Assembly (NCBI RefSeq): GCF_001644605.1 | Contig: NZ_CP011388.1 | Coordinates: 4,755,501 to 4,819,500 of the forward strand | DNA length: 64,000 nucleotides | Reading direction: 5' to 3' | From: Paenibacillus swuensis | GTDB taxonomy: Bacteria; Bacillota; Bacilli; Paenibacillales; DY6 | In this document: positions 1 through 64,000 of the stretch, piece after piece | How positions within the stretch are numbered: position 1 is the stretch's first letter | How the letters are laid out: the number at the start of each line of letters is the position of its first letter | Notes under the pieces: generated by a model | What the model was told of the DNA's origin: nothing | The model's database searches: none | The model's input: only the letters and a program-made list of their open reading frames with translations | Translations under genes and position numbers: made by a program

Positions 1-282
1 GTTTATCTCGTATGGACACGCAAAGCTTACGGGCTGGCGTTCGTGTTCGTGATGCTTCAATTCGCATTCGCTTTCTTCGGTTACGGGGCCGCGCATATGC
101 CGCATATTCTGTACCCTTACTTAACGATTTATGATAACTTCACGAACGATACGATGGCCGTCGCGCTTATTGTCGTATTCATTCTCGGATTATTGGTGCT
201 CATTCCATCCCTGGCATTACTCATGCGATTGTTCCTGTTTGATGCCAAATATGTGCAAGGACAGACCAAGCCTGCCAAGTAA
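1..282 (+). CDS. cydB: Cytochrome bd ubiquinol oxidase subunit II, C-terminal part (partial at window edge)
   Basis: The open frame runs in from the left edge, so only about the last 93 residues are visible. They contain the conserved CydB end: an FGYGAAHMPHILYPYLTIYD segment, then a final hydrophobic helix (VALIVVFILGLLVLIPSLALL) and a short charged tail. CydB is the second large membrane subunit of cytochrome bd oxidase, which oxidises quinol and reduces oxygen to water. It is followed after 42 bases by a small gene resembling the third subunit CydS, which fits an oxidase operon. Family assignment is firm despite the truncation; cydA would be expected upstream of the window. Confidence 0.9.
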   Translation, partial: VYLVWTRKAYGLAFVFVMLQFAFAFFGYGAAHMPHILYPYLTIYDNFTNDTMAVALIVVFILGLLVLIPSLALLMRLFLFDAKYVQGQTKPAK

Positions 283-324
283 CAACATTTCATACTCACA
301 CGTGCAAAATAAGGAGGAAACCGC

Positions 325-447
325 ATGCAGGACTTTCTCATCTTCTACGCGCCGCCGCTTCTGGTTGTGTTGGCTATTATGCTGATTTTTTGGTGGGGCG
401 CGCGCCCCGAAACCTCGGAAAATCGGTTGCCGAAAGGACAGGAATAA
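325..447 (+). CDS. cydS: Small single-helix subunit of cytochrome bd oxidase (CydS-like), 40 aa
   Basis: A 40-residue frame starts at ATG 325 behind a strong site (AAGGAGG at 311-317) and ends TAA at 445-447. The protein starts MQDFLIFYAPPLLVVLAIML, continues IFWWGARP, and has a short polar tail, so it is one transmembrane helix with the N-terminus outside or in the membrane. It lies directly behind cydB and before a terminator. The cytochrome bd oxidase of Geobacillus has a third, roughly 33-residue one-helix subunit, CydS, with a similar F-L-I-x-Y/H-A-P start, encoded next to cydAB. Location, length and that start support the same role here; homology was judged by eye. It is short enough to be missed by automated gene finding. 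Confidence 0.78.
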   Translation: MQDFLIFYAPPLLVVLAIMLIFWWGARPETSENRLPKGQE

Positions 448-461
448 CGCAACTTAAACAC

Positions 462-494
462 AGAAGGACACTTGCCTATGGGCAGTGTCCTTCT
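462..494. terminator. Bidirectional terminator between cydS and the DUF11 gene
   Basis: AGAAGGACACT (462-472) and AGTGTCCTTCT (484-494) are perfect complements, extended by TGCC/GGCA around a short loop. The hairpin sits between two convergent genes and can serve both strands. Confidence 0.8.
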
Positions 495-507
495 CTGTTG
501 TTTCAGG

Positions 508-3153
508 CTATTCTTCATCATCTTCCACAGTCAGCAGCTCTCGGTTTGAAATGATGTCATGTTCTCTCCGTAATAGTCCCGCGACCGTGTTGAAACGCCC
601 GTTCGCAACCAGCGGGAGCGAATTATTAGCCGGAACATCCAGCACTCGGACTTGGAAACGCAGCGAAATCGATTGATTAGGATCTAGTTGACCCAGACGT
701 ATGCCGGCAATAATTTGTTGGATCGTAGCGACCTGTCCGTTAATGATCAGGGTGCCTTGAATAAATTGCAGTATGGGCGGAAGCGGCACATTCACAATCA
801 GGTTGAAAATATTAATAAGGATCTGAGAAGAGATCGTCACATTAATCGTGACAATTTCATTAACTACAACCGCGGGGGGATTAACAATAATTTGAATAAC
901 TGCAGGATTACCCCTAAGCGTAAAAACAGCTTCATTACTTTGGACCGCTAAAGGAGCTCGGGTACCGCCCGGCGTTTGAAATACGCCATTCACCGTCACC
1001 ACATCGCGGATCGTCGCCGGTAACGTCTCCGCATCAGGCAGAACCTGATACGTAACAGCAACGGTACCTCCGACAGGAATTGCAGGTAACGATATACCCG
1101 TTAACGGACTCTCTTGAGGGTCATCCACACCGTTTACCGTAACACTGCCTTCAATAAATCCATTCACCGTGGAATCGATTAGTACAGCACCAATCGCTGG
1201 AATTTCCCCTGAATTCGTAACAACTATGGTGTACAGTAGCGTATTTCCTGTTGTGATTTCATTCGCTCCTGCAAACTTTCGTACAGTAAGACTGGAAAGA
1301 AACACGGTCACAATCACAATATTGGATTGCGCCGGCAATTGCCCGCCTACTCTTCCGTTAGGGGTAATCGGATTAAACACGGCGCTAAACTGGTTAGGAA
1401 TCTGACGGTTATCAGGTACGCTAATCACCCTTGCCTGAAACGAAACGCTGGTAGATTGGGTAGGTTGTAAATTCCCCAGCTGAATGGAGTTGATTATATT
1501 CGGCAATGGCGTAATCGAAGCGCCAAGGGTTTGTGTTGAGCCCGGTATCAACTGCAAATTCGAACTCAAGACATCGGTTAAGACGATTTGAGTGGCTGTG
1601 GCGTTTCCTGTGTTCGTAATTCTTAATGTGAACGTTAAAATGTCATTCAATAACGTCTCAACCTTGTCTACCGTTTTTTGCAAAGTGAGTTGACCCTCAA
1701 ACACACTCACAATGACGGGGTTAGAGGACGAAGTTCCTGTAATTGGCGGACTGCCTACGAAAGGGATATAGGAATATTGAATATCTGCTTGATTAACAAT
1801 TTCTCTGGTACTTAAATTTAAACTGCTTGTCGGTACGATTCGCGCTGCAAAAGTGACGGTAACCGGACTGCTGATCGTCAGAGGTATGACTACCCCTGCG
1901 AGCGGATCGGCATTCGGTTGCGTAACTCCGTTAACCTGCAGGGAACCTGCCACGAATTGGGTACCCTGCGGTAGTTCATCAATGAATATTGTTTCTATGG
2001 TGTCCAGTGCCCCGACATTCTGAATTTGCACTGTAAAAACGACAGTTTCATTAAAAAACACTTGCGGTAAATCCACACTCTTAACAGCTGTAATCTCCGG
2101 AGCAACAGCATCAATCTGCAGCCCAAGGGCATTGATGACATAAGAGTCTCCTCTGGTTACCGCTCGGACCAATGCCGAAGTCACATTTACCGGAAGCAGA
2201 TTGGACACACTTACATTCGTAATCGTGTATCCCTGTCTCACACCGGGTAACGTAGTACCCGGAGATCCGTTAATGGAATTCAGATTACCAAAGGTTCCTC
2301 TTGTATCCAATAAACCATTATCTCCGTTGATTTGGGAGTTAAAGAAATTATTAACGAAGTTATTCGGTCCTGACAAGGGGGTTAGCGTACTCGCTGACGA
2401 ACCGAACAGTAACTGATCCCCGACCAGGGTCACGTCTCCTTCCAGACCGCTGACCATCAGACGACCGTTAACCGGAGCAATCGGCGGCGTTGCAAATCCG
2501 GTAATGGCGGCAGTTGTTTCTGTCGCGCCAGATGTGCTGACCAATTCGTTAGCAACAAAGAAAGTTAAATTTCGTATCGGTAAAGATGGAGTACTGTACA
2601 CCACCGCCAGTGTCCAACCCACAGCATTGGTAGCTACAGGCTGATTCTCAGTGGTTGTTCCAGTCACATTCCCCGTAGTATAAAGCCCTCCTCCGCCTTG
2701 GATCACAATAGAAGTCACATCTGCTGAACGGATATAAACAAGAACCTGAGGATTCACATTACTGATTAGTACAAGTTCCGATTGCGTGTTGATATCAGGA
2801 GAAACTTGGACAGTGCCGACAGGTGAGCTGAATACCACAGCATCATCAATTCGGTCTGAGAAATCCTGACCGTTCACAACATACGTTCCGGACCAGATTA
2901 ATTCCGCATAGAGCACCTGACTGCCTATGGGTAAATCAAGAACGGCACTTGATGAATTTAAGTCAATAATATCCGTTGTACCCGGCGGAAATCCCGGCTC
3001 TTGCAGACTTGTATTCGTTGTGATAAAAGTAGTGATCCCATCAAGTGCGCCTTGGGTTCCAGGAACCGGAGTAAGGGCGCTTAAACCAAGCGTATTCCCG
3101 GTGAAAGTTATAGCTCCGCGACTATTGGATTGATATCTTAGAAAATACGGCAT
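508..3153 (-). CDS. DUF11 repeat protein, probable surface or spore-associated protein (881 aa)
   Basis: The protein has an N-terminal beta-rich region (about 1-350) that starts MPYFLRYQSNSRGAITFTGN, a start shared by DUF11 proteins of Bacillus and Paenibacillus. Four DUF11-type beta-sandwich repeats follow at about 353-485, 488-620, 622-748 and 751-875. Each carries the typical D..L..GT/GS.TQFV.GS.x.NG and V.F.A.V pattern. The tail is acidic (VEDDEE). No signal peptide, LPXTG motif or S-layer domain is visible, so export cannot be explained by standard routes. The start is supported by GGAGGGACT before ATG 3153. Upstream lie a CATAAGATA element and an ATATT box that loosely resemble mother-cell sigma factor elements. 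Function is unknown; a structural role is inferred. Confidence 0.8.
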   Translation of the reverse strand: MPYFLRYQSNSRGAITFTGNTLGLSALTPVPGTQGALDGITTFITTNTSLQEPGFPPGTTDIIDLNSSSAVLDLPIGSQVLYAELIWSGTYVVNGQDFSDRIDDAVVFSSPVGTVQVSPDINTQSELVLISNVNPQVLVYIRSADVTSIVIQGGGGLYTTGNVTGTTTENQPVATNAVGWTLAVVYSTPSLPIRNLTFFVANELVSTSGATETTAAITGFATPPIAPVNGRLMVSGLEGDVTLVGDQLLFGSSASTLTPLSGPNNFVNNFFNSQINGDNGLLDTRGTFGNLNSINGSPGTTLPGVRQGYTITNVSVSNLLPVNVTSALVRAVTRGDSYVINALGLQIDAVAPEITAVKSVDLPQVFFNETVVFTVQIQNVGALDTIETIFIDELPQGTQFVAGSLQVNGVTQPNADPLAGVVIPLTISSPVTVTFAARIVPTSSLNLSTREIVNQADIQYSYIPFVGSPPITGTSSSNPVIVSVFEGQLTLQKTVDKVETLLNDILTFTLRITNTGNATATQIVLTDVLSSNLQLIPGSTQTLGASITPLPNIINSIQLGNLQPTQSTSVSFQARVISVPDNRQIPNQFSAVFNPITPNGRVGGQLPAQSNIVIVTVFLSSLTVRKFAGANEITTGNTLLYTIVVTNSGEIPAIGAVLIDSTVNGFIEGSVTVNGVDDPQESPLTGISLPAIPVGGTVAVTYQVLPDAETLPATIRDVVTVNGVFQTPGGTRAPLAVQSNEAVFTLRGNPAVIQIIVNPPAVVVNEIVTINVTISSQILINIFNLIVNVPLPPILQFIQGTLIINGQVATIQQIIAGIRLGQLDPNQSISLRFQVRVLDVPANNSLPLVANGRFNTVAGLLRREHDIISNRELLTVEDDEE

Positions 3154-3302
3154 AGTCCCTCCTATAAGAACATGATTATCTTATGAATATGCCGATTTAT
3201 CACTTAATATCGTTTATTTTTAATTGACTTTAACAGGAATGATGGCAACCTTTTCTCCCAAAACTTCGTCTATAAACGAAAAAGAGAATGGGAGGAATTG
3301 TC

Positions 3303-4127
3303 ATGAAGGGATATCATAAGCGAATCATCTCATGTTTTGTGCTTTTTATAGCCCTTTCGGGTTGCGGCGCTAAGCCTGATCTTGATTCGCAAGGGGACAC
3401 GATTAGTCCGTCCAAACCCCCATCTGTTACCCCGCGTCCACTAAAGGATGCTGACCCTGAATCTATACGCGCTTATCTTAAACATCAAGAAATTGCGAAC
3501 GGTGATATTTACTTAAAGGACGGCCTCCTGCACATAAACATTGTTAATCTTACACCTGAATTGGAGCAGCAACTTGCGGAAGAATTCAAACCGGAAACCT
3601 ATCGCCTGGTCTCTGTGGCATTTTCAATACAACAATTGGAAGAGGCTCAGCAACAACTGGCGGACAATGACTTTCATCATAAACTTAACGTCTATGGGTC
3701 ATCTATCGATGTTATCAACAATCGGGTTGAAATTATTATGCCGGACGATAACGAGGATATAAAGAGTGAGATTGAGGCCGTACTCGATCCCAAACTGATT
3801 AGATATAGTGTTCAAACCCTTGGGGAACCGCATTCCGTGGGTACGATCTCTAAAGTAGACGTCGACGCCAAACGCATTCTGATCCTGGAATATGGGCAAA
3901 AGGAGCCATCCATCTTTTATAGCTTCAATGATTTTTCTAAGATTATCAACTTAGATGGAGCAGATACCGATTTCAACATCTTCAGTAAAGGTCAACCGGT
4001 TAAAGTATGGTCCACCGGCATGGTGGCCGAGTCCTTCCCCGCGCAAGGAACGGCGCGTAGAGTGGCACTTATAACACAGGAAGAAGCATCGGCCCTGACT
4101 GATGCCAAGCTTCAAACCGCCCAATGA
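3303..4127 (+). CDS. Predicted lipoprotein of unknown function (274 aa)
   Basis: The N-terminus has a lysine/arginine stretch, a hydrophobic segment (CFVLFIALSG) and a lipobox LSGC, so the mature protein would be anchored to the outer face of the membrane. A proline-rich linker (SPSKPPSVTPRP) follows. The body shows two short alpha/beta stretches, then a C-terminal small beta domain (GTISKVDVDAKRILILEYGQ) that resembles DUF3221-like modules of Bacillus lipoproteins. That domain match is tentative. An in-frame ATG 15 bases upstream is possible, but ATG 3303 is preferred because GGAGGA lies just before it. The gene is alone on its strand and ends at a shared terminator. Confidence 0.72.
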   Translation: MKGYHKRIISCFVLFIALSGCGAKPDLDSQGDTISPSKPPSVTPRPLKDADPESIRAYLKHQEIANGDIYLKDGLLHINIVNLTPELEQQLAEEFKPETYRLVSVAFSIQQLEEAQQQLADNDFHHKLNVYGSSIDVINNRVEIIMPDDNEDIKSEIEAVLDPKLIRYSVQTLGEPHSVGTISKVDVDAKRILILEYGQKEPSIFYSFNDFSKIINLDGADTDFNIFSKGQPVKVWSTGMVAESFPAQGTARRVALITQEEASALTDAKLQTAQ

Positions 4128-4130
4128 CAA

Positions 4131-4171
4131 AACGCCCCTTCCTCTGAGCAGAGCTCAAAGGAGGGGGCGTT
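4131..4171. terminator. Bidirectional terminator
   Basis: AACGCCCCTTCCTCTGAG pairs with CTCAAAGGAGGGGGCGTT (two wobble or mismatch positions), forming an 18-bp stem between two convergent genes. Confidence 0.85.
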
Positions 4172-4187
4172 GATGTTATACGATAAA

Positions 4188-5270
4188 TTAATTATTGAAG
4201 TAAACCGCTTCGCCGGTTCTGGAGGATTCGTAGATCGCTTCAAGAATCTCGGAAACTACCAATGCTTGCTCCGGTTTCACTGTTAATTCCTTATCGTTCA
4301 ATACAGCGTCGATCCACAATCTAGCTTCCAGATCCGCGTCGCTCTCGGTTTGGCCTTCATAGAAAGCTACGCCGCCTGCGGACAGGTCAACCTTCGTTGT
4401 GAACAAACGGGAGTTTTTCTCGCCGTTCAGACGAAGACCGTCTTTCATGTCGGCTCCGCCTTCCGTACCGCTCAAGGATACTTTAGCCTCGTCGACTTCA
4501 AGGGAGTTCAAAGCCCATGAGGATTCTAGAATGATTGTAGCACCGTTCTCCATGGTGATCATAGCGAATGCGGAATCTTCCACGGTAAATTCTTTCGGAT
4601 CCCAAGGGCCCCAAGCGTTAGCCGCATTCTCACGGGAAGACAGCTTGTGGAACGCGCGTCCAAGTACCGCTTTCGGCTTGTAGTTATCCATCATCCATAA
4701 CGCGAGGTCAAGCGCATGTGTGCCGATATCGATTAACGGTCCGCCGCCTTGCTTCTCTTCATCCAGGAACACGCCCCAAGTAGGTACAGCGCGTCTGCGA
4801 ATGGCATGAGCTTTAGCAAAGTAAATTTCGCCGAACTCGCCAGCTTCACAAAGACCTTTAAGGAATTGGCTGTCCGGACGGTAACGGTTGTTATAACCGA
4901 TGCTTAATTTCTTGCCTGTGCGCTTGGAAGCTGCCAGCATTTCTCTTGCTTCAGCCGCGGTCTTAGCCATTGGCTTCTCGCAAAGCACATGTTTGCCCGC
5001 TTCCATGGCAGCGATGGAAATATAAGAGTGAGAATCGTTCGGCGTACATACGTGAACGACATCAATGGAGCTGTCCTTCAACAATTCTTTGAAATCAGCA
5101 TACACTTTGGATTCGGCGTTACCGAATTTCTCTTTGGCTTGCTCCGCTTTCTCCACAATAACATCACAGAAAGCTACGATTTCAGCGTCTTTCACCTTTG
5201 CCAAACTTGGCATATGCTTCCCGTTGGCGATCCCGCCGCAACCAATAATTGCTACTTTAACTTTAGACAC
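4188..5270 (-). CDS. Gfo/Idh/MocA-family NAD(P)-dependent oxidoreductase (360 aa)
   Basis: The N-terminus is a Rossmann fold (KVKVAIIGCGGIANGKHMP) with the GxGGIA nucleotide loop. The family EKP motif follows (GKHVLCEKPMAKT), and the C-terminal half has the GG-PLIDIGTHALDLALW segment with the catalytic-region aspartate and histidine. Members oxidise or epimerise sugars, inositols and related polyols; the substrate cannot be told from sequence. The start is placed at GTG 5270, because AAGGAGG lies 9 bases before it; an upstream ATG would overlap that site. It is divergent from an AraC-type regulator, which probably controls it in response to a sugar-like ligand (inference). Confidence 0.88.
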   Translation of the reverse strand: MSKVKVAIIGCGGIANGKHMPSLAKVKDAEIVAFCDVIVEKAEQAKEKFGNAESKVYADFKELLKDSSIDVVHVCTPNDSHSYISIAAMEAGKHVLCEKPMAKTAAEAREMLAASKRTGKKLSIGYNNRYRPDSQFLKGLCEAGEFGEIYFAKAHAIRRRAVPTWGVFLDEEKQGGGPLIDIGTHALDLALWMMDNYKPKAVLGRAFHKLSSRENAANAWGPWDPKEFTVEDSAFAMITMENGATIILESSWALNSLEVDEAKVSLSGTEGGADMKDGLRLNGEKNSRLFTTKVDLSAGGVAFYEGQTESDADLEARLWIDAVLNDKELTVKPEQALVVSEILEAIYESSRTGEAVYFNN

Positions 5271-5410
5271 GATTCTGTTCCTCCTTATAGTTACAACCAT
5301 GATCCTAAAAGCACGCTTACATTTACGTTGAAAATTCTTTATAATGTACTAGTGTATATTCGGTTTTAGTATAGAGAATAATCCAATAAAAAGAAATTGC
5401 TGATATAGGC

Positions 5411-6343
5411 GTGATCTTATGTTATTTTGGCATTTTGGGGGCGGCATGGTTGGAAATCTATAATGAAAAGGTAACTTATGAAAACCCTCTCTTGTCTTTG
5501 AAGATATTTCAGAGCGACAGAACAGACGATGTAGCCACAACGAACTGGCACTATCACAAGGAATTAGAAATTCTGCTGGTGCTGGAAGGTTCGCTTGAAG
5601 TTGAGGTGGAGGATACGTTCTATTCTCTTTCCAAAGGGGATATCGTGCTCATTGGCGCATCTCAACTTCATCGGGACCGGAGCACCGGTTTTCTCGATTA
5701 TGTTGTGCTTCAGTTTGACATTCAGCAATTTCTGGACCAGAACACGTTGCAATATATCCGATATTTCTCCGATCCGCAAAAGCCGCTGAGCCATTTCAAC
5801 CACATGTTGGAGAACAATGAGGACGTGAAGCAGACGCTGGTCGGTTGTATCAAAGATATTTTGAAAGAGGCAACCGCCAAGGAAGAAGGCTATGAAATCG
5901 CCGTCAATATCAGAATTAAACAAATGCTGTTGACTCTGCTCCGCAACGACAATGAGCGGCAGCTCAATCGACGCGACGATTTTGACTTGGTGAGGCTTAA
6001 ACCGGTGTTGGACTATATCGAAGAAAATATTAACGGCAAAGTATTGGTAGAGGATGCTAGCAAGGTCGCGAACATTTCCTATTATTATTTTGTGAAGTAT
6101 TTCAAAAAAGTGCTAGGGATGTCCTTTACGGAGTATGTTAACTATAAAAAAATCAAGCGAGCGGAGCAGCTCCTGCTGACCAAAGACCTCAGTATCGCGC
6201 TTGTAGGCGAGGAAATCGGTATGCCGAACATGGCGCATTTTTACAAAATTTTCAAAAAGTACAACGACTGCTCCCCCAACGAATTTCGCAAAAAAATGCT
6301 GGACTGGTCGCATCATGAACGGGTAACAGTGCCGCCGGTATAG
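5411..6343 (+). CDS. AraC-family transcriptional regulator with cupin sensor
   Basis: The N-terminal part has a cupin-like pattern (WHYHKELEILLVLEG, then GDIVLIGASQLHRD) expected to bind a small ligand. The C-terminal ~100 residues form the two helix-turn-helix units of the AraC family (VEDASKVANISYYYFVKYFK, then LSIALVGEEIGMPNMAHFYK and the FRKKM end). It is divergently placed to the Gfo/Idh/MocA dehydrogenase gene, the usual arrangement for a local activator. The start is uncertain: GTG 5411 gives 310 residues, while TTG 5450, behind a GGGGGCGG stretch, would give 297. A possible promoter has a perfect TATAAT at 5340-5345 with a weak -35 at 5317. Confidence 0.87.
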   Translation: MILCYFGILGAAWLEIYNEKVTYENPLLSLKIFQSDRTDDVATTNWHYHKELEILLVLEGSLEVEVEDTFYSLSKGDIVLIGASQLHRDRSTGFLDYVVLQFDIQQFLDQNTLQYIRYFSDPQKPLSHFNHMLENNEDVKQTLVGCIKDILKEATAKEEGYEIAVNIRIKQMLLTLLRNDNERQLNRRDDFDLVRLKPVLDYIEENINGKVLVEDASKVANISYYYFVKYFKKVLGMSFTEYVNYKKIKRAEQLLLTKDLSIALVGEEIGMPNMAHFYKIFKKYNDCSPNEFRKKMLDWSHHERVTVPPV

Positions 6344-6353
6344 CAACACAAAT

Positions 6354-6398
6354 GATCCCCCTCACGGCTTTGTTAACACGAAGCACATGAGGGGGATT
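6354..6398. terminator. Bidirectional terminator
   Basis: GATCCCCCTCA (6354-6364) pairs with TGAGGGGGATT (6388-6398) between the convergent AraC and sulfhydrylase genes, with T-rich sequence on the plus side. Confidence 0.85.
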
Positions 6399-6411
6399 CC
6401 TTTATCTATAT

Positions 6412-7737
<1,326 letters not shown>

Positions 7738-7825
7738 CTAAAATTATAATACCTGCTTAACCATTATCTCACATGATTTGGTAAATGAACATGCCTATTC
7801 CTAGTTTTTTCATCGGAATTATCAG

Positions 7826-7866
7826 CAAAAAAAGTTCTGAACAGGGATTGTTTCTGTTCAGAACTT
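7826..7866 (-). terminator. Terminator after the response regulator gene
   Basis: AGTTCTGAACAG and CTGTTCAGAACT form a perfect 12-bp stem. On the minus strand it is followed by TTTTTTTGCTG. Confidence 0.9.
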
Positions 7867-7873
7867 AGAAGCA

Positions 7874-8584
7874 TCATCTTTTCGTTATGACTAATTTATA
7901 ACCTACCCCGCGAATGGAGTCGATTTGTACTGATTCTTGTCCCATTTCAAGCTTCTTTCGGAGCGAACTGACATGAACATCCACCGTACGCTGTCCGCCG
8001 ATATAATCAAAGCCCCAGACAATATTCATCAGGTCATCGCGCGTAATCACCATACCCGGCCGCTGGACCAGATACAGCAATACTTCGAATTCCTTAGGTC
8101 GCAACTGAATAGATTCACCTTGAAGCACCACTTCATATTTCTCGGGAAATATTTGTAAATCGCCGATAGATATCACTTTATCTGTACTTACTGAAGAAAT
8201 TGATGCGACATCATCCGACATCGTTCGACGCAACACCGCGGATACGCGTGCCAACAGCTCTGCCACACCGAACGGTTTGGTGATATAATCATCCGCACCG
8301 TGTTTCAGCCCTTGCACGACCTCATCTTCGGCATTCCGCGCCGTGAGAATGATTACGGGTGTTTTATTCCCTTTTTGCCTAAGCTTCGTCAAAATTTCAA
8401 AGCCGTTCATACCCGGAAGCATAATATCTAATATAATCAGGTCATAGTTATGTTGCAATGCAGCTTGCAGGCCGTCCCCGCCATGATCGACCGCGCGGGT
8501 TTCGTACCCTTCCTGCGTAAGGTTATAGGACAGCAATCGCGCTAAAGTCGGTTCGTCCTCTATGACTAGAATTTTGTGCGGCAT
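7874..8584 (-). CDS. phoP: OmpR/PhoB-family response regulator, PhoP-like (236 aa)
   Basis: The receiver domain has the acidic pair in VIEDEP, phosphoacceptor D53 (LIILDIMLPG), T in IILTARN and K in YITKPFG. The C-terminal winged helix has the typical LRPKEFEVLLYLVQRPGMVITRDDLMN and GGQRTVDVHVSSLRKKL segments. ATG 8584 is preferred because GGGGG lies just before it; an ATG 12 bases upstream is also open. The kinase gene lies 66 bases upstream on the same strand, the reverse of the usual phoP-phoR order. The gap carries hexamers that match PhoP boxes, which suggests autoregulation. The PhoP name is inferred from domain type, kinase and boxes; a WalR-type identity is less likely because no walHIJ genes follow. 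Confidence 0.82.
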   Translation of the reverse strand: MPHKILVIEDEPTLARLLSYNLTQEGYETRAVDHGGDGLQAALQHNYDLIILDIMLPGMNGFEILTKLRQKGNKTPVIILTARNAEDEVVQGLKHGADDYITKPFGVAELLARVSAVLRRTMSDDVASISSVSTDKVISIGDLQIFPEKYEVVLQGESIQLRPKEFEVLLYLVQRPGMVITRDDLMNIVWGFDYIGGQRTVDVHVSSLRKKLEMGQESVQIDSIRGVGYKLVITKR

Positions 8585-8615
8585 GGTGACCCCCATCTAC
8601 CCTTTTAATATAAAG

Positions 8616-8654
8616 TGTAAAGCATTTATCCGCTCTTTGTAAACTAGCTGTTAA
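8616..8654 (-). promoter_or_regulatory. PhoP-box-like array upstream of phoP
   Basis: Read on the minus strand: TTAACA (8654-8649), 5 bases, TTTACA (8643-8638), 5 bases, CGGATA, 5 bases, TTTACA (8621-8616). Three of four hexamers match the TT(A/T/C)ACA PhoP consensus of Bacillus at exact 11-bp steps. A TATATT that could act as -10 lies 3 bases further on. Confidence 0.6.
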
Positions 8655-10444
8655 TGAACAACAGGCAGTTCGATAATAAAGCGCGAACCTGCGCCTAAGC
8701 TGCTTTCCACCCGAATCGTCCCCCGATGCAGTTCTACAAGATGTTTCACAATGGATAATCCGAGGCCCGTTCCGCCGGAGCTTCTTGATCTGGCCTTGTC
8801 CACTCTGTAAAACCGTTCAAATATGCGAGGAATATCTTTCTTTGGAATGCCGACACCGGTATCTTGGATCACGATCTGGACATGATCATATTCGCCATTG
8901 CCGGCTGTATCCACAGCCTCTGCCGTCACAGTAATTTTTCCGCCTTCAGGCGTGTAGTTAATCCCGTTCGCGAGTAAATTAATCAGAATCTGCTGTAACC
9001 GGTCCTCATCTGCTTCCAAGTAAAGATTCTCGTCGACATGCATATCCATATCAATTTGCTTACGTTTCGCTTCCGTCTGCATCACATCAATGGTATTAAG
9101 AATGAAGGGCTGCATCTGAATAGGGGAAAAATACAGCGGAATTCGTTTCGACTCCACTTTGGACAATTCCAGTATATCCACAATCAGCCGGTTCAACCGA
9201 TCGCTCTCGTCATGGATAATCTGAAGAAAGGATCTCGCGGTTTCCTCGTCATTGACCGCGCCGGCCAGCAACGTTTCCGCAAATCCCTTTACCGCGGCAA
9301 TCGGTGTCTTCAGTTCATGCGAGACATTCGCCACAAATTCACTACGAACCCGCTCCAGGCGCCGGATGGCTGAAATATCATGAAGTACAATAACAATCCC
9401 CGCCCAATCCGTTTCACTATGATACATGGGAACAAGATTGATTTCCAGAATCCGTTCTTCCGGGAAATAGAAAGTTAACTCATCCCGGATATGTTCTTTC
9501 TTCTCCATACATTCCTGGATGATTTGGGTCATCTCATATTGTTGCTTCGCTTGATCGTAGGTTTTCCCCAGCAATTCTTTGGAATTGAAGCCGAGAATTT
9601 CCTCCGCCGAACGATTTAACAGTACTATATGCCCTTCGCGGTCGATCATCACCACACCGCTAATCATGTTCTCCAGAACACTCTTGAGACGGCTTTCATC
9701 TTCCTGAATACGATTCATCTGGAATTGCAAGGAATCCGCCATCGTATTAATGGCGTTACCCAGTTGGCCGATTTCATCCACATTTTTGATAAAAACACGG
9801 GATTTGTAATTCATATGTGTAATTTGATTGGCGACCCGGGTAATTTTCTCCAACGGCCTGGTTAAGGAATGCGCGATCCGATAGCTTAACATCCCCGCCA
9901 TGGAGAAGAAGATAAACAATCCCACGATGAGGTAAAACCAGACCAGCCGTGTCCGCGCCTCAACGTCCTCAAGACTCATCGACAGCCTAACGTATCCCTT
10001 GAAGTCGGCCCCCTGCTGGACAGGAACGGCAACATAAAGCATATTCTTCTTTAACGTTGCACTGAAACGGGTTGAACTGCCCACGCCTTTAGCTTTGGCC
10101 TGGATCACTTCCAGCCTGTCGCCGTGATTATCCATGAACGTCGGATCATTGTCGGAATCCCCTAAGACTTTGCCGTCCTCCCGGATAAATGTCACTCTTG
10201 CTTCCGCTACGGCCCTGAGATGCTGCGCGTTCGACGTGTAATAAGCAATCTGCTCCTTCTCCGTTCCGCCGGACAACCAGTCGGTCTGGGCCATGATGAT
10301 TTTGCCTTCGCGGACCAGATTATCCTTCAGGCTTTCCAGTTGGGCTTGATTGAACATACGGGCCATAAATATACCGCAGGCCAATACCGACAAGCCAATC
10401 AACACAATAAAGATCAGCGTGAGCCGCACGCGAAATTTCATCAT
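8651..10444 (-). CDS. phoR: Sensor histidine kinase, PhoR-like (597 aa)
   Basis: Domains in order: first membrane helix (about 8-30), an extracytoplasmic sensor (about 31-165), second helix (about 168-188), HAMP (about 190-245), PAS (about 250-360, LENMISGVVMIDREGHIVLLN), HisKA with phosphoacceptor H376 in VSHELKTP, and an ATPase domain with the N box (QILINLLANGINYTPEGG), G1 (IQDTGVGIP) and G2 (SGGTGLGLSIVKHL). This is the PhoR/WalK layout. Two adjacent ATGs are possible starts. It is transcribed ahead of its response regulator. TTTACA and TTAACA hexamers lie 85-101 bases upstream, inside the end of the transporter gene. It probably senses phosphate limitation (inference from family). Confidence 0.85.
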   Translation of the reverse strand: MMKFRVRLTLIFIVLIGLSVLACGIFMARMFNQAQLESLKDNLVREGKIIMAQTDWLSGGTEKEQIAYYTSNAQHLRAVAEARVTFIREDGKVLGDSDNDPTFMDNHGDRLEVIQAKAKGVGSSTRFSATLKKNMLYVAVPVQQGADFKGYVRLSMSLEDVEARTRLVWFYLIVGLFIFFSMAGMLSYRIAHSLTRPLEKITRVANQITHMNYKSRVFIKNVDEIGQLGNAINTMADSLQFQMNRIQEDESRLKSVLENMISGVVMIDREGHIVLLNRSAEEILGFNSKELLGKTYDQAKQQYEMTQIIQECMEKKEHIRDELTFYFPEERILEINLVPMYHSETDWAGIVIVLHDISAIRRLERVRSEFVANVSHELKTPIAAVKGFAETLLAGAVNDEETARSFLQIIHDESDRLNRLIVDILELSKVESKRIPLYFSPIQMQPFILNTIDVMQTEAKRKQIDMDMHVDENLYLEADEDRLQQILINLLANGINYTPEGGKITVTAEAVDTAGNGEYDHVQIVIQDTGVGIPKKDIPRIFERFYRVDKARSRSSGGTGLGLSIVKHLVELHRGTIRVESSLGAGSRFIIELPVVH

Positions 10445-10528
10445 TCGTTGTGAACCTCGTTCTCTCTATAGTCTGTCTGAGCCAAGCTTATCGTATCTTT
10501 TCTGTGACTCCGTGACTAGTATGATTAT

Positions 10529-10545
10529 TGTTAAGGTTTTGTAAA
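10529..10545 (-). promoter_or_regulatory. PhoP-box-like pair upstream of phoR
   Basis: On the minus strand TTTACA (10545-10540) and TTAACA (10534-10529) are separated by 5 bases, the same geometry as before phoP. The next hexamer in phase is CATACT, a weak match. The site overlaps the last codons of the BASS transporter gene. Confidence 0.5.
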
Positions 10546-11520
10546 CTCGCGCTTTGCACGATACGCCAGAAACCAATAGTTGGCCGTAGCGAGCGGCTGC
10601 TGAATAAGGATAGCCAGCACGACCGGCACAGCGGCCAGCGGACCGAAGTACGCCAGGCCGATCACCATGCCCAGCGAAATATTCCGCATGCCCGAGGCAT
10701 AGGTGTAGTTCGCTGGATTCGCTGTGCGGGGCAGGATGTACGTGCCCAGCAATCCCAGCGCGTAGCAAGCGGCTACCAGCAGAACCACAGCAGGTATGAC
10801 CCGCACCATGTCCTGGCGCAGCGCCGAGATATGCGGCGCAATGGCCGCGGCGTTAATCGCGACTACGGCCGCGAACGCCAGCTTGGACAGCGGCGCCGCA
10901 ACGGGCGCCGCAGCCGCGCGGATGCGTCCGCGCGAGAGCTCGCACAGCGCCACGCCGGCCGCTGTGGGCAATACGATAATGATGAGCAGCTTCATCATCA
11001 TCCCCGCGCCGTCGACATGGATGTCGGCGCCGAAGAACGCTTGCACGAGCAGCGGCACCACCGCCGGACTCAGCAGCGAGTCGATTACGATCAGGGAGAG
11101 GATCCACGGCACGCTGCCGCCGGATAAGCCGACCCAGATCGCGGACGACACGCCCAGCGGGATAGCGGTGAAGAGCACCAAGCCGACGACATACGGCGAG
11201 GCGGCTCCAAACACGGCAGCCCCTATGCCGTAGGCAATCAGGGGCGCCGCGATGTGGGCCAGGGCGAACAGCAGCAGCATCGAAGCGGGGTGACGAAGCT
11301 CATCCCGGATCGAGCGGAAGCTGCAGCCCCAGGCCATCACCAGCGTGATGTACGCGAAGAGCCCCGGCACCCAGGGGATGAATTGCTGCAAGGGGCCAGA
11401 GGCCAGGAATCCCGCGATGAGCGCAGCCGGAATGACGATAAACATATACCGCTCGAACAACGCATTAAAGCGCAGCCCGAGCGGTATCGTTACACGTGCG
11501 GTTTGAGGCTCCGAACTCAT
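10531..11520 (-). CDS. Bile acid:sodium symporter (BASS) family transporter (329 aa)
   Basis: The protein has about ten hydrophobic helices and the BASS-type motifs LGVSSAIWVGLSGG and YTYASGMRNISLGMVIGLAYF. BASS transporters import organic acids or sterol-like anions using sodium; the substrate is not evident. The start codon overlaps the fumarase stop (ATGA at 11517-11520), so the two are translationally coupled and probably co-transcribed. This suggests a link to dicarboxylate or organic acid metabolism (inference). The gene is markedly GC-rich and alanine-rich compared with its neighbours, which produces long spurious frames on the other strand. Confidence 0.83.
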   Translation of the reverse strand: MSSEPQTARVTIPLGLRFNALFERYMFIVIPAALIAGFLASGPLQQFIPWVPGLFAYITLVMAWGCSFRSIRDELRHPASMLLLFALAHIAAPLIAYGIGAAVFGAASPYVVGLVLFTAIPLGVSSAIWVGLSGGSVPWILSLIVIDSLLSPAVVPLLVQAFFGADIHVDGAGMMMKLLIIIVLPTAAGVALCELSRGRIRAAAAPVAAPLSKLAFAAVVAINAAAIAPHISALRQDMVRVIPAVVLLVAACYALGLLGTYILPRTANPANYTYASGMRNISLGMVIGLAYFGPLAAVPVVLAILIQQPLATANYWFLAYRAKREFTKP

Positions 11521-13160
11521 TTAAACACAGGTTCCTTAAACTCGGCTAATTTCTCCAGGGAATTCTTCTCCACCTCGGCATGCAAGCTGTTGCCATGGGA
11601 ATCCATCGTCACAATGGCCGCAAAGCCTTCGACTTGCAGATGCCACATCGCTTCCGGAATGCCGAATTCCATGAAGTCCACGCCTTCCACTTTCTTGAAG
11701 CATTCCGCATAATACTGCGCGGCGCCGCCGATAGCGTTCAGATAAACGGCCCCGTGCTCTTCCAGGGCTTGCAGCGTCTTCGCGCCCATGCCGCCTTTGC
11801 CGATGACGGCGCGTATGCCGAATTTCTTAATAATATCGCCTTGGTAAGGTTCCTCGCGAATACTTGTTGTCGGTCCTGCCGCTCGCACACGCCAACCGTT
11901 CTCATCTTTACTCATCACGGGACCGCAGTGGTAAATCACTTGTCCGTTCAGATCAATCGGCGCGTCATGATCCATCAAATAACTATGTAACGCATCGCGG
12001 CCGGTATGCATCTGACCATTGATTATGACAACATCTCCTACGCGTAATTGACGAATCTGCTCTTCTGTAATCGGAGTTTGCAGCACGATCTCGCGGCGCT
12101 CGGATGCAGTGTTATCCACTCCCCCCTGATTCAAGGGGATAACCCGGCCCTCATTGGCAACATTACCGCCACCCTGCTGAGCCGATGGGATAACCCCGCC
12201 TCCTGTTGCGAGCACGGCCTCAGTCGCTTCCACATCGGTTTCCTCGGTCATCGAGACCTCCGAACCGCCCGTGTAAATCCATTCGGTAATCCCGCCCGTT
12301 GCCGAATCAATCAACACCCCTTGGCGGCGGTACGCCCAACAGTTGTAAGCAACCGAGACGAAGAAGCTTGCCGGCAAGCGGTTCATCACGCCGACTTTAC
12401 AGCCCAGCAGCGTAACCGCGCCGCCAAAGCCCATCGTGCCGATGCCCAGCTTATTCGCGTTCTCGAGGATGTAATCCTCAAGCTGCGCCAATTGCTCATT
12501 GGGATTCACATCGTCCACGACGCGGAACAGCTGCTGCTTCGCGAGCTCGTAGCCCGTCGTGCGATCGCCTCCGATGCCGACCCCGATAAAGCCTGCGGAG
12601 CAGCCTTGTCCTTGCGCCTGATAGACCGCATGCAGAATGCATTTGCGGATCCCGTCCAAATCGCGGCCCGCCTTACCCAAGCCCTCCAGTTGCGCGGGCA
12701 AGCTGTACTGAATATTCTTATTCTCGCAGCCGCCGCCTTTCAGAATGAGCCGCACATCAATTTCATCTTTCTCCCATTGTTCAAAATGAATCACAGGTGT
12801 TCCCGCTCCCAGATTGTCTCCGCTGTTCTCGCCGGTAAGCGAATCCACCGAGTTCGGACGCAGCTTCGTATCCTTCGTCGCCATCCGCACGGCTTCCCGA
12901 ATATCCCGTTTCATCGCGATCTGATTGGCTCCTACCGGGCAGTGAACCACAAACGTCGGCATCCCTGTATCCTGGCATATCGGGGAAACATTATCCTCGG
13001 CCATCGTGATGTTCTCCGCAATTGTCGACAGCGAAAGGGCGGCTCTCGTTCCTTGATCTTCCTTCGCTTTCGCGGCTTTTACCGCGCGCCTGACGTCGGC
13101 CGGCAAATTGGTGGACGTTTCTACAATGAGCTTAATCATGCTTTCCTGAAATTGATTCAT
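11517..13160 (-). CDS. fumA: Fumarate hydratase, class I, iron-sulfur type (547 aa)
   Basis: The protein joins alpha (about 1-320) and beta (about 340-547) parts in one chain, as in FumA/FumB. It interconverts fumarate and malate in the TCA cycle. Cysteines suited to the 4Fe-4S cluster appear in ICQDTGMPTF (C62), GGGCENKN and GQGCSAGFIG. The beta part has the conserved TTSIREEPYQGD and GKGGMG stretches and the DVVIINGQMHTGRDALH segment. The start is preceded by GGGAGG. The class I enzyme is oxygen-sensitive, in contrast to the class II FumC of Bacillus subtilis. It is coupled to the BASS transporter by a 4-base overlap. Confidence 0.93.
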   Translation of the reverse strand: MNQFQESMIKLIVETSTNLPADVRRAVKAAKAKEDQGTRAALSLSTIAENITMAEDNVSPICQDTGMPTFVVHCPVGANQIAMKRDIREAVRMATKDTKLRPNSVDSLTGENSGDNLGAGTPVIHFEQWEKDEIDVRLILKGGGCENKNIQYSLPAQLEGLGKAGRDLDGIRKCILHAVYQAQGQGCSAGFIGVGIGGDRTTGYELAKQQLFRVVDDVNPNEQLAQLEDYILENANKLGIGTMGFGGAVTLLGCKVGVMNRLPASFFVSVAYNCWAYRRQGVLIDSATGGITEWIYTGGSEVSMTEETDVEATEAVLATGGGVIPSAQQGGGNVANEGRVIPLNQGGVDNTASERREIVLQTPITEEQIRQLRVGDVVIINGQMHTGRDALHSYLMDHDAPIDLNGQVIYHCGPVMSKDENGWRVRAAGPTTSIREEPYQGDIIKKFGIRAVIGKGGMGAKTLQALEEHGAVYLNAIGGAAQYYAECFKKVEGVDFMEFGIPEAMWHLQVEGFAAIVTMDSHGNSLHAEVEKNSLEKLAEFKEPVFK

Positions 13161-13315
13161 AATGACGGCTCCTCCCTGGCATCTATCTCAAATTATGGTA
13201 TGATCAAATGAAAACAACACTCCCTATCATATCATATTTCCGCCATGTGGATAAGCGTTTTCAGCGAGAACCTGCAGGCGGCGTCAGACTCTGGTTTCGA
13301 AAGGATGACTTCCGG

Positions 13316-13897
13316 ATGGAACATCATTTTATGGCATATATGTATCGTTTGCGTTATATCGGACGTTGGAGTTTAATGCGTAACACGACGCAAGAGAATG
13401 TGGCTGAACACTCCTATCATGTCGCTTTGTTGACCCATATGTTATGTACCATTGCTAACGAGATTTATGGCAAAAACGTGCCCGCCGACCGCGCCGTCAC
13501 CGCCTCGCTCTTCCACGACAGCACGGAAGTGATTACCGGCGATATTCCGACCCCGGTGAAGCATCATAACCCGTCAATCCTCCGGCATTTTCGCGAGATT
13601 GAAGTGATGGCCGCGGACCGCCTTACAGAGATGGTGCCGGAGTCGCTCCGTCACATTTATGATCCGCTCGTGCATGGGAGGGCGGATGACCTGATTCGGC
13701 CGTATCTGAAAGCGGCCGACTTGCTCGACGCCTATCTGAAGTGCGTCACGGAGCTGTCCGCGGGTAACCGCGAATTTGCCGTAGCCAAGCGGCAGACGGA
13801 GGAAGCGATGCTGGCGATGGGCATGGAGGAAGTGGACTATTTCCTGACGCACCTGGCACCCAGCTTTGAGAAAACATTGGACGAACTGTCCGAGTGA
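13316..13897 (+). CDS. yfbR: YfbR-like HD-domain 5'-deoxynucleotidase (193 aa)
   Basis: HD-superfamily phosphohydrolase. The N-terminus (MEHHFMAYMYRLRYIGRWSLMRN) matches the usual YfbR start, so ATG 13316 is chosen although the frame is open from 13208. Metal ligands appear in EHSYHVALLTHML and LFHDSTEVITGDIPTPVK, with a further aspartate in KAADLLDAYLKC. E. coli YfbR removes the phosphate from deoxynucleoside 5'-monophosphates, feeding dUMP/dTMP metabolism and nucleotide salvage; the same reaction is inferred here. A GGAT lies 9 bases before the start. The gene is divergent from fumarase and ends at a strong shared terminator. Confidence 0.85.
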   Translation: MEHHFMAYMYRLRYIGRWSLMRNTTQENVAEHSYHVALLTHMLCTIANEIYGKNVPADRAVTASLFHDSTEVITGDIPTPVKHHNPSILRHFREIEVMAADRLTEMVPESLRHIYDPLVHGRADDLIRPYLKAADLLDAYLKCVTELSAGNREFAVAKRQTEEAMLAMGMEEVDYFLTHLAPSFEKTLDELSE

Positions 13898-13913
13898 ATC
13901 TGATTGTAAACGA

Positions 13914-13959
13914 AAAACAGCTTACCCTTTGCGTTTATCGCAATTGGCAAGCTGTTTTA
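13914..13959. terminator. Bidirectional terminator
   Basis: AAAACAGCTT pairs with AAGCTGTTTT, with inner TTGCG/CGCAA pairing; A- and T-tracts on both sides serve the two convergent genes. Confidence 0.88.
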
Positions 13960-13973
13960 TTTTGGCTTAAAAA

Positions 13974-14333
13974 TTAATACGGAAGCCAAGACGGCTCATA
14001 CATAATAGCAACAATCAGAATTAACAAGATCGCATTTACCGCGCTAAGTGTTTGTACCGCGCCTGCATTGCCGTCCTTCATCTTTTTGCCCATAATGCCC
14101 GTAACCGCGAACAGTCCTACTAACAGAACTGCCGTTGTAACATACCAGGCAACCGTTGGATCATACTGAGACGCCAAGTAACCGCCTGTCAGGAATTGCA
14201 GGATTAGCAAATACATGCCGACCCGGTTCATCGAACGCAATACAGGAAGGTTGTTCGCGCGTCCGCTAAAAAACGGCAGCAACAAGTAAAATCCAAGACC
14301 AATAGATCCCAATAAATGCAAAAACAATACCAT
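13974..14333 (-). CDS. Small conserved membrane protein, four helices (119 aa)
   Basis: The sequence is almost wholly hydrophobic, with about four transmembrane segments (VLFLHLLGSIGLGFYLLLPF; VGMYLLILQFLTGGYLA; WYVTTAVLLVGLFAVTG; AVNAILLILIVAIMY) joined by short polar loops. No catalytic motif is seen and the function is unknown. AGGGGTG before the ATG supports the start. The gene is alone on its strand, divergent from the channel-like gene that follows, and ends at the bidirectional terminator it shares with yfbR. Confidence 0.7.
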   Translation of the reverse strand: MVLFLHLLGSIGLGFYLLLPFFSGRANNLPVLRSMNRVGMYLLILQFLTGGYLASQYDPTVAWYVTTAVLLVGLFAVTGIMGKKMKDGNAGAVQTLSAVNAILLILIVAIMYEPSWLPY

Positions 14334-14495
14334 CTTCCATTCACCCCTGATTCGTCAAAATAGGAAATACACCAACATTCATTATACTCTATAACTCTAC
14401 CCAGAACAAAATAGTCCGTTCGCCCTATGCACCTGTTTAATTTTGGACATCTACGTTTATGTAAAGAACATAACCAATCCATAACTGAGAGGACG

Positions 14496-16040
14496 ATGCA
14501 CAGAATGAACAACGAACGTGATTTTGATAACTGGGATTTGTACTACTGGATGAACAACAATAACTTATGGCGCATCCTTGCAGCCATCGCAATCCTGATT
14601 ATCGGTTTATGGGTAGCCAAAGCGGTAGGCAAGGCGATTTCCAAGGGCTTATCCAAAACCACCGTGGACCGCAAAGGTCACATTTATCTCAACCCCAAAA
14701 CTTCGGTAAGCTCCATTCTCGGTAACGTCGTTAAATATTTTTTGTACCTCGTTACGATTCTGATCGTCTTGGAACTTCTGTCCTTTAGCTCGATCTTAAA
14801 TCCATTTGTAGCGTTTATTAACAGCATCACAGTTTACATCCCGTTTATCCTGGCGGCCGTATTGCTTGCAGCCGTTGCGCATATTCTGGGAACGTTGCTG
14901 AAAAGTCTGGTGGTTCGTTTGCTTGCATCGAATGCGGTTGCTAAACACACGCCCTACCTGACACAGTACAAAGATACCATCGGTACTATCGTCTACGCTT
15001 TAATTATTCTGTTGTTCGCACCAAGCATCCTGCAATCGTTACATATCGATGCGATCTCCCGTCCGATCGGCGCTGTAGTGAATCTGATTATCAGCTTCCT
15101 TCCACTGATTGTCACAGCCGTTATTCTGATTATCATCGGTCATTTGATCGCGAAGTTTGTGGCGAGCCTGGCGCAGACGCTGGCGACTTCCATGAACCTG
15201 CAACGTTGGACCGGTCCCGAAGTGAACGTTCCTTCCATCGTACGCAGTGTCGTTTACTTCCTGATTCTGTTCCCTATTGTCGTTCAGGCTTTAAACGTGT
15301 TGCAGATCGATTCCATACAACAGCCTGCTGAGAATATTCTAAACCTGATTATGGCTTGGATTCCGCGCATTGTTGTTGCGGCTTTCCTGATCTACCTGGG
15401 CTACATTATTTCCAAAATCGTCCGCAACTTCACACTGACTCTACTATCCCCGATGAAGTTGGATCAGAAGACGTACGGATTAGCTACAATGTTTAACCGT
15501 CGCAAAAACATGCTCGATGCTAAAGGGAATCCGCTTGGCGGCGGTATCACACCGGCACCGACACTGACCACAAACGGCGAATCGATGGGTGTGACGACCA
15601 CGTGGCCCATTACACGCTGGATTGCTAACATCGTCGGTATCCTTGTATTTGGATTCTTCCTTGTAGAAGGTACGAATGTGCTGGGTCTGGAATTCATATC
15701 CGCTACGGTCGCAACGTTAATGGCGTTGTTACCTCGACTGGTATTAGTAGCCATTATCATCCTGGGCGGTATCGTATTGGCTCGCATGGCTGCAGGACTG
15801 GTTAGCGATTCAAATCCGTTGAAGAATTTCATTCAACCGGTGATTATCGTGCTGGCTGTTGTGATCGGCCTGACTGAGATTGGATTAGCATCCTTGATTA
15901 TTACCTCCGGATTTATGATCGTGCTTGGCGCTTTGGCCATCACCTTCATCATCTCGGTCGGTATCGGAAGCATTCCTGCTGTGAAAAACTACTGGAGCAA
16001 GAAACAATCCTCCGGCAGCAACAACAGCACGGGATTGTAA
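14496..16040 (+). CDS. Mechanosensitive-channel-like membrane protein with TM-helix repeats (CmpX type)
   Basis: The protein has repeated units of two hydrophobic helices (FILAAVLLAAVAHILGTLLKSLV; LIVTAVILIIIGHLIAKFVASL; RIVVAAFLIYLGYIISKIV; RLVLVAIIILGGIVLARMAAGL). These match the conserved TM-helix repeat found in CmpX-like relatives of small mechanosensitive channels. The beta domain of true MscS is absent, so channel activity is uncertain. The frame is open from 14427, but GAGAGGA at 14487-14493 points to ATG 14496 or ATG 14505; 14496 is given. The C-terminus is polar (KKQSSGSNNS). It stands alone, with a terminator 50 bases downstream. Confidence 0.75.
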   Translation: MHRMNNERDFDNWDLYYWMNNNNLWRILAAIAILIIGLWVAKAVGKAISKGLSKTTVDRKGHIYLNPKTSVSSILGNVVKYFLYLVTILIVLELLSFSSILNPFVAFINSITVYIPFILAAVLLAAVAHILGTLLKSLVVRLLASNAVAKHTPYLTQYKDTIGTIVYALIILLFAPSILQSLHIDAISRPIGAVVNLIISFLPLIVTAVILIIIGHLIAKFVASLAQTLATSMNLQRWTGPEVNVPSIVRSVVYFLILFPIVVQALNVLQIDSIQQPAENILNLIMAWIPRIVVAAFLIYLGYIISKIVRNFTLTLLSPMKLDQKTYGLATMFNRRKNMLDAKGNPLGGGITPAPTLTTNGESMGVTTTWPITRWIANIVGILVFGFFLVEGTNVLGLEFISATVATLMALLPRLVLVAIIILGGIVLARMAAGLVSDSNPLKNFIQPVIIVLAVVIGLTEIGLASLIITSGFMIVLGALAITFIISVGIGSIPAVKNYWSKKQSSGSNNSTGL

Positions 16041-16091
16041 GCGAAGGGAATTTACGAATCATCCACAACTGAAGACCTATCCCAATTTATG

Positions 16092-16129
16092 AAACCCGGA
16101 GCACTGCTGATTTAGCGGCCTCCGGGTTT
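16092..16129. terminator. Bidirectional terminator
   Basis: AAACCCGGAG (16092-16101) pairs with CTCCGGGTTT (16120-16129), followed on the plus strand by T-rich sequence. Confidence 0.85.
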
Positions 16130-16135
16130 TCATGT

Positions 16136-16687
16136 TTATCTGTGGAGACGCCTTCGATTGCGATGTGTTCTGTACAATGCAATGGCCGCTACTCCCGTAG
16201 CACCGATTAGATAAGGCACATAGTAAGTCCAATCCTGAGTTTTATTGGAATATCTGTACTCGGCCATCAAATAGGTTTCCTCATCAACTTTCACGGATAT
16301 CGCTTGTTTCCGCCCCATTCCGATGATCGCATAGTAGCCGGTACCTACAGCATAGGCGTTGGAAAAGTTGCCGGAGTAGCTCCCTTCCCGATCCGAGTAT
16401 TTCGTCACATAGCCAATCTTCTTACCGATGCGTGCCTCCTCAACCTTAACATCCGTTACCTCATACAAATATCCATCATTCGCCACACTTTTGTACGCCC
16501 AATCCGCCAAAGCCGCCCCGCCCCCCATTCCGCCGAACACACTCATGATAGCTAACATACCAAGCACTTTGGACATATTAACGATCCGAAGCACATGGAG
16601 AACATGATGCACAAGATGAAATTGTCCAACTACCCTAAGCTCACTTGAGCTGCGTCCCGCATTATTATTCGACATTGGGAATTTCAC
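16136..16687 (-). CDS. Hypothetical membrane protein (183 aa)
   Basis: Not recognised. The protein has a polar N-terminus, a hydrophobic segment (MSKVLGMLAIMSVFGGMGGGAAL), a ~100-residue soluble beta-like region (YEVTDVKVEEARIGKKIGYV), a second helix (YVPYLIGATGVAAIALY) and a basic tail (RTHRNRRRLHR). The GTG start at 16687 follows GGGGCGGTGG. A later ATG at about residue 38, behind GGAT, would turn the first helix into a signal peptide. The gene lies 113 bases downstream of the palindrome array, which therefore sits in its promoter region. Confidence 0.55.
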   Translation of the reverse strand: MKFPMSNNNAGRSSSELRVVGQFHLVHHVLHVLRIVNMSKVLGMLAIMSVFGGMGGGAALADWAYKSVANDGYLYEVTDVKVEEARIGKKIGYVTKYSDREGSYSGNFSNAYAVGTGYYAIIGMGRKQAISVKVDEETYLMAEYRYSNKTQDWTYYVPYLIGATGVAAIALYRTHRNRRRLHR

Positions 16688-16800
16688 GCTGTACCACCGC
16701 CCCTTCTTTTACAGAAATTGACTGCATTGGAATCGTAAAGGTTGCAGATTACGTCTTTTAACAAATTGTAAATAACCTCTCTAACTGCAGACACTGCAAT

Positions 16801-16983
16801 AGTAGCGTTATCGCTACTAAATTACTCTTCAATACCTACTGGAACTGAATTTGTAGCGATATCGCTACTAATGATTGAAATTAAGCCACCCAGATTACTT
16901 AGACCACTCTTTTGTAGCGATAACGCTACTAATCACATCACATAACGATTATAAAGTTGGAATTGTAGCGTCTTCGCTACTAA
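16801..16983. repeat. Array of four 20-bp palindromic repeats
   Basis: Copies at 16801-16820, 16852-16871, 16913-16932 and 16964-16983 share GTAGCG-NNNN-CGCTACTAA. The 6-bp arms are identical in all four, while the central tetranucleotide varies (TTAT, ATAT, ATAA, TCTT). Start-to-start distances are 51, 61 and 51 bases, close to whole turns of B-DNA. Sequences between copies are unrelated. The array lies between the wHTH fragment of the nuclease-like gene and the next minus-strand gene. Confidence 0.9.
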
Positions 16984-17071
16984 TGCAACACCACAACCAC
17001 CGTTAGTACTACGATGCCTCAATTCAACCATCGATTTCACGTCTGACTCCATAATTTCTGTTCCCCACCTA

Positions 17072-17236
17072 CTACACTTTCTTGTTGCGCCACCGCTCTG
17101 ACAGAACATAGGACGTTACTCTCAAATTCCCGCTATGCGGTTTTATGATTCCTTTCTCTACCAACCTCAACAAGGCTTTCCTGCTATTGGAACGTTGAAC
17201 ATTTAGTAATTTTGATATTTCAGCGACACGGACAGG
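17072..17236 (-). pseudogene. Winged-helix C-terminal fragment of the preceding gene, cut off by an in-frame TAA
   Basis: Directly after the TAA at 17237-17239 the same frame stays open for 54 codons to TAG at 17072-17074. The fragment begins PVRVAEISKLLNVQRSNSRK and goes on to ALLRLVEKGIIKPHSGN and a basic end, a clear winged helix-turn-helix. No frameshift is needed. It has no start codon and ribosome site of its own that I can see. It is therefore read as the original C-terminal DNA-binding part of the upstream nuclease-like protein, lost through a nonsense mutation or separated by a stop that is sometimes read through. Confidence 0.7.
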
Positions 17237-17839
17237 TTAATTCGTTCCCTTGAACAACTTCACAATCTCCCGTTCCCGCATATTTAGTTCTTCCGTATCA
17301 TCATCACTAAATGCTCCAAACCAATGCCCAAACAGATGTAAAACAAATTGCTGACACCTCCTCGACTTGTTGGTAACATGATTTAAGCTATAACGTGTTA
17401 TTAACCAGTCATCAATAAGTAAATGATTTCCTCGCTCCAACTGATTGTCGTAATCCCAACGGCTTATATCCCTTGCGTGCGTACCGTAAGGATCAACTTC
17501 AAAACCAATCTTATACCTGCCCCTTATGTAAGCAAAATCTATAAATCGATATCCATCCTCAAAATCCCGCACCTCATATTCTGCGTGAAGATATTCAAAA
17601 TGTCCAAAAATAGGCCACCATACTTTTTCCAAAAACAGACTTTCCGCATGTCCAATACCCACTTCTTGGAGCCTGATTAACCTCGCACCTTTACTTTCCC
17701 TAATTTGTCTCTCTACATAAAATGTGTATGCGTCGGCAAATTCCCCATCCTTCTTCTCGACTTTATCAACGTCCACAAGGGTATCAACCAGGTTACGCAT
17801 ACTCTTCCTCAGACCCGTCTTTCCTGCTTTTCGTTCCAT
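17237..17839 (-). CDS. PD-(D/E)XK (Vsr/DUF559-like) nuclease-fold protein, interrupted before its wHTH (200 aa)
   Basis: The central region has the pattern of the Vsr/DUF559 branch of PD-(D/E)XK nucleases. An early glutamate lies in GIGHAESLFLEK (E66). D101 is in FIDFAYIRGRYK, E114-V-D116 and H121 in FEVDPYGTH, then comes a D..R...L...WLITRYS ending typical of that fold. Related proteins act on DNA or serve as regulators. The N-terminal 60 residues are charged. The frame ends LFKGTN then TAA, and the same frame continues into a winged helix, so the intact ancestor had about 255 codons. AAGGGGAT precedes the ATG. It sits between mdh and a palindrome array, a position suggesting insertion. Domain call is by pattern only. 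Confidence 0.62.
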   Translation of the reverse strand: MERKAGKTGLRKSMRNLVDTLVDVDKVEKKDGEFADAYTFYVERQIRESKGARLIRLQEVGIGHAESLFLEKVWWPIFGHFEYLHAEYEVRDFEDGYRFIDFAYIRGRYKIGFEVDPYGTHARDISRWDYDNQLERGNHLLIDDWLITRYSLNHVTNKSRRCQQFVLHLFGHWFGAFSDDDTEELNMREREIVKLFKGTN

Positions 17840-17881
17840 CCCACTTCATCCCCTTTCCCAAACTGGGCTCCTCCTAAACGC

Positions 17882-17916
17882 AAAAAACCGCCTCTCCCCC
17901 TACGGGAAAAGACGGC
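17882..17916 (-). terminator. Terminator of the citZ-icd-mdh operon
   Basis: On the minus strand CCGTCTTTTCCC, a short loop and GGGGGAGAGGCGG form a stem followed by TTTTTTG. Confidence 0.75.
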
Positions 17917-17962
17917 ATGTGCTTCACGCTCGCATGTATATTGTTGTTATTTCCAAAAAAGG

Positions 17963-18904
17963 TTAAGCCGTTACAATTCGGATTACGCCCCGCACAGACT
18001 CCGCGGACTTCTCAAGTGCCGCTTTCTCGTCCTCCGTCAGCTCCAGTTCGAATATCTTCTCGATGCCGTCGCCGCCCAAGATCGCGGGTACACCCATGAA
18101 CAGGTTGTCATAGCCGTACTCGCCTTCCAACAACGCAATGACCGGAATGATGCGCTTCTTATCCTTCAGAATCGCCTCGGTCATTTGCACCAGGGACGCC
18201 GCCGGCGCATAATACGCGCTGCCGTTGCCCAGCAAGTTCACGATCTCGCCGCCTCCCGTACGGGTGCGTTGCACGATCGCTTCGATCCGATCAGCCGGGA
18301 TCAGCTTCTCGATCGGAATACCGCCTGCGTTCGAATAACGAACGAGCGGAACCATGTCGTCGCCGTGGCCGCCAAGTACGAAGCCCCGCACATCTTCCAC
18401 GGAAACGTTCAATTCTTCCGCGATAAAAGTGCAATACCGCGCGGTATCGAGCACGCCGGATTGACCGATGACACGGTTTTTCGGGAAGCCCAATGCTTCA
18501 AACGCCACATAAGTCATCGCGTCCACCGGGTTGCTTAAGATGATGACGTAAGAGTTTGGAGCATATTTCTTCACATTCTCACAAACGGATTTCACAATAC
18601 CTGCATTGGTGTTAACCAGATCATCACGGCTCATCCCCGGCTTGCGGGCAATCCCTGCCGTAATAATCACGATATCGGAATCAACGGTATCTTCATAGGA
18701 AGAAGTTCCGATAATCTTGCTGTCGAACCCTTGAACCGGACTTGCTTCCAGCATATCCAGAGCTTTACCCTTTGTAGGGTTTTCCAACTGCGGAATATCG
18801 ACAAGAACAACGTCGCCAAGCTCTTTCTGAGCAAGCATTAAAGCAGTAGTCGCGCCCGTGAAGCCTGCGCCGACCACGGTAATTTTTCTGCGAGTGATGG
18901 CCAT
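17963..18904 (-). CDS. mdh: Malate dehydrogenase (313 aa)
   Basis: LDH-like NAD-dependent malate dehydrogenase, which makes oxaloacetate in the last TCA step. The Rossmann loop is [24 protein letters not shown] ends strand two with the aspartate that selects NAD. Catalytic residues lie in [21 protein letters not shown] and the active-site histidine loop [16 protein letters not shown] 18904 is chosen because GGGAGGT precedes it; the frame is open 57 bases further. It is last in a citZ-icd-mdh operon, an order shared with Bacillus subtilis, and is followed by a terminator. Confidence 0.96.
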
Positions 18905-18931
18905 AATTGGATTACCTCCCGAAAATAGATG

Positions 18932-18982
18932 CTCCCCGAAAGTAAGGTGCTGTTTAAGCATACACCATGACCTCTCGGGGAG
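18932..18982 (-). other. Hairpin between icd and mdh
   Basis: CTCCCCGA (18932-18939) and TCGGGGAG (18975-18982) form a GC-rich stem with partial inner pairing and no T-tract. It may be a processing or stability element rather than a terminator. Confidence 0.55.
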
Positions 18983-18993
18983 ACAAATTTAGA

Positions 18994-20289
18994 CTACATA
19001 TTCGAAATGATTTGGTTAGCGAACTCCGAGCACTTCACTTCGGTTGCGCCTTCCATCAGACGGGCGAAGTCGTAAGTTACGGTTTTGTTATTGATGGATG
19101 CGGTCATCCCTTTATAGATCAGGTCAGCCGCTTCCTGCCAGCCCAGGTGCTCAAGCAACATTACGCCGGAAAGGATAACGGATCCAGGGTTTACCACGTC
19201 AAGACCAGCGTACTTAGGCGCTGTACCGTGCGTAGCTTCGAAGATCGCGTGACCTGTCACGTAGTTGATGTTGGCGCCAGGTGCAATCCCGATGCCGCCC
19301 ACTTGTGCTGCCAATGCGTCAGACAGGTAGTCACCGTTCAGGTTCAATGTAGCGATAACATCGAAATCCGTAGGACGAGTCAACACTTGTTGAAGCGCGA
19401 TATCAGCGATGGCATCCTTCACAAGAATCTTGCCAGCATCCGTAGCTTCCTTCTGAGCAGCATTCGCCGCGTCTACACCTTTGTCCGCTTTAATGCGGTC
19501 GTATTGATCCCATGTGAACACTTTGTCGCCGAATTCAGCTTCAGCCACTTCGTAGCCCCAGTTTTTGAAAGCTCCTTCAGTGTATTTCATGATATTACCT
19601 TTGTGAACAAGCGTTACACTCTTACGTCCGTGTGCAATTGCGTATTCTACCGCCGCGCGGACAAGACGCTTGGAACCTTCAGCGGATACAGGCTTGATGC
19701 CGATTCCGGAAGTTTCAGGGAAACGAATCTTGTTAACGCCCATTTCCTGTTGCAGGAAGGCAAGCACTTTCTTCACTTGCTCGGAACCTTCTTGATACTC
19801 GATACCCGCATAGATATCCTCTGTGTTCTCACGGAAGATAACCATATCTACCAGCTCAGGACGTTTCACCGGAGAAGGCACGCCGTCGAAATAACGCACT
19901 GGGCGCAAGCAAACATACAAATCCAGCTCTTGACGAAGAGCTACGTTCAGGGAACGGATTCCGCCGCCGATCGGCGTTGTCAAAGGACCTTTAATCGCAA
20001 CGATGTACTCGCGAATCGCTGTAAGTGTATCTGCCGGCAACCACTCACCGTATTGGTTGAAGGATTTCTCGCCCGCGAATACTTCGTACCATGCGATTTT
20101 CTTCTCGCCGCCGTATGCTTTCTCAACAGCCGCATCCAACACACGTTGGGAAGCCGCCCAGATGTCAGGACCTGTTCCGTCTCCTTCAATGAAAGGCACG
20201 ATCGGATTGTTAGGCACGTTCAAGACACCATTGTCGATTGTTATAGGTTGTCCTTCGGTCGGTAATGTGTATTTGTCAAATTGGGGCAT
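18994..20289 (-). CDS. icd: Isocitrate dehydrogenase, NADP-dependent (431 aa)
   Basis: Oxidative decarboxylation of isocitrate to 2-oxoglutarate. The start [15 protein letters not shown] is typical. The phosphorylation/substrate loop is [13 protein letters not shown], with the active-site serine. Y and K residues lie in [14 protein letters not shown] and [15 protein letters not shown], and the metal aspartates in [12 protein letters not shown]. The adenosine pocket is near HGTAPKYAG. Length matches the bacterial NADP enzyme. GGAGG lies before the start. It is the middle gene of the citZ-icd-mdh operon. Confidence 0.96.
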
Positions 20290-20316
20290 GAATAATTCCT
20301 CCTGAAATTTAGGTTT

Positions 20317-20337
20317 GGGGTAACCGCGAGGCTACCC
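20317..20337 (-). other. Hairpin between citZ and icd
   Basis: GGGGTAACC and GGCTACCC pair around a GCGA loop (one mismatch). It has no T-tract. Together with the icd-mdh hairpin it marks both gaps of the operon. Confidence 0.45.
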
Positions 20338-20362
20338 ACCGTTTACATCATAACTTGTTATC

Positions 20363-21478
20363 TTAAGAACGCTGCTCAAGCGGGATATACTTGCTATTCG
20401 AAGGACCCGTGTACTCGGCGCGAGGGCGAATCAGACGATTGTTCTCGAATTGCTCCAGAATATGCGCGGCCCAACCGGATACACGGCTGATCGCGAAGAT
20501 CGGCGTGAACAAATCGCGAGGGATCTCCAGTGAAGTATACACGGAAGCGGAATAGAAATCGACGTTCGGTTTCAAACCCTTCTGTCCGGTAACAATCTCT
20601 TCAATCTTAATCGACATGTCGTACCAACGGAGATTGCCCGTCAGCTCGCCCAGTTCGCGGGACATCTTCTGCAGATGCTTCGCGCGGGGATCGCCGTTCT
20701 TGTATACGCGATGACCGAAGCCCATGATCTTCACTTTATTATCCAGCTGTTCGCCGATATAACCGTCAACCTGCTCAGGTGATCCGATCTCTTCCAACAT
20801 CGCCATCACCGCTTCGTTCGCGCCGCCGTGCAACGGACCTTTCAGCGCGCCGATGGCGGAAGTGATACCCGAGTAGATATCAGACAATGTAGCAACGGTT
20901 ACCCGCGCTGCGAATGTAGATGCGTTCAGTTCATGATCGGCATGCAAAACAAGTGCCGTGTCCAACGCGTTTACAGCTACTTCATCCGGCTCGTTGCCTG
21001 TAAGCATATATAGGAAGTTATGTGCGATCGATACGCCTTGTTTCGGCTCAAGCGGCTCCTGCCCTTGACGAATGCGAGCAAATGCAGCAACAATCGTCGG
21101 CAATTGTGCTTGAAGACGAATCGCTTTGCGAACGTTTGCATCACGGGACATATCGTTAGCTTCCGCATCGTAAAGTGCCAAGGAAGAAATGGCTGTGCGC
21201 AAGGCAGCCATGGAATTTGAATCTTGCGGGTATAGCTTCATCTGAGAGATGACTTCCGCCGGTATTGCTGCATTACCGCTTAAATCTTGCTTAAGTTGGT
21301 TTAATTCCGCCTCGTTCGGCAGTTTGCCAAACCATAACAGATATACTACCTCTTCGAACGAAGCCTGTTCTGCCAGCTCGTCAATATTAATGCCACGGTA
21401 CGTCAGGAAACCGTCAATAATCGAACTGATCGATGAGGTGGTTGCAACGATACCTTCAAGCCCTTTAGTTGCTGTCAT
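20363..21478 (-). CDS. citZ: Citrate synthase (371 aa)
   Basis: Condenses acetyl-CoA with oxaloacetate. The short type II form (about 370 residues) is seen, with the catalytic histidines in LVLHADHELNAST and GPLHGGANEAVM, and GFGHRVYKNGDPRAKHL carrying the third active-site histidine and the oxaloacetate arginine. The catalytic aspartate is in NVDFYSASVY. GGAGAG precedes the ATG. First gene of the citZ-icd-mdh operon, driven by a promoter in the gap it shares with ppx. Confidence 0.96.
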   Translation of the reverse strand: MTATKGLEGIVATTSSISSIIDGFLTYRGINIDELAEQASFEEVVYLLWFGKLPNEAELNQLKQDLSGNAAIPAEVISQMKLYPQDSNSMAALRTAISSLALYDAEANDMSRDANVRKAIRLQAQLPTIVAAFARIRQGQEPLEPKQGVSIAHNFLYMLTGNEPDEVAVNALDTALVLHADHELNASTFAARVTVATLSDIYSGITSAIGALKGPLHGGANEAVMAMLEEIGSPEQVDGYIGEQLDNKVKIMGFGHRVYKNGDPRAKHLQKMSRELGELTGNLRWYDMSIKIEEIVTGQKGLKPNVDFYSASVYTSLEIPRDLFTPIFAISRVSGWAAHILEQFENNRLIRPRAEYTGPSNSKYIPLEQRS

Positions 21479-21528
21479 CCTTCTCTCTCCTTTAACAATG
21501 AATTACGAATGGTCAGTACGGAATGAAT

Positions 21529-21557
21529 AATATCTTTGAATGATTAATCTATGACAA
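21529..21557 (-). promoter_or_regulatory. Sigma-A promoter candidate for citZ
   Basis: On the minus strand TTGTCA (21557-21552), a 17-base spacer and GATATT (21534-21529) lie 51 bases before citZ. The -35 matches five of six bases, the -10 four of six. I saw no convincing catabolite-repression (cre) site around it. Confidence 0.5.
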
Positions 21558-21700
21558 GCGCTATGAAACATCTTCAGAACTACCACATTAGTCCATCCTA
21601 ATCATAAAGCATTTTCCAAGGGATGTGAACCGAACCCCACATAAAACTTCATTATCGCTTCTATAAAAGAATTTTTGAAAAGGGTTTCAGGGGAGTTGTT

Positions 21701-21728
21701 TTGCTAGTTTCAAGGGTAATGTTACAAT
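21701..21728 (+). promoter_or_regulatory. Sigma-A promoter candidate for ppx
   Basis: TTGCTA (21701-21706), a 16-base spacer and TACAAT (21723-21728) lie 44 bases before the ppx start. Confidence 0.5.
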
Positions 21729-21772
21729 AAGCACATCATGTTGATATTATTTATCGTGAAAGGAAGTCTGAC

Positions 21773-23296
21773 ATGTCCTCTACCCGCTTCGGCATCATAG
21801 ACATCGGTTCCAACTCCATCCGCCTTATGATCTGCGAGGTAACAGAAAACGGAGCCTACCGTGTAATAGATGAAAGTAAAGCTTCCGCCCGACTCAGCGC
21901 CCATATCGATAGCAACGGCAACCTGCCTTCAAGCGGGATTCAGATCATTATAGAGACTCTAGCCTATTTCAAAAAGCTTTGCGAGGCCAGCGGCGCATCC
22001 TCGATCCGGGCCGTAGCCACCGCCGCGGTTCGTAACGCCGTCAACGCGGATGAAATCATTCGCTTGACCGAGGAAGGCAGCGGTATTCCGGTAGAAATTC
22101 TGAGCGGCGAGGAAGAAGCCCGTTACGGCTATCTTGGCGTTAGCAATACACTTGATATTGAAGAAGGTTATCTTGTGGATATAGGCGGCGGTAGTACGGA
22201 AATTGCCTATTTCCGCAATCGGAAGCTTCAACAAAGCGTGTCCTTTCCGTTCGGCTCCGTCAATACCGGCAAGAAATACTTGCGCAACGGCAACTTGGAC
22301 GCCGAGGGATTAACTAGAATTCAAGCCATGGTAAGTCAAGCCATGGACAAAGAGCCTTGGATCCGCAAGCATCCCGGTTTGCCTTTAATCGGACTCGGCG
22401 GAACGATACGCAGTGTGTCCAAACTTGATCAGAAACGAAAGAAATACTCGCTTCCTTTAACCCATAATTACCCTATGTCCGCTCAGGACACGGACGACTG
22501 GCTAAGCATACTTATGCCGATGCCTCTGGAGAAGCGGAAGAAAGTTCCCGGCTTAGCTAAGGAGCGCGCCGATATTATTCTGCCGGGTCTGGCCATCATG
22601 CAGGCCGTTTTCCGGCATACAGGTTCAAGACACTACATCATCAGCGGCGCGGGCCTCCGGGACGGCCTTTTCTTTGAGGCGCTGAGTCCGGACAAGCCTG
22701 AAATTGACAATGTGCTGGAACACAGTGTCCGCAACCTGATGTCTCTGCATCCCGCTATTCCTTACTCACATCTGGAACAGGTCAATCGTCTGGCCGTCAC
22801 TTTGTTCGATCACCTTCAGCCGTTTCATGCTCTTGGCGCCAGAGTAAGAGAATATGTGCATGTCGCTGCTTTGCTGTACCGAATCGGTGTGACGATCAAT
22901 TACTATCAGTATGCCAAGCATACATTCTATCTCATGGCGCATTCCCGCATTGACGGGTTGACGCACAGAGAAATTCTGATTTGTTCCATGATCGCCTCTC
23001 ACAAAAGCAAAAGCCGGACCCGCAGCTTATTCCTTGAACACAAGGATATTCTGACGGAATCCGACTTTGGATTAGTTATGCAGATTGGCTCTCTGCTGCA
23101 CCTGGCCATCGCGCTGGATCGCAGTGAAACCCAGCCTGTGAACAAGCTGCAAGCCGAGGTGTTCAACAAAGAGCTTTTGCTTTCCCTTCAAATCGCGAAG
23201 CTTGCCGATATTGAACTGAAAGAAATCGAGAACGTAACTCCTGATTTCGAGAAACAATGGGGACTTTCCGTGAAAACGGCCGTTGCCCCCAAGTAA
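21773..23296 (+). CDS. ppx: Exopolyphosphatase / Ppx-GppA phosphatase (507 aa)
   Basis: ASKHA-fold hydrolase that removes terminal phosphate from polyphosphate or acts on pppGpp. The N-terminal phosphate motif is GIIDIGSNSIRLMI, the second is VDIGGGSTEIAYF, and LIGLGGTIRSVSKL is the third. The catalytic glutamate is expected near SGEEEARYGYLGV. The last ~190 residues form an HD-like helical domain (HVAALLYRIGVTINYYQYAKHTFYLM), as in long Ppx proteins. GGAAG precedes the ATG. It is convergent with the polyphosphate kinase gene, so synthesis and breakdown of polyphosphate are encoded side by side. Confidence 0.92.
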   Translation: MSSTRFGIIDIGSNSIRLMICEVTENGAYRVIDESKASARLSAHIDSNGNLPSSGIQIIIETLAYFKKLCEASGASSIRAVATAAVRNAVNADEIIRLTEEGSGIPVEILSGEEEARYGYLGVSNTLDIEEGYLVDIGGGSTEIAYFRNRKLQQSVSFPFGSVNTGKKYLRNGNLDAEGLTRIQAMVSQAMDKEPWIRKHPGLPLIGLGGTIRSVSKLDQKRKKYSLPLTHNYPMSAQDTDDWLSILMPMPLEKRKKVPGLAKERADIILPGLAIMQAVFRHTGSRHYIISGAGLRDGLFFEALSPDKPEIDNVLEHSVRNLMSLHPAIPYSHLEQVNRLAVTLFDHLQPFHALGARVREYVHVAALLYRIGVTINYYQYAKHTFYLMAHSRIDGLTHREILICSMIASHKSKSRTRSLFLEHKDILTESDFGLVMQIGSLLHLAIALDRSETQPVNKLQAEVFNKELLLSLQIAKLADIELKEIENVTPDFEKQWGLSVKTAVAPK

Positions 23297-23317
23297 TCGG
23301 AATTCGAATTCATGAAA

Positions 23318-25402
23318 TCAGCTCTTCCAGAGACGTGTATCCGCCGCCGCGAATTGGCTTCGCAGCGGCGGTTTGTCGTTCGTGACTCGCGCGTACGTGC
23401 CGTTCGACAAGAGCTGTCTGGCTTTTACATTATCGCTAAGCTTCAATTGGAGTATGTTGATGATGGAATCCCGGATTTGCTTGTCGAACACCGGACACAT
23501 CAACTCCACCCGCCGGGTAAGGTTACGCGTCATCCAGTCCGCGCTGGCCAGAAACACTTCCGGGTCACCCGCGTTCTCGAAGTAGAACGTCCTGGAATGC
23601 TCCAGAAAGCGATCCACAATGCTGTATACATGAATGTTCTCACTCAAACCGGGAACACCCGGACACAAGCAACAGACGCCTCTCACCAGTAAGTCAATCT
23701 TCACCCCTGCCTGCGAAGCCTCATAGAGCAAGTCGATCATCTCTTGATTGGACAGGGAATTCATCTGCCCGATGATATAGGCCGGCTTGCCTTGCAAAGC
23801 ATTTTCTTTCTCTCTGGCGATCAGCTGAAAAAACTTATCTTTCAGCGAGCTTGGCGCAACGCCGAAAACCTGAAAATTATGCGGTGCGGAATAGCCGGTA
23901 ATATCGTTAAACAACGCGGAAGCGTCCTCTCCGATTAACGGATGCGAAGTAAACAATCCCACGTCCGTATACAACCTTGCTGTGCTGTCATTGTAATTAC
24001 CGGTGCCGACATGCACATACCTGCGTAATTGATCTTGTTCCTGACGCAGCACGAGAGTGATCTTCGCATGCGTCTTGAGTCCGACAAGGCCGTATACGAC
24101 ATGGCATCCTGCTTTCTCCAACTGGCGCGCCCAAGCGATGTTCCGTTCCTCGTCAAATCTCGCCTTCAGCTCCACCACGACCGTAACCTGTTTACCCGAT
24201 TCAGCGGCCCTCGCCAGCGCCTGGACCAAGGTCGAATTTCCGCTGACCCTGTACAGTGTCATCTTAATGGCTAACACCTGGGGGTCATAAGCCGCTTCCG
24301 TCAGGAAATCATCCACCGCTTTGAAGGATTCATACGGATGGTAAACAAGCAAATCCCTTTGGCGAAGCACGTTAAAGAGATCCTCGCTTTCCGCGAATTC
24401 CTCTGGATACACCGGATCAATCTTCGGAAACCTTAGTCCGTCTTTGCCAGGAATGGATAAGGAGAACCGCATGAGGTACGTTAAATCCAGAGCTCCGTCG
24501 ATTTCAAATACATTATCGGTAATCTCAAACTCGTCCTTCAGCAGATTAAGCGCGTACGGATGCATCCCCTTTTCCACTTCGAGACGCACGGGAATGCCCC
24601 ATCTCCTTTTGCGGAGCTCCTTCTCAATCTCTTCCAGAAGATCTTCGGCATCCTCTTCATTCAACGTAATATCCGCGTTTCGAGTCAGTCGGAAATGGTG
24701 AACAGCTAACGGAATATATCCGCTGAACAAGGTTTGAATGTGTATTTTGATTAAATCTTCCAGCAATATGTACTCCAGCTTCTTACTGTTTGGCCGGGAC
24801 GGCAATTGAACAAACCGCGGCAAGATCGACGGCACCTGCACAATGGCAAAATAGGGCTCCTCATCCGCCTCGTAAGCTACTTCATCCTCCCGTTGGAGCA
24901 CAACCGACAAATACAAGCCCAAGGAATGGACAAGCGGGAACGGACGGCTCTGGTCCACTGCCATCGGCGTCAGAACGGGAAAGACAATATCATGAAAGTA
25001 AGCGTCCAACGTCTTTTGCTGATTTACGCTCATATCATCGTACCGGGTGAAATGGATTCCCTCTTTGGCCAGTTGCCGATGCAGATCGCGCCCTGCCTTG
25101 GATTGTAACGTGACCATACCGCTCGCGCGTTTCATAATTCGTTTCAGAAGACCTTGAGGCGTGTACCCGGTAAAATCCTTGCGCGTAACACCCGCCTTCA
25201 CCTGTTCCGTAATGCCGGCAACCCGGACACTCATAAATTCATCGAGATTAGACGACACAATAGACAAAAATTTAATTCGTTCAAGCAACGGATTCTGCAC
25301 ATCCTGCGCTTCTTCCAGCACACGCTTGTTAAACTCCATCCAGCTCAATTCTCGATTGACATAACGGGAAGGAACATCTTTTCCGATATGAATTTTGTTC
25401 AA
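23318..25402 (-). CDS. ppk1: Polyphosphate kinase 1 (694 aa)
   Basis: Reversibly transfers the gamma-phosphate of ATP to a polyphosphate chain. Family features: RELSWMEFNKRVLEEA at the N-terminus, MTLYRVSGNSTLVQAL, the loop GLKTHAKITLV carrying the phosphorylated histidine, YVHVGTGNYNDSTARLYTDVGL, and the end ASADWMTRNLTRRVELMCPV with the second HKD-like motif. The start is placed at TTG 25402 because AGGAGG lies 8 bases upstream; the frame continues further without support. It converges with ppx, whose terminator hairpin lies inside the last codons of this gene. Confidence 0.95.
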   Translation of the reverse strand: MNKIHIGKDVPSRYVNRELSWMEFNKRVLEEAQDVQNPLLERIKFLSIVSSNLDEFMSVRVAGITEQVKAGVTRKDFTGYTPQGLLKRIMKRASGMVTLQSKAGRDLHRQLAKEGIHFTRYDDMSVNQQKTLDAYFHDIVFPVLTPMAVDQSRPFPLVHSLGLYLSVVLQREDEVAYEADEEPYFAIVQVPSILPRFVQLPSRPNSKKLEYILLEDLIKIHIQTLFSGYIPLAVHHFRLTRNADITLNEEDAEDLLEEIEKELRKRRWGIPVRLEVEKGMHPYALNLLKDEFEITDNVFEIDGALDLTYLMRFSLSIPGKDGLRFPKIDPVYPEEFAESEDLFNVLRQRDLLVYHPYESFKAVDDFLTEAAYDPQVLAIKMTLYRVSGNSTLVQALARAAESGKQVTVVVELKARFDEERNIAWARQLEKAGCHVVYGLVGLKTHAKITLVLRQEQDQLRRYVHVGTGNYNDSTARLYTDVGLFTSHPLIGEDASALFNDITGYSAPHNFQVFGVAPSSLKDKFFQLIAREKENALQGKPAYIIGQMNSLSNQEMIDLLYEASQAGVKIDLLVRGVCCLCPGVPGLSENIHVYSIVDRFLEHSRTFYFENAGDPEVFLASADWMTRNLTRRVELMCPVFDKQIRDSIINILQLKLSDNVKARQLLSNGTYARVTNDKPPLRSQFAAADTRLWKS
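23341..23371 (+). terminator. Terminator of ppx inside the end of ppk1
   Basis: CCGCCGCCGCGAA and TTCGCAGCGGCGG form a 13-bp stem with one mismatch and a TTGGC loop, followed by TTTGT. Confidence 0.7.
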
Positions 25403-25518
25403 AAAAATGACCTCCTGTTTCATAAATAGGGATGATGTCGATTTTGGTAGAATATAGATTACATGATACAATGTGATTATACATAATCGTTATTTATCCA
25501 GCGTAAGGGAGGTTCTCC

Positions 25519-26640
25519 ATGGACCGCAATTTGGTTCGTCAAATGTTTCGCGGCTTGCTTGTGATTATTGCTATCGTATTAGCATGCCTTGCTTTCTATT
25601 ACGGCACACCGTTGCTTTATCCTTTTGTTATCGGGTGGTTGCTCGCCTATATGCTTAACCCTATCATTGCCATGTTGCAACAGAAAGCTAAATTCCCCCG
25701 TTGGTTAGCCGTAACTGCCGCATTGGTCGTCTTTATCGGGATTGTCACGACCTTTATGGCCATCTTGGTGACCCGCATCGTTGTTGAAACCGGTGTTCTC
25801 CTTGAGACAATCCAGAACAATCTCGATAAGTGGATAGATGATTTGTTGAACCTGGTTAATTCAGATGTCATACAGGGCGTTGCGCAGCAACTTAGCCGTT
25901 TGTATGAAGATAACCCTGATTATCAGGAAACAGTCAACAATAATCTTTCCTCAACTGCCGAGACCCTAGCCGGAGCTGTTTCCAAATTGATTACTGCGTT
26001 TTTTGACAGTGTGCTGGTTCTCATTAAGCTATTGCCGAACATTGCAACCATCGCCATCGTGATCCTGCTGGCTACATTCTTCATCAGTAAGAATTGGGAA
26101 AGACTGAAGCAGCAGATCTCGGATTGGTTCCCAGATAAGACCGTACGAACCTCAACCGTCATCTGGTCTGATTTACAGAAAGCCCTGTTCGGTTATTTGC
26201 GCGCACAGCTCATTCTGATTTCCATAACAGCCGCGGTCGTCATCATTGGTTTACTCATTCTGAAAGTCAAGTATGCCATCACCATTGGCTTGTTAATCGG
26301 CTTGGTGGATCTGCTTCCCTATCTCGGCACCGGCGCGGTGATGGTCCCTTGGATCGCATACGTATACATCTACGGTGATATCCGGTTGGGTGTAGGTTTA
26401 TCCGTATTGTACGGCATAATCCTGGTTGCCCGCCAGATCTTGGAACCTAAAGTACTTGCCAGCAGCGTAGGCTTGGACCCTCTCGCAACTTTGATTTCCA
26501 TGTTCGTCGGATTAAAGCTGTTCGGTGTGCTCGGGCTTATCATCGGGCCGGTTACCCTGGTCATCCTGTCTGCCTTCGCCAAAGCGAACGTCTTTCGAGA
26601 TCTGTTCTACTTTATCCGGTTTGGACCGCGCCCTAAATAG
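25519..26640 (+). CDS. ytvI: Sporulation membrane protein YtvI, AI-2E transporter family (373 aa)
   Basis: Multi-pass membrane protein with about eight helices. N-terminal helices are VIIAIVLACLAFYYG and LYPFVIGWLLAYMLNPI. A ~100-residue soluble loop (LETIQNNLDKWIDDLL) lies outside, and C-terminal helices include the family LIGLVDLLPYLGTGAVMVPW stretch. These belong to the AI-2E transporter/permease family (YtvI subgroup), which in Bacillus is encoded next to fxsA, pyk and citZ and linked to sporulation. The same neighbours occur here. GGGAGG precedes the ATG. Transport substrate is unknown. Confidence 0.88.
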   Translation: MDRNLVRQMFRGLLVIIAIVLACLAFYYGTPLLYPFVIGWLLAYMLNPIIAMLQQKAKFPRWLAVTAALVVFIGIVTTFMAILVTRIVVETGVLLETIQNNLDKWIDDLLNLVNSDVIQGVAQQLSRLYEDNPDYQETVNNNLSSTAETLAGAVSKLITAFFDSVLVLIKLLPNIATIAIVILLATFFISKNWERLKQQISDWFPDKTVRTSTVIWSDLQKALFGYLRAQLILISITAAVVIIGLLILKVKYAITIGLLIGLVDLLPYLGTGAVMVPWIAYVYIYGDIRLGVGLSVLYGIILVARQILEPKVLASSVGLDPLATLISMFVGLKLFGVLGLIIGPVTLVILSAFAKANVFRDLFYFIRFGPRPK

Positions 26641-26655
26641 TATACAAGTTAATTG

Positions 26656-27057
26656 TTAACGCCACGTAAACTTGAATAAATTTCTGTCTCCCTGAGACAA
26701 TTTCTTTTGAATGAAAGCTTGCAACCCGGCTCGGAAGAGAGGTCTGGTCAACGGAAACACAAGCATAAAGCCTAAGAGATCGGTAATAAAACCAGGCGTG
26801 AGAAGCAGCAATCCCCCTACGAGAATACAGATACCATCCAGGATCGGTGTGCCCGGCACCTGACCTGACTGCATCTGTTCGCGTGCGGCGGCGAGCACTT
26901 TTCGCGCCTCTCTTTTGGCCAGAAAAGCGCCGACAAACCCTGTCATCAAGATGAACACGAACGTCTGCCAACCTCCGATTAAACGTCCCATCGTCAGCAT
27001 TCCCCAGATTTCCAACGCAGGCACAACTACCATCAACACTACAATGATCCGAAACAT
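26656..27057 (-). CDS. fxsA: FxsA family membrane protein (133 aa)
   Basis: Small inner-membrane protein with helices at about 3-22, 27-46 and 72-100. The conserved features are the VPALEIWGM start, the TGFVGAFLAKREARKVL segment and the family core GGLLLLTPGFITDLLGF. In E. coli FxsA overproduction counteracts phage F exclusion; its normal role is unknown. GGGAGA precedes the start. It lies downstream of pyk on the same strand, past a terminator, and converges with ytvI after only 15 bases. Confidence 0.88.
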   Translation of the reverse strand: MFRIIVVLMVVVPALEIWGMLTMGRLIGGWQTFVFILMTGFVGAFLAKREARKVLAAAREQMQSGQVPGTPILDGICILVGGLLLLTPGFITDLLGFMLVFPLTRPLFRAGLQAFIQKKLSQGDRNLFKFTWR

Positions 27058-27085
27058 GGTGAGTCTCCCTTCGATCCGTCATTTG

Positions 27086-27130
27086 AAAAAAAGAGCCTTT
27101 CCGCGATACCTATCCGCGGAAAAGCTCTTT
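27086..27130 (-). terminator. Terminator of pyk
   Basis: AAAGAGCTTTTCCGCG and CGCGGAAAGGCTCTTT pair around a short loop, followed on the minus strand by TTTTTTC. Confidence 0.9.
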
Positions 27131-27141
27131 GCTGTTTAAGA

Positions 27142-28899
27142 TTACAATACGTTAGCTTGTCCTGTGTAAATAACACCCAGTTCAGCATAAACCGATACTT
27201 CCATACCGTCCTTCAAATCATCGAAAGCGTTATTCACGCCGATGATAACCGGAATACCAAGATTCAATCCGACGACAGCGGCATGAGAAGTAATGCCTCC
27301 GCCCACGGTAATGACAGCTTTGGCTTTCTCAAAAGCAGGCATGTATTCTTTATCTGTCGAGTAAGTAACCAATACCGAATCGTTACCCATCTTCTGAATC
27401 GCTTCTTCCGGAGAACGGGCGATAACGATCTTGCCTGTTGCGCTTTGGCTGCCGATACCCTGGCCTTTGGCAATCAACTCGCCGATGTGATGAACCTTGA
27501 TCAGGTTCGTGGTGCCCGCGCGGCCAACCGGTACACCTGCTGTAATGACAACCAGGTCGCCAAGGCTTAACATGCCGGTAGATACGCCGCCGTTAACAGC
27601 GATATCGAACATTTCGTCCGTTGTGGTAGCGGCCGTTCCTTTAACAGGAATAACACCCCAGACCATCGCCAACCGGCGCATTACCTGCTCGCTAGGCGTT
27701 ACAGCCAAGATCGGAGCTTTAGGACGGTATTTGGAAACCATACGCGCCGTGTAGCCGCTCTCTGTGGAAGTAATAATCGCTTTCGCTTCCAGATCCAAAG
27801 CCGTGTTCGCTACCGCTTGGGAAATAGCTTCCGTTACGGAAGTTTGGGAAATCGCAGCTTGATGTACGAAGATTTCGCGATATTGCAATGCGGATTCGGC
27901 ACGCAAAGCGATTCGGGACATCGTTTCAACGGATTCTACAGGGTACTTTCCTGCCGCTGTTTCGCCGGAAAGCATGATCGCGCTTGTACCGTCGAAAATC
28001 GCGTTCGCCACGTCGCTTGCTTCCGCACGGGTCGGACGCGGGTTACGTTGCATGGAATCCAGCATTTGTGTTGCAGTGATGACAGGCTTACCGGCAATAT
28101 TGGACTTCTGAATCATACGCTTCTGAACCAGCGGCACTTCTTCCGCAGGAATTTCAACGCCCAAATCACCGCGGGCAACCATCAGGCCGTCGGAAACTTC
28201 CAGAATTTCATCCAGGTTGTCCACGCCTTCTTGGTTTTCGATCTTGGAGATAATCTGGATGTGCTCCGCATTGTAACGCTCAAGCAACTGACGAATCTCT
28301 AATACGTCACTAGCTTTACGAACGAAAGAAGCCGCGATGAAATCGATTCCGGATTCGATACCGAAGATGATGTCATTGGCATCCTTCTCCGTAATGCCTG
28401 GCAAGGAGATGCGCACGCCGGGAACGTTAACGCCTTTCTTGCTCTTGATTTGTCCGCTGTTCACAATGACACAATCGATTTCTGTGCCGTTGCGGATGCC
28501 TGTAACCGTCAGACCGATCAGACCGTCGTCAATTAGAATGGTGGATCCGACTTTAACGTCTTTCGGCAAATCTTTATAAGTAATTGGGATACGCGTAATA
28601 TCGCCCAACATTTCTTCCGTAGTCAGCGTGATATTCTCGCCTTGTTGCAGTTCGATCGGCTCTTGAGCCAGTTTACCCAGACGAATTTCCGGCCCCTTCG
28701 TATCGAGCAGGATCGCCACCGTCTTGCCCATTTCCTGACAAGCTTGGCGAATGTTCTTGATCCGGTTACCGTGTTCCTCGAAGTCACCGTGGGAGAAGTT
28801 CAGACGGGCTACATTCATTCCCGCGTTAATTAATTTCTTCGTGTTCTCGAGGGACTCGCTGGACGGTCCGATCGTACATACAATTTTCGTTTTGCGCAT
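27142..28899 (-). CDS. pyk: Pyruvate kinase with C-terminal PEP-synthase-like domain (585 aa)
   Basis: Last step of glycolysis, PEP plus ADP to pyruvate plus ATP. N-terminal [13 protein letters not shown], barrel motifs [14 protein letters not shown] and [16 protein letters not shown] (catalytic lysine), and [16 protein letters not shown] are present. The allosteric C-domain follows. The last ~110 residues ([16 protein letters not shown], then [22 protein letters not shown]) are the extra PEP-utilising-like domain typical of Bacillus and Geobacillus pyruvate kinases. It retains the T-S-H-A histidine of the phosphotransfer domains. In many Firmicutes pfkA precedes pyk; here accA is directly upstream. 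Confidence 0.96.
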
Positions 28900-28989
28900 G
28901 GTTTCTTAATTCCTCCGATTTTAGTAAAGCTGGCTCTTGTCTGTGTTGTGAGTATCTATAAAACTTCTACCCATTATTATAATCAATTG

Positions 28990-29935
28990 CTAAACAAAAG
29001 TAAATTTCCCGACCTTACGAAATTTCTCGTAACGGTCCATTCTTAATTGGTCCGCGTTCAGCTTCAGCAGCTCTTGCAGGTGTTTCCAGACGGCTTCCTT
29101 CACGTAACCGGCCTGCTCGTCCCAGTCGCGATGCGCGCCGCCCTTAGGCTCAGTCACAATTTCTTCGATAATCCCGAAACCGAGCAGATCGTCCGCCGTA
29201 ATCTTCATCGCTTCGGCCGCTTCATCCGCTCTGGACGCATCCTTCCACAAAATGGATGCCGCCCCGTTAGGCGAAATGACCGAGTAGATGGCATTCTCAA
29301 GCATTAATACACGGTTTCCGACACCTATAGCCAATGCTCCGCCGCTGCCGCCTTCGCCGATAACGACGCATATAATCGGCACACCGAAGCCGGACATTTC
29401 GCGCAGGTTGCGGGCAATCGCTTCCGATTGCCCCCGCTCTTCCGCGGCACTGCCGGGATAAGCGCCTTTCGTATCAATGAACGTTATGATTGGACGCTTG
29501 AACTTGTCCGCTTGTTGCATCAGCCTGAGCGCTTTCCGGAATCCTTCCGGATGCGGGCTGCCGAAGAAACGCGCGATGTTATCCTTCGTATCCTTGCCCC
29601 GCTGGTGTCCGATCACGGTTACAGGAATTCCGTTCAGCTTGGCCACACCGCCGACGATCGCCAGGTCATCTCCGAACAGCCGATCACCGTGCAGCTCCAT
29701 GAAATCCGTAAACATGGAATGAATGAAATCCAGTGTGGTCGGACGTTGGTGATGCCGCGCGAGATGCATCTTCTGGGAAGCGGAAATGTTCGAATACACT
29801 TCCTCTTTAAGCCTGGCGTATCTTTCCTCCAAGCGTGCGATTTCATCGGTAAAATCAATGCTCTTCTCCGCACCGAACCGTTGCAATTCCTCAATCTTGC
29901 TCCGTAATTCTACTAGAGGCCGTTCAAAGGGCAAC

Positions 29936-29946
<11 letters not shown>
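28990..29946 (-). CDS. accA: Acetyl-CoA carboxylase carboxyltransferase subunit alpha (318 aa)
   Basis: Alpha half of the carboxyltransferase that moves CO2 from biotin to acetyl-CoA, making malonyl-CoA for fatty acids. The N-terminus has [17 protein letters not shown] and the core has [35 protein letters not shown] and [18 protein letters not shown]. The first 11 bases overlap the end of accD, so the two subunits are coupled in translation, which favours equal amounts. GGGGGAAG precedes the ATG. Confidence 0.96.
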
Positions 29947-30802
<856 letters not shown>

Positions 30803-30852
30803 ATTGACACCTCACAAGGCAATTTTGGATTTTGCAAAAAAAGCCCGTAATT

Positions 30853-31044
30853 CTATCTGGGGTTAAGAATGCCGTTCAATACCTCTTGAACTTCTTCAAC
30901 TTCACCTTCGGGAACGACAATTTCGAATTGATTCTTGGAAAGATGGGTACCCCGGACGCCTACGAGAAAACCTTCTTCGGTCAATTTATGCTTTATGATC
31001 TCTGCAATTCTGGCGGTTGGCGCAATATATATGACCGTCCACAT
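30853..31044 (-). CDS. Small conserved protein of unknown function upstream of accD (63 aa)
   Basis: The protein runs MWTVIYIAPTARIAEII, then a basic helix, and ends with VPEGEVEEVQEVLNGILN. The beta-alpha-beta pattern looks like a small DUF2007/ACT-like signal domain, but this is only a resemblance. GGGAGG lies before ATG 31044, so that start is chosen over one 36 bases upstream. Being next to accD on the same strand, it may be co-transcribed. No catalytic residues are evident. Confidence 0.6.
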   Translation of the reverse strand: MWTVIYIAPTARIAEIIKHKLTEEGFLVGVRGTHLSKNQFEIVVPEGEVEEVQEVLNGILNPR

Positions 31045-31256
31045 GAAGGAACCTCCCCTGCTTGCTATAACACTTAACACATCCGGTTGACGATGAACTT
31101 ATGTATAACACAGCCTTTCTCCACAGAGCAAGAAGACCGTGTTCATTTAACCAAGGCGAAACGACTGTCGCTCTACTTTAGTCGTAAAAAGTCCACACAA
31201 TAGACTCATGATACCATATCTCTTCTTTCTATAGCAATGCGGTAGATTCGCTAAAA

Positions 31257-31284
31257 AGAAAAGAAAAGGCTGGAAATTCAGCCT
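31257..31284 (-). terminator. Terminator after the pgpA-like gene
   Basis: AGGCTG and CAGCCT pair around AATTTC, followed on the minus strand by TTTTCTTTTC. Confidence 0.75.
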
Positions 31285-31287
31285 CTG

Positions 31288-31788
31288 TTAAGCCTCCGGC
31301 AGTAAATCTGAGTACCGGACGGCATTCTGATTTTTATGGGCGATTCGGGCGGAAGCGGCCGCCGCGAGGCCCGCTACCAGATCGTCCAGAAACACATGGA
31401 TCCCTGATTTATTATCGTTTAATTCCTTAATAATTCCGATTTTCTCCTTATCGAGATAACCGAAGGAGGTGAGCCCGATCATCCCGTACACATTCGTAAT
31501 GCCGAGCGCCAGCGTTTCATCCACTCCGTAAAGCGACTCATCGGCCTCCATTATGGCTTGCAACGGCTGCGGCAGCAACTTCTTCTCCGCCAGCTCATCC
31601 AGTGCGATTCCCGTGTAAAGCACGTATTGCACTTCTCTTTTGTTCAGTACAGCCATGACACTCTCTACGCAAGCTTCATTGGATAAAAAGGCGTTGTAAG
31701 GCTTCTGCAGCTTGTACACGATTTCGGCTATGGACTCAACCGAAACCCCGCGGGCTTTCAACATGCGTACGATGGTTGTGTGAGACAT
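31288..31788 (-). CDS. pgpA: Phosphatidylglycerophosphatase A-like protein, YutG type (166 aa)
   Basis: The family hydrolyses phosphatidylglycerophosphate to phosphatidylglycerol. The C-terminal half has LGITNVYGMIGLTSFGYLDKEK and the acidic stretch HVFLDDLVAGLAAA, with N and D residues in the usual places. As in Bacillus YutG, the long hydrophobic helices of E. coli PgpA are missing, so enzymatic activity is not certain. AGGAGG precedes ATG 31788; an ATG 6 bases earlier is too close to that site. The gene lies between dnaE and the accDA group with its own terminator. Confidence 0.75.
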   Translation of the reverse strand: MSHTTIVRMLKARGVSVESIAEIVYKLQKPYNAFLSNEACVESVMAVLNKREVQYVLYTGIALDELAEKKLLPQPLQAIMEADESLYGVDETLALGITNVYGMIGLTSFGYLDKEKIGIIKELNDNKSGIHVFLDDLVAGLAAAASARIAHKNQNAVRYSDLLPEA

Positions 31789-31861
31789 TCGCATTCCTCC
31801 TGATAGGGACTGTAACTAAACATATGCAAAGGAGGTTGTAAATGTTCATATTTTTTCTATG

Positions 31862-31914
31862 AAAAAAAGGCCATGCTCTCTCATTCGTTAAGAGAGAAAG
31901 CACGGCTTTCAAAG
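31862..31914 (-). terminator. Terminator of dnaE
   Basis: AAAGCCGTGCT..TCTCTC pairs with GAGAGAGCATGGCCTTT, followed on the minus strand by a run of T. Confidence 0.88.
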
Positions 31915-31920
31915 ATAGGA

Positions 31921-34900
31921 TTATTTGACCCGGACCGCGTCGGGTCCAAGAATCTCGGCAATGCCCCCGAACAGTTCGGGTGAGGGCTTCACGTTGTGCT
32001 GTTCGTTGAGCGCGAGAAGCTTCCCCTCGCGCTCGTAGAACAGCACGGTCTGCAGCGGCCCCGCATGCCGCTGCAGCAGCGCCTTCAGCCGGCTCAGCAC
32101 CGCCGGCGTCTCCCGGTCTTCGGCGATCCGCACGAAGACCTTCTGGCTCTGCCGCTTGGCGGCGGGAGCCGACTGCGCCGGGGGCGCGGTCGGCTGCTCG
32201 CGCTCCGCGGGCGGAGCGGCCGGCGCAGCCGGCCCGGGTGCGCGGGCGGCAGCTTGGCCGGCCGGCCGCGCGCCAGCGCCCGCGCGGGGCGATGAGGCGC
32301 CGGGGCGCTTCATCGCCCGCAAACGCGCGGGCAGCTCGGGGCTGTCGAGCGGGATCAGCTCGTCCGCGAGCAGCTTGATGTCCTCGTCCTGGTGCTGCAG
32401 CTTCGCACGGACGAGGACCAGAGCGCCTTTGTGGACCAGCGAACCATACCGCTTCCACGTCTCGGGAAAGAGTACCGCTTCCAGCTTGTCGACGCGGTCC
32501 TCCAATTCCAGAAAGGCCATACTCTGGCCTTTCTTCGTAACGATGTTGCGTTGGGAGACGATCATCCCCGCGACCCACACTTCCCGTCCGTCCGGAAGCT
32601 CCGGCAACTCCAGAATGCGATCGGTTTCAGCCTTGCGGAGCAGATCTTCATAGCTGTCCAGCGGATGGCCGGAGATGAACAACCCGAGCAACTCGCGTTC
32701 TAGTTCCAGCTGTTGAAGATGGGAGTAGGGCTTAATCTCCGGATATTCGATCGTCCAGTTTACCGCCTCCACGAAGCCAAACAACTGAAGTTGAAGATCA
32801 TCCCGCTCCTTCTTCCACTTGACGGCCGCATCCAGCGTCTCGTCCAGCATAGCGATTAACTGCGCCCGATGCCCTTGCATGGAATCAAATGCGCCCCCCT
32901 GAATGAGGGATTCAATTACCCGCTTGTTACAGACGCGAAGGTCCACCTTGCGGCAGAAATCCAGTAAGTCGGCATAGACCGACTCCTTACGTTCTTTAAT
33001 GATCGTTTCTATGGCTTGCGTACCCACATTCTTGATGGCGGCCAGTCCGAAACGAATGCCTCCCAGTGGGGAAACGGTTTCTATAAGCACTTCTTCTGCA
33101 AGGGGCTCCTTAACTGCCGGTTCTGTTGGCGCAGCCCGCTCTACCGCGTTCCCGATCGCATTCCTGTCCGTCCCTCTCGCCTGCGGCGTAAACAGCACTT
33201 CGCTGCTGTTCACATCCGGGGGAAGAATATCGATGCCCATGCGGCGGCAGTCATCAATATATTCCGCCACTTTGCGGTGATTTCCCATGACAGCCGTGAG
33301 CATGGATGCCATAAATTGCACCGGATAATGGGCTTTGAGATAAGCCGTCTGGAACGCGAGGACACCATATGCCGCGGCATGAGCCCGGGGAAACCCGTAA
33401 TCCGCAAAGCGGACAATCATGTCATAGACCTTATTCGCGTCGTCTTCCGGGTAGCCTTCCTTCAAGCTCCCTTGGACGAAATGCGCGCGTTGCTCGTCCA
33501 ACACTTCCCGCTTCTTCTTCGAGACGGCGCGCCGCAGCAAATCCGCTTCGCCGAGAGAGAATCCGGCCATGGCTGAGGCAATCTGCATGATCTGCTCCTG
33601 GTAAACAATGATGCCATAGGTGTCGGACAGAATCGGCTCCAGAGAGGGATGCGGGTACTCAACCTGGATCTGACCATGCTTGCCGCTGATATATTTCGGA
33701 ATAAATTCCATCGGACCCGGACGGTACAAGGCCAGCACCGACACAATATCCTCGAACGTCGAGGGCTTGAGGTCCTTGAGCACGCGCCTCATCCCTGCGG
33801 ATTCCAGTTGAAAGATGCCCGTTGTGTCACCGCGGCTTAACATTTCGTAAGTCCGCGGGTCGTCATCCGGAATCGCATGGAAATCGATGTCCTTGCCGAA
33901 TTGCACCTTCACCCAATGCAACGTTCTCTCAATAATGGACAACGTCCGGAGCCCCAGAAAGTCCATCTTCAGAAGTCCGATCGATTCCAGGTGTTCCATG
34001 GAATATTGAGTCAGCGCCGAATGCTCCGTCCCCGCTTGCAGAGGAACATAATGGGTCAGCGGGTCACGGGAAATAATAACGCCTGCCGCATGGGTCGAAG
34101 CATGCCGGGGCATGCCTTCCACTTTACGCGCCATCTGGATGAGCTCCGCTGTTTTCGGCTGGGTTTCCGTAAGCTTCTTCAGCTCCGGGTTCAGTTCCAG
34201 CGCTTTCTCGATCGTGATCCCCAGCATGTTCGGAATCATCTTCGCGGCGCGGTCTACTTCATGATACGGCAGATTTAACACCCGTCCGACATCGCGAACC
34301 GCGGCTTTAGCAGCCATCGTTCCGAAGGTAATAATCTGGGCAACCCGGTCGGAGCCATATTTACGCGCCACATAATCTATAACCTCGTCGCGTCGTTCAT
34401 CACTGAAGTCAATATCGATATCCGGCATGGAAATCCGCTCGGGATTTAAGAAACGCTCAAACAACAGCTTATACCGGATCGGATCCACATCGGTAATCCG
34501 GAGCACATAGGCTACCAAACTGCCGGCTGACGAGCCCCTTCCCGGTCCGGTGGCAATGCCGTTATCATGAGCGTAGCGGATGAAATCCCAAACGATCAGG
34601 AAATAATCGGAGAATCCCATCGTTTGAATCACATTTAATTCATAGCTCAGTCTGCCCGTCACGGATTCGCGAAATTCCGCATCTTTCCAGCTTTGCTGTT
34701 TGCCGAAACGCGCCTCCAGCCCCGATTCGCACAATGTCTTTAAATAACTTTCGCTGTCGAATCCATCGGGAATGGGTTCAAAGGCGGGGAGAATCGATGT
34801 TCCGAACGTAAGCTCCAGATTACACTTATCGGCAATCCGTGACGTATTGACCACAGCTTCTGGCACGTGCCGAAAAAGTTTGGACATTTCTTCACTATTT

Positions 34901-35634
34901 TTGAAATACAACTGGTCCGTCGAGAACTTAAAGCGCTCTTGATCATCAACGGTTTTGCCTGTCCCGATACACAGCAACACGTCTTGCACCTTATGGTCCG
35001 GCTCCGTAATGTAATGAATATCATTCGTCACCGCCATGGGAATACCCGTTTCCCGGCTGAGCTCGATCATGGCGGCGTTAACCTTCTTCTGTTCGATTAA
35101 ACCGTGGTCCTGCAGCTCCAGGTAGAAGTCTTCACCGAACATGTCTCTGTAGCGGAGGGCGGCTTTCAGGGCTTCTTCTTGGCGGTCGTGCTGCAAGTGC
35201 CGGGATATTTCTCCTCCCAGACATGCGCTAAGACATACGATACCTTCCGCATATGCAGCCAGGTGCTCCAAATCAATGCGCGGTTTGTAATGAAAGCCTT
35301 CAAGTTGTGCAACGGAACAGATTTTCATCAGATTTCGATAGCCCTGTTCATTCTTGGCCAGCAGAATTAAATGATAGATCGGATTGTCCTTGCGCGCGCC
35401 TTTCTCTTTCAGCGGCCCCGTTGTTAAATACACTTCACAGCCGATAATCGGTTTAATTCCCCGTTTAACACAAGCTTTATAGAATGGAATCGCTCCGTAC
35501 ATGACGCCGTGGTCGGTCAATGCCAGGGCTTTCATCCCGTTTCTGGCTGCCGTTTCCGCTAAATCTTCAATTCTGGCCGCGCCGTCCAGCAAACTATATT
35601 CACTGTGAACGTGCAAATGTACAAACTCGTTCAT
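31921..35634 (-). CDS. dnaE: DNA polymerase III subunit alpha, DnaE (1237 aa, with unusual insertions)
   Basis: Replicative-type polymerase. PHP domain at about 1-270 (FVHLHVHSEYSLLDGAA, ALTDHGVMYGAIPFY), polymerase palm with acidic motif MPDIDIDFSDERRDEVIDY, fingers region (FPRAHAAAYGVLAFQTAYLK), helix-hairpin-helix region, then an OB fold (VWVAGMIVSQRNIVTKKGQ). Usual Firmicutes DnaE has about 1,110 residues. The excess comes from a ~40-residue insert after LPPDVNSSEVLFTP and an Ala/Pro-rich linker (about 1109-1164) before a short C-terminal domain (KVFVRIAEDRETPAVLSRLK). The linker DNA is very GC-rich. GGAGGG precedes the start. Confidence 0.94.
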   Translation of the reverse strand: MNEFVHLHVHSEYSLLDGAARIEDLAETAARNGMKALALTDHGVMYGAIPFYKACVKRGIKPIIGCEVYLTTGPLKEKGARKDNPIYHLILLAKNEQGYRNLMKICSVAQLEGFHYKPRIDLEHLAAYAEGIVCLSACLGGEISRHLQHDRQEEALKAALRYRDMFGEDFYLELQDHGLIEQKKVNAAMIELSRETGIPMAVTNDIHYITEPDHKVQDVLLCIGTGKTVDDQERFKFSTDQLYFKNSEEMSKLFRHVPEAVVNTSRIADKCNLELTFGTSILPAFEPIPDGFDSESYLKTLCESGLEARFGKQQSWKDAEFRESVTGRLSYELNVIQTMGFSDYFLIVWDFIRYAHDNGIATGPGRGSSAGSLVAYVLRITDVDPIRYKLLFERFLNPERISMPDIDIDFSDERRDEVIDYVARKYGSDRVAQIITFGTMAAKAAVRDVGRVLNLPYHEVDRAAKMIPNMLGITIEKALELNPELKKLTETQPKTAELIQMARKVEGMPRHASTHAAGVIISRDPLTHYVPLQAGTEHSALTQYSMEHLESIGLLKMDFLGLRTLSIIERTLHWVKVQFGKDIDFHAIPDDDPRTYEMLSRGDTTGIFQLESAGMRRVLKDLKPSTFEDIVSVLALYRPGPMEFIPKYISGKHGQIQVEYPHPSLEPILSDTYGIIVYQEQIMQIASAMAGFSLGEADLLRRAVSKKKREVLDEQRAHFVQGSLKEGYPEDDANKVYDMIVRFADYGFPRAHAAAYGVLAFQTAYLKAHYPVQFMASMLTAVMGNHRKVAEYIDDCRRMGIDILPPDVNSSEVLFTPQARGTDRNAIGNAVERAAPTEPAVKEPLAEEVLIETVSPLGGIRFGLAAIKNVGTQAIETIIKERKESVYADLLDFCRKVDLRVCNKRVIESLIQGGAFDSMQGHRAQLIAMLDETLDAAVKWKKERDDLQLQLFGFVEAVNWTIEYPEIKPYSHLQQLELERELLGLFISGHPLDSYEDLLRKAETDRILELPELPDGREVWVAGMIVSQRNIVTKKGQSMAFLELEDRVDKLEAVLFPETWKRYGSLVHKGALVLVRAKLQHQDEDIKLLADELIPLDSPELPARLRAMKRPGASSPRAGAGARPAGQAAARAPGPAAPAAPPAEREQPTAPPAQSAPAAKRQSQKVFVRIAEDRETPAVLSRLKALLQRHAGPLQTVLFYEREGKLLALNEQHNVKPSPELFGGIAEILGPDAVRVK

Positions 35635-35673
35635 GCCCTTTCCCTCCTTATCTCTCGTTGTGGAAAACTATTA

Positions 35674-35703
35674 TCATATTCGGGAGGGTTCATCCCATAC
35701 ATT
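35674..35703 (+). promoter_or_regulatory. Sigma-E promoter for ytrH-ytrI
   Basis: TCATATT (35674-35680), a 15-base spacer and CATACATT (35696-35703) match the Bacillus sigma-E consensus (KMATATT, N14-15, CATACAHT) at every position. It lies 60 bases before ytrH, which is a sigma-E gene in Bacillus subtilis. Confidence 0.82.
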
Positions 35704-35763
35704 AGGGATAGGGACAACCCTCTTCATTCTTCATCCATACCATTCGTTCACGGAGGCCTTCTC

Positions 35764-36093
35764 ATGAACTTTATAACCAAGGTGTTCTTTGATTTCTTTG
35801 TCGCGTTCGGCGTGGTGCTGGGCGGTTCTTTACTCGGCGGCATCTGCGCGGTCATCACGCTTCAACCGCCCGCTTCCATGATGTTCACCATCGCGGACAA
35901 AATCAAAATATGGGCTATTGTCGCCGCCGTGGGCGGCACCATTGATCCGCTTAAGGTCATTGAGACCAATTTCGTGGAAGGTCACCTCTCCCCCGCCATC
36001 AAGCAGATTCTGTTTATTGTGAGCGCGTTTGCCGGCGCTCAAATGGGTACGGATCTCATCCACTGGATCTGCCGCGGCGGAATGAAATCATGA
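35764..36093 (+). CDS. ytrH: Sporulation membrane protein YtrH (109 aa)
   Basis: Small membrane protein with three hydrophobic segments (FFDFFVAFGVVLGGSLLGGI; KIKIWAIVAAVGGTIDPL; QILFIVSAFAGAQMGTDLI). The layout, length and position next to dnaE match Bacillus YtrH, a mother-cell protein needed for full spore resistance. The frame is open from 35605, but GGAGG before ATG 35764 marks the start. It is preceded by a consensus sigma-E promoter and overlaps ytrI by 4 bases (ATGA). Confidence 0.87.
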   Translation: MNFITKVFFDFFVAFGVVLGGSLLGGICAVITLQPPASMMFTIADKIKIWAIVAAVGGTIDPLKVIETNFVEGHLSPAIKQILFIVSAFAGAQMGTDLIHWICRGGMKS

Positions 36094-36581
36094 GAGTTCC
36101 GTCCATGGAGAGGTTTGCCCATCTGGCACAGATTGCCGGCATATTCCTGTGCGGCCTCGTTGTGGGCTGCGCTCTCTTCAATTCCGTTTTCCATTTGCAG
36201 ATGGAGAAGGTGTTGAAATCCAACCGGGAATACAAAGAACAGATTGAAGAGCTTCAAGATGAAGCTAAAGTTTCGGAAACCTATAAAAATAAACAAGTCA
36301 TCTCCAAAATTATGGTACGCATTGAAAAAAATCCGGCGGATAACGAAGTGAAACAGATCGCTCAGGAACAAATTAAAAATTCGCTGCAAAAGGAACTCAG
36401 TATCCTAAAAGGCAATTCCATTTATGATATTGACCGAGACGCGAAGATCGCCCGACTGCTGTTAAATAAGAAAAGATACACGGTGGATGGAAATGATTAT
36501 ACGATTGCGGTGAAAACCATGCTGCTTGTTGATAAAGTATTGCACATCTGGATTTCAGTGGACCGGCATATCCGAAATTGA
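36090..36581 (+). CDS. ytrI: Sporulation membrane protein YtrI (163 aa)
   Basis: N-terminal transmembrane helix at about 12-31 (IAGIFLCGLVVGCALFNSVF), then a coiled-coil-like stretch (MEKVLKSNREYKEQIEELQ) and a small alpha/beta domain (DIDRDAKIARLLLNKKRYTV). This matches Bacillus YtrI, which is co-expressed with YtrH in the mother cell. The start overlaps the ytrH stop, so the two are coupled and share the sigma-E promoter upstream. Confidence 0.82.
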   Translation: MRVPSMERFAHLAQIAGIFLCGLVVGCALFNSVFHLQMEKVLKSNREYKEQIEELQDEAKVSETYKNKQVISKIMVRIEKNPADNEVKQIAQEQIKNSLQKELSILKGNSIYDIDRDAKIARLLLNKKRYTVDGNDYTIAVKTMLLVDKVLHIWISVDRHIRN

Positions 36582-36653
36582 TTTTCTTGGCGGAAATGAG
36601 TACAGTTAAACTTATTATTGCGAATGTATATGCAAAGGAGCTCATACCCCGTT

Positions 36654-36950
36654 ATGATTCAATCCATTTATTACGTATTTATCCTGTTGATCCTGGCCAC
36701 TTCACTCTTCTCCGTGTATAACAGCTTCAAATCCCGCCGCGAAACGGACGGAGCACGGAAGGGCATATATGCCGCAAGAACGAACATTTCGATGGGAGCG
36801 ATGCTGATCCTGATCGCTGTCATGCAATTGTTCTTCTTCCAAGGAAGCTCGCTCCGGGTCATTATAGGCGTGCTGTTTCTGCTCATTGGCGTGTTTAATC
36901 TGTTTGCCGGACTTCGGAACCATAGTTATTTCGGCAAAATAAGTCGGTAA
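36654..36950 (+). CDS. ytpI: YtpI-like small membrane protein (98 aa)
   Basis: Three hydrophobic helices (YYVFILLILATSLFSVY; NISMGAMLILIAVMQLFFF; VIIGVLFLLIGVFNLFAGL), with a basic loop between the first two. It matches the YtpI family of unknown function, which in Bacillus is also encoded near ytoI. The start is uncertain: the AAAGGAG site at 36632 is 15 bases before ATG 36654. It precedes a terminator shared with the ytoI-like gene. Confidence 0.75.
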   Translation: MIQSIYYVFILLILATSLFSVYNSFKSRRETDGARKGIYAARTNISMGAMLILIAVMQLFFFQGSSLRVIIGVLFLLIGVFNLFAGLRNHSYFGKISR

Positions 36951-36952
36951 TC

Positions 36953-36992
36953 AAGGAGCTCTCACCACGATTGATGTGGCTGGGCTCCTTTT
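36953..36992. terminator. Bidirectional terminator
   Basis: AAGGAGC pairs with GCTCCTT and an inner CCAC with GTGG, followed by TTTT on the plus strand. Confidence 0.8.
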
Positions 36993-36997
36993 CGCGT

Positions 36998-38335
36998 TTA
37001 GTCGTGATCCAAGGTTTGCGCCGTAATCAGCGATTTGGCCACCAGGCCTCCCGCATGATAAATTTCAATATCGAGCTTACCGAATTTCCTGCTCATTTCG
37101 AACAGTTTGGGACGAATTTCGATTTCCGCGTCAATCTGCAAGGGACGCAGGAAATAAGAGGTCATGTTCTCCAAAACCGCGTCATGCTTACGGTGATCAC
37201 GGATGACACGATAGGCCGCCTTCGTCATTAATGTGGTCAGCACCCCTTCTGATACCGTGCCCAGATGATTCGTCATTTGGGGGGTTATGATGCCCGTAAA
37301 AGTAAGGGTACCGTCCTCCTCCCGGCGTTCGTCAAAACCTGTCCAGATCAGGTCTTGGAAAGTTTCACCGATCTGGGGTTGCTTCTGGGCATATTGCATC
37401 GCCTTCAATACATCCTTGCGGGATATTACGCCAAGCAGCTTGCGCGATGTATCCACGATGGGAATCAACTCAATCCCTTCCCAAACCATTAAATGCGCCG
37501 CGGAAGCTACCGACGTATCCAGCGACAAAGTTGCCGGATTACGCGTCATTAATTTATCAATGGATTGGTCCGGCGATTCCCCTACCACATCCTTGGACGT
37601 GACTACCCCGATGACCCGGTTCCACTCATCTACGACGGGAAAGCGGCTGTGGGTCGTTTCGTCGACCATCCTCCGCAACTCTTCGACCGTGTTATAGCTC
37701 TTGGCGGCTATGACTTTGGATCTCAGGGAAACAATGTCCTCGATCAGCATGATTTTCTTCTTGATCAGACGATCGTCAATCGCCCTGTTAATCATGGAAG
37801 CTACTGTATAGGTATCATAGCTGGAAGAAATAATAGGGAGACACAGCTCATCGGCTAATTCCTTAACCTCCCGGCTGGTGTCAAACCCCCCGGTAATCAA
37901 GACGGCGGCCCCTTGCTCAAGGGCGACACTATGGGCTTTCTGTCGATTCCCGATAATAAGCAGAGACCCCGCGTCAATATATCGCATCATCGCATCCAGC
38001 TCCATCGCGCCTATAACGAATTTCCCCAGCGTCTTATCGAGCCCCTGTGCCCCTCCGAGAATGGAACCGTCCACAATATTCGCTACTTCGGCAAACGTAA
38101 GCTTGTCGATATTGTTGCGTTGCTTCTTCTCGATCCGGACCGTGCCTATTCTTTCCTTCGTGCTCAGCAGTCCCGTCGCCTCGGCTTCTTTCAGCGCTCG
38201 ATAGGCGGTACCTTCGCTCACTTGCATATCTTTAGCCATCGTTCGAACCGAAATCTTGGTCCCGACTTTGAGATTCTCAATGTATTTCATCAGTTGCTCG
38301 TGCTTGGTTTGTGTTCCGTTCGTCAAACCGTCCAT
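36998..38335 (-). CDS. ytoI: YtoI-like regulator: wHTH, DRTGG, two CBS and hotdog domains (445 aa)
   Basis: Domains in order: GntR-like winged helix (about 10-70, KISVRTMAKDMQVSEGTAYRAL), DRTGG domain (about 75-185, ending ISSSYDTYTVASMINRAI), two CBS units (about 195-310, SRFPVVDEWNRVIGVVTSKDV and LIPIVDTSRKLLGVISRKDV), and a C-terminal hotdog/thioesterase-like domain (about 320-440). Bacillus YtoI has the same chain. CBS pairs bind adenine nucleotides, so the protein probably links energy or CoA status to transcription (inference). GAAAGGG precedes the start. It converges with ytpI. Confidence 0.85.
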   Translation of the reverse strand: MDGLTNGTQTKHEQLMKYIENLKVGTKISVRTMAKDMQVSEGTAYRALKEAEATGLLSTKERIGTVRIEKKQRNNIDKLTFAEVANIVDGSILGGAQGLDKTLGKFVIGAMELDAMMRYIDAGSLLIIGNRQKAHSVALEQGAAVLITGGFDTSREVKELADELCLPIISSSYDTYTVASMINRAIDDRLIKKKIMLIEDIVSLRSKVIAAKSYNTVEELRRMVDETTHSRFPVVDEWNRVIGVVTSKDVVGESPDQSIDKLMTRNPATLSLDTSVASAAHLMVWEGIELIPIVDTSRKLLGVISRKDVLKAMQYAQKQPQIGETFQDLIWTGFDERREEDGTLTFTGIITPQMTNHLGTVSEGVLTTLMTKAAYRVIRDHRKHDAVLENMTSYFLRPLQIDAEIEIRPKLFEMSRKFGKLDIEIYHAGGLVAKSLITAQTLDHD

Positions 38336-38446
38336 CTGTATTACCCTTTCTACCGTTAACTGTATTAATCTGTAATAAACATATTATACTGCCAAATGCA
38401 AAAAAGAACAAATGTACGTATTTCACAAAAGAGCTGTACATCTAAA

Positions 38447-38478
38447 GAAAACCGCTCCCTGTCCGAAGACCGGGGCGG
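38447..38478 (-). terminator. Terminator after the two-helix membrane protein
   Basis: AACCGCCCC and GGAGCGGTT pair around a GC-rich loop, followed on the minus strand by TTCTTT. Confidence 0.7.
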
Positions 38479-38508
38479 TTGTGATGTGTATTGAAGGGAA
38501 GACGGTAT

Positions 38509-38769
38509 TCAGTTCATATAACGGCGCAGCAGACGTTCCCGGCCGGCTCTTTTAGCCCGTTTGATCCGCGCAAGCTCTTTACGCTGCTCCTCATCCACAC
38601 CCAGCAGAAAATGCAACTGAGACGCGATGATCAGTAAAGAAAAGCAAATCCATATACAGCTGAACAAGGTTGGCAATGTCAGTCCATATCCATTCTCCAA
38701 GCGGGGAACCGCGAACATCAGCAGACCCAGCGCCAACCCCAGATACAATACTCTTCTAGCGCCTTTCAT
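38509..38769 (-). CDS. Small two-helix membrane protein (86 aa)
   Basis: Two hydrophobic helices (VLYLGLALGLLMFAVPRL; LFSCIWICFSLLIIASQLHFLLG) are followed by a strongly basic, probably cytoplasmic tail (ELARIKRAKRAGRERLLRRYM). No family is recognised. AAAGGAG precedes the ATG and a terminator follows, so it is likely a real single-gene unit. Confidence 0.6.
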   Translation of the reverse strand: MKGARRVLYLGLALGLLMFAVPRLENGYGLTLPTLFSCIWICFSLLIIASQLHFLLGVDEEQRKELARIKRAKRAGRERLLRRYMN

Positions 38770-38867
38770 AGATCCAACTCCTTTGCTAAGACTAGTTTAC
38801 TATCAGCCTATGGTAACGGAGCGTAAAATATGAGACAAACCTGCGCTGCCTGAGTTTATATTCTCTG

Positions 38868-39203
38868 CTATAGAACGTCCTTCAACGGTTCCATAATAAT
38901 TCGGTTTACATCCTCCACAATAACCCCTAATCGTCTCTCGGCCTCGAATATCCGTTGAATGTTGGGATTCATGTTCAAAATTTCAAACCTTTTCTGCATC
39001 CGGTCCATCTCGTCACTCGATGGGGATTCCCCGTTCATCAGCCTCTGCTGTAACTCCAATTGCTGGCTCCGGAAATCATCGAGCATCCGCTTGCCTTCCT
39101 CATCCGCTTGAATTGCAAGCGCCGCAGCCTTACAGTCCGCATACTCATTGCTTTCTTTAATGGCTTTGGTCAGTTCGTAAGCTTTGTCATACACATTCAT
39201 CAT
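38868..39203 (-). CDS. yheA: YheA/YmcA/YlbF-family protein (111 aa)
   Basis: All-helical small protein. The start MMNVYDKAYELTKAIKES, the middle DFRSQQLELQQRLMNGE and the end EDVNRIIMEPLKDVL fit Bacillus YheA, a relative of YlbF and YmcA. Those relatives form a complex that modulates RNase Y and development; the role of YheA itself is not known. The start at 39203 has GAGAGG before it (an ATG 3 bases later is also possible). Bacillus carries yheA close to yheC and yheD, and here the divergent neighbours are five genes of that family. Confidence 0.8.
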   Translation of the reverse strand: MMNVYDKAYELTKAIKESNEYADCKAAALAIQADEEGKRMLDDFRSQQLELQQRLMNGESPSSDEMDRMQKRFEILNMNPNIQRIFEAERRLGVIVEDVNRIIMEPLKDVL

Positions 39204-39431
39204 TCTCATCCTCTCTCAAATTTGGGCGTACCCAACCTTTAGCTTTTTCCGTTCTCTCTATGCTAACGAAAACTGCAATACGCCTATAAGCGGCGCGGGT
39301 TTGCGAATTCGTCGGAAATGCGGATACCGGCTTATGAACCGCTTTCGAGTTCTGGGATGTTACAAGCACCACTAGATTAGTGTCCTCATATGATGATGTA
39401 TTGAAAGTTGATGCTGGGAAGGAGATCACGC

Positions 39432-40805
39432 ATGCAAAGCTCCAAAATCACAGTACAGGTGCTTGGCTCCAGCATACACGACGAATCGGTCATCTGGGTC
39501 AGTGACACGTTGCTGAAGAAATTCAAGATGTCCGCCAACCAGCCGGTTACCCTTCAGTTTGGCGCATTTCGGATGCAGGTAAAGATGGTATCCATGGTAA
39601 AAGGCGACGGCATCCGTTTGCAGGAATCCACAGCCCGCAAGATGGGGCTGCAAACCACCGTTCAATTAAGGATGCAGTATAAAGCTTCTTCCCATTCCCT
39701 CATCTTGGGACCGCTCATTGGAGTGCTGGTCAGCCGATCTTATTCGCAATTCCCCGATAAGCCCTTCGGTACCATCACTTCGTTCGCCAAGGAACTGGTA
39801 GACGCGTGCCAGAGTCAGGGGGCGTTGGTTTACTTCTTCACGCCGAATGAAGTCGGATTCAATACAAATTATGTGCAGGGCTGGAGTTATTCCGACAGCT
39901 GGTATAAGACGGCTTTCCCATCGCCGGATGTGTTGCATAATCGTTTAACGACCCGAAAACTGGAGAATAAACCCAGCGTACAACATTTCATGAGGGAAGT
40001 AAAACAGCGTCATAACACCAGTGTGTTTAACGAGAAATTTCTGAATAAAACCGAAGTGTTTCAGGCTTTGCAGCATGATCATACCTTGTTGAAATATCTT
40101 CCGGAATCCTATCTCTTCAAAAATTTCACAATGCTCAAATCGATGTGCAGCAAGCATAGTGTCGTGTTCCTTAAGCCTATACGAGGCAGTCTGGGTAAAG
40201 GCATTATCCGCATAACCAAAATGAGCGACAATTCATATCAATGCCATTTTACCAATGTAAACGGTGCTCGTAAACAGAACTTTCCGAAACTGTTAAACCT
40301 CTTTACAGCCATCTCCGGCAAAATGAAAACAACGCGGTACCAAATCCAACAAGGTTTGCATCTTATGGAGGTAGGCAAGCGTCCTGTGGATTTCCGCGCA
40401 CTCGTACAGAAAAATCTCGAGGGAAAATGGGAGATCACCTCTGTCGTAGCCCGAATTGCCGGAAGTCACCACTTTGTCTCCAATATCGCCCGAGGCGGAA
40501 CGCTCAGCACGGTGAAAGAAGCGGTGGCTAAATCGAATTTAACCCCTTCGAACCGCAGTGATCTTTATAACAAGATGCACAAAGCCGCGTTAGACATCGC
40601 AGCAGGCGTGGATGCCCAGATCCCGGCCCATTTCGGAGAATTAGGTATCGATCTGGCCGTGGATGTCACCGGTAAAGTTTGGTTGCTGGAAGTTAACTCC
40701 AAGCCTTCCAAAAATGATAACACCCAACTTAACGATACAAAAATCCGGCCCTCTGTCCGGCGTATGGTCCAATACGCCCGCTATCTGACCGGTTTTACGA
40801 GGTGA
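39432..40805 (+). CDS. YheC/YheD-family ATP-grasp protein, long YheD type, copy 1 (457 aa)
   Basis: An N-terminal beta-rich domain of about 85 residues (SSKITVQVLGSSIHDE, then VTLQFGAFRMQVKMV) precedes the core, which begins LILGPLIGVLVS. ATP-grasp signatures: VFLKPIRGSLGKGIIRI (glycine-rich loop and lysine), VDFRALVQKNLEGKWEI, and GELGIDLAVDVTGKVWLLEVNSKPSK with the metal-binding E-x-N. ATP-grasp enzymes join a carboxylate to an amine or thiol via acyl phosphate. In Bacillus, YheC and YheD are found with the spore coat. AAGGAG precedes ATG 39432. First gene of the five-paralog operon; its stop overlaps the next gene's ribosome site. Confidence 0.87.
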   Translation: MQSSKITVQVLGSSIHDESVIWVSDTLLKKFKMSANQPVTLQFGAFRMQVKMVSMVKGDGIRLQESTARKMGLQTTVQLRMQYKASSHSLILGPLIGVLVSRSYSQFPDKPFGTITSFAKELVDACQSQGALVYFFTPNEVGFNTNYVQGWSYSDSWYKTAFPSPDVLHNRLTTRKLENKPSVQHFMREVKQRHNTSVFNEKFLNKTEVFQALQHDHTLLKYLPESYLFKNFTMLKSMCSKHSVVFLKPIRGSLGKGIIRITKMSDNSYQCHFTNVNGARKQNFPKLLNLFTAISGKMKTTRYQIQQGLHLMEVGKRPVDFRALVQKNLEGKWEITSVVARIAGSHHFVSNIARGGTLSTVKEAVAKSNLTPSNRSDLYNKMHKAALDIAAGVDAQIPAHFGELGIDLAVDVTGKVWLLEVNSKPSKNDNTQLNDTKIRPSVRRMVQYARYLTGFTR

Positions 40806-40810
40806 AACCG

Positions 40811-41932
40811 ATGCTACGTAAACCTCATCAACCGCGTTATGTCGGCATCATGATCTGTGAACGCGGAGGCGCTCTGCCATTTCCCGAGCGCGATTACTTT
40901 CGAAAGCTTTGTCTCCTTGGGCACAGCTTAGGGATGACTGTCTATATTTTCTCACCGGAATGGGTGCGTTTTGAAAACAACCGTACCGTGGGGTATACGT
41001 ATAACGGCAAGATTACCGCCTGGGAAAAAAGTGTGTTCCCTCTGCCCAATGTGCTCTACGATCGTTGCTACTACGCGAATAAGATGAGGTACGACCTTCA
41101 TGCTCCGTTGATCAGCAAGCTAAGAAAGCTGAAGGGAATCCGATTCATGGGATATGGCTTGAAAGGGAAGTGGGATGTGCAACAGGCGCTGCACAATCAT
41201 GAGAACATGCTGCCTCATCTCCCTTATACGGAACTGTATCAAACCTCCCGAGGACTTAGCTCGTTCCTGAACACGCATGGAGAAGCATTCCTCAAGCCCC
41301 ATGCGGGAAGTCACGGTAAGGGTGTTATGCACCTGATCAAGAAGGCTGAGAGTACGTTTGAACTTAAGGGCAGGAATCCACAAAATTCACCTTTTCACAT
41401 TACATTTCGGAATGAACAAACAATGCTTCAATGGGTGAGACGCTTTATGGGCACCCGGCGTTATCTCATCCAGGAATACCTTAAATTGACTACAACCGAA
41501 GGGGAACCTTATGACATTCGTTCTTTGGTGCAAAAAGACGGCGGAGGGAATTGGCGAACGACAGGCATGGCGGTCCGCAAAGGAAAGCAGGGCAGTATAA
41601 CCTCCAATTTGGCCGGAGGGGGTCACGCGGAAGAGGTTATTCCCTTCCTGAGTAACCAATTCGACCAGGAACAAGCCGATACGATTCTGACTGTGCTAAA
41701 CCATCTCTCTTCTACGATTCCCGAAGCCCTGGAACAACAACACGGAAGGCTTGCTGAGCTGGGTATCGACCTCGGGGTGGATACCCAAGGCCGTGTATGG
41801 ATATTGGAAGTTAATTCTAAACCGGGCAGATCCGTTTTCACTCAATTGAACGACCTGAACGCACGTAAAAATTCCGTCAAGTATCCCATACAATACGCCC
41901 GGTATCTTTTGGATCGGCAACTAGGAGGATAA
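40811..41932 (+). CDS. YheC/YheD-family ATP-grasp protein, short YheC type, copy 2 (373 aa)
   Basis: Lacks the N-terminal beta domain and begins with the core (YVGIMICERGGALPFPERDY). ATP-grasp motifs are FLKPHAGSHGKGVMHLI, YDIRSLVQKDGGGNWRT, GSITSNLAGGG and AELGIDLGVDTQGRVWILEVNSKPGR. All residues expected for ATP and metal binding appear present. ATG 40811 is preferred because GAGGTG, which includes the stop of the previous gene, lies 6 bases before it; GTG 40802 is the alternative. The next gene starts 3 bases after its stop. Function inferred from family: ligase acting in the mother cell during coat formation. Confidence 0.86.
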   Translation: MLRKPHQPRYVGIMICERGGALPFPERDYFRKLCLLGHSLGMTVYIFSPEWVRFENNRTVGYTYNGKITAWEKSVFPLPNVLYDRCYYANKMRYDLHAPLISKLRKLKGIRFMGYGLKGKWDVQQALHNHENMLPHLPYTELYQTSRGLSSFLNTHGEAFLKPHAGSHGKGVMHLIKKAESTFELKGRNPQNSPFHITFRNEQTMLQWVRRFMGTRRYLIQEYLKLTTTEGEPYDIRSLVQKDGGGNWRTTGMAVRKGKQGSITSNLAGGGHAEEVIPFLSNQFDQEQADTILTVLNHLSSTIPEALEQQHGRLAELGIDLGVDTQGRVWILEVNSKPGRSVFTQLNDLNARKNSVKYPIQYARYLLDRQLGG

Positions 41933-41934
41933 CC

Positions 41935-43308
41935 ATGAGCATAACCAATTGCAACGTACACTTTACCGCGCAAACCGACAAAGCGATCTATGTTTCCGGC
42001 GCTTTGTTGAAACAGCTTAACCTGGGAGGACGGAAATCCGTTTCCTTCCGCTTAGGCAAAGAGTCCATTCAGGCCACGGTGCGAACGATTAAACGGAAAG
42101 GAAATCATCTATATCTTCCTTCCGGCATCAGGAACACGATACGCGTACCGAAATCAGGCAACATCATGGTGCTGAGTAACACAGATGAAGTGCACATCGG
42201 TCCGCTCATCGGCATTTTAACCGACGGTACCGGCCGGAGCGGCGCATTGCCTTTCAGCGGTCGTACCGGCTTCATCAAACAGCTGCTGAAGGCGGGCCAC
42301 AACAAAGCTTATTTCTTTGCGTTTACGCCGAGAGACATTGATTGGCAACGAGATATGGTAACAGGCTACTTTCTAAATGAGAGCAACGGCTTCACCCGAA
42401 AAACCGTTCCCCTGCCGGACGTTGTCTACAATCGCCTGCCTAGCCGAATCGCCGAAGGCTCCGGATCCATGGAGAGCTTCAAAGAAAAATTCGTGAAACG
42501 TAAAATTGCTTTCTTCAACTGGAGCTTTTTTAGTAAATGGGAAGTTTACAACATGCTGGACGGCGAACAGGAAGCTTACAAACACGTGCCAGAGTCCTTC
42601 CTGAACCCGACGCCCGAACGGATTAAAGAGCAGTTGGAAAAGCACTCTTTTGTCTATCTGAAGCCTACAGGAGGGTCTTTAGGCCGCGGTATTTACCGAT
42701 TGACGTATCATCCCAAGAAAGGTTACTTTGCCCGGTTCCGAAGAGGCGGATCGAACGTGCTCCTTCGGTTCAGCAATTTCAACTCCCTCATGCGCATGTT
42801 GCACAACGGCAATAAGAGCCGAATGAAGAATTATGTGTTGCAGCAAGGGATTCGCCTGATTGAAATCGATTCCTGTCCCATCGACTTCCGTTTCCATCTA
42901 CACAAGAACGGCAAAAATCAATGGGTCGTAGCGGGCATCGGTGCAAAGAAAGCGGGTAAGGGCAGCATAACGACGCATGTAAAGAACGGCGGACAGCTGA
43001 TGACGCCGGAACAGGCGCTAAGCCGGGTATTCGGCGGAAGATCCGATGAAGTGCTGGAGGAAGCGAAGAAAGTGTCAATCAAGATGGCGGAGGCTATAGA
43101 GCGAAACTATAAGCATACCATCGGCGAGCTGGGACTGGACATCGGTGTCGATAAAGACGAGGAAATCTGGATGTTCGAGGCCAACGCTAAACCGGGACGC
43201 TCCATCTTCAAGCATCCTTCTTTACGCGGTGAGGGTAAGCAGTCGTTGACTTATATCTTTGAACATTGCATGTATTTAAGCAAGTTCCGTGTAAGAAAGG
43301 ATGGTTAA
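41935..43308 (+). CDS. YheC/YheD-family ATP-grasp protein, long YheD type, copy 3 (457 aa)
   Basis: Same layout as copy 1: an N-terminal beta domain (NVHFTAQTDKAIYVSGALL, SVSFRLGKESIQATVRTI) followed by the core from HIGPLIGILTDG. ATP-grasp motifs are VYLKPTGGSLGRGIYRL, IDFRFHLHKNGKNQWVV, GSITTHVKNGG and GELGLDIGVDKDEEIWMFEANAKPGR. The usual LVQK is replaced by HLHK, and E-x-N is EAN, so the substrate pocket may differ from copy 1. AGGAGG precedes the ATG. It lies in a run of near-touching genes. Confidence 0.87.
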   Translation: MSITNCNVHFTAQTDKAIYVSGALLKQLNLGGRKSVSFRLGKESIQATVRTIKRKGNHLYLPSGIRNTIRVPKSGNIMVLSNTDEVHIGPLIGILTDGTGRSGALPFSGRTGFIKQLLKAGHNKAYFFAFTPRDIDWQRDMVTGYFLNESNGFTRKTVPLPDVVYNRLPSRIAEGSGSMESFKEKFVKRKIAFFNWSFFSKWEVYNMLDGEQEAYKHVPESFLNPTPERIKEQLEKHSFVYLKPTGGSLGRGIYRLTYHPKKGYFARFRRGGSNVLLRFSNFNSLMRMLHNGNKSRMKNYVLQQGIRLIEIDSCPIDFRFHLHKNGKNQWVVAGIGAKKAGKGSITTHVKNGGQLMTPEQALSRVFGGRSDEVLEEAKKVSIKMAEAIERNYKHTIGELGLDIGVDKDEEIWMFEANAKPGRSIFKHPSLRGEGKQSLTYIFEHCMYLSKFRVRKDG

Positions 43309-43310
43309 GT

Positions 43311-44444
43311 GTGGACATTCACCTGCACGACGTCAGCCACAAACCCGTCTTAGCCATTCTTACCGTGGATGATGACAACGGTCTGTTCCGGGGAAATCGC
43401 AACAATTTCATTGATCTGATCAAGACGGGGAGAGATCTGGGGTTCCTCGTCTATGTGGCGACATGTAAAGAATTAAAGCTTAACAACAAACGCATTATCG
43501 GTTTTACTTACAACGCGGAAAGCAAGACATGGCTGCAGCAGCTGTTCCCGCTTCCTCATGTGGTCTACAACCGTATCCCCTTTCGCAAGGATGAGCTGCT
43601 TCCCGAGAGTCAAAGAGCGATCGACAGTTGCCTGCGCCACCCCAATATTCGGATATTCAATCCCGCGTTCTTTAATAAATGGCATCTCTTTGAGTGGCTG
43701 AAGAAATCCAAGAGCACCCGCAAATACATTCCCGCAACTCGTAAATTAACCACTGCCGCGGAGTTCGGCAAGCTGCTTAAGCAACACACCGTCCTCTATC
43801 TGAAACCGGAACGCGGAAAAGCCGGCGTAGGTATTATGAGAGCCAAACAAACGACGAACAAGGAGCATCCCTTCCGTTTAACGGTGCAGGATGAAAAAGG
43901 CAGTCACACCTATAGGTTCACAACCCTCTCCAAGTTGTGGAGCAAGCTGTCCCGCTTCACCGGAGATGAAGATTATATCGCCCAACAGGGAATTCAGCTG
44001 GCAAGCGTGAGTCAGCGTCCGTTCGACCTGAGATTGCTGGTGCAGAAAAACTACAAAGGACAGTGGGATGTGACGGGCATCGGCGCCCGTGTGGCGGGGG
44101 TGCTTAGCATTACCACTCACGTTCCGCGCGGCGGTTCAATAGATGATCCGGAGAAGTTGCTGACGGTATCCTTTGGCAGTGAAATCGCCAAGAAACTCAT
44201 GGTAAAAGCAAAGCATGCCGCGCATCTGATCGCCAGACAGGTGGAGAAAGGCGCGGGACATTCCCTAGGTGAAATGTCCATGGATATGGGCGTTGATGAA
44301 AAAGGGAATATATGGTTTTTTGAAGCCAATGCGAAACCGATGAAGTTTGACGAGCCCCATATTCGCAAAAAATCGCTTGAACGTATATTTCAATACAGTA
44401 TGCACCTAAGTAAACATTGGCAGGTCAAGTCGGGAGGCGGCTAA
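43311..44444 (+). CDS. YheC/YheD-family ATP-grasp protein, short YheC type, copy 4 (377 aa)
   Basis: Core only, starting at GTG 43311 (DIHLHDVSHKPVLAILTVDDDN) behind AAAGGATG; an upstream ATG overlaps the previous gene and is rejected. Motifs: LYLKPERGKAGVGIMRA, FDLRLLVQKNYKGQWDV, LSITTHVPRGG and GEMSMDMGVDEKGNIWFFEANAKPMK. The glycine-rich loop is GKAGVG instead of GSxGxG, and the residues after the metal-binding motif are PMKF rather than PGRS. This is the most divergent copy and may have altered nucleotide handling. One base separates its stop from the acetyltransferase gene. Confidence 0.85.
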   Translation: MDIHLHDVSHKPVLAILTVDDDNGLFRGNRNNFIDLIKTGRDLGFLVYVATCKELKLNNKRIIGFTYNAESKTWLQQLFPLPHVVYNRIPFRKDELLPESQRAIDSCLRHPNIRIFNPAFFNKWHLFEWLKKSKSTRKYIPATRKLTTAAEFGKLLKQHTVLYLKPERGKAGVGIMRAKQTTNKEHPFRLTVQDEKGSHTYRFTTLSKLWSKLSRFTGDEDYIAQQGIQLASVSQRPFDLRLLVQKNYKGQWDVTGIGARVAGVLSITTHVPRGGSIDDPEKLLTVSFGSEIAKKLMVKAKHAAHLIARQVEKGAGHSLGEMSMDMGVDEKGNIWFFEANAKPMKFDEPHIRKKSLERIFQYSMHLSKHWQVKSGGG

Positions 44445-44445
44445 C

Positions 44446-44919
44446 GTGCGCATTCACGCAATTACACCCGACCGGTATCACCGGTTTAACAAGGGCGTGC
44501 AACAATTTGCCAAACGGCATGGTGACGGCCGCATCACACGGGGCGCTCTGCGCCTGGCTGAAGCCGCTTTAGCCGATAGCTCCTCCTCCAAGGGAAATCA
44601 ACTGCTCCTGATGTCGGATCAAGGAGACATTGCCGGAGTCAGCCTAGTGTTGGGATATGGCGAGATTGCCGCTATAGTCATTGTTCATTCCGAATACAGG
44701 GGACGCCGGGTGGCCCCGCAGCTGATTTCGCGACACGTTGCCGATTTAGGAGCCTATACGTGCAACGTAGCCGTCCATAATACACCTAGCTTAAAGATGT
44801 GTTTCCGTGCAGGACTGACCGCGGTGGGTCTGTTTACAGGACCAACAGGTGTGCCCACACTGCGGTTTATCCATCCCGGCAGCTTCGTGACTTCTACAAA
44901 TTTGAATCAAAGTGGGTGA
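44446..44919 (+). CDS. GNAT-family N-acetyltransferase inside the ATP-grasp cluster (157 aa)
   Basis: The acetyl-CoA loop is visible as VIVHSEYRGRRVAPQLISRHV (motif A, R-G-R-R-V-A) after the beta strands LLLMSDQGDIAGVSLVLGYGEIAAI. Motif B follows with HNTPSLKMCFRAGLTAVGLF. The start is GTG 44446 with GGGAGGCGG just before it. It transfers an acyl group to an amine; its target is unknown. Being translationally packed between copies 4 and 5, it probably works on the same product or protein as the ATP-grasp enzymes (inference from context). Confidence 0.8.
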   Translation: MRIHAITPDRYHRFNKGVQQFAKRHGDGRITRGALRLAEAALADSSSSKGNQLLLMSDQGDIAGVSLVLGYGEIAAIVIVHSEYRGRRVAPQLISRHVADLGAYTCNVAVHNTPSLKMCFRAGLTAVGLFTGPTGVPTLRFIHPGSFVTSTNLNQSG

Positions 44920-44924
44920 ATCCG

Positions 44925-46061
44925 TTGCCTCAACCTGTGCTAGGCATCATGACCTTGTACCTGAACAACCGTAAATATATTGAGGAACGCTCTGTGTTTC
45001 AAAAAATGATCGTCGCCGGCAACGGGCTGGGCCTGGCTTCGTTCGTCTTTACACCGGAAGATATTGATCGTTCCCGCAATCTGATTAACGCTCAATTCTA
45101 TGATACAAGCAAAGCGCGCTGGACCCGGAAGTGGACTTCGTTTCCCACCCTGATTTTCGACCGATGCAGATACCAGCCGAATAAGAGGTTTCATCAGCTT
45201 CAGAATTTTCGTAAAACCTATCCCAAGTTGGTCTATTTGAACCGTCCGATCTCCAACAAATGGGTCATCTACGAAATTATGATGAAGAACAGCCGCATTC
45301 GTCCTCACTTGCCCGAGACCAAGCTATGTATGCGGGTCAAGGACGTGACTGACTTTCTGGGAAGATACAATCTCGTCTATCTGAAGCCGAAGAACGGCAC
45401 CGGGGGACGGGGCATCCTGCGAATTGAGCGAATGACAAATCAGATCTATCTGATTCAAGGAAGAGATCACAACCGCAAAATTATAACACCTCAGCGCGTA
45501 ACCCGCAGCCAAATTACCGAACGATTAAAGAACTGGCAGTTACCGGGTCGTTACCTCATTCAACAAGGCATTCAGTTGAAACTGAAAGACGGACGGGTTC
45601 ACGATTACCGCCTGCTTATTCAGAAGAACGGAACAGGCAACTGGGAAGTGACCGGTTGTGCCGGCCGAATCGGCGCCCACCGCAGCATCACCTCCAATCT
45701 CCACGGCGGAGGTCAAGCGGTGAAGATGGATGATCTGTTAGGCCGTTGGTTCGACAACGAAGATAAAATTAGAGAAGTTAAGCAAACCGCGGATGATCTT
45801 GCTTTGGAAGTTTCCCATTTTGTCGAAGACAAGTACGGCAAGCTGTGTGAGCTGGCGTTAGACCTGGCCATTGACAAAGAGGGGCATGTCTGGCTGCTTG
45901 AGATCAATCCCAAGCCGGCACGCGAAGTATTCAAGCAAATCGGTGAGAGCGACACCTACACCAAGGCCATCTCACGACCTATGGAATATGCGCTGTGGCT
46001 CTACCGTCAGAAGAAGGCGGCTAAAGTGGCCGCTTCCGCCAAACGGAAAGGAATGAAATAA
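44925..46061 (+). CDS. YheC/YheD-family ATP-grasp protein, short YheC type, copy 5 (378 aa)
   Basis: Core only (PVLGIMTLYLNNRKYIEERS). Motifs: VYLKPKNGTGGRGILRI, HDYRLLIQKNGTGNWEV, SITSNLHGGG and CELALDLAIDKEGHVWLLEINPKPAR. The tail is basic (RQKKAAKVAASAKRKGMK). TTG 44925 is preferred because GGGTG lies 6 bases before it; GTG 44916 overlapping the previous stop is the alternative. The junction GGTGAATCCGTTG closely matches the one before copy 2 (GGTGAAACCGATG), which suggests a duplicated gene boundary. Last gene of the operon. Confidence 0.85.
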   Translation: MPQPVLGIMTLYLNNRKYIEERSVFQKMIVAGNGLGLASFVFTPEDIDRSRNLINAQFYDTSKARWTRKWTSFPTLIFDRCRYQPNKRFHQLQNFRKTYPKLVYLNRPISNKWVIYEIMMKNSRIRPHLPETKLCMRVKDVTDFLGRYNLVYLKPKNGTGGRGILRIERMTNQIYLIQGRDHNRKIITPQRVTRSQITERLKNWQLPGRYLIQQGIQLKLKDGRVHDYRLLIQKNGTGNWEVTGCAGRIGAHRSITSNLHGGGQAVKMDDLLGRWFDNEDKIREVKQTADDLALEVSHFVEDKYGKLCELALDLAIDKEGHVWLLEINPKPAREVFKQIGESDTYTKAISRPMEYALWLYRQKKAAKVAASAKRKGMK

Positions 46062-46110
46062 TTAAGCGATCCCTGACCGAATCACCTGCGGACAGAATGT
46101 AAGGTGCCGG

Positions 46111-46130
46111 CCCGGCCGGTACCGGTCGGG
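46111..46130. terminator. Palindrome after the ATP-grasp operon, possible terminator
   Basis: CCCGGCCG-GTAC-CGGTCGGG is a near-perfect GC-rich palindrome flanked by TGTAA and TTACA. It has no T-tract, so termination is uncertain. Confidence 0.5.
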
Positions 46131-46146
46131 TTACATACTTGAACAA

Positions 46147-46175
46147 AGAAAAAACCTGCAGAACGTGTCTGCAGG
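46147..46175 (-). terminator. Terminator of the CNNM/CorC-type gene
   Basis: CCTGCAG and CTGCAGG pair around AACGTGT, followed on the minus strand by TTTTTTCTTTG. It lies about 100 bases past the stop codon. Confidence 0.75.
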
Positions 46176-46278
46176 CCGTCAAGGAATTTATATATCATTA
46201 AAAGGGGGGTTGCTATAACTATACCCACTTAATATTAAATGAACATGAATGAAATATTACATTCTTGTTACAGCAGGA

Positions 46279-47613
46279 TTATAAGTCTTTTACAGGTTTC
46301 TTATCCTTCTGATAGATATGGACACGCAATATTCTCAACCGGTCCATTTCAGCCGCTTCAAATACATAATTACCTACTTCCACCTTGCGATTCTCTTCCA
46401 AGTTACCCTCCAACTGTTTGAACATCCAGCCTCCGATGGAGTCTACCTCTTCATCCTCCATATGCAGTCCGAACATATCATTCACTTCCTCGAGCAGCGT
46501 GCGCCCTTCTACCGAAGTGATATGATCCAGAACTTCGATACTCGGACGATAGCCTTTATCGAACTCGTCATGAATCTCGCCTACGATTTCCTCCAGAATT
46601 TCCTCGGTTGTTAACATTCCGGCGGTACCTCCGTACTCGTCCACAACAATGGCCAGCTGAGACGCCTTGCGTTGCATTAATTTCAACACCTGGCTGATCT
46701 CCATGGATTCCGGAACATTGAGAATGGGACGAACCATGGAACGGATATCGGGATTGCTCGTTAAGTCCGTTGTGAGCATATCCGTAATGTGCACAAATCC
46801 GATAATATCATCCTTGTCCTCATGGGCTACAGGATATCGGGTATGTTTGGTCGCATAAACCGTACGCAAGTTTTCTTCAAATGGAACCGAGGTATACAAG
46901 CATTCCATATCTGTTCGCGGTAACATCACTTCCCGCGCAAGGCGCTCACTGAACTCGAAGATATTATCAACAAGCCTCATCTCATCTTTGTCAATATGAC
47001 CGGTCTTGGCGCTCTGTGTGACCAGAATTCGAATTTCTTCCTCCGTATGGGCGGCTTCATGCTCGCTTGCAGGCTCCACACCGAAAAGTTTAAGCAAGCG
47101 GTTCGCGGCTCCGTTCAGAAACCATATAGCCGGCATGAACAGTTTGTAGAACAACATTAACGGTCCGGAAAGCCAAAGCGAAGTCAATTCAGACTTCTGA
47201 ATGGCCAACGATTTAGGAGCCAGCTCCCCGATGACGATGTGTAAGAAGGTAATGACCAGGAACGCGATGGCAAAGGAGATGGTATGCATCCAGGAACTTG
47301 TCATATCGAAACCGAATTTATGGAACAGCGGTTCCACAATCAATTCATTAATGGCAGGTTCCCCTACCCAACCCAGTCCCAGGGAAGCCAACGTGATCCC
47401 AAGTTGCGTAGCGGATAAATAAGCATCCAGCTTCTTGTTCACCGTTAATGCATACTTCGCGCGTTTGTTTCCCTCATTCACCAGTTGGGTTAAACGAGAC
47501 TGACGAACCTTTACCAACGAGAATTCCGCAGCCACAAAAAATCCGTTCAGTAATACAAGAAATAGGACCAAACTTAAATTTAGCGCAATCTTTCCCCATT
47601 CAAAATGTTCCAA
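46279..47613 (-). CDS. Hemolysin-type CNNM/CorC membrane protein with CBS pair (444 aa)
   Basis: DUF21/CNNM membrane domain at about 1-200 (LVLFLVLLNGFFVAAEFSLVKVRQSRL, TQLGITLASLGLGWVGEPAI), a CBS pair at about 215-340 (MLPRTDMECLYTSVPFEENL, ASQLAIVVDEYGGTAGMLT), and a C-terminal CorC_HlyC domain (about 355-435, DEEVDSIGGWMFKQLEG). Relatives such as Bacillus YhdP/MpfA export magnesium; hemolysin names are historical. It lies 18 bases behind the yfkAB gene on the same strand and is probably co-transcribed. Confidence 0.86.
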   Translation of the reverse strand: MEHFEWGKIALNLSLVLFLVLLNGFFVAAEFSLVKVRQSRLTQLVNEGNKRAKYALTVNKKLDAYLSATQLGITLASLGLGWVGEPAINELIVEPLFHKFGFDMTSSWMHTISFAIAFLVITFLHIVIGELAPKSLAIQKSELTSLWLSGPLMLFYKLFMPAIWFLNGAANRLLKLFGVEPASEHEAAHTEEEIRILVTQSAKTGHIDKDEMRLVDNIFEFSERLAREVMLPRTDMECLYTSVPFEENLRTVYATKHTRYPVAHEDKDDIIGFVHITDMLTTDLTSNPDIRSMVRPILNVPESMEISQVLKLMQRKASQLAIVVDEYGGTAGMLTTEEILEEIVGEIHDEFDKGYRPSIEVLDHITSVEGRTLLEEVNDMFGLHMEDEEVDSIGGWMFKQLEGNLEENRKVEVGNYVFEAAEMDRLRILRVHIYQKDKKPVKDL

Positions 47614-47631
47614 GTCGCATTACCCCTAACT

Positions 47632-48765
47632 TTAAGCGAAGATCGCTTTTCTCGATTTGAAATCCACCGATTTGTAATAGGCATCCGCAACTAGCAGGTT
47701 TGGACCGCAGCAATTCGCGGCAGGGCAATGACAATCCACAGTCTGACCTACCGGGTGAGCGAGCCAGCGGTCGAATATGCTGTCCAGACTCTCATCGGAT
47801 ATGTTGCCGAATGACGGCATGTCCGCGAAATCAGTGACGAATACATCCCCGTTAAACAGATTCAGGTTCAGCCGGTTTCGCCCGTCCGGATCGTTGCGAA
47901 CGGTTACGTTCGGTGTTTGTTTTAACTTATTAAGCAATTTTTGATCATCTTGAAACGGATTGCATGCAAAAAAGGGCAGCGTACCGAATAACATCCACAA
48001 TTCAGGACGGCGCTCATCCAGTAAACGATCAACTGCGTTACGGATTTGATCCAGCGTCAACAGGGGTAATCCAGCCGCAAACGAGCTTGGATACATCGGA
48101 TGCACTTCATGCCGCCCACAGCCCATCTCATGAATCAGCCTGTGAATATCGACTAACTTATCATGCGTTCTGTAATTAATCATCGATTCAGCCGAAACGA
48201 ACATACCCTCACGGCTCAGTTTCGTCGTATTTTCCACCATACGCTCATAAAGCTTCGCAGCGGCTGTCAGTTTCACTTCATGCCCGCTGTTGGCAAATCC
48301 AACTTCATGGAAGTGTTCGGCATTTAAATAATTAAAGGAAATATGCATCACATCGAGCCAAGGCAGCATGGATTCATACCGGCTATAGTCAAGGGTGACA
48401 TTCGAATTCAGCTGGGATTTAATGCCGCGTTCCTTAGCGTATTTCAGAATCGGTAAAATATACTGGTCTACGGTTGTTTTATCATAAGACGGCTCGCCGC
48501 CGGTAATACTGATCGTTTCCAAATGCTCCACTTGATCCAGTTTATCCAAGATCAGCTTCAGAGGGAGTTTAGCGCCTTCCCGCATCGTTAAGGAATCCCC
48601 TACCGCACAGTGCTCACAGCGCATGTTACACAGATTGGTTATGGTCATTTCAACGGAAGTTAGAACATGTTTGCCGTATTTGCGGAGGGAAACGATGGGG
48701 TCCCACGGATCATTTTCAGGAGAAACAGGCCACGCTGTCGGATATAGTAATGATGGATTATTCAT
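47632..48765 (-). CDS. yfkAB: Radical SAM / CxCxxxxC-motif protein YfkAB (377 aa)
   Basis: Radical SAM enzyme. The cluster cysteines are in TNLCNMRCEHCAVGD (CxxxCxxC) and the GGE motif in SITGGEPSYD binds the SAM amine. Near the C-terminus CHCPAANCCGPN gives the extra CxCxxxxC motif that names the YfkAB family and probably binds a second cluster. Substrate is unknown. In Bacillus subtilis 168 the gene is split into yfkA and yfkB by a frameshift; here it is intact. It is followed by the CNNM-type transporter gene after 18 bases. Confidence 0.85.
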   Translation of the reverse strand: MNNPSLLYPTAWPVSPENDPWDPIVSLRKYGKHVLTSVEMTITNLCNMRCEHCAVGDSLTMREGAKLPLKLILDKLDQVEHLETISITGGEPSYDKTTVDQYILPILKYAKERGIKSQLNSNVTLDYSRYESMLPWLDVMHISFNYLNAEHFHEVGFANSGHEVKLTAAAKLYERMVENTTKLSREGMFVSAESMINYRTHDKLVDIHRLIHEMGCGRHEVHPMYPSSFAAGLPLLTLDQIRNAVDRLLDERRPELWMLFGTLPFFACNPFQDDQKLLNKLKQTPNVTVRNDPDGRNRLNLNLFNGDVFVTDFADMPSFGNISDESLDSIFDRWLAHPVGQTVDCHCPAANCCGPNLLVADAYYKSVDFKSRKAIFA

Positions 48766-48901
48766 AATAGGGAAGGCACCTGACTTTACATTATATTGCC
48801 CGATCTTTCGCCAAGACGGTTATCTTGTATTGTATCGTTCTGAAGGTAATGAAAGCAAGCAGGGGGAAGGAAGAGGGAAATTTGTATCTTTTGGGAACAC
48901 A

Positions 48902-48936
48902 ATAAAAAGCCCCGCAACCGCGTTCGGCTGCAAGAC
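48902..48936 (-). terminator. Terminator of the first HD-GYP gene
   Basis: GTCTTGCAGCCG and CGGTTGCGGGGC form a 12-bp stem (with G-T pairs) around AACG, followed by TTTTTAT. Confidence 0.8.
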
Positions 48937-48945
48937 TATAGGTTG

Positions 48946-50040
48946 TTACACGAATTGATCATTGACCTGGGCGATCATGACATTCAAGTTTTTGGAGAGA
49001 TCGATTTCATACATCTGCTTCAGATCTTGCCCCTCGGCGTCTTGCAAAACACGGATAATCGGCCTTTGAGGGAAAGAGGAGTTGATATCCACGACCACAC
49101 CCTTCTCGCCGCTATGCAGCATCACGGACACACCGACCGGATAGAGCGCCACCTTATCCCGAAACGCTTCTAATTTACTTTGCTCATATAGCGTTCCCGA
49201 TCCTGTATACAGCATTTCCATCGCTTGATGCGGCAACATCGCCTTCCGATAGACCCGGTGCGAGATCATGGCGTCATACGAATCAACCAATCCGATCCAC
49301 TTGGCATAGTCATGGATATCTTCGCCGCCGATCCCCCGCGGATATCCCGTTCCGTTCATTCTTTCGTGATGTTGAAACGCGCAATGCGCCGATAACAAAG
49401 GTATGTTAGGTTCATCCTTCAGTATTCGAAAGCCAAGTTCAGCATGCTTCTTCATCGTCTCGAATTCGGATTCGGACAACGCGTGAGGTTTGTGGAGAAT
49501 TTCTACAGGGATCTTCGTCTTGCCGACATCGTGGAGCAACGCACCGAGACCCAACGTCATCAGTTCCTCCCGGTTGTAACCGTCCGCCATACCCAACATC
49601 GTGGAATAGATACACACATTTAATGAATGTTCATACAGGTACAGATCTGTGATACTCATATTCGTAAGCATAATCATAGCGTCCTTATGGCTGCCCAGAT
49701 CATCAATCAGTACCTGCATCACATTGCGAAAGTCCTTGCCCATCGTAGGTTGAACTACATTCCGCTTACGTCCCGCTTCATCCATGATCCGCTTAAAATT
49801 ACTGCGGATTTCAAACATCACCCGCCTGCGGGTGTCATCCGAAATTAAATCCGGAATCGTCACGTCCTCTGTTCGCGCGTCCGCTATATAGATATAGGCG
49901 ATTCCCATTTGTTCCAGCCGTCGGATGAGTCCTCCTGTAAGCTCGACTTGCTCGCTAAGAAGAACTAAACCTTCCTCATTGTAAATCTTCCTGCCTAGTT
50001 TCATACCGGGTTCACATCTATGTATAGGGATTAATCGCAT
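48946..50040 (-). CDS. HD-GYP domain protein, probable c-di-GMP phosphodiesterase (364 aa)
   Basis: An N-terminal beta-rich region (about 1-130, MRLIPIHRCEPGMKLGRKIY) resembles the DUF3391-like part of HD-GYP proteins. The HD-GYP domain follows: YEHSLNVCIYSTMLG, ALLHDVGKTKIP (metal H-D), HHERMNGTGYPRGIGG (the GYP motif) and DSYDAMISHRVYRK. A C-terminal ~60-residue beta tail (GVSVMLHSGEKGVVVDIN) looks like a small barrel. ATG 50040 has GGAGAG before it. HD-GYP enzymes hydrolyse cyclic dinucleotides; the ligands are all present. A paralog lies 4 kb away. Confidence 0.85.
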   Translation of the reverse strand: MRLIPIHRCEPGMKLGRKIYNEEGLVLLSEQVELTGGLIRRLEQMGIAYIYIADARTEDVTIPDLISDDTRRRVMFEIRSNFKRIMDEAGRKRNVVQPTMGKDFRNVMQVLIDDLGSHKDAMIMLTNMSITDLYLYEHSLNVCIYSTMLGMADGYNREELMTLGLGALLHDVGKTKIPVEILHKPHALSESEFETMKKHAELGFRILKDEPNIPLLSAHCAFQHHERMNGTGYPRGIGGEDIHDYAKWIGLVDSYDAMISHRVYRKAMLPHQAMEMLYTGSGTLYEQSKLEAFRDKVALYPVGVSVMLHSGEKGVVVDINSSFPQRPIIRVLQDAEGQDLKQMYEIDLSKNLNVMIAQVNDQFV

Positions 50041-50181
50041 TACCGGTCTCTCCATCCAAAAAAAACATATTATAAGTATTTCTTATTTGATTTAAATGTA
50101 AAGCAAACATTGGAAAGAAGCAACTAAAAAACCGCATCTTTCGACACGGTTCTTAGGTCTTATTTTGAAGTTTAGCGCATG

Positions 50182-51627
50182 TTAAGACCCATCTATTGGT
50201 ATAAAATTCTGATTATGGGATTCGAGCAGCGCTTGGGGATTCTGAATTTCCGCTGCCAGCACGTCCCTGAGAAATTCCGGCAATTGAAATTGCAAATCCT
50301 TCCCCTGACTTAAGCTCAGATAGCCGATGCGAAACGTGAACATATCGATGGTGCCGACTTTGTAGTCCTTGTCTTCGTTCAACAGCTCATCTCCTACGCG
50401 AATGGACGTAATACGGTTGCCTTCAGGGCCACGCGGATTATAACGGATCGTCAGGCCTGAAACCGCCAGCGTGCCGAGCACCTTCCCGCGGAAGCCGAAA
50501 CCCCGGATCTCCTTCCCTGTAAAGGCGGGAAGGAGGCATTCCTCGAGCGACCGTCGCAGATCGCGGCCGCTCAGAAGCATGCTGCACGGGTTGATCGGCC
50601 CCGGGCAGATCGCGTGCAGCGTCGCTGCGGTGACCGGGCCCGCCGGCAGCCCGGCCAGCAGCTGTCCGGCGTTGACGAGGCCGATTTCGGCGCCCGTCCA
50701 ACGCCGGAGGCCCGCCGCGAGCAAGTTGCCTAGCGGAGACTCCCTGTGCCACTCCAGTGGCACAGGGACGTCCAGCGCGGCAACGACGCCGCCCAAGGCG
50801 GCCTCGCCGCGGGCCCGGCCGGCGGCGATGGCCGCCGCTGCGCGGGCGGCCGGTTCGGGCGCGCCGGCAAAGCCGTCGACTTCGATGCACGACCCGCCCG
50901 TGTAAGACACGCGGCGGGTCGTTCGATCGAAGGAGAACTCGGCTTTGCCGACGTACTGCCCGAACTTGCCCGCGCCGCAGACGGCGGCGCCGCCGATGCG
51001 CAGCGGCGGATCCAGTACGTGGTGCGTATGGGCGCCGAGGATGCAGTCGATGCCGGGAATGATCCCGGCCATCTCTTCGTCTTCGCGGATGCCCAAATGC
51101 GACAGCACCACGATCAGATCCGCCTGCGGGCGAAGCAGGGCCGTCAGCTCCCGCACGGTGTCCAGCGGATCGCTCACAGCCCAGCCCAAAGCCTCGTAGA
51201 ACGGCGAGAACGCCGCCGTTACGCCGATCAGCGCAACCCGGATCCCGCCTTTATCGACCAGGCGGTACGGCTCCACCCATGCGGGCGGGAGCCCGGTTTC
51301 AAGCTCTGTGAGATTCGCGCAGAGCACGGGAAACCGGGTTCGCCCTTCGTAGGCTTCTCTCAGTTCCTCACGGGTAAACGTGAGTCCTTCGTTGTTGCCG
51401 AGCGTCACGGCTTCATATCCTGTAAGGTTCATCAACTCAATGTTTGCGGCTCCGCCCGTCCCCTCGGTTTCGACGCGGGACCGATCCATATGGTCCCCGA
51501 TATCCAGCACCAGAAGCTCTTCCGGCGCGTAATGCTGCTTATAGTAACCCACCACGCCGGCAATGCCGGGCATCTGTTCGAAGTGGCTATGTATATCATT
51601 CGTATGCAGCACAATCAATCGTTGCAT
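50182..51627 (-). CDS. yunD: YunD-like bifunctional metallophosphatase / 5'-nucleotidase family protein (481 aa)
   Basis: N-terminal calcineurin-like domain with the two-metal ligands in HTNDIHSHF, DIGDHMDRS, LGNNEG, LSHLGI and GAHTHH. The C-terminal 5'-nucleotidase domain has PLGNLLAAGLRRWTGAEIGLVNAGQLL, then GFRGKVLGTLAVSGLTIRYN. No signal peptide is visible, as in Bacillus YunD, so it is cytoplasmic. AAGGGAG lies 11 bases before ATG 51627; the frame is open 27 bases further. The middle section is very GC-rich and alanine-rich (AARAAAAIAAGRARGEAALG). It follows moaA and a small gene on the same strand. Confidence 0.83.
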   Translation of the reverse strand: MQRLIVLHTNDIHSHFEQMPGIAGVVGYYKQHYAPEELLVLDIGDHMDRSRVETEGTGGAANIELMNLTGYEAVTLGNNEGLTFTREELREAYEGRTRFPVLCANLTELETGLPPAWVEPYRLVDKGGIRVALIGVTAAFSPFYEALGWAVSDPLDTVRELTALLRPQADLIVVLSHLGIREDEEMAGIIPGIDCILGAHTHHVLDPPLRIGGAAVCGAGKFGQYVGKAEFSFDRTTRRVSYTGGSCIEVDGFAGAPEPAARAAAAIAAGRARGEAALGGVVAALDVPVPLEWHRESPLGNLLAAGLRRWTGAEIGLVNAGQLLAGLPAGPVTAATLHAICPGPINPCSMLLSGRDLRRSLEECLLPAFTGKEIRGFGFRGKVLGTLAVSGLTIRYNPRGPEGNRITSIRVGDELLNEDKDYKVGTIDMFTFRIGYLSLSQGKDLQFQLPEFLRDVLAAEIQNPQALLESHNQNFIPIDGS

Positions 51628-51662
51628 AGATACCGGCACTCCCTTCGCAAGCACACCTTGAA

Positions 51663-52127
51663 TCAGCCTTTATAGCGTAATTGTTCTAGGGTTACCTCAT
51701 TCTTGTATCCGTATGTGGCTGCTTCGCCCAATTGCTTGTCGCGGGCAAACCGAATATCCACAACACTCTTTACATTCAGGCAGGCACTGCTTCCGTTAGG
51801 GACATAAAGACGGATCGGAAAACCCTTCTGCAGCGGTTTGCCGTCTTGCTCGTACAGAATGGAAGCCATATCCAGCTCATGCCATGGAATGATTGCTTGA
51901 AACTCATCCTCGGCTTCCACAATCAAGTGCGTCGGTCCATCAGCCCCTTCACCTTCACCTTGGCCTTCTCCTGCCCAGACCGCGTACCAGCTCCTTAAAT
52001 CGAAAGCGCGTCCGCGCGCTTTACGTACCCGCTCTTCCAGATTGATATGACGCGGCGCTTGCCCGACAAGATCCTCCACCGAACACGTCATATCCTTCCC
52101 GCCATCTTCACGAACACGAATGGCCAT
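51663..52127 (-). CDS. Small molybdopterin-oxidoreductase-like protein (154 aa)
   Basis: The C-terminal half (IPWHELDMASILYEQDGKPL, FPIRLYVPNGSSACLNVKSV) looks like the end of the sulfite-oxidase-type molybdopterin domain, where G.P.RL.VP and a KSV stretch are conserved. At 154 residues it lacks the cofactor-binding N-terminal part and its cysteine. It is therefore either a regulatory relative or a reduced version. GGAGG lies 11 bases before the ATG. The gene lies between moaA and yunD, so a link to molybdenum cofactor is plausible but unproven. Confidence 0.55.
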   Translation of the reverse strand: MAIRVREDGGKDMTCSVEDLVGQAPRHINLEERVRKARGRAFDLRSWYAVWAGEGQGEGEGADGPTHLIVEAEDEFQAIIPWHELDMASILYEQDGKPLQKGFPIRLYVPNGSSACLNVKSVVDIRFARDKQLGEAATYGYKNEVTLEQLRYKG

Positions 52128-52148
52128 AGCTTAATAAACCTCCTTCAA

Positions 52149-53150
52149 TTATCCGCCGATTTGTGACATCCGCCGATCCGTCGGCTGATGGCTCTGATTC
52201 TCGTCCGCCAGCTTGGCGGCCATCTCATGGTTTAAAGGCTTGATGTCCAACGCCTTCATGAACAGTTGCTTTAAAGCTTCCTCATCCCCGATCAATGGCC
52301 TTACATTAAGCTCGTCTACCCAATATAAACAGGGCTTCAGACTACCGTCCGCCGTCAACCTGAGCCGGTTGCAGCGCTCGCAGAAATGATTGCTGACAGG
52401 ATGAATTAATCCAAATGTGCCTTGAGCCCCTTGAATCTGATAGTCCTCGGAAGGGCCGTTTCCTTGTAAATCATTAATTCTGGCAAAATGGTGACCCTGG
52501 TCCTCCGCGATTTCCATTACTCTGGACAGAGGCAGATAATGCTTCTTCCAATTCTCATCCGCGTGACCGATCGGCATATATTCAATGAACCGCACATGAA
52601 GCGGTTCGTTCAAGGACAGCTCCAGAAACTTGGCAATTTCATTCTCATTGATACCCTTTAGCAACACGCAATTAATCTTAATCGGATGAAATCCCGCCCG
52701 CGCCGCGGCCTCAATGCCCCGAATGACTTTATCCAAACCGCCGTTTCGGGAAATCATCCTGAACTTGGACGGATCAAGCGTATCCAGCGAGATGTTCACC
52801 CGGTTCAAACCGGCTGCTTTAAGCGCCTCCGCTTTCTTCTCAAGCAGAATGCCGTTGGTTGTCATAGCTATGTCATCTATGCCCGGTATTGCGGCAAGTT
52901 TCGCGATTAACAGCTCAATATCTTTACGAATTAACGGTTCGCCTCCGGTAATCCTCAGTTTACGGATACCCATAGAAGCACCCGTCTTTACAACCGCTTC
53001 AATTTCTTCAAAGCTCATCACATGTTCGGATTCGAGAAAATCCAACCCTTCCTCCGGCATGCAGTAGACGCAACGTAAATTGCATTGATCCGTTACCGAG
53101 ATCCTTAAATAGTTATGAATTCTTCCGAACCGATCGATCATTTCGTTCAT
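52149..53150 (-). CDS. moaA: GTP 3',8-cyclase MoaA (333 aa)
   Basis: Radical SAM enzyme for the first step of molybdenum cofactor synthesis, GTP to 3',8-cyclo-GTP. The N-terminal cluster motif is TDQCNLRCVYCMP, and the C-terminal cluster cysteines are in CERCNRLRLTADGSLKPCL. GGEPLIRKD is the SAM-binding GGE region. The usual C-terminal GG is present (SQIGG). GGTGAT precedes the ATG. It is divergent from moaD-moaE, so the gap of about 107 bases probably drives both; I saw no molybdenum cofactor riboswitch there. Confidence 0.95.
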   Translation of the reverse strand: MNEMIDRFGRIHNYLRISVTDQCNLRCVYCMPEEGLDFLESEHVMSFEEIEAVVKTGASMGIRKLRITGGEPLIRKDIELLIAKLAAIPGIDDIAMTTNGILLEKKAEALKAAGLNRVNISLDTLDPSKFRMISRNGGLDKVIRGIEAAARAGFHPIKINCVLLKGINENEIAKFLELSLNEPLHVRFIEYMPIGHADENWKKHYLPLSRVMEIAEDQGHHFARINDLQGNGPSEDYQIQGAQGTFGLIHPVSNHFCERCNRLRLTADGSLKPCLYWVDELNVRPLIGDEEALKQLFMKALDIKPLNHEMAAKLADENQSHQPTDRRMSQIGG

Positions 53151-53257
53151 CTTTCATCACCGCTTTTTGTAAGTATAGAGTTCAGTATAGCATAACATTT
53201 AGCGGGTAATTATGGTATGCTTATGTCAGATTTACTCCAAAAAGAGAGGGACGAATC

Positions 53258-53512
53258 ATGCAATTACGCATACAATTATTCGCGGGTCTTACCGAGCAGA
53301 TCGGAGCTTCAACTATAGATGTTTCAATCACGGACCGGGATACGGAGCTGACATCCGCAGGACTTATGCGGCTGTTGTCGCAGAAATACCCGCAGGCCGC
53401 CTCCCTGCTGGCTTCATCGTTTGTTGCCGTGAATCAGGCTTACGCCGATCAAGAGCAGCGAATTCATGAGGGGGATGAAATTGCCGTCATTCCGCCCGTG
53501 TCGGGAGGTTAA
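53258..53512 (+). CDS. moaD: Molybdopterin synthase sulfur carrier subunit MoaD (84 aa)
   Basis: Ubiquitin-like protein. The N-terminal QLRIQLFAGLTEQIG and the end GDEIAVIPPVSGG, with the terminal Gly-Gly that carries the thiocarboxylate, are typical. It gives sulfur to precursor Z together with MoaE. GAGAGGGA lies before the ATG. moaE starts 3 bases after its stop, so the two synthase subunits are coupled. Confidence 0.92.
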   Translation: MQLRIQLFAGLTEQIGASTIDVSITDRDTELTSAGLMRLLSQKYPQAASLLASSFVAVNQAYADQEQRIHEGDEIAVIPPVSGG

Positions 53513-53514
53513 AC

Positions 53515-53949
53515 ATGATGTATTTCATTAACGATTCGCCCATACAGGTGCAAGATGTGGCAGCTAAAGTAGCTCACCCCGACCATGGCGCATCCCTGTT
53601 GTTCATAGGTTCAACGCGGGAATACACCCATGGAAAGCGCACCGTACTGTTGGAATACGAGGCCTATATTCCAATGGCATTAAGCACATTAAGCCAGATT
53701 GGCAAAGAAGTTGCTGAACGCTGGGACGGCGCTTTATGCGCGATTACGCACCGGATCGGTCCCGTTGGTATCAAGGACATCTCCGTAGTGATTGCCGTCT
53801 CCGCCCCCCACCGTGACGCATGTTACGAAGCAAGCCGCTATGCCATTGAGCGATTGAAACAGATTGTTCCTATTTGGAAAAAGGAAATATGGGAAGACGG
53901 TTCCGAATGGAAAGGTCATCAGCTCGGACCTTGGAACCCCCTGAGTTAG
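53515..53949 (+). CDS. moaE: Molybdopterin synthase catalytic subunit MoaE (144 aa)
   Basis: Large subunit of molybdopterin synthase. Family features: GASLLFIGSTREYTHGKRTVLLEYEAY, ITHRIGPVGIKDISVVIAVSAPHRDACYEA, and the catalytic lysine region PIWKKEIWEDGSEW. GGAGG of the ribosome site overlaps the end of moaD. No terminator is seen directly after the stop. Together with moaA it leaves moaB/moaC, moeA and others to be found elsewhere. Confidence 0.93.
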   Translation: MMYFINDSPIQVQDVAAKVAHPDHGASLLFIGSTREYTHGKRTVLLEYEAYIPMALSTLSQIGKEVAERWDGALCAITHRIGPVGIKDISVVIAVSAPHRDACYEASRYAIERLKQIVPIWKKEIWEDGSEWKGHQLGPWNPLS

Positions 53950-54038
53950 CATTCCATTCTGCAAACGGTGTCACATATTGTAATAAAAAGAATGTGCTGA
54001 TATGATAATTTTATTAAGTGCGGAAACGGGGCGGTCCG

Positions 54039-55085
54039 ATGAGAGTTCATGTTACGGAGCTGGTGAACGGAGATACTTTAAACAAGGATATATACAACAG
54101 TTACGGGTTAATGGTTATTTCCTCGGGCACGGTCCTGCAGTCTAAAGAAATATCCAAGCTCTATCTTCATTCCATTGATTACGTGGACATTCTGACCCGC
54201 GCAACCCTGCACGACCTGGAACCGGACAAGCTGGACAATCCTTATTTAAGTTCAATGCATTCCGAATACATATCAGCCCTTCAGGGCATCGAATCCCTAT
54301 TCGCACAGGCTTTCCAGGATGGTAAATTCGAACACGAACAGATGGAATCTTCCTTCGGACCGCTTGTGATTAACTTTAAGCAACAGACGGATGTCGTCAC
54401 CCTCTTACTTACTTTAAACAGCAAGGATGACTATACATATCAACATAGCGTACAAGTGGGCATGATTTCTTATTACATAGCCAAATGGTTGGGACTGCAG
54501 GAAGAAGAAGCGCTGATTGTCGGCAAAGCCGGTTTCTTGCATGATATCGGGAAATGCAGAATCGATGAGTCCATCCTAAATAAACCCGGACGTCTTACCG
54601 AGACGGAATATACGGAAATCAAACAACATACCATCCACGGTCATGAAATTATCTCCCGCTCCATCGGAAGTTCTGTCTACTCCAGAGTCGCGCTGGAACA
54701 TCATGAACGGATGGACGGTCAAGGATATCCGAACGGGAAGAAGGGTGATGAGTTGCACTTCTACTCACGGATTGTGGCTGTAGCCGACGTATACAGCGCG
54801 ATGATCTCCTCAAGAGTTTACCAGGAGAAGAGGGATTTACTCACCGTGCTGAAAGAATTGAACCGATGCAGCTTCGGTGAACTGGATCCCGTCATTACTC
54901 AGACCTTTATCAAAAATATGATCCCCAATTTTATAGGCAAAAAAGTCATGCTGAAATCCGGCGAAACCGGTGAAATCGTAATGAACAATCCCAATGATTT
55001 CTTTAGTCCCCTTCTGCAAATCGGAGATCAGTTCTGCGATTTATCCAAACAGAGCGAGGCTGAAATCGATACGATCTTTATGTAA
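54039..55085 (+). CDS. HD-GYP domain protein, second copy (348 aa)
   Basis: Same domain order as the HD-GYP gene at 48.9-50.0 kb. The N-terminal region is MRVHVTELVNGDTLNKDIYN. HD-GYP motifs are YQHSVQVGMISYYIA, GFLHDIGKCRID, HHERMDGQGYPNGKKG and ADVYSAMISSRVYQEK. The same C-terminal small barrel follows (KKVMLKSGETGEIVMN). ATG 54039 is chosen because GGGGCGG lies 5 bases before it. All metal ligands are present, so cyclic dinucleotide hydrolysis is expected. A terminator follows at once. Confidence 0.85.
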   Translation: MRVHVTELVNGDTLNKDIYNSYGLMVISSGTVLQSKEISKLYLHSIDYVDILTRATLHDLEPDKLDNPYLSSMHSEYISALQGIESLFAQAFQDGKFEHEQMESSFGPLVINFKQQTDVVTLLLTLNSKDDYTYQHSVQVGMISYYIAKWLGLQEEEALIVGKAGFLHDIGKCRIDESILNKPGRLTETEYTEIKQHTIHGHEIISRSIGSSVYSRVALEHHERMDGQGYPNGKKGDELHFYSRIVAVADVYSAMISSRVYQEKRDLLTVLKELNRCSFGELDPVITQTFIKNMIPNFIGKKVMLKSGETGEIVMNNPNDFFSPLLQIGDQFCDLSKQSEAEIDTIFM

Positions 55086-55090
55086 AGAAC

Positions 55091-55133
55091 ACCGCAGAAC
55101 TGGTACTTAAGAGCCCGCTCTGCGGTTTTTTAT
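55091..55133 (+). terminator. Terminator of the second HD-GYP gene
   Basis: ACCGCAGA and TCTGCGGT pair across a GC-rich loop and are followed by TTTTTTTA. Confidence 0.88.
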
Positions 55134-55155
55134 GCGTACAGAATCTTTGGCCGCC

Positions 55156-56370
55156 CTATTGAACCAATCTCTTCGCGGTCAGGAACGTTCTCTTCCAATA
55201 TGCTTTATTGATATCCGTAATTTGGACTCCGTTTTGAGGCTCTGGTGAAGCGTGTATCATTTGGTTGTCCCCCATATAAATGGCCACATGGCCAATCGTA
55301 CGGTTGGATTTGAAACGTCCCGGTACGTAGAAGAACATCAAATCGCCGGGCCGTAGATTTTTCCGGCTTACTTCTATGCCGTTCCTTGCTTGTGAACGGG
55401 CCGTACGAGGCAAATTCACTCCGTATTTATCAAACACATGTTGAGTAAATGTAGAGCAATCAAACGTTCCGGATTTCGGATAGGATTCTGTGCCGAATTC
55501 GTAATCCACGCCAATATACTTCTTCGCAGTCGAGAGTAGACTGGATTCATTCGCGGAAACAAGTGCAGGCAAAGCCTCTTCCTGATCTCCGTTCATGGAT
55601 GGTGAAGTGCCATCCCCTGAAGTTTCGTTGCCTTGAGCTTCATTCCCTTGAGTTTTGCTTCCCTGATCTTCTTCACCCGATGGTGAATGAGGTTCGTCTC
55701 CGAAATTGAGGTTCGGGTCATTCCCCTCATCCCCATCATTAAAGTTTAACCCGTCAACGGGAATGGAGGAAGGGGACAACACAAGTCCGTCAGTTCCCGC
55801 TTGAGCGTTCATATCGTTACGAAACATATCCTCAGCGGCGGAGGCAGGCATATAAACGCCTCCGTTGATAAGAACGGACGGTTTGCTAAGCTGGATCTGC
55901 TCGCCCTCAGTCTTTACAACATTGGAATTCACATTGAACTCAAACTCCTCGCCGTAATCGCCTAATTTCAGAATGCCCGCGCTTTCGTTGAACTTAGAAC
56001 GGAATTCCAGTGTTTCGGCGAGCTGAGAAACCGAAATATATTTCTCCCCTTCCCGCTCCATATAGGGAATCGTCACCGGGCTTAAGCCGCCACTCTGCAT
56101 TCGAAATCTTCCGGTTCCGCCATTTGGCGGGATATCCGCCGCGCCCCGGCCTTTAAGCTGCATCTCCCGAATTTGACGCCTTTGCTCTCCTTGTTGCATT
56201 TGTAACTGTTGTTCCTGTAATTGACCTTCATGTTGTAAGTGAGGCGGGATTTCGGACAGACCTTGGCTTTGATTCTGACCTGTCCCTCCGCAACTCGGCA
56301 GTAACAAGATCCCGCCGGCTATAGCCGCCATAATCCATTTATCATTGCGGTGTTTCTTTGGTTGATTCAC
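55156..56370 (-). CDS. NlpC/P60 cell-wall hydrolase, lipoprotein (404 aa)
   Basis: The N-terminus has a basic stretch, a short hydrophobic helix and lipobox LPSC, so it is probably lipid-anchored outside. A Gln-rich stretch follows (QLQEQQLQMQQGEQRRQ). Next comes a copper-amine-oxidase-N-like domain (YISVSQLAETLEFRSKFNES, VLINGGVYMPASAAEDMF) common in Paenibacillus wall proteins. An acidic linker with QGNEAQGNE repeats leads to the NlpC/P60 peptidase (about 280-404), with catalytic Cys in GTFDCSTFTQHVF, His in RTIGHVAIYMGD and a third residue in MIHASPEP. It cuts peptide links in peptidoglycan. GTG start with AAGGGGA before it. Confidence 0.85.
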   Translation of the reverse strand: MNQPKKHRNDKWIMAAIAGGILLLPSCGGTGQNQSQGLSEIPPHLQHEGQLQEQQLQMQQGEQRRQIREMQLKGRGAADIPPNGGTGRFRMQSGGLSPVTIPYMEREGEKYISVSQLAETLEFRSKFNESAGILKLGDYGEEFEFNVNSNVVKTEGEQIQLSKPSVLINGGVYMPASAAEDMFRNDMNAQAGTDGLVLSPSSIPVDGLNFNDGDEGNDPNLNFGDEPHSPSGEEDQGSKTQGNEAQGNETSGDGTSPSMNGDQEEALPALVSANESSLLSTAKKYIGVDYEFGTESYPKSGTFDCSTFTQHVFDKYGVNLPRTARSQARNGIEVSRKNLRPGDLMFFYVPGRFKSNRTIGHVAIYMGDNQMIHASPEPQNGVQITDINKAYWKRTFLTAKRLVQ

Positions 56371-56441
56371 TTGGAGTCCCCTTCCGCTTTAAGTTACTTG
56401 CATGTCATCCATTAGCATGAGGTTCCCAAAGTGAATTTATG

Positions 56442-56477
56442 CAAAAGAAAAGACACAGCCGCAAGCGGCTATGCCTT
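56442..56477 (-). terminator. Terminator of the suf operon
   Basis: AGCCG and CGGCT pair around CTTG with weaker outer pairing; the minus strand continues TCTTTTCTTTT. Confidence 0.7.
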
Positions 56478-56504
56478 TATGATCATTCTGTATTGGACTA
56501 TTTA

Positions 56505-57902
56505 TTATCCGATTGAGCCTTCCATTTCGAACTTAATCAATCTGTTCATTTCCACCGCGTATTCCATCGGCAATTCCTTGGTGAACGGTTCGATAAAGCC
56601 CATAACGATCATCTGAGTCGCATCCGCTTCCGTTAAGCCGCGGCTCATCAGATAGAACAATTGGTCTTCGGATACTTTGGAAACCGTAGCCTCATGCTCC
56701 AACGTGATGTTATCATTCAGAATCTCATTATAAGGGATTGTGTCCGAAGTAGACTGTTTATCCATAATTAACGTATCGCATTTAATGTTCGCTTTCGAAC
56801 CTTGGGAGTTACGTCCGAAGGAAGCCAAACCGCGATAAGTCACTTTGCCGCCATGCTTGGAGATGGACTTCGACACAATGGTGGAGGACGTATCCGGCGC
56901 AAGATGAGTCATCTTGGCTCCCGCATCCTGATGCTGACCTTTGCCGGCAACCGCGATGGATAGTACCATCCCTTTAGCGCCGCGACCTTTGAGAACAACA
57001 GCGGGGTACTTCATGGTAAGCTTCGAACCGATGTTACCGTCAACCCATTCCATGGTTGCATTTTCTTCAGCTACCGCACGCTTTGTAACCAAGTTGTAGA
57101 TGTTAGGCGCCCAGTTCTGTATCGTTGTATAACGCACGCGCGCGTCCTTCATGGCAAGGATTTCAACAACCGCGCTGTGAAGCGAGTTCGTGCTGTATAT
57201 TGGCGCTGTACAGCCTTCTACATAATGCACGGAACTGCCTTCATCCGCTAGAATCAGTGTACGCTCGAACTGTCCCATGTTCTCGGAGTTGATACGGAAG
57301 TACGCCTGTAGAGGCACTTCACATTTCACGCCTTTCGGAACGTAGATGAAACTTCCGCCGGACCATACGGCACTGTTCAATGCCGCAAATTTGTTGTCGT
57401 TCGGAGGAATAATCGTACCGAAAAATTTACGGAACAGCTCCGGGTGTTCACGCAATGCCGTATCCGTATCCGTGAAGATTACGCCTTGATCTTCAAGATC
57501 TTTCTGCATGCTGTGATATACGACTTCGGATTCATATTGAGCGGATACGCCGGCAAGGAACTTCTGCTCCGCTTCCGGGATACCCAGCTTGTCGAAAGTT
57601 TCCTTAATTTCAGAAGGAACTTCCTCCCAAGTTTTCCCTTGCTTCTCAGACGGTTTTACATAATACTGGATTTCATTGAAATCCAAGTCATCCATATTCC
57701 CGCCCCATGTTGGCATAGGCATTTTGTAGAACTGCTCCAAGGATTTCAAACGGAAATCCAACATCCACTCGGGCTCATTCTTCATTTTGGAAATTTCGAT
57801 GACGATTTCTTTCGTTAAGCCTTTTCCTGATTGGAAGATGGACTTATGTTCGTCACGGAAGCCGTACTTGTAATCTTCCATTTCCGGCATTTGTTTAGCC
57901 AT
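56505..57902 (-). CDS. sufB: Fe-S cluster assembly protein SufB (465 aa)
   Basis: Scaffold subunit of the SufBCD complex that builds Fe-S clusters. Typical stretches: [52 protein letters not shown] and the beta-helix end [25 protein letters not shown]. The frame is open to 58070, but AGGAGG before ATG 57902 ([12 protein letters not shown]) marks the start. It is last in the sufC-sufD-sufS-sufU-sufB operon, the standard order in Bacilli. Confidence 0.96.
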
Positions 57903-57939
57903 GGCACATACCTCCTGTAAATTGATGTTGAAGTTGAAA

Positions 57940-60888
<2,949 letters not shown>

Positions 60889-60909
60889 GCTTCTTTGCTC
60901 CCCCTTTGG

Positions 60910-61695
60910 TTAGACGCTCTCGCCTACAGTTTCGTCCACGATGCCGAGTTCTTCTTTCACCCAGTCGTAGCCTTCGGCTTCAAGACGCTTAGCCAATTCA
61001 GGTCCTCCGGACTTCACGATGCGGCCTTGCATCATCACGTGAACATGATCCGGAGTAATATAATCAAGCAAACGCTGATAGTGAGTAATGATCAGGAAAC
61101 TGCGGTTCTCGTCGCGCATCGCGTTAACACCCGCGGCAACAATACGCAAAGCGTCAATATCCAAGCCGGAATCAATTTCATCCAGTATGACAAGCTTCGG
61201 ATCCAATAGCATCATTTGCAAAATTTCGTTGCGTTTCTTCTCGCCGCCGGAGAAGCCTTCATTCAAGTAACGGTGTGAAAACTCGGGATTCATTTCTAGC
61301 TCTTTCATCTTGCTTTCCATCTGACGGATAAACTTGATCAGTGAAATCTCGCTGCCTTCTTCCCTGCGCGCATTGATTGCGCTGCGAAGGAAATCGGAAT
61401 TGGTTACACCTGTGATCTCGCTTGGATACTGCATCGCCAGGAACAGGCCGGCGCGGGCGCGCTCATCTACGGCCATATCCAACACATCTTCGCCGTTCAA
61501 TGTAACGGAGCCGTCTTGCACTTCATATTTAGGGTGGCCCATAAGCGTGGAAGCAAGGGTACTCTTACCTGTGCCGTTCGGTCCCATGATCGCGTGTATT
61601 TCGCCGCCTTTAATATCCAGGTTAATGCCTTTCAGAATTTCTTTCCCTTCAATAGTGGCTTTTAAGCCTTCTATTGTAAATTGCAATGTGGACAT
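60910..61695 (-). CDS. sufC: Fe-S cluster assembly ATPase SufC (261 aa)
   Basis: ABC-type ATPase that drives SufBCD. Walker A is GPNGTGKSTL, the signature is GFSGGEKKRNE, Walker B is LVILDEIDSGLD, and the switch histidine is in FLIITHYQRLL. GGAGG precedes the ATG. First gene of the suf operon. The region upstream has inverted and tandem repeats suited to an iron- or peroxide-responsive repressor. Confidence 0.97.
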   Translation of the reverse strand: MSTLQFTIEGLKATIEGKEILKGINLDIKGGEIHAIMGPNGTGKSTLASTLMGHPKYEVQDGSVTLNGEDVLDMAVDERARAGLFLAMQYPSEITGVTNSDFLRSAINARREEGSEISLIKFIRQMESKMKELEMNPEFSHRYLNEGFSGGEKKRNEILQMMLLDPKLVILDEIDSGLDIDALRIVAAGVNAMRDENRSFLIITHYQRLLDYITPDHVHVMMQGRIVKSGGPELAKRLEAEGYDWVKEELGIVDETVGESV

Positions 61696-61755
61696 GAAAT
61701 GTTACCTCCGTGAAATAAGTATAATGAGAAAAATCCCGAGTGGAATTCTTCTTAT

Positions 61756-61793
61756 TTAGTAATTATTCTAATTTGATTCTCAATGATTCTCAA
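61756..61793 (-). promoter_or_regulatory. Candidate Fur/PerR-type operator region upstream of suf
   Basis: Two parts touch: TTAGAATAATTACTAA (61771-61756, minus strand), a palindrome-like match to the PerR/Fur box type, and an exact tandem repeat of the 10-mer TTGAGAATCA (61793-61774), whose GAGAATCATT core resembles Fur half sites. They lie 61-98 bases before sufC. Which regulator, if any, binds is inference. Confidence 0.45.
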
Positions 61794-61898
61794 TATAAAT
61801 ATAGCTTAACATATCTCCCGGATAAAGACCAATGACCGGACAAGCTTTTGCTCAAAAAAAGAAGGTTATGGTCTACATTACTCCTTAGCAGGTCGACT

Positions 61899-62480
61899 TT
61901 ACGTGGCAAGCGCATGTTTTAAACGCAGATGTTCCTTCTCAAATTCGGTATCATTCAGCACGGGGGACAAGGGGCCCGCAGCTTCCATCCGGTCTTGTTC
62001 CAACCGCACCCACGATTTGCACCCCAGATATTCCGGCACAACCGGCAGAGTCACGGGATTCTCCAACATATACACGCGTAGAACAAGCAAGTGTAGAGGC
62101 TGCTTACGTTTCCATTTCAACCGTTCTTCGGCAAAAGCGTCCGTACCGATATGAAAATCAGCAATGCGGATTAAATCTTCCGTGTCCGTTATTTCAATAC
62201 TTTCCACAACCTTGGCGCATGCGGACACTGTAACAGTCTGCCCTGTCTGATCCCAATTCACAAGCGTTTCGTCAATTTCAAGACGGTGTGATTCTTTGAT
62301 CCATTCTTTTTTCTGATGTTCGTAGGTTGGATAAAGATAGAAGGTATGGCTTCGCACCTCAAAATGCCGCGTCTCTTCCACAATTCCGCCTTTTCGCATC
62401 ATGATGATCTGCGCGCCTTCCTGCAGCGCCTTTGTGGTGACCGCCCATTCCTTGAGCGCGATGGACTCCGGTATGAACAT
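61899..62480 (-). CDS. DUF1802 family protein (193 aa)
   Basis: The start MFIPESIALKEWAVTTKALQEGAQIIMMRKGGI and the middle FYLYPTYEHQKKEWIKESH match the DUF1802 family of unknown function. The protein is soluble and about 190 residues, the usual size. GAGGAGG lies before two adjacent ATGs (62483 and 62480); the second is chosen on spacing. It is divergent from mtnK; no link to methionine salvage is known. Confidence 0.78.
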   Translation of the reverse strand: MFIPESIALKEWAVTTKALQEGAQIIMMRKGGIVEETRHFEVRSHTFYLYPTYEHQKKEWIKESHRLEIDETLVNWDQTGQTVTVSACAKVVESIEITDTEDLIRIADFHIGTDAFAEERLKWKRKQPLHLLVLRVYMLENPVTLPVVPEYLGCKSWVRLEQDRMEAAGPLSPVLNDTEFEKEHLRLKHALAT

Positions 62481-62651
62481 CATTATTTCCTCCTCTGCCA
62501 ACATGAATACCAAAATTATAATGAAGCTTCCTGCTGAAAACAACTGCAAACTATGGTCTGAGGATTAGGTATGTTCATCATGTGGGTTCTATTTTATAAT
62601 AGGTTCAAATGCGCTCGCGTTTATCATGTATTCTGGGGAGGTTTTTACGCA

Positions 62652-63872
62652 ATGTCCGCTTACCATCCGCTGAACGAAGCAGAAGCGATCGAAATAGCAC
62701 GTACTTTACCCGGCTTGTTTAGTCCCGGAGCCGAATTGACCAGCCGTGAAATCGGCGACGGCAATTTAAACCTGGTGTTTCATATCAAGGATGCTTCCGC
62801 ATCCCGCAGTATCATTATGAAACAAGCTCTGCCCTACGCCAAAGTCGTGGGGGAATCCTGGCCGCTGACGCTGGACCGGGCCCGTATTGAAAGCGAAGCT
62901 TTGCTGCTTGAGGGTACTTTATGTCCTGGTTTGGTTCCTCATGTCCACTTGTACGATCCGGAGATGTCATTAATTGTCATGGAAGATCTAAGCGACCATG
63001 TCATCATGCGTAAAGGGCTGATTGAGGGCAACCGTTATCCGCTGTTTGCCGATCACATCTCCACTTTCCTCGCGAACACGCTCTTTTTCACTTCCGATCT
63101 CGGCATGAATCAGCAAGAGAAGAAAGAGCAGGTCAAGCGATTTATTAATCCGGAGTTGTGCAAAATTACCGAGGATCTGATCTTCGACGATCCTTACCGG
63201 GATGCGGACACCAACAATTTCGCCGAATCGATTCGCGACGAGGCCGAAATGCTGTGGCACGACGGAGAACTTCACCTGGAAATCGCGTTGCTTCGTCATA
63301 AGTTTCTCACGCATGCGCAAGCGCTCTTACACGGGGACTTGCACACAGGCAGCGTGTTCATTCGCGAGGATTCAACGAAAGTAATTGACCCTGAATTTGC
63401 CTATTATGGCCCTATGGGATTTGATATCGGCGCCGTTATCGCAAATCTGCTGTTGAATTACGCGGGTCAGGAAGGTTGGACCCGGGATGAAGCGGAGAGA
63501 GTTGCTTACAGAGCCTATTTGCTTGAAACCGTGAGAGAGGTCTGGAATGGATTTGAGACGAAATTCCGCAAGTTGTGGGATGATCAGATCCAGGACCGAA
63601 TGTCTGAAGCGTCAACAGCGTTTCAGGATGTCTATGTGAAATCCGTCCTGCAGGACGCCATCGGATTCGCGGGCGCCAAAATGATTCGCCGCATCGTTGG
63701 TCTGGCTCACGTTGCTGATATTGATACCCTGACCGATGACGCGACGCGCGAAAGGGCTCAGCGACTTGCGCTGGCTGTAGGTAAAGCCCTTGTGAAACTG
63801 AATCGCCGGGCCGTTACGATTGATGAAGTCATTGAAATTGCCGAGCAACAAAGCTCGTTTGTTAAAGCATAA
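62652..63872 (+). CDS. mtnK: Methylthioribose kinase (406 aa)
   Basis: Phosphorylates 5-methylthioribose in the methionine salvage pathway. The fold is choline/aminoglycoside-kinase-like: GDGNLNLVFHIKD is the nucleotide loop, IIMKQALPYAKVVGESWPL carries the ATP lysine, ALLHGDLHTGSVFI is the catalytic loop and VIDPEFAYYGPMGFDIGA the metal-binding DPE. ATG 62652 is preferred over the frame start at 62571 because GGGGAGG lies before it. mtnA follows, the usual mtnKA pair. No SAM riboswitch pattern is visible in the gap upstream. Confidence 0.95.
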   Translation: MSAYHPLNEAEAIEIARTLPGLFSPGAELTSREIGDGNLNLVFHIKDASASRSIIMKQALPYAKVVGESWPLTLDRARIESEALLLEGTLCPGLVPHVHLYDPEMSLIVMEDLSDHVIMRKGLIEGNRYPLFADHISTFLANTLFFTSDLGMNQQEKKEQVKRFINPELCKITEDLIFDDPYRDADTNNFAESIRDEAEMLWHDGELHLEIALLRHKFLTHAQALLHGDLHTGSVFIREDSTKVIDPEFAYYGPMGFDIGAVIANLLLNYAGQEGWTRDEAERVAYRAYLLETVREVWNGFETKFRKLWDDQIQDRMSEASTAFQDVYVKSVLQDAIGFAGAKMIRRIVGLAHVADIDTLTDDATRERAQRLALAVGKALVKLNRRAVTIDEVIEIAEQQSSFVKA

Positions 63873-63916
63873 CCTAGCATACTACAAGACTTATTTGTAA
63901 AGAGAGGAGTACCATC

Positions 63917-64000
63917 ATGACCCCCGAAGAATTTATTCATACAGAGACACAACCTACTGACGGACAAGCCGGTTGGATCCAATCCGTCCGCTGGAACGCT
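63917..64000 (+). CDS. mtnA: Methylthioribose-1-phosphate isomerase, N-terminal start only (partial)
   Basis: ATG 63917 behind AGAGAGGAG opens a frame to the window edge (28 codons; MTPEEFIHTETQPTDG, then GWIQSVRWNA). The SVRW-type start and the position 44 bases after mtnK fit MtnA, which isomerises methylthioribose-1-phosphate to the ribulose form. Only the N-terminus is visible, so the call rests mainly on context. Confidence 0.7.
   Translation, partial: MTPEEFIHTETQPTDGQAGWIQSVRWNA

Follow-up and report, generated by a model that had tools for sequence, protein, structure and literature searches.

The stretch of Paenibacillus swuensis DNA analysed here, 64,000 nucleotides in length (the window), contains five consecutive genes for ATP-grasp ligases of the YheC/YheD type together with a gene for a putative acyltransferase, which raises the question of what such a set of ligases makes. 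YheC and YheD are named spore coat proteins of unknown function (PMC7911427), and the species in which they have been studied apparently retains no more than two genes of an ancestral five. We therefore examined the genes of the operon, their active sites, their distribution and their recurrent partners.

Organization of the operon

Six genes on the plus strand form a tight operon at 39432–46061, the interval to which a sequence-only reading had assigned it, and comprise five YheC/YheD ATP-grasp genes (A1–A5) and one GNAT-like gene. A1 (39432..40805) encodes a YheD-length ligase of 457 aa with an Asn-type active site, A2 (40802..41932) a YheC-type ligase of 376 aa that is also Asn-type, and A3 (41935..43308) a YheD-type ligase of 457 aa with a His-type active site. 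A4 (43311..44444), with GTG at 43311 as its start codon, encodes a His-type ligase of 377 aa and is followed by the gene for a putative accessory GNAT-family acyltransferase (44446..44919; 157 aa) and by A5 (44916..46061), an Asn-type ligase of 381 aa. The intergenic spacing ranges from −4 to +5 bp: the GNAT gene and A5 overlap by 4 bp, and for A1 and A2 the junction depends on the start codon of A2, with a 4-bp overlap for the GTG at 40802 and a 5-bp gap for the ATG at 40811. Scans for sigma-70 promoters and terminators gave scores no better than those of shuffled sequence.

The PF14398 (ATPgrasp_YheCD) scores were 272 bits for A1, A2 and A3, 264 bits for A4 and 274 bits for A5 (Pfam cut-off 26.8), with nearly the entire model covered, and the ATP loop, the D-x-R stretch and the E-x-N motif from which the earlier reading had recognized five ATP-grasp genes were found in all copies. 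The reality of the operon observation is thus confirmed, chance being far exceeded. The five proteins are only 25–34% identical to each other in pairwise comparison, which indicates that the array did not arise by tandem amplification in recent times.

The first 90 residues of A3 (window 41935–42200) form a β-rich N-terminal domain with a repeated strand-strand-helix-strand order. Judged on strand order alone, this domain of approximately 90 aa looks like a double-psi-like or two-fold β-barrel; no fold is claimed for it because the matches in the structural search were all taken by the ATP-grasp part.

Upstream, a YlbF/YmcA-family gene (YheA-like; 38868..39209, minus strand; PF06133, 94 bits) diverges from the operon. 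A YlbF-family gene was present in 17 of the 33 array loci compared, and a DUF445-like neighbour likewise recurred at many loci; we take these two to be YheA and YheB, respectively. The YlbF/YmcA-family gene is probably a syntenic flank outside the pathway. A YfkAB-type radical SAM protein is encoded near the array at 47632–48765 (TIGR04478, 604 bits) and was also found in loci L009 and L012. Downstream of A5, an opposite-strand HAD-family-like gene recurs in L009–L020, and its family was present in 14 of the compared loci.

Active sites of the ligases

The predicted models of A3 and A5 had a mean pLDDT of 92.4 each. Their closest solved structures were RimK (Z 22.2 for both), LysX/ArgX and GshB (Z 22.2 for A5), and TTL-type ligases ranked below these; a sequence search found no solved structure within the YheC/YheD family. 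The match to the RimK fold does not fix a substrate, since D-Ala ligases, graspetide ligases and inositol phosphate kinases share this fold.

To compare the active sites, we aligned 146 array proteins with RimK and GshB of E. coli, which served as controls. Equivalents of RimK K100, K141, D187, R189, D248 and N262 were present in all 146 proteins, and the position of E260 was occupied by Glu in 144 and by Asp in 2. Loss of catalytic residues in most copies, which would have spoken against a set of working ligases, was thus not found; the key residues are essentially invariant. The position of RimK N213, which is Asn in GshB too, divided the array proteins into two types, with Asn in 84/84 of the A1, A2 and A5 proteins and His in 62/62 of the A3 and A4 proteins. 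The division held clade by clade (Asn in 31/31 A1 proteins; His, at residue 348, in 32/32 A3 proteins; His in 30/30 A4 proteins), and A3 additionally carries Lys at the position of RimK Arg203 and His at that of Leu191. Nearly every array in other classes also mixes Asn-type and His-type enzymes, the His-type usually lying downstream. The proposal that the copies have different substrate pockets is therefore supported at the motif level, by five distinct and intact ligases with clade-fixed differences in the active site.

Conservation and phylogeny of the array

We compared 33 array loci, namely 13 from Paenibacillus (the window and 12 named species) and 20 from the order and class of the window. 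Relatives were compared at the order, class and phylum levels; in that genome set, the genus and family levels consisted of the window's genome only. The survey of Paenibacillus bore out the cluster as a unit: the six genes occurred in the identical order A1-A2-A3-A4-GNAT-A5 in 12/12 named species, at 30–64% identity to the window genes. The order A1-A2-A3-A4, with or without A5, was found in 17 of the 20 further loci, the exceptions being L067 (A2-A3), L071 (A1-A3-A4) and the divergent L078.

In a tree of 153 proteins, A1, A2, A3, A4 and A5 formed five supported ortholog clades, with A2+A5 and A3+A4 as sister pairs. Locus L067, which is Bacillus-like and has two copies, contributed its first gene to clade A2 and its second to clade A3, and the B. 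subtilis pair accordingly appears to be what remains of the array. By way of L067, we infer that B. subtilis YheC corresponds to A2 and YheD to A3, the remaining genes having been lost. Judged from the loci and the tree, the core order A1-A2-A3-A4 is ancestral across the class Bacilli and the two-gene state is a reduction. The sequence-only reading had regarded the array as expanded relative to B. subtilis, and these comparisons reverse that direction.

The GNAT gene was less constant. All 13 Paenibacillus arrays carried it, placed after A4 and before A5, compared with only 8/20 other loci, which marks it as accessory and acylation as no core step. The window protein alone matched PF13508 weakly (19.5 bits, below the cut-off of 27); its identification as a GNAT protein between copies four and five is backed by the 12 orthologs, since in the window copy and these orthologs together PF13508 was matched by 13/13 and PF00583 by 12/13, with best E values of 1e-7 to 3e-8. 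The R-x-x-G-x-G/A signature of motif A is clear in most orthologs and reads R-G-R-R-V-A in the window copy. A scan of the named genomes with the GNAT protein as the query gave no matches because this protein diverges fast, and A3 was taken as the query instead.

Copies outside such arrays were also observed. The window's genome contains five further PF14398 copies (L082–L086), four of which are short (approximately 255–270 aa). Three of the five were placed in the tree, all outside the five array clades, and none of the five loci carried the strict sigma-K motif described below. One of these copies (L084) and a neighbouring gene, possibly for a coat glycosyltransferase, are oriented divergently. 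In another class, a locus with 11 tandem YheC/YheD-type genes was found (L087; G171:C3:94500-114400); several of its members have altered or missing catalytic residues and may be pseudoenzymes or serve as scaffolds.

Promoter and link to sporulation

A sigma-K-type promoter precedes A1 at 39367..39395 on the plus strand, with a −35 element CACC (39367–39370), a 16-bp spacer and a −10 element CATATGATG (39387–39395). We searched up to 200 bp upstream of A1 for the strict pattern [AC]AC[AC]-N16-CATANNNT[AG], which follows the B. subtilis consensus; the spacing of sigma-K promoters is known from that species (PMC517825). The pattern was present in 31/31 arrays across Bacilli, including 13/13 Paenibacillus loci, versus 0/171 other genes of the same loci and a mean of 0.07 under a first-order Markov null. 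It was absent before A2–A5 and at the two-gene locus L067. The promoter hexamers were kept in the 18 A1-bearing loci that are more distant, where the flanking sequence had diverged. A sigma-E promoter was sought upstream of A1 and was not found. We also tried TCCTCATATGATG as a regulon marker in the window's genome and rejected it, as the exact match was unique and the one-mismatch matches were not promoter-like. From this sequence pattern, the operon looks to be switched on late in sporulation, in the mother cell, by a sigma-K-type promoter.

Among 81 Bacilli genomes, 61 contained both PF14398 and SpoIVA, 5 SpoIVA only, 2 PF14398 only (weak matches) and 13 neither (Fisher p 2e-9, the genomes being counted as independent and their kinship ignored). 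One genome of the window's order (G022) was without SpoIVA, CotE, PF14395 and any array-strength PF14398 copy. The spore association first suggested for the locus agrees with these results: the operon looks spore-linked by its sigma-K-type promoter, by co-occurrence with SpoIVA and by the apparent operons with CotE found elsewhere.

CotE and the PF14395 ligase as partners

Ligases of this family lie approximately 2 kb or less from CotE and 0.3–2.1 kb from a PF14395 COOH-NH2 ligase in 12/81 Bacilli genomes and in other classes of the phylum, and CotE-ligase-PF14395 clusters were found in several classes. The strict sigma-K pattern precedes the leading CotE gene in three loci of other classes (L093, L094 and L096). 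In L095 the genes are arranged as CotE, A1-type, PF14395, A2-type, A3-type, A4-type and GNAT, which is the order of the window with CotE and PF14395 added. Across Bacilli, PF14395 always occurred with CotE (54/54 genomes), and 35 of the 53 pairs on the same contig were no more than 1 kb apart; PF14395 was absent from the B. subtilis control. The window's genome has CotE, then the PF14395 ligase, then mutS at G000:C1:4044659-4046792 (L100:3124-5317), approximately 0.75 Mb from the array.

The tail of CotE is very acidic in the window's genome and strongly acidic in most compared cases. By analogy with the tails modified by TTLL enzymes, it may serve as a lead to the substrate. CotE tails are also acidic where PF14395 is missing (L112), so the acidic tail may be unrelated.

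Proposed function and alternative explanations

Taken together, a ligase set of fixed order, a sigma-K-type promoter and operon links with CotE suggest an overlooked, enzyme-made, peptide-type modification of the spore. We favour, with moderate confidence, the explanation that the operon encodes amide ligases of the late mother cell and that these build a coat-directed modification of this type stepwise. The operon would supply a sigma-K-dependent set of RimK/GshB-like ATP-grasp carboxylate-amine ligases that jointly make an amino-acid or peptide-type modification placed in or on the spore coat. From the fold and the intact residues, each enzyme is expected to activate a carboxylate as its acyl phosphate, with ATP and Mg, and to join an amine to it. 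The Asn-type enzymes (A1, A2 and A5) and the His-type enzymes (A3 and A4) may catalyze different, successive steps, possibly on one shared substrate as the sequence-only reading proposed, and the GNAT protein, in the lineages that have it, may cap or acylate an amine. The array would act with CotE, which organises the outer coat, and with the PF14395 ligase. The weakest step is the acceptor, for which an acidic C-terminal tail, either that of CotE or that of a different coat protein, is a candidate. That the CotE tail is the acceptor is a tentative inference that we consider rather unlikely to hold, and it is equally doubtful that the Asn-type and His-type ligases, together with PF14395, add amino acids to an acidic coat-protein tail, in CotE or elsewhere, as a branched or elongated modification.

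An unlikely alternative is that the product of the array, made late in the mother cell, is a free metabolite, a small peptide or pseudopeptide of an antibiotic-like or protective kind, which would be released or held in the coat without attachment to coat proteins. Small-molecule assembly fits tandem ATP-grasp ligases with a GNAT enzyme, and A5 matches the GshB fold as strongly as that of RimK. However, no transporter, carrier or amino-acid-modifying enzyme recurred in the 33 array loci, the recurrent partners were CotE and PF14395, and YheD of B. subtilis surrounds the spore as a shell (PMC7911427, PMC7769602). The same protein interacts strongly with itself and spreads over the spore (PMC7911427), as would be expected if the array proteins were mainly structural coat proteins with a retained ATP-grasp fold and irrelevant catalysis; this is improbable in view of the essentially invariant metal- and ATP-binding residues of 146 proteins in five old clades, losses of which occurred only in members of the unusual 11-copy array of another class. 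A graspetide-like RiPP pathway, with the ATP-grasp enzymes introducing cross-links into a ribosomally made precursor, is more improbable still: RiPP-associated ATP-grasp ligases (7mgv, PsnB) rank among the top Foldseek matches, but the spacing of −4 to +5 bp excludes a precursor gene within the operon and no small ORF family recurred beside the 33 arrays, and if CotE itself were the ribosomal substrate, this pathway would merge with the coat-directed modification that we favour.

The protein families are already known and named, and Iyer and colleagues reportedly classified them in 2009 in a comparative-genomic study of amidoligases that may mention some of the operons. In the searched literature we found no function described for these proteins and no report connecting YheC/YheD arrays to CotE, ATP-grasp or stepwise ligation. 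The present analysis pins down residues, a promoter and a partner for exact testing, and a coat-directed modification could bear on coat cross-linking, resistance and the surface chemistry of spores. If true, such a tail modification of CotE or another coat protein would parallel, in bacterial spores, the polyglutamylation of tubulin and be ancestral to spore-forming Firmicutes, and its loss, in large part, from B. subtilis would explain why it has been overlooked.

Comparison with known systems

The window operon and B. subtilis yheC/yheD share the PF14398 family and, as predicted for the window, specificity for sporulation and mother-cell gene control, and the two genes of the Bacillus-like L067, A2 and then A3, apparently match the B. 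subtilis pair in length and order. The systems differ in that two genes occur there and five with a GNAT gene in the window. The two B. subtilis genes are of the sigma-E/SpoIIID type (PMC517825), whereas the window operon has a sigma-K-type promoter. B. subtilis YheD forms a SpoIVA-dependent shell round the spore (PMC7911427, PMC7769602).

RimK and LysX/ArgX are the top solved matches for A3 and A5 (Z 20–22), with the same metal, ATP and D-x-R residues. In regard to the R-S-N motif of RimK, the array enzymes depart from it: no clade has Arg211, nearly all array proteins carrying Thr or Val instead, whereas A1, A2 and A5 keep Asn213 and A3 and A4 have His in its place. The NCBIfam model of RimK (TIGR00768) scored 24 bits and its cut-off of 143 was not reached. 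TTL and TTLL6 have the same fold (Z ~18), match the array ligases weakly in sequence and modify acidic protein tails, whereas their structural match is lower than that of RimK and no tubulin is involved here. The PF14395 COOH-NH2 ligase belongs to a separate Pfam family and is absent from the window operon, but it represents a second amide-ligase family that stands in the ligase operons of other Firmicutes and beside CotE in the genome studied here.
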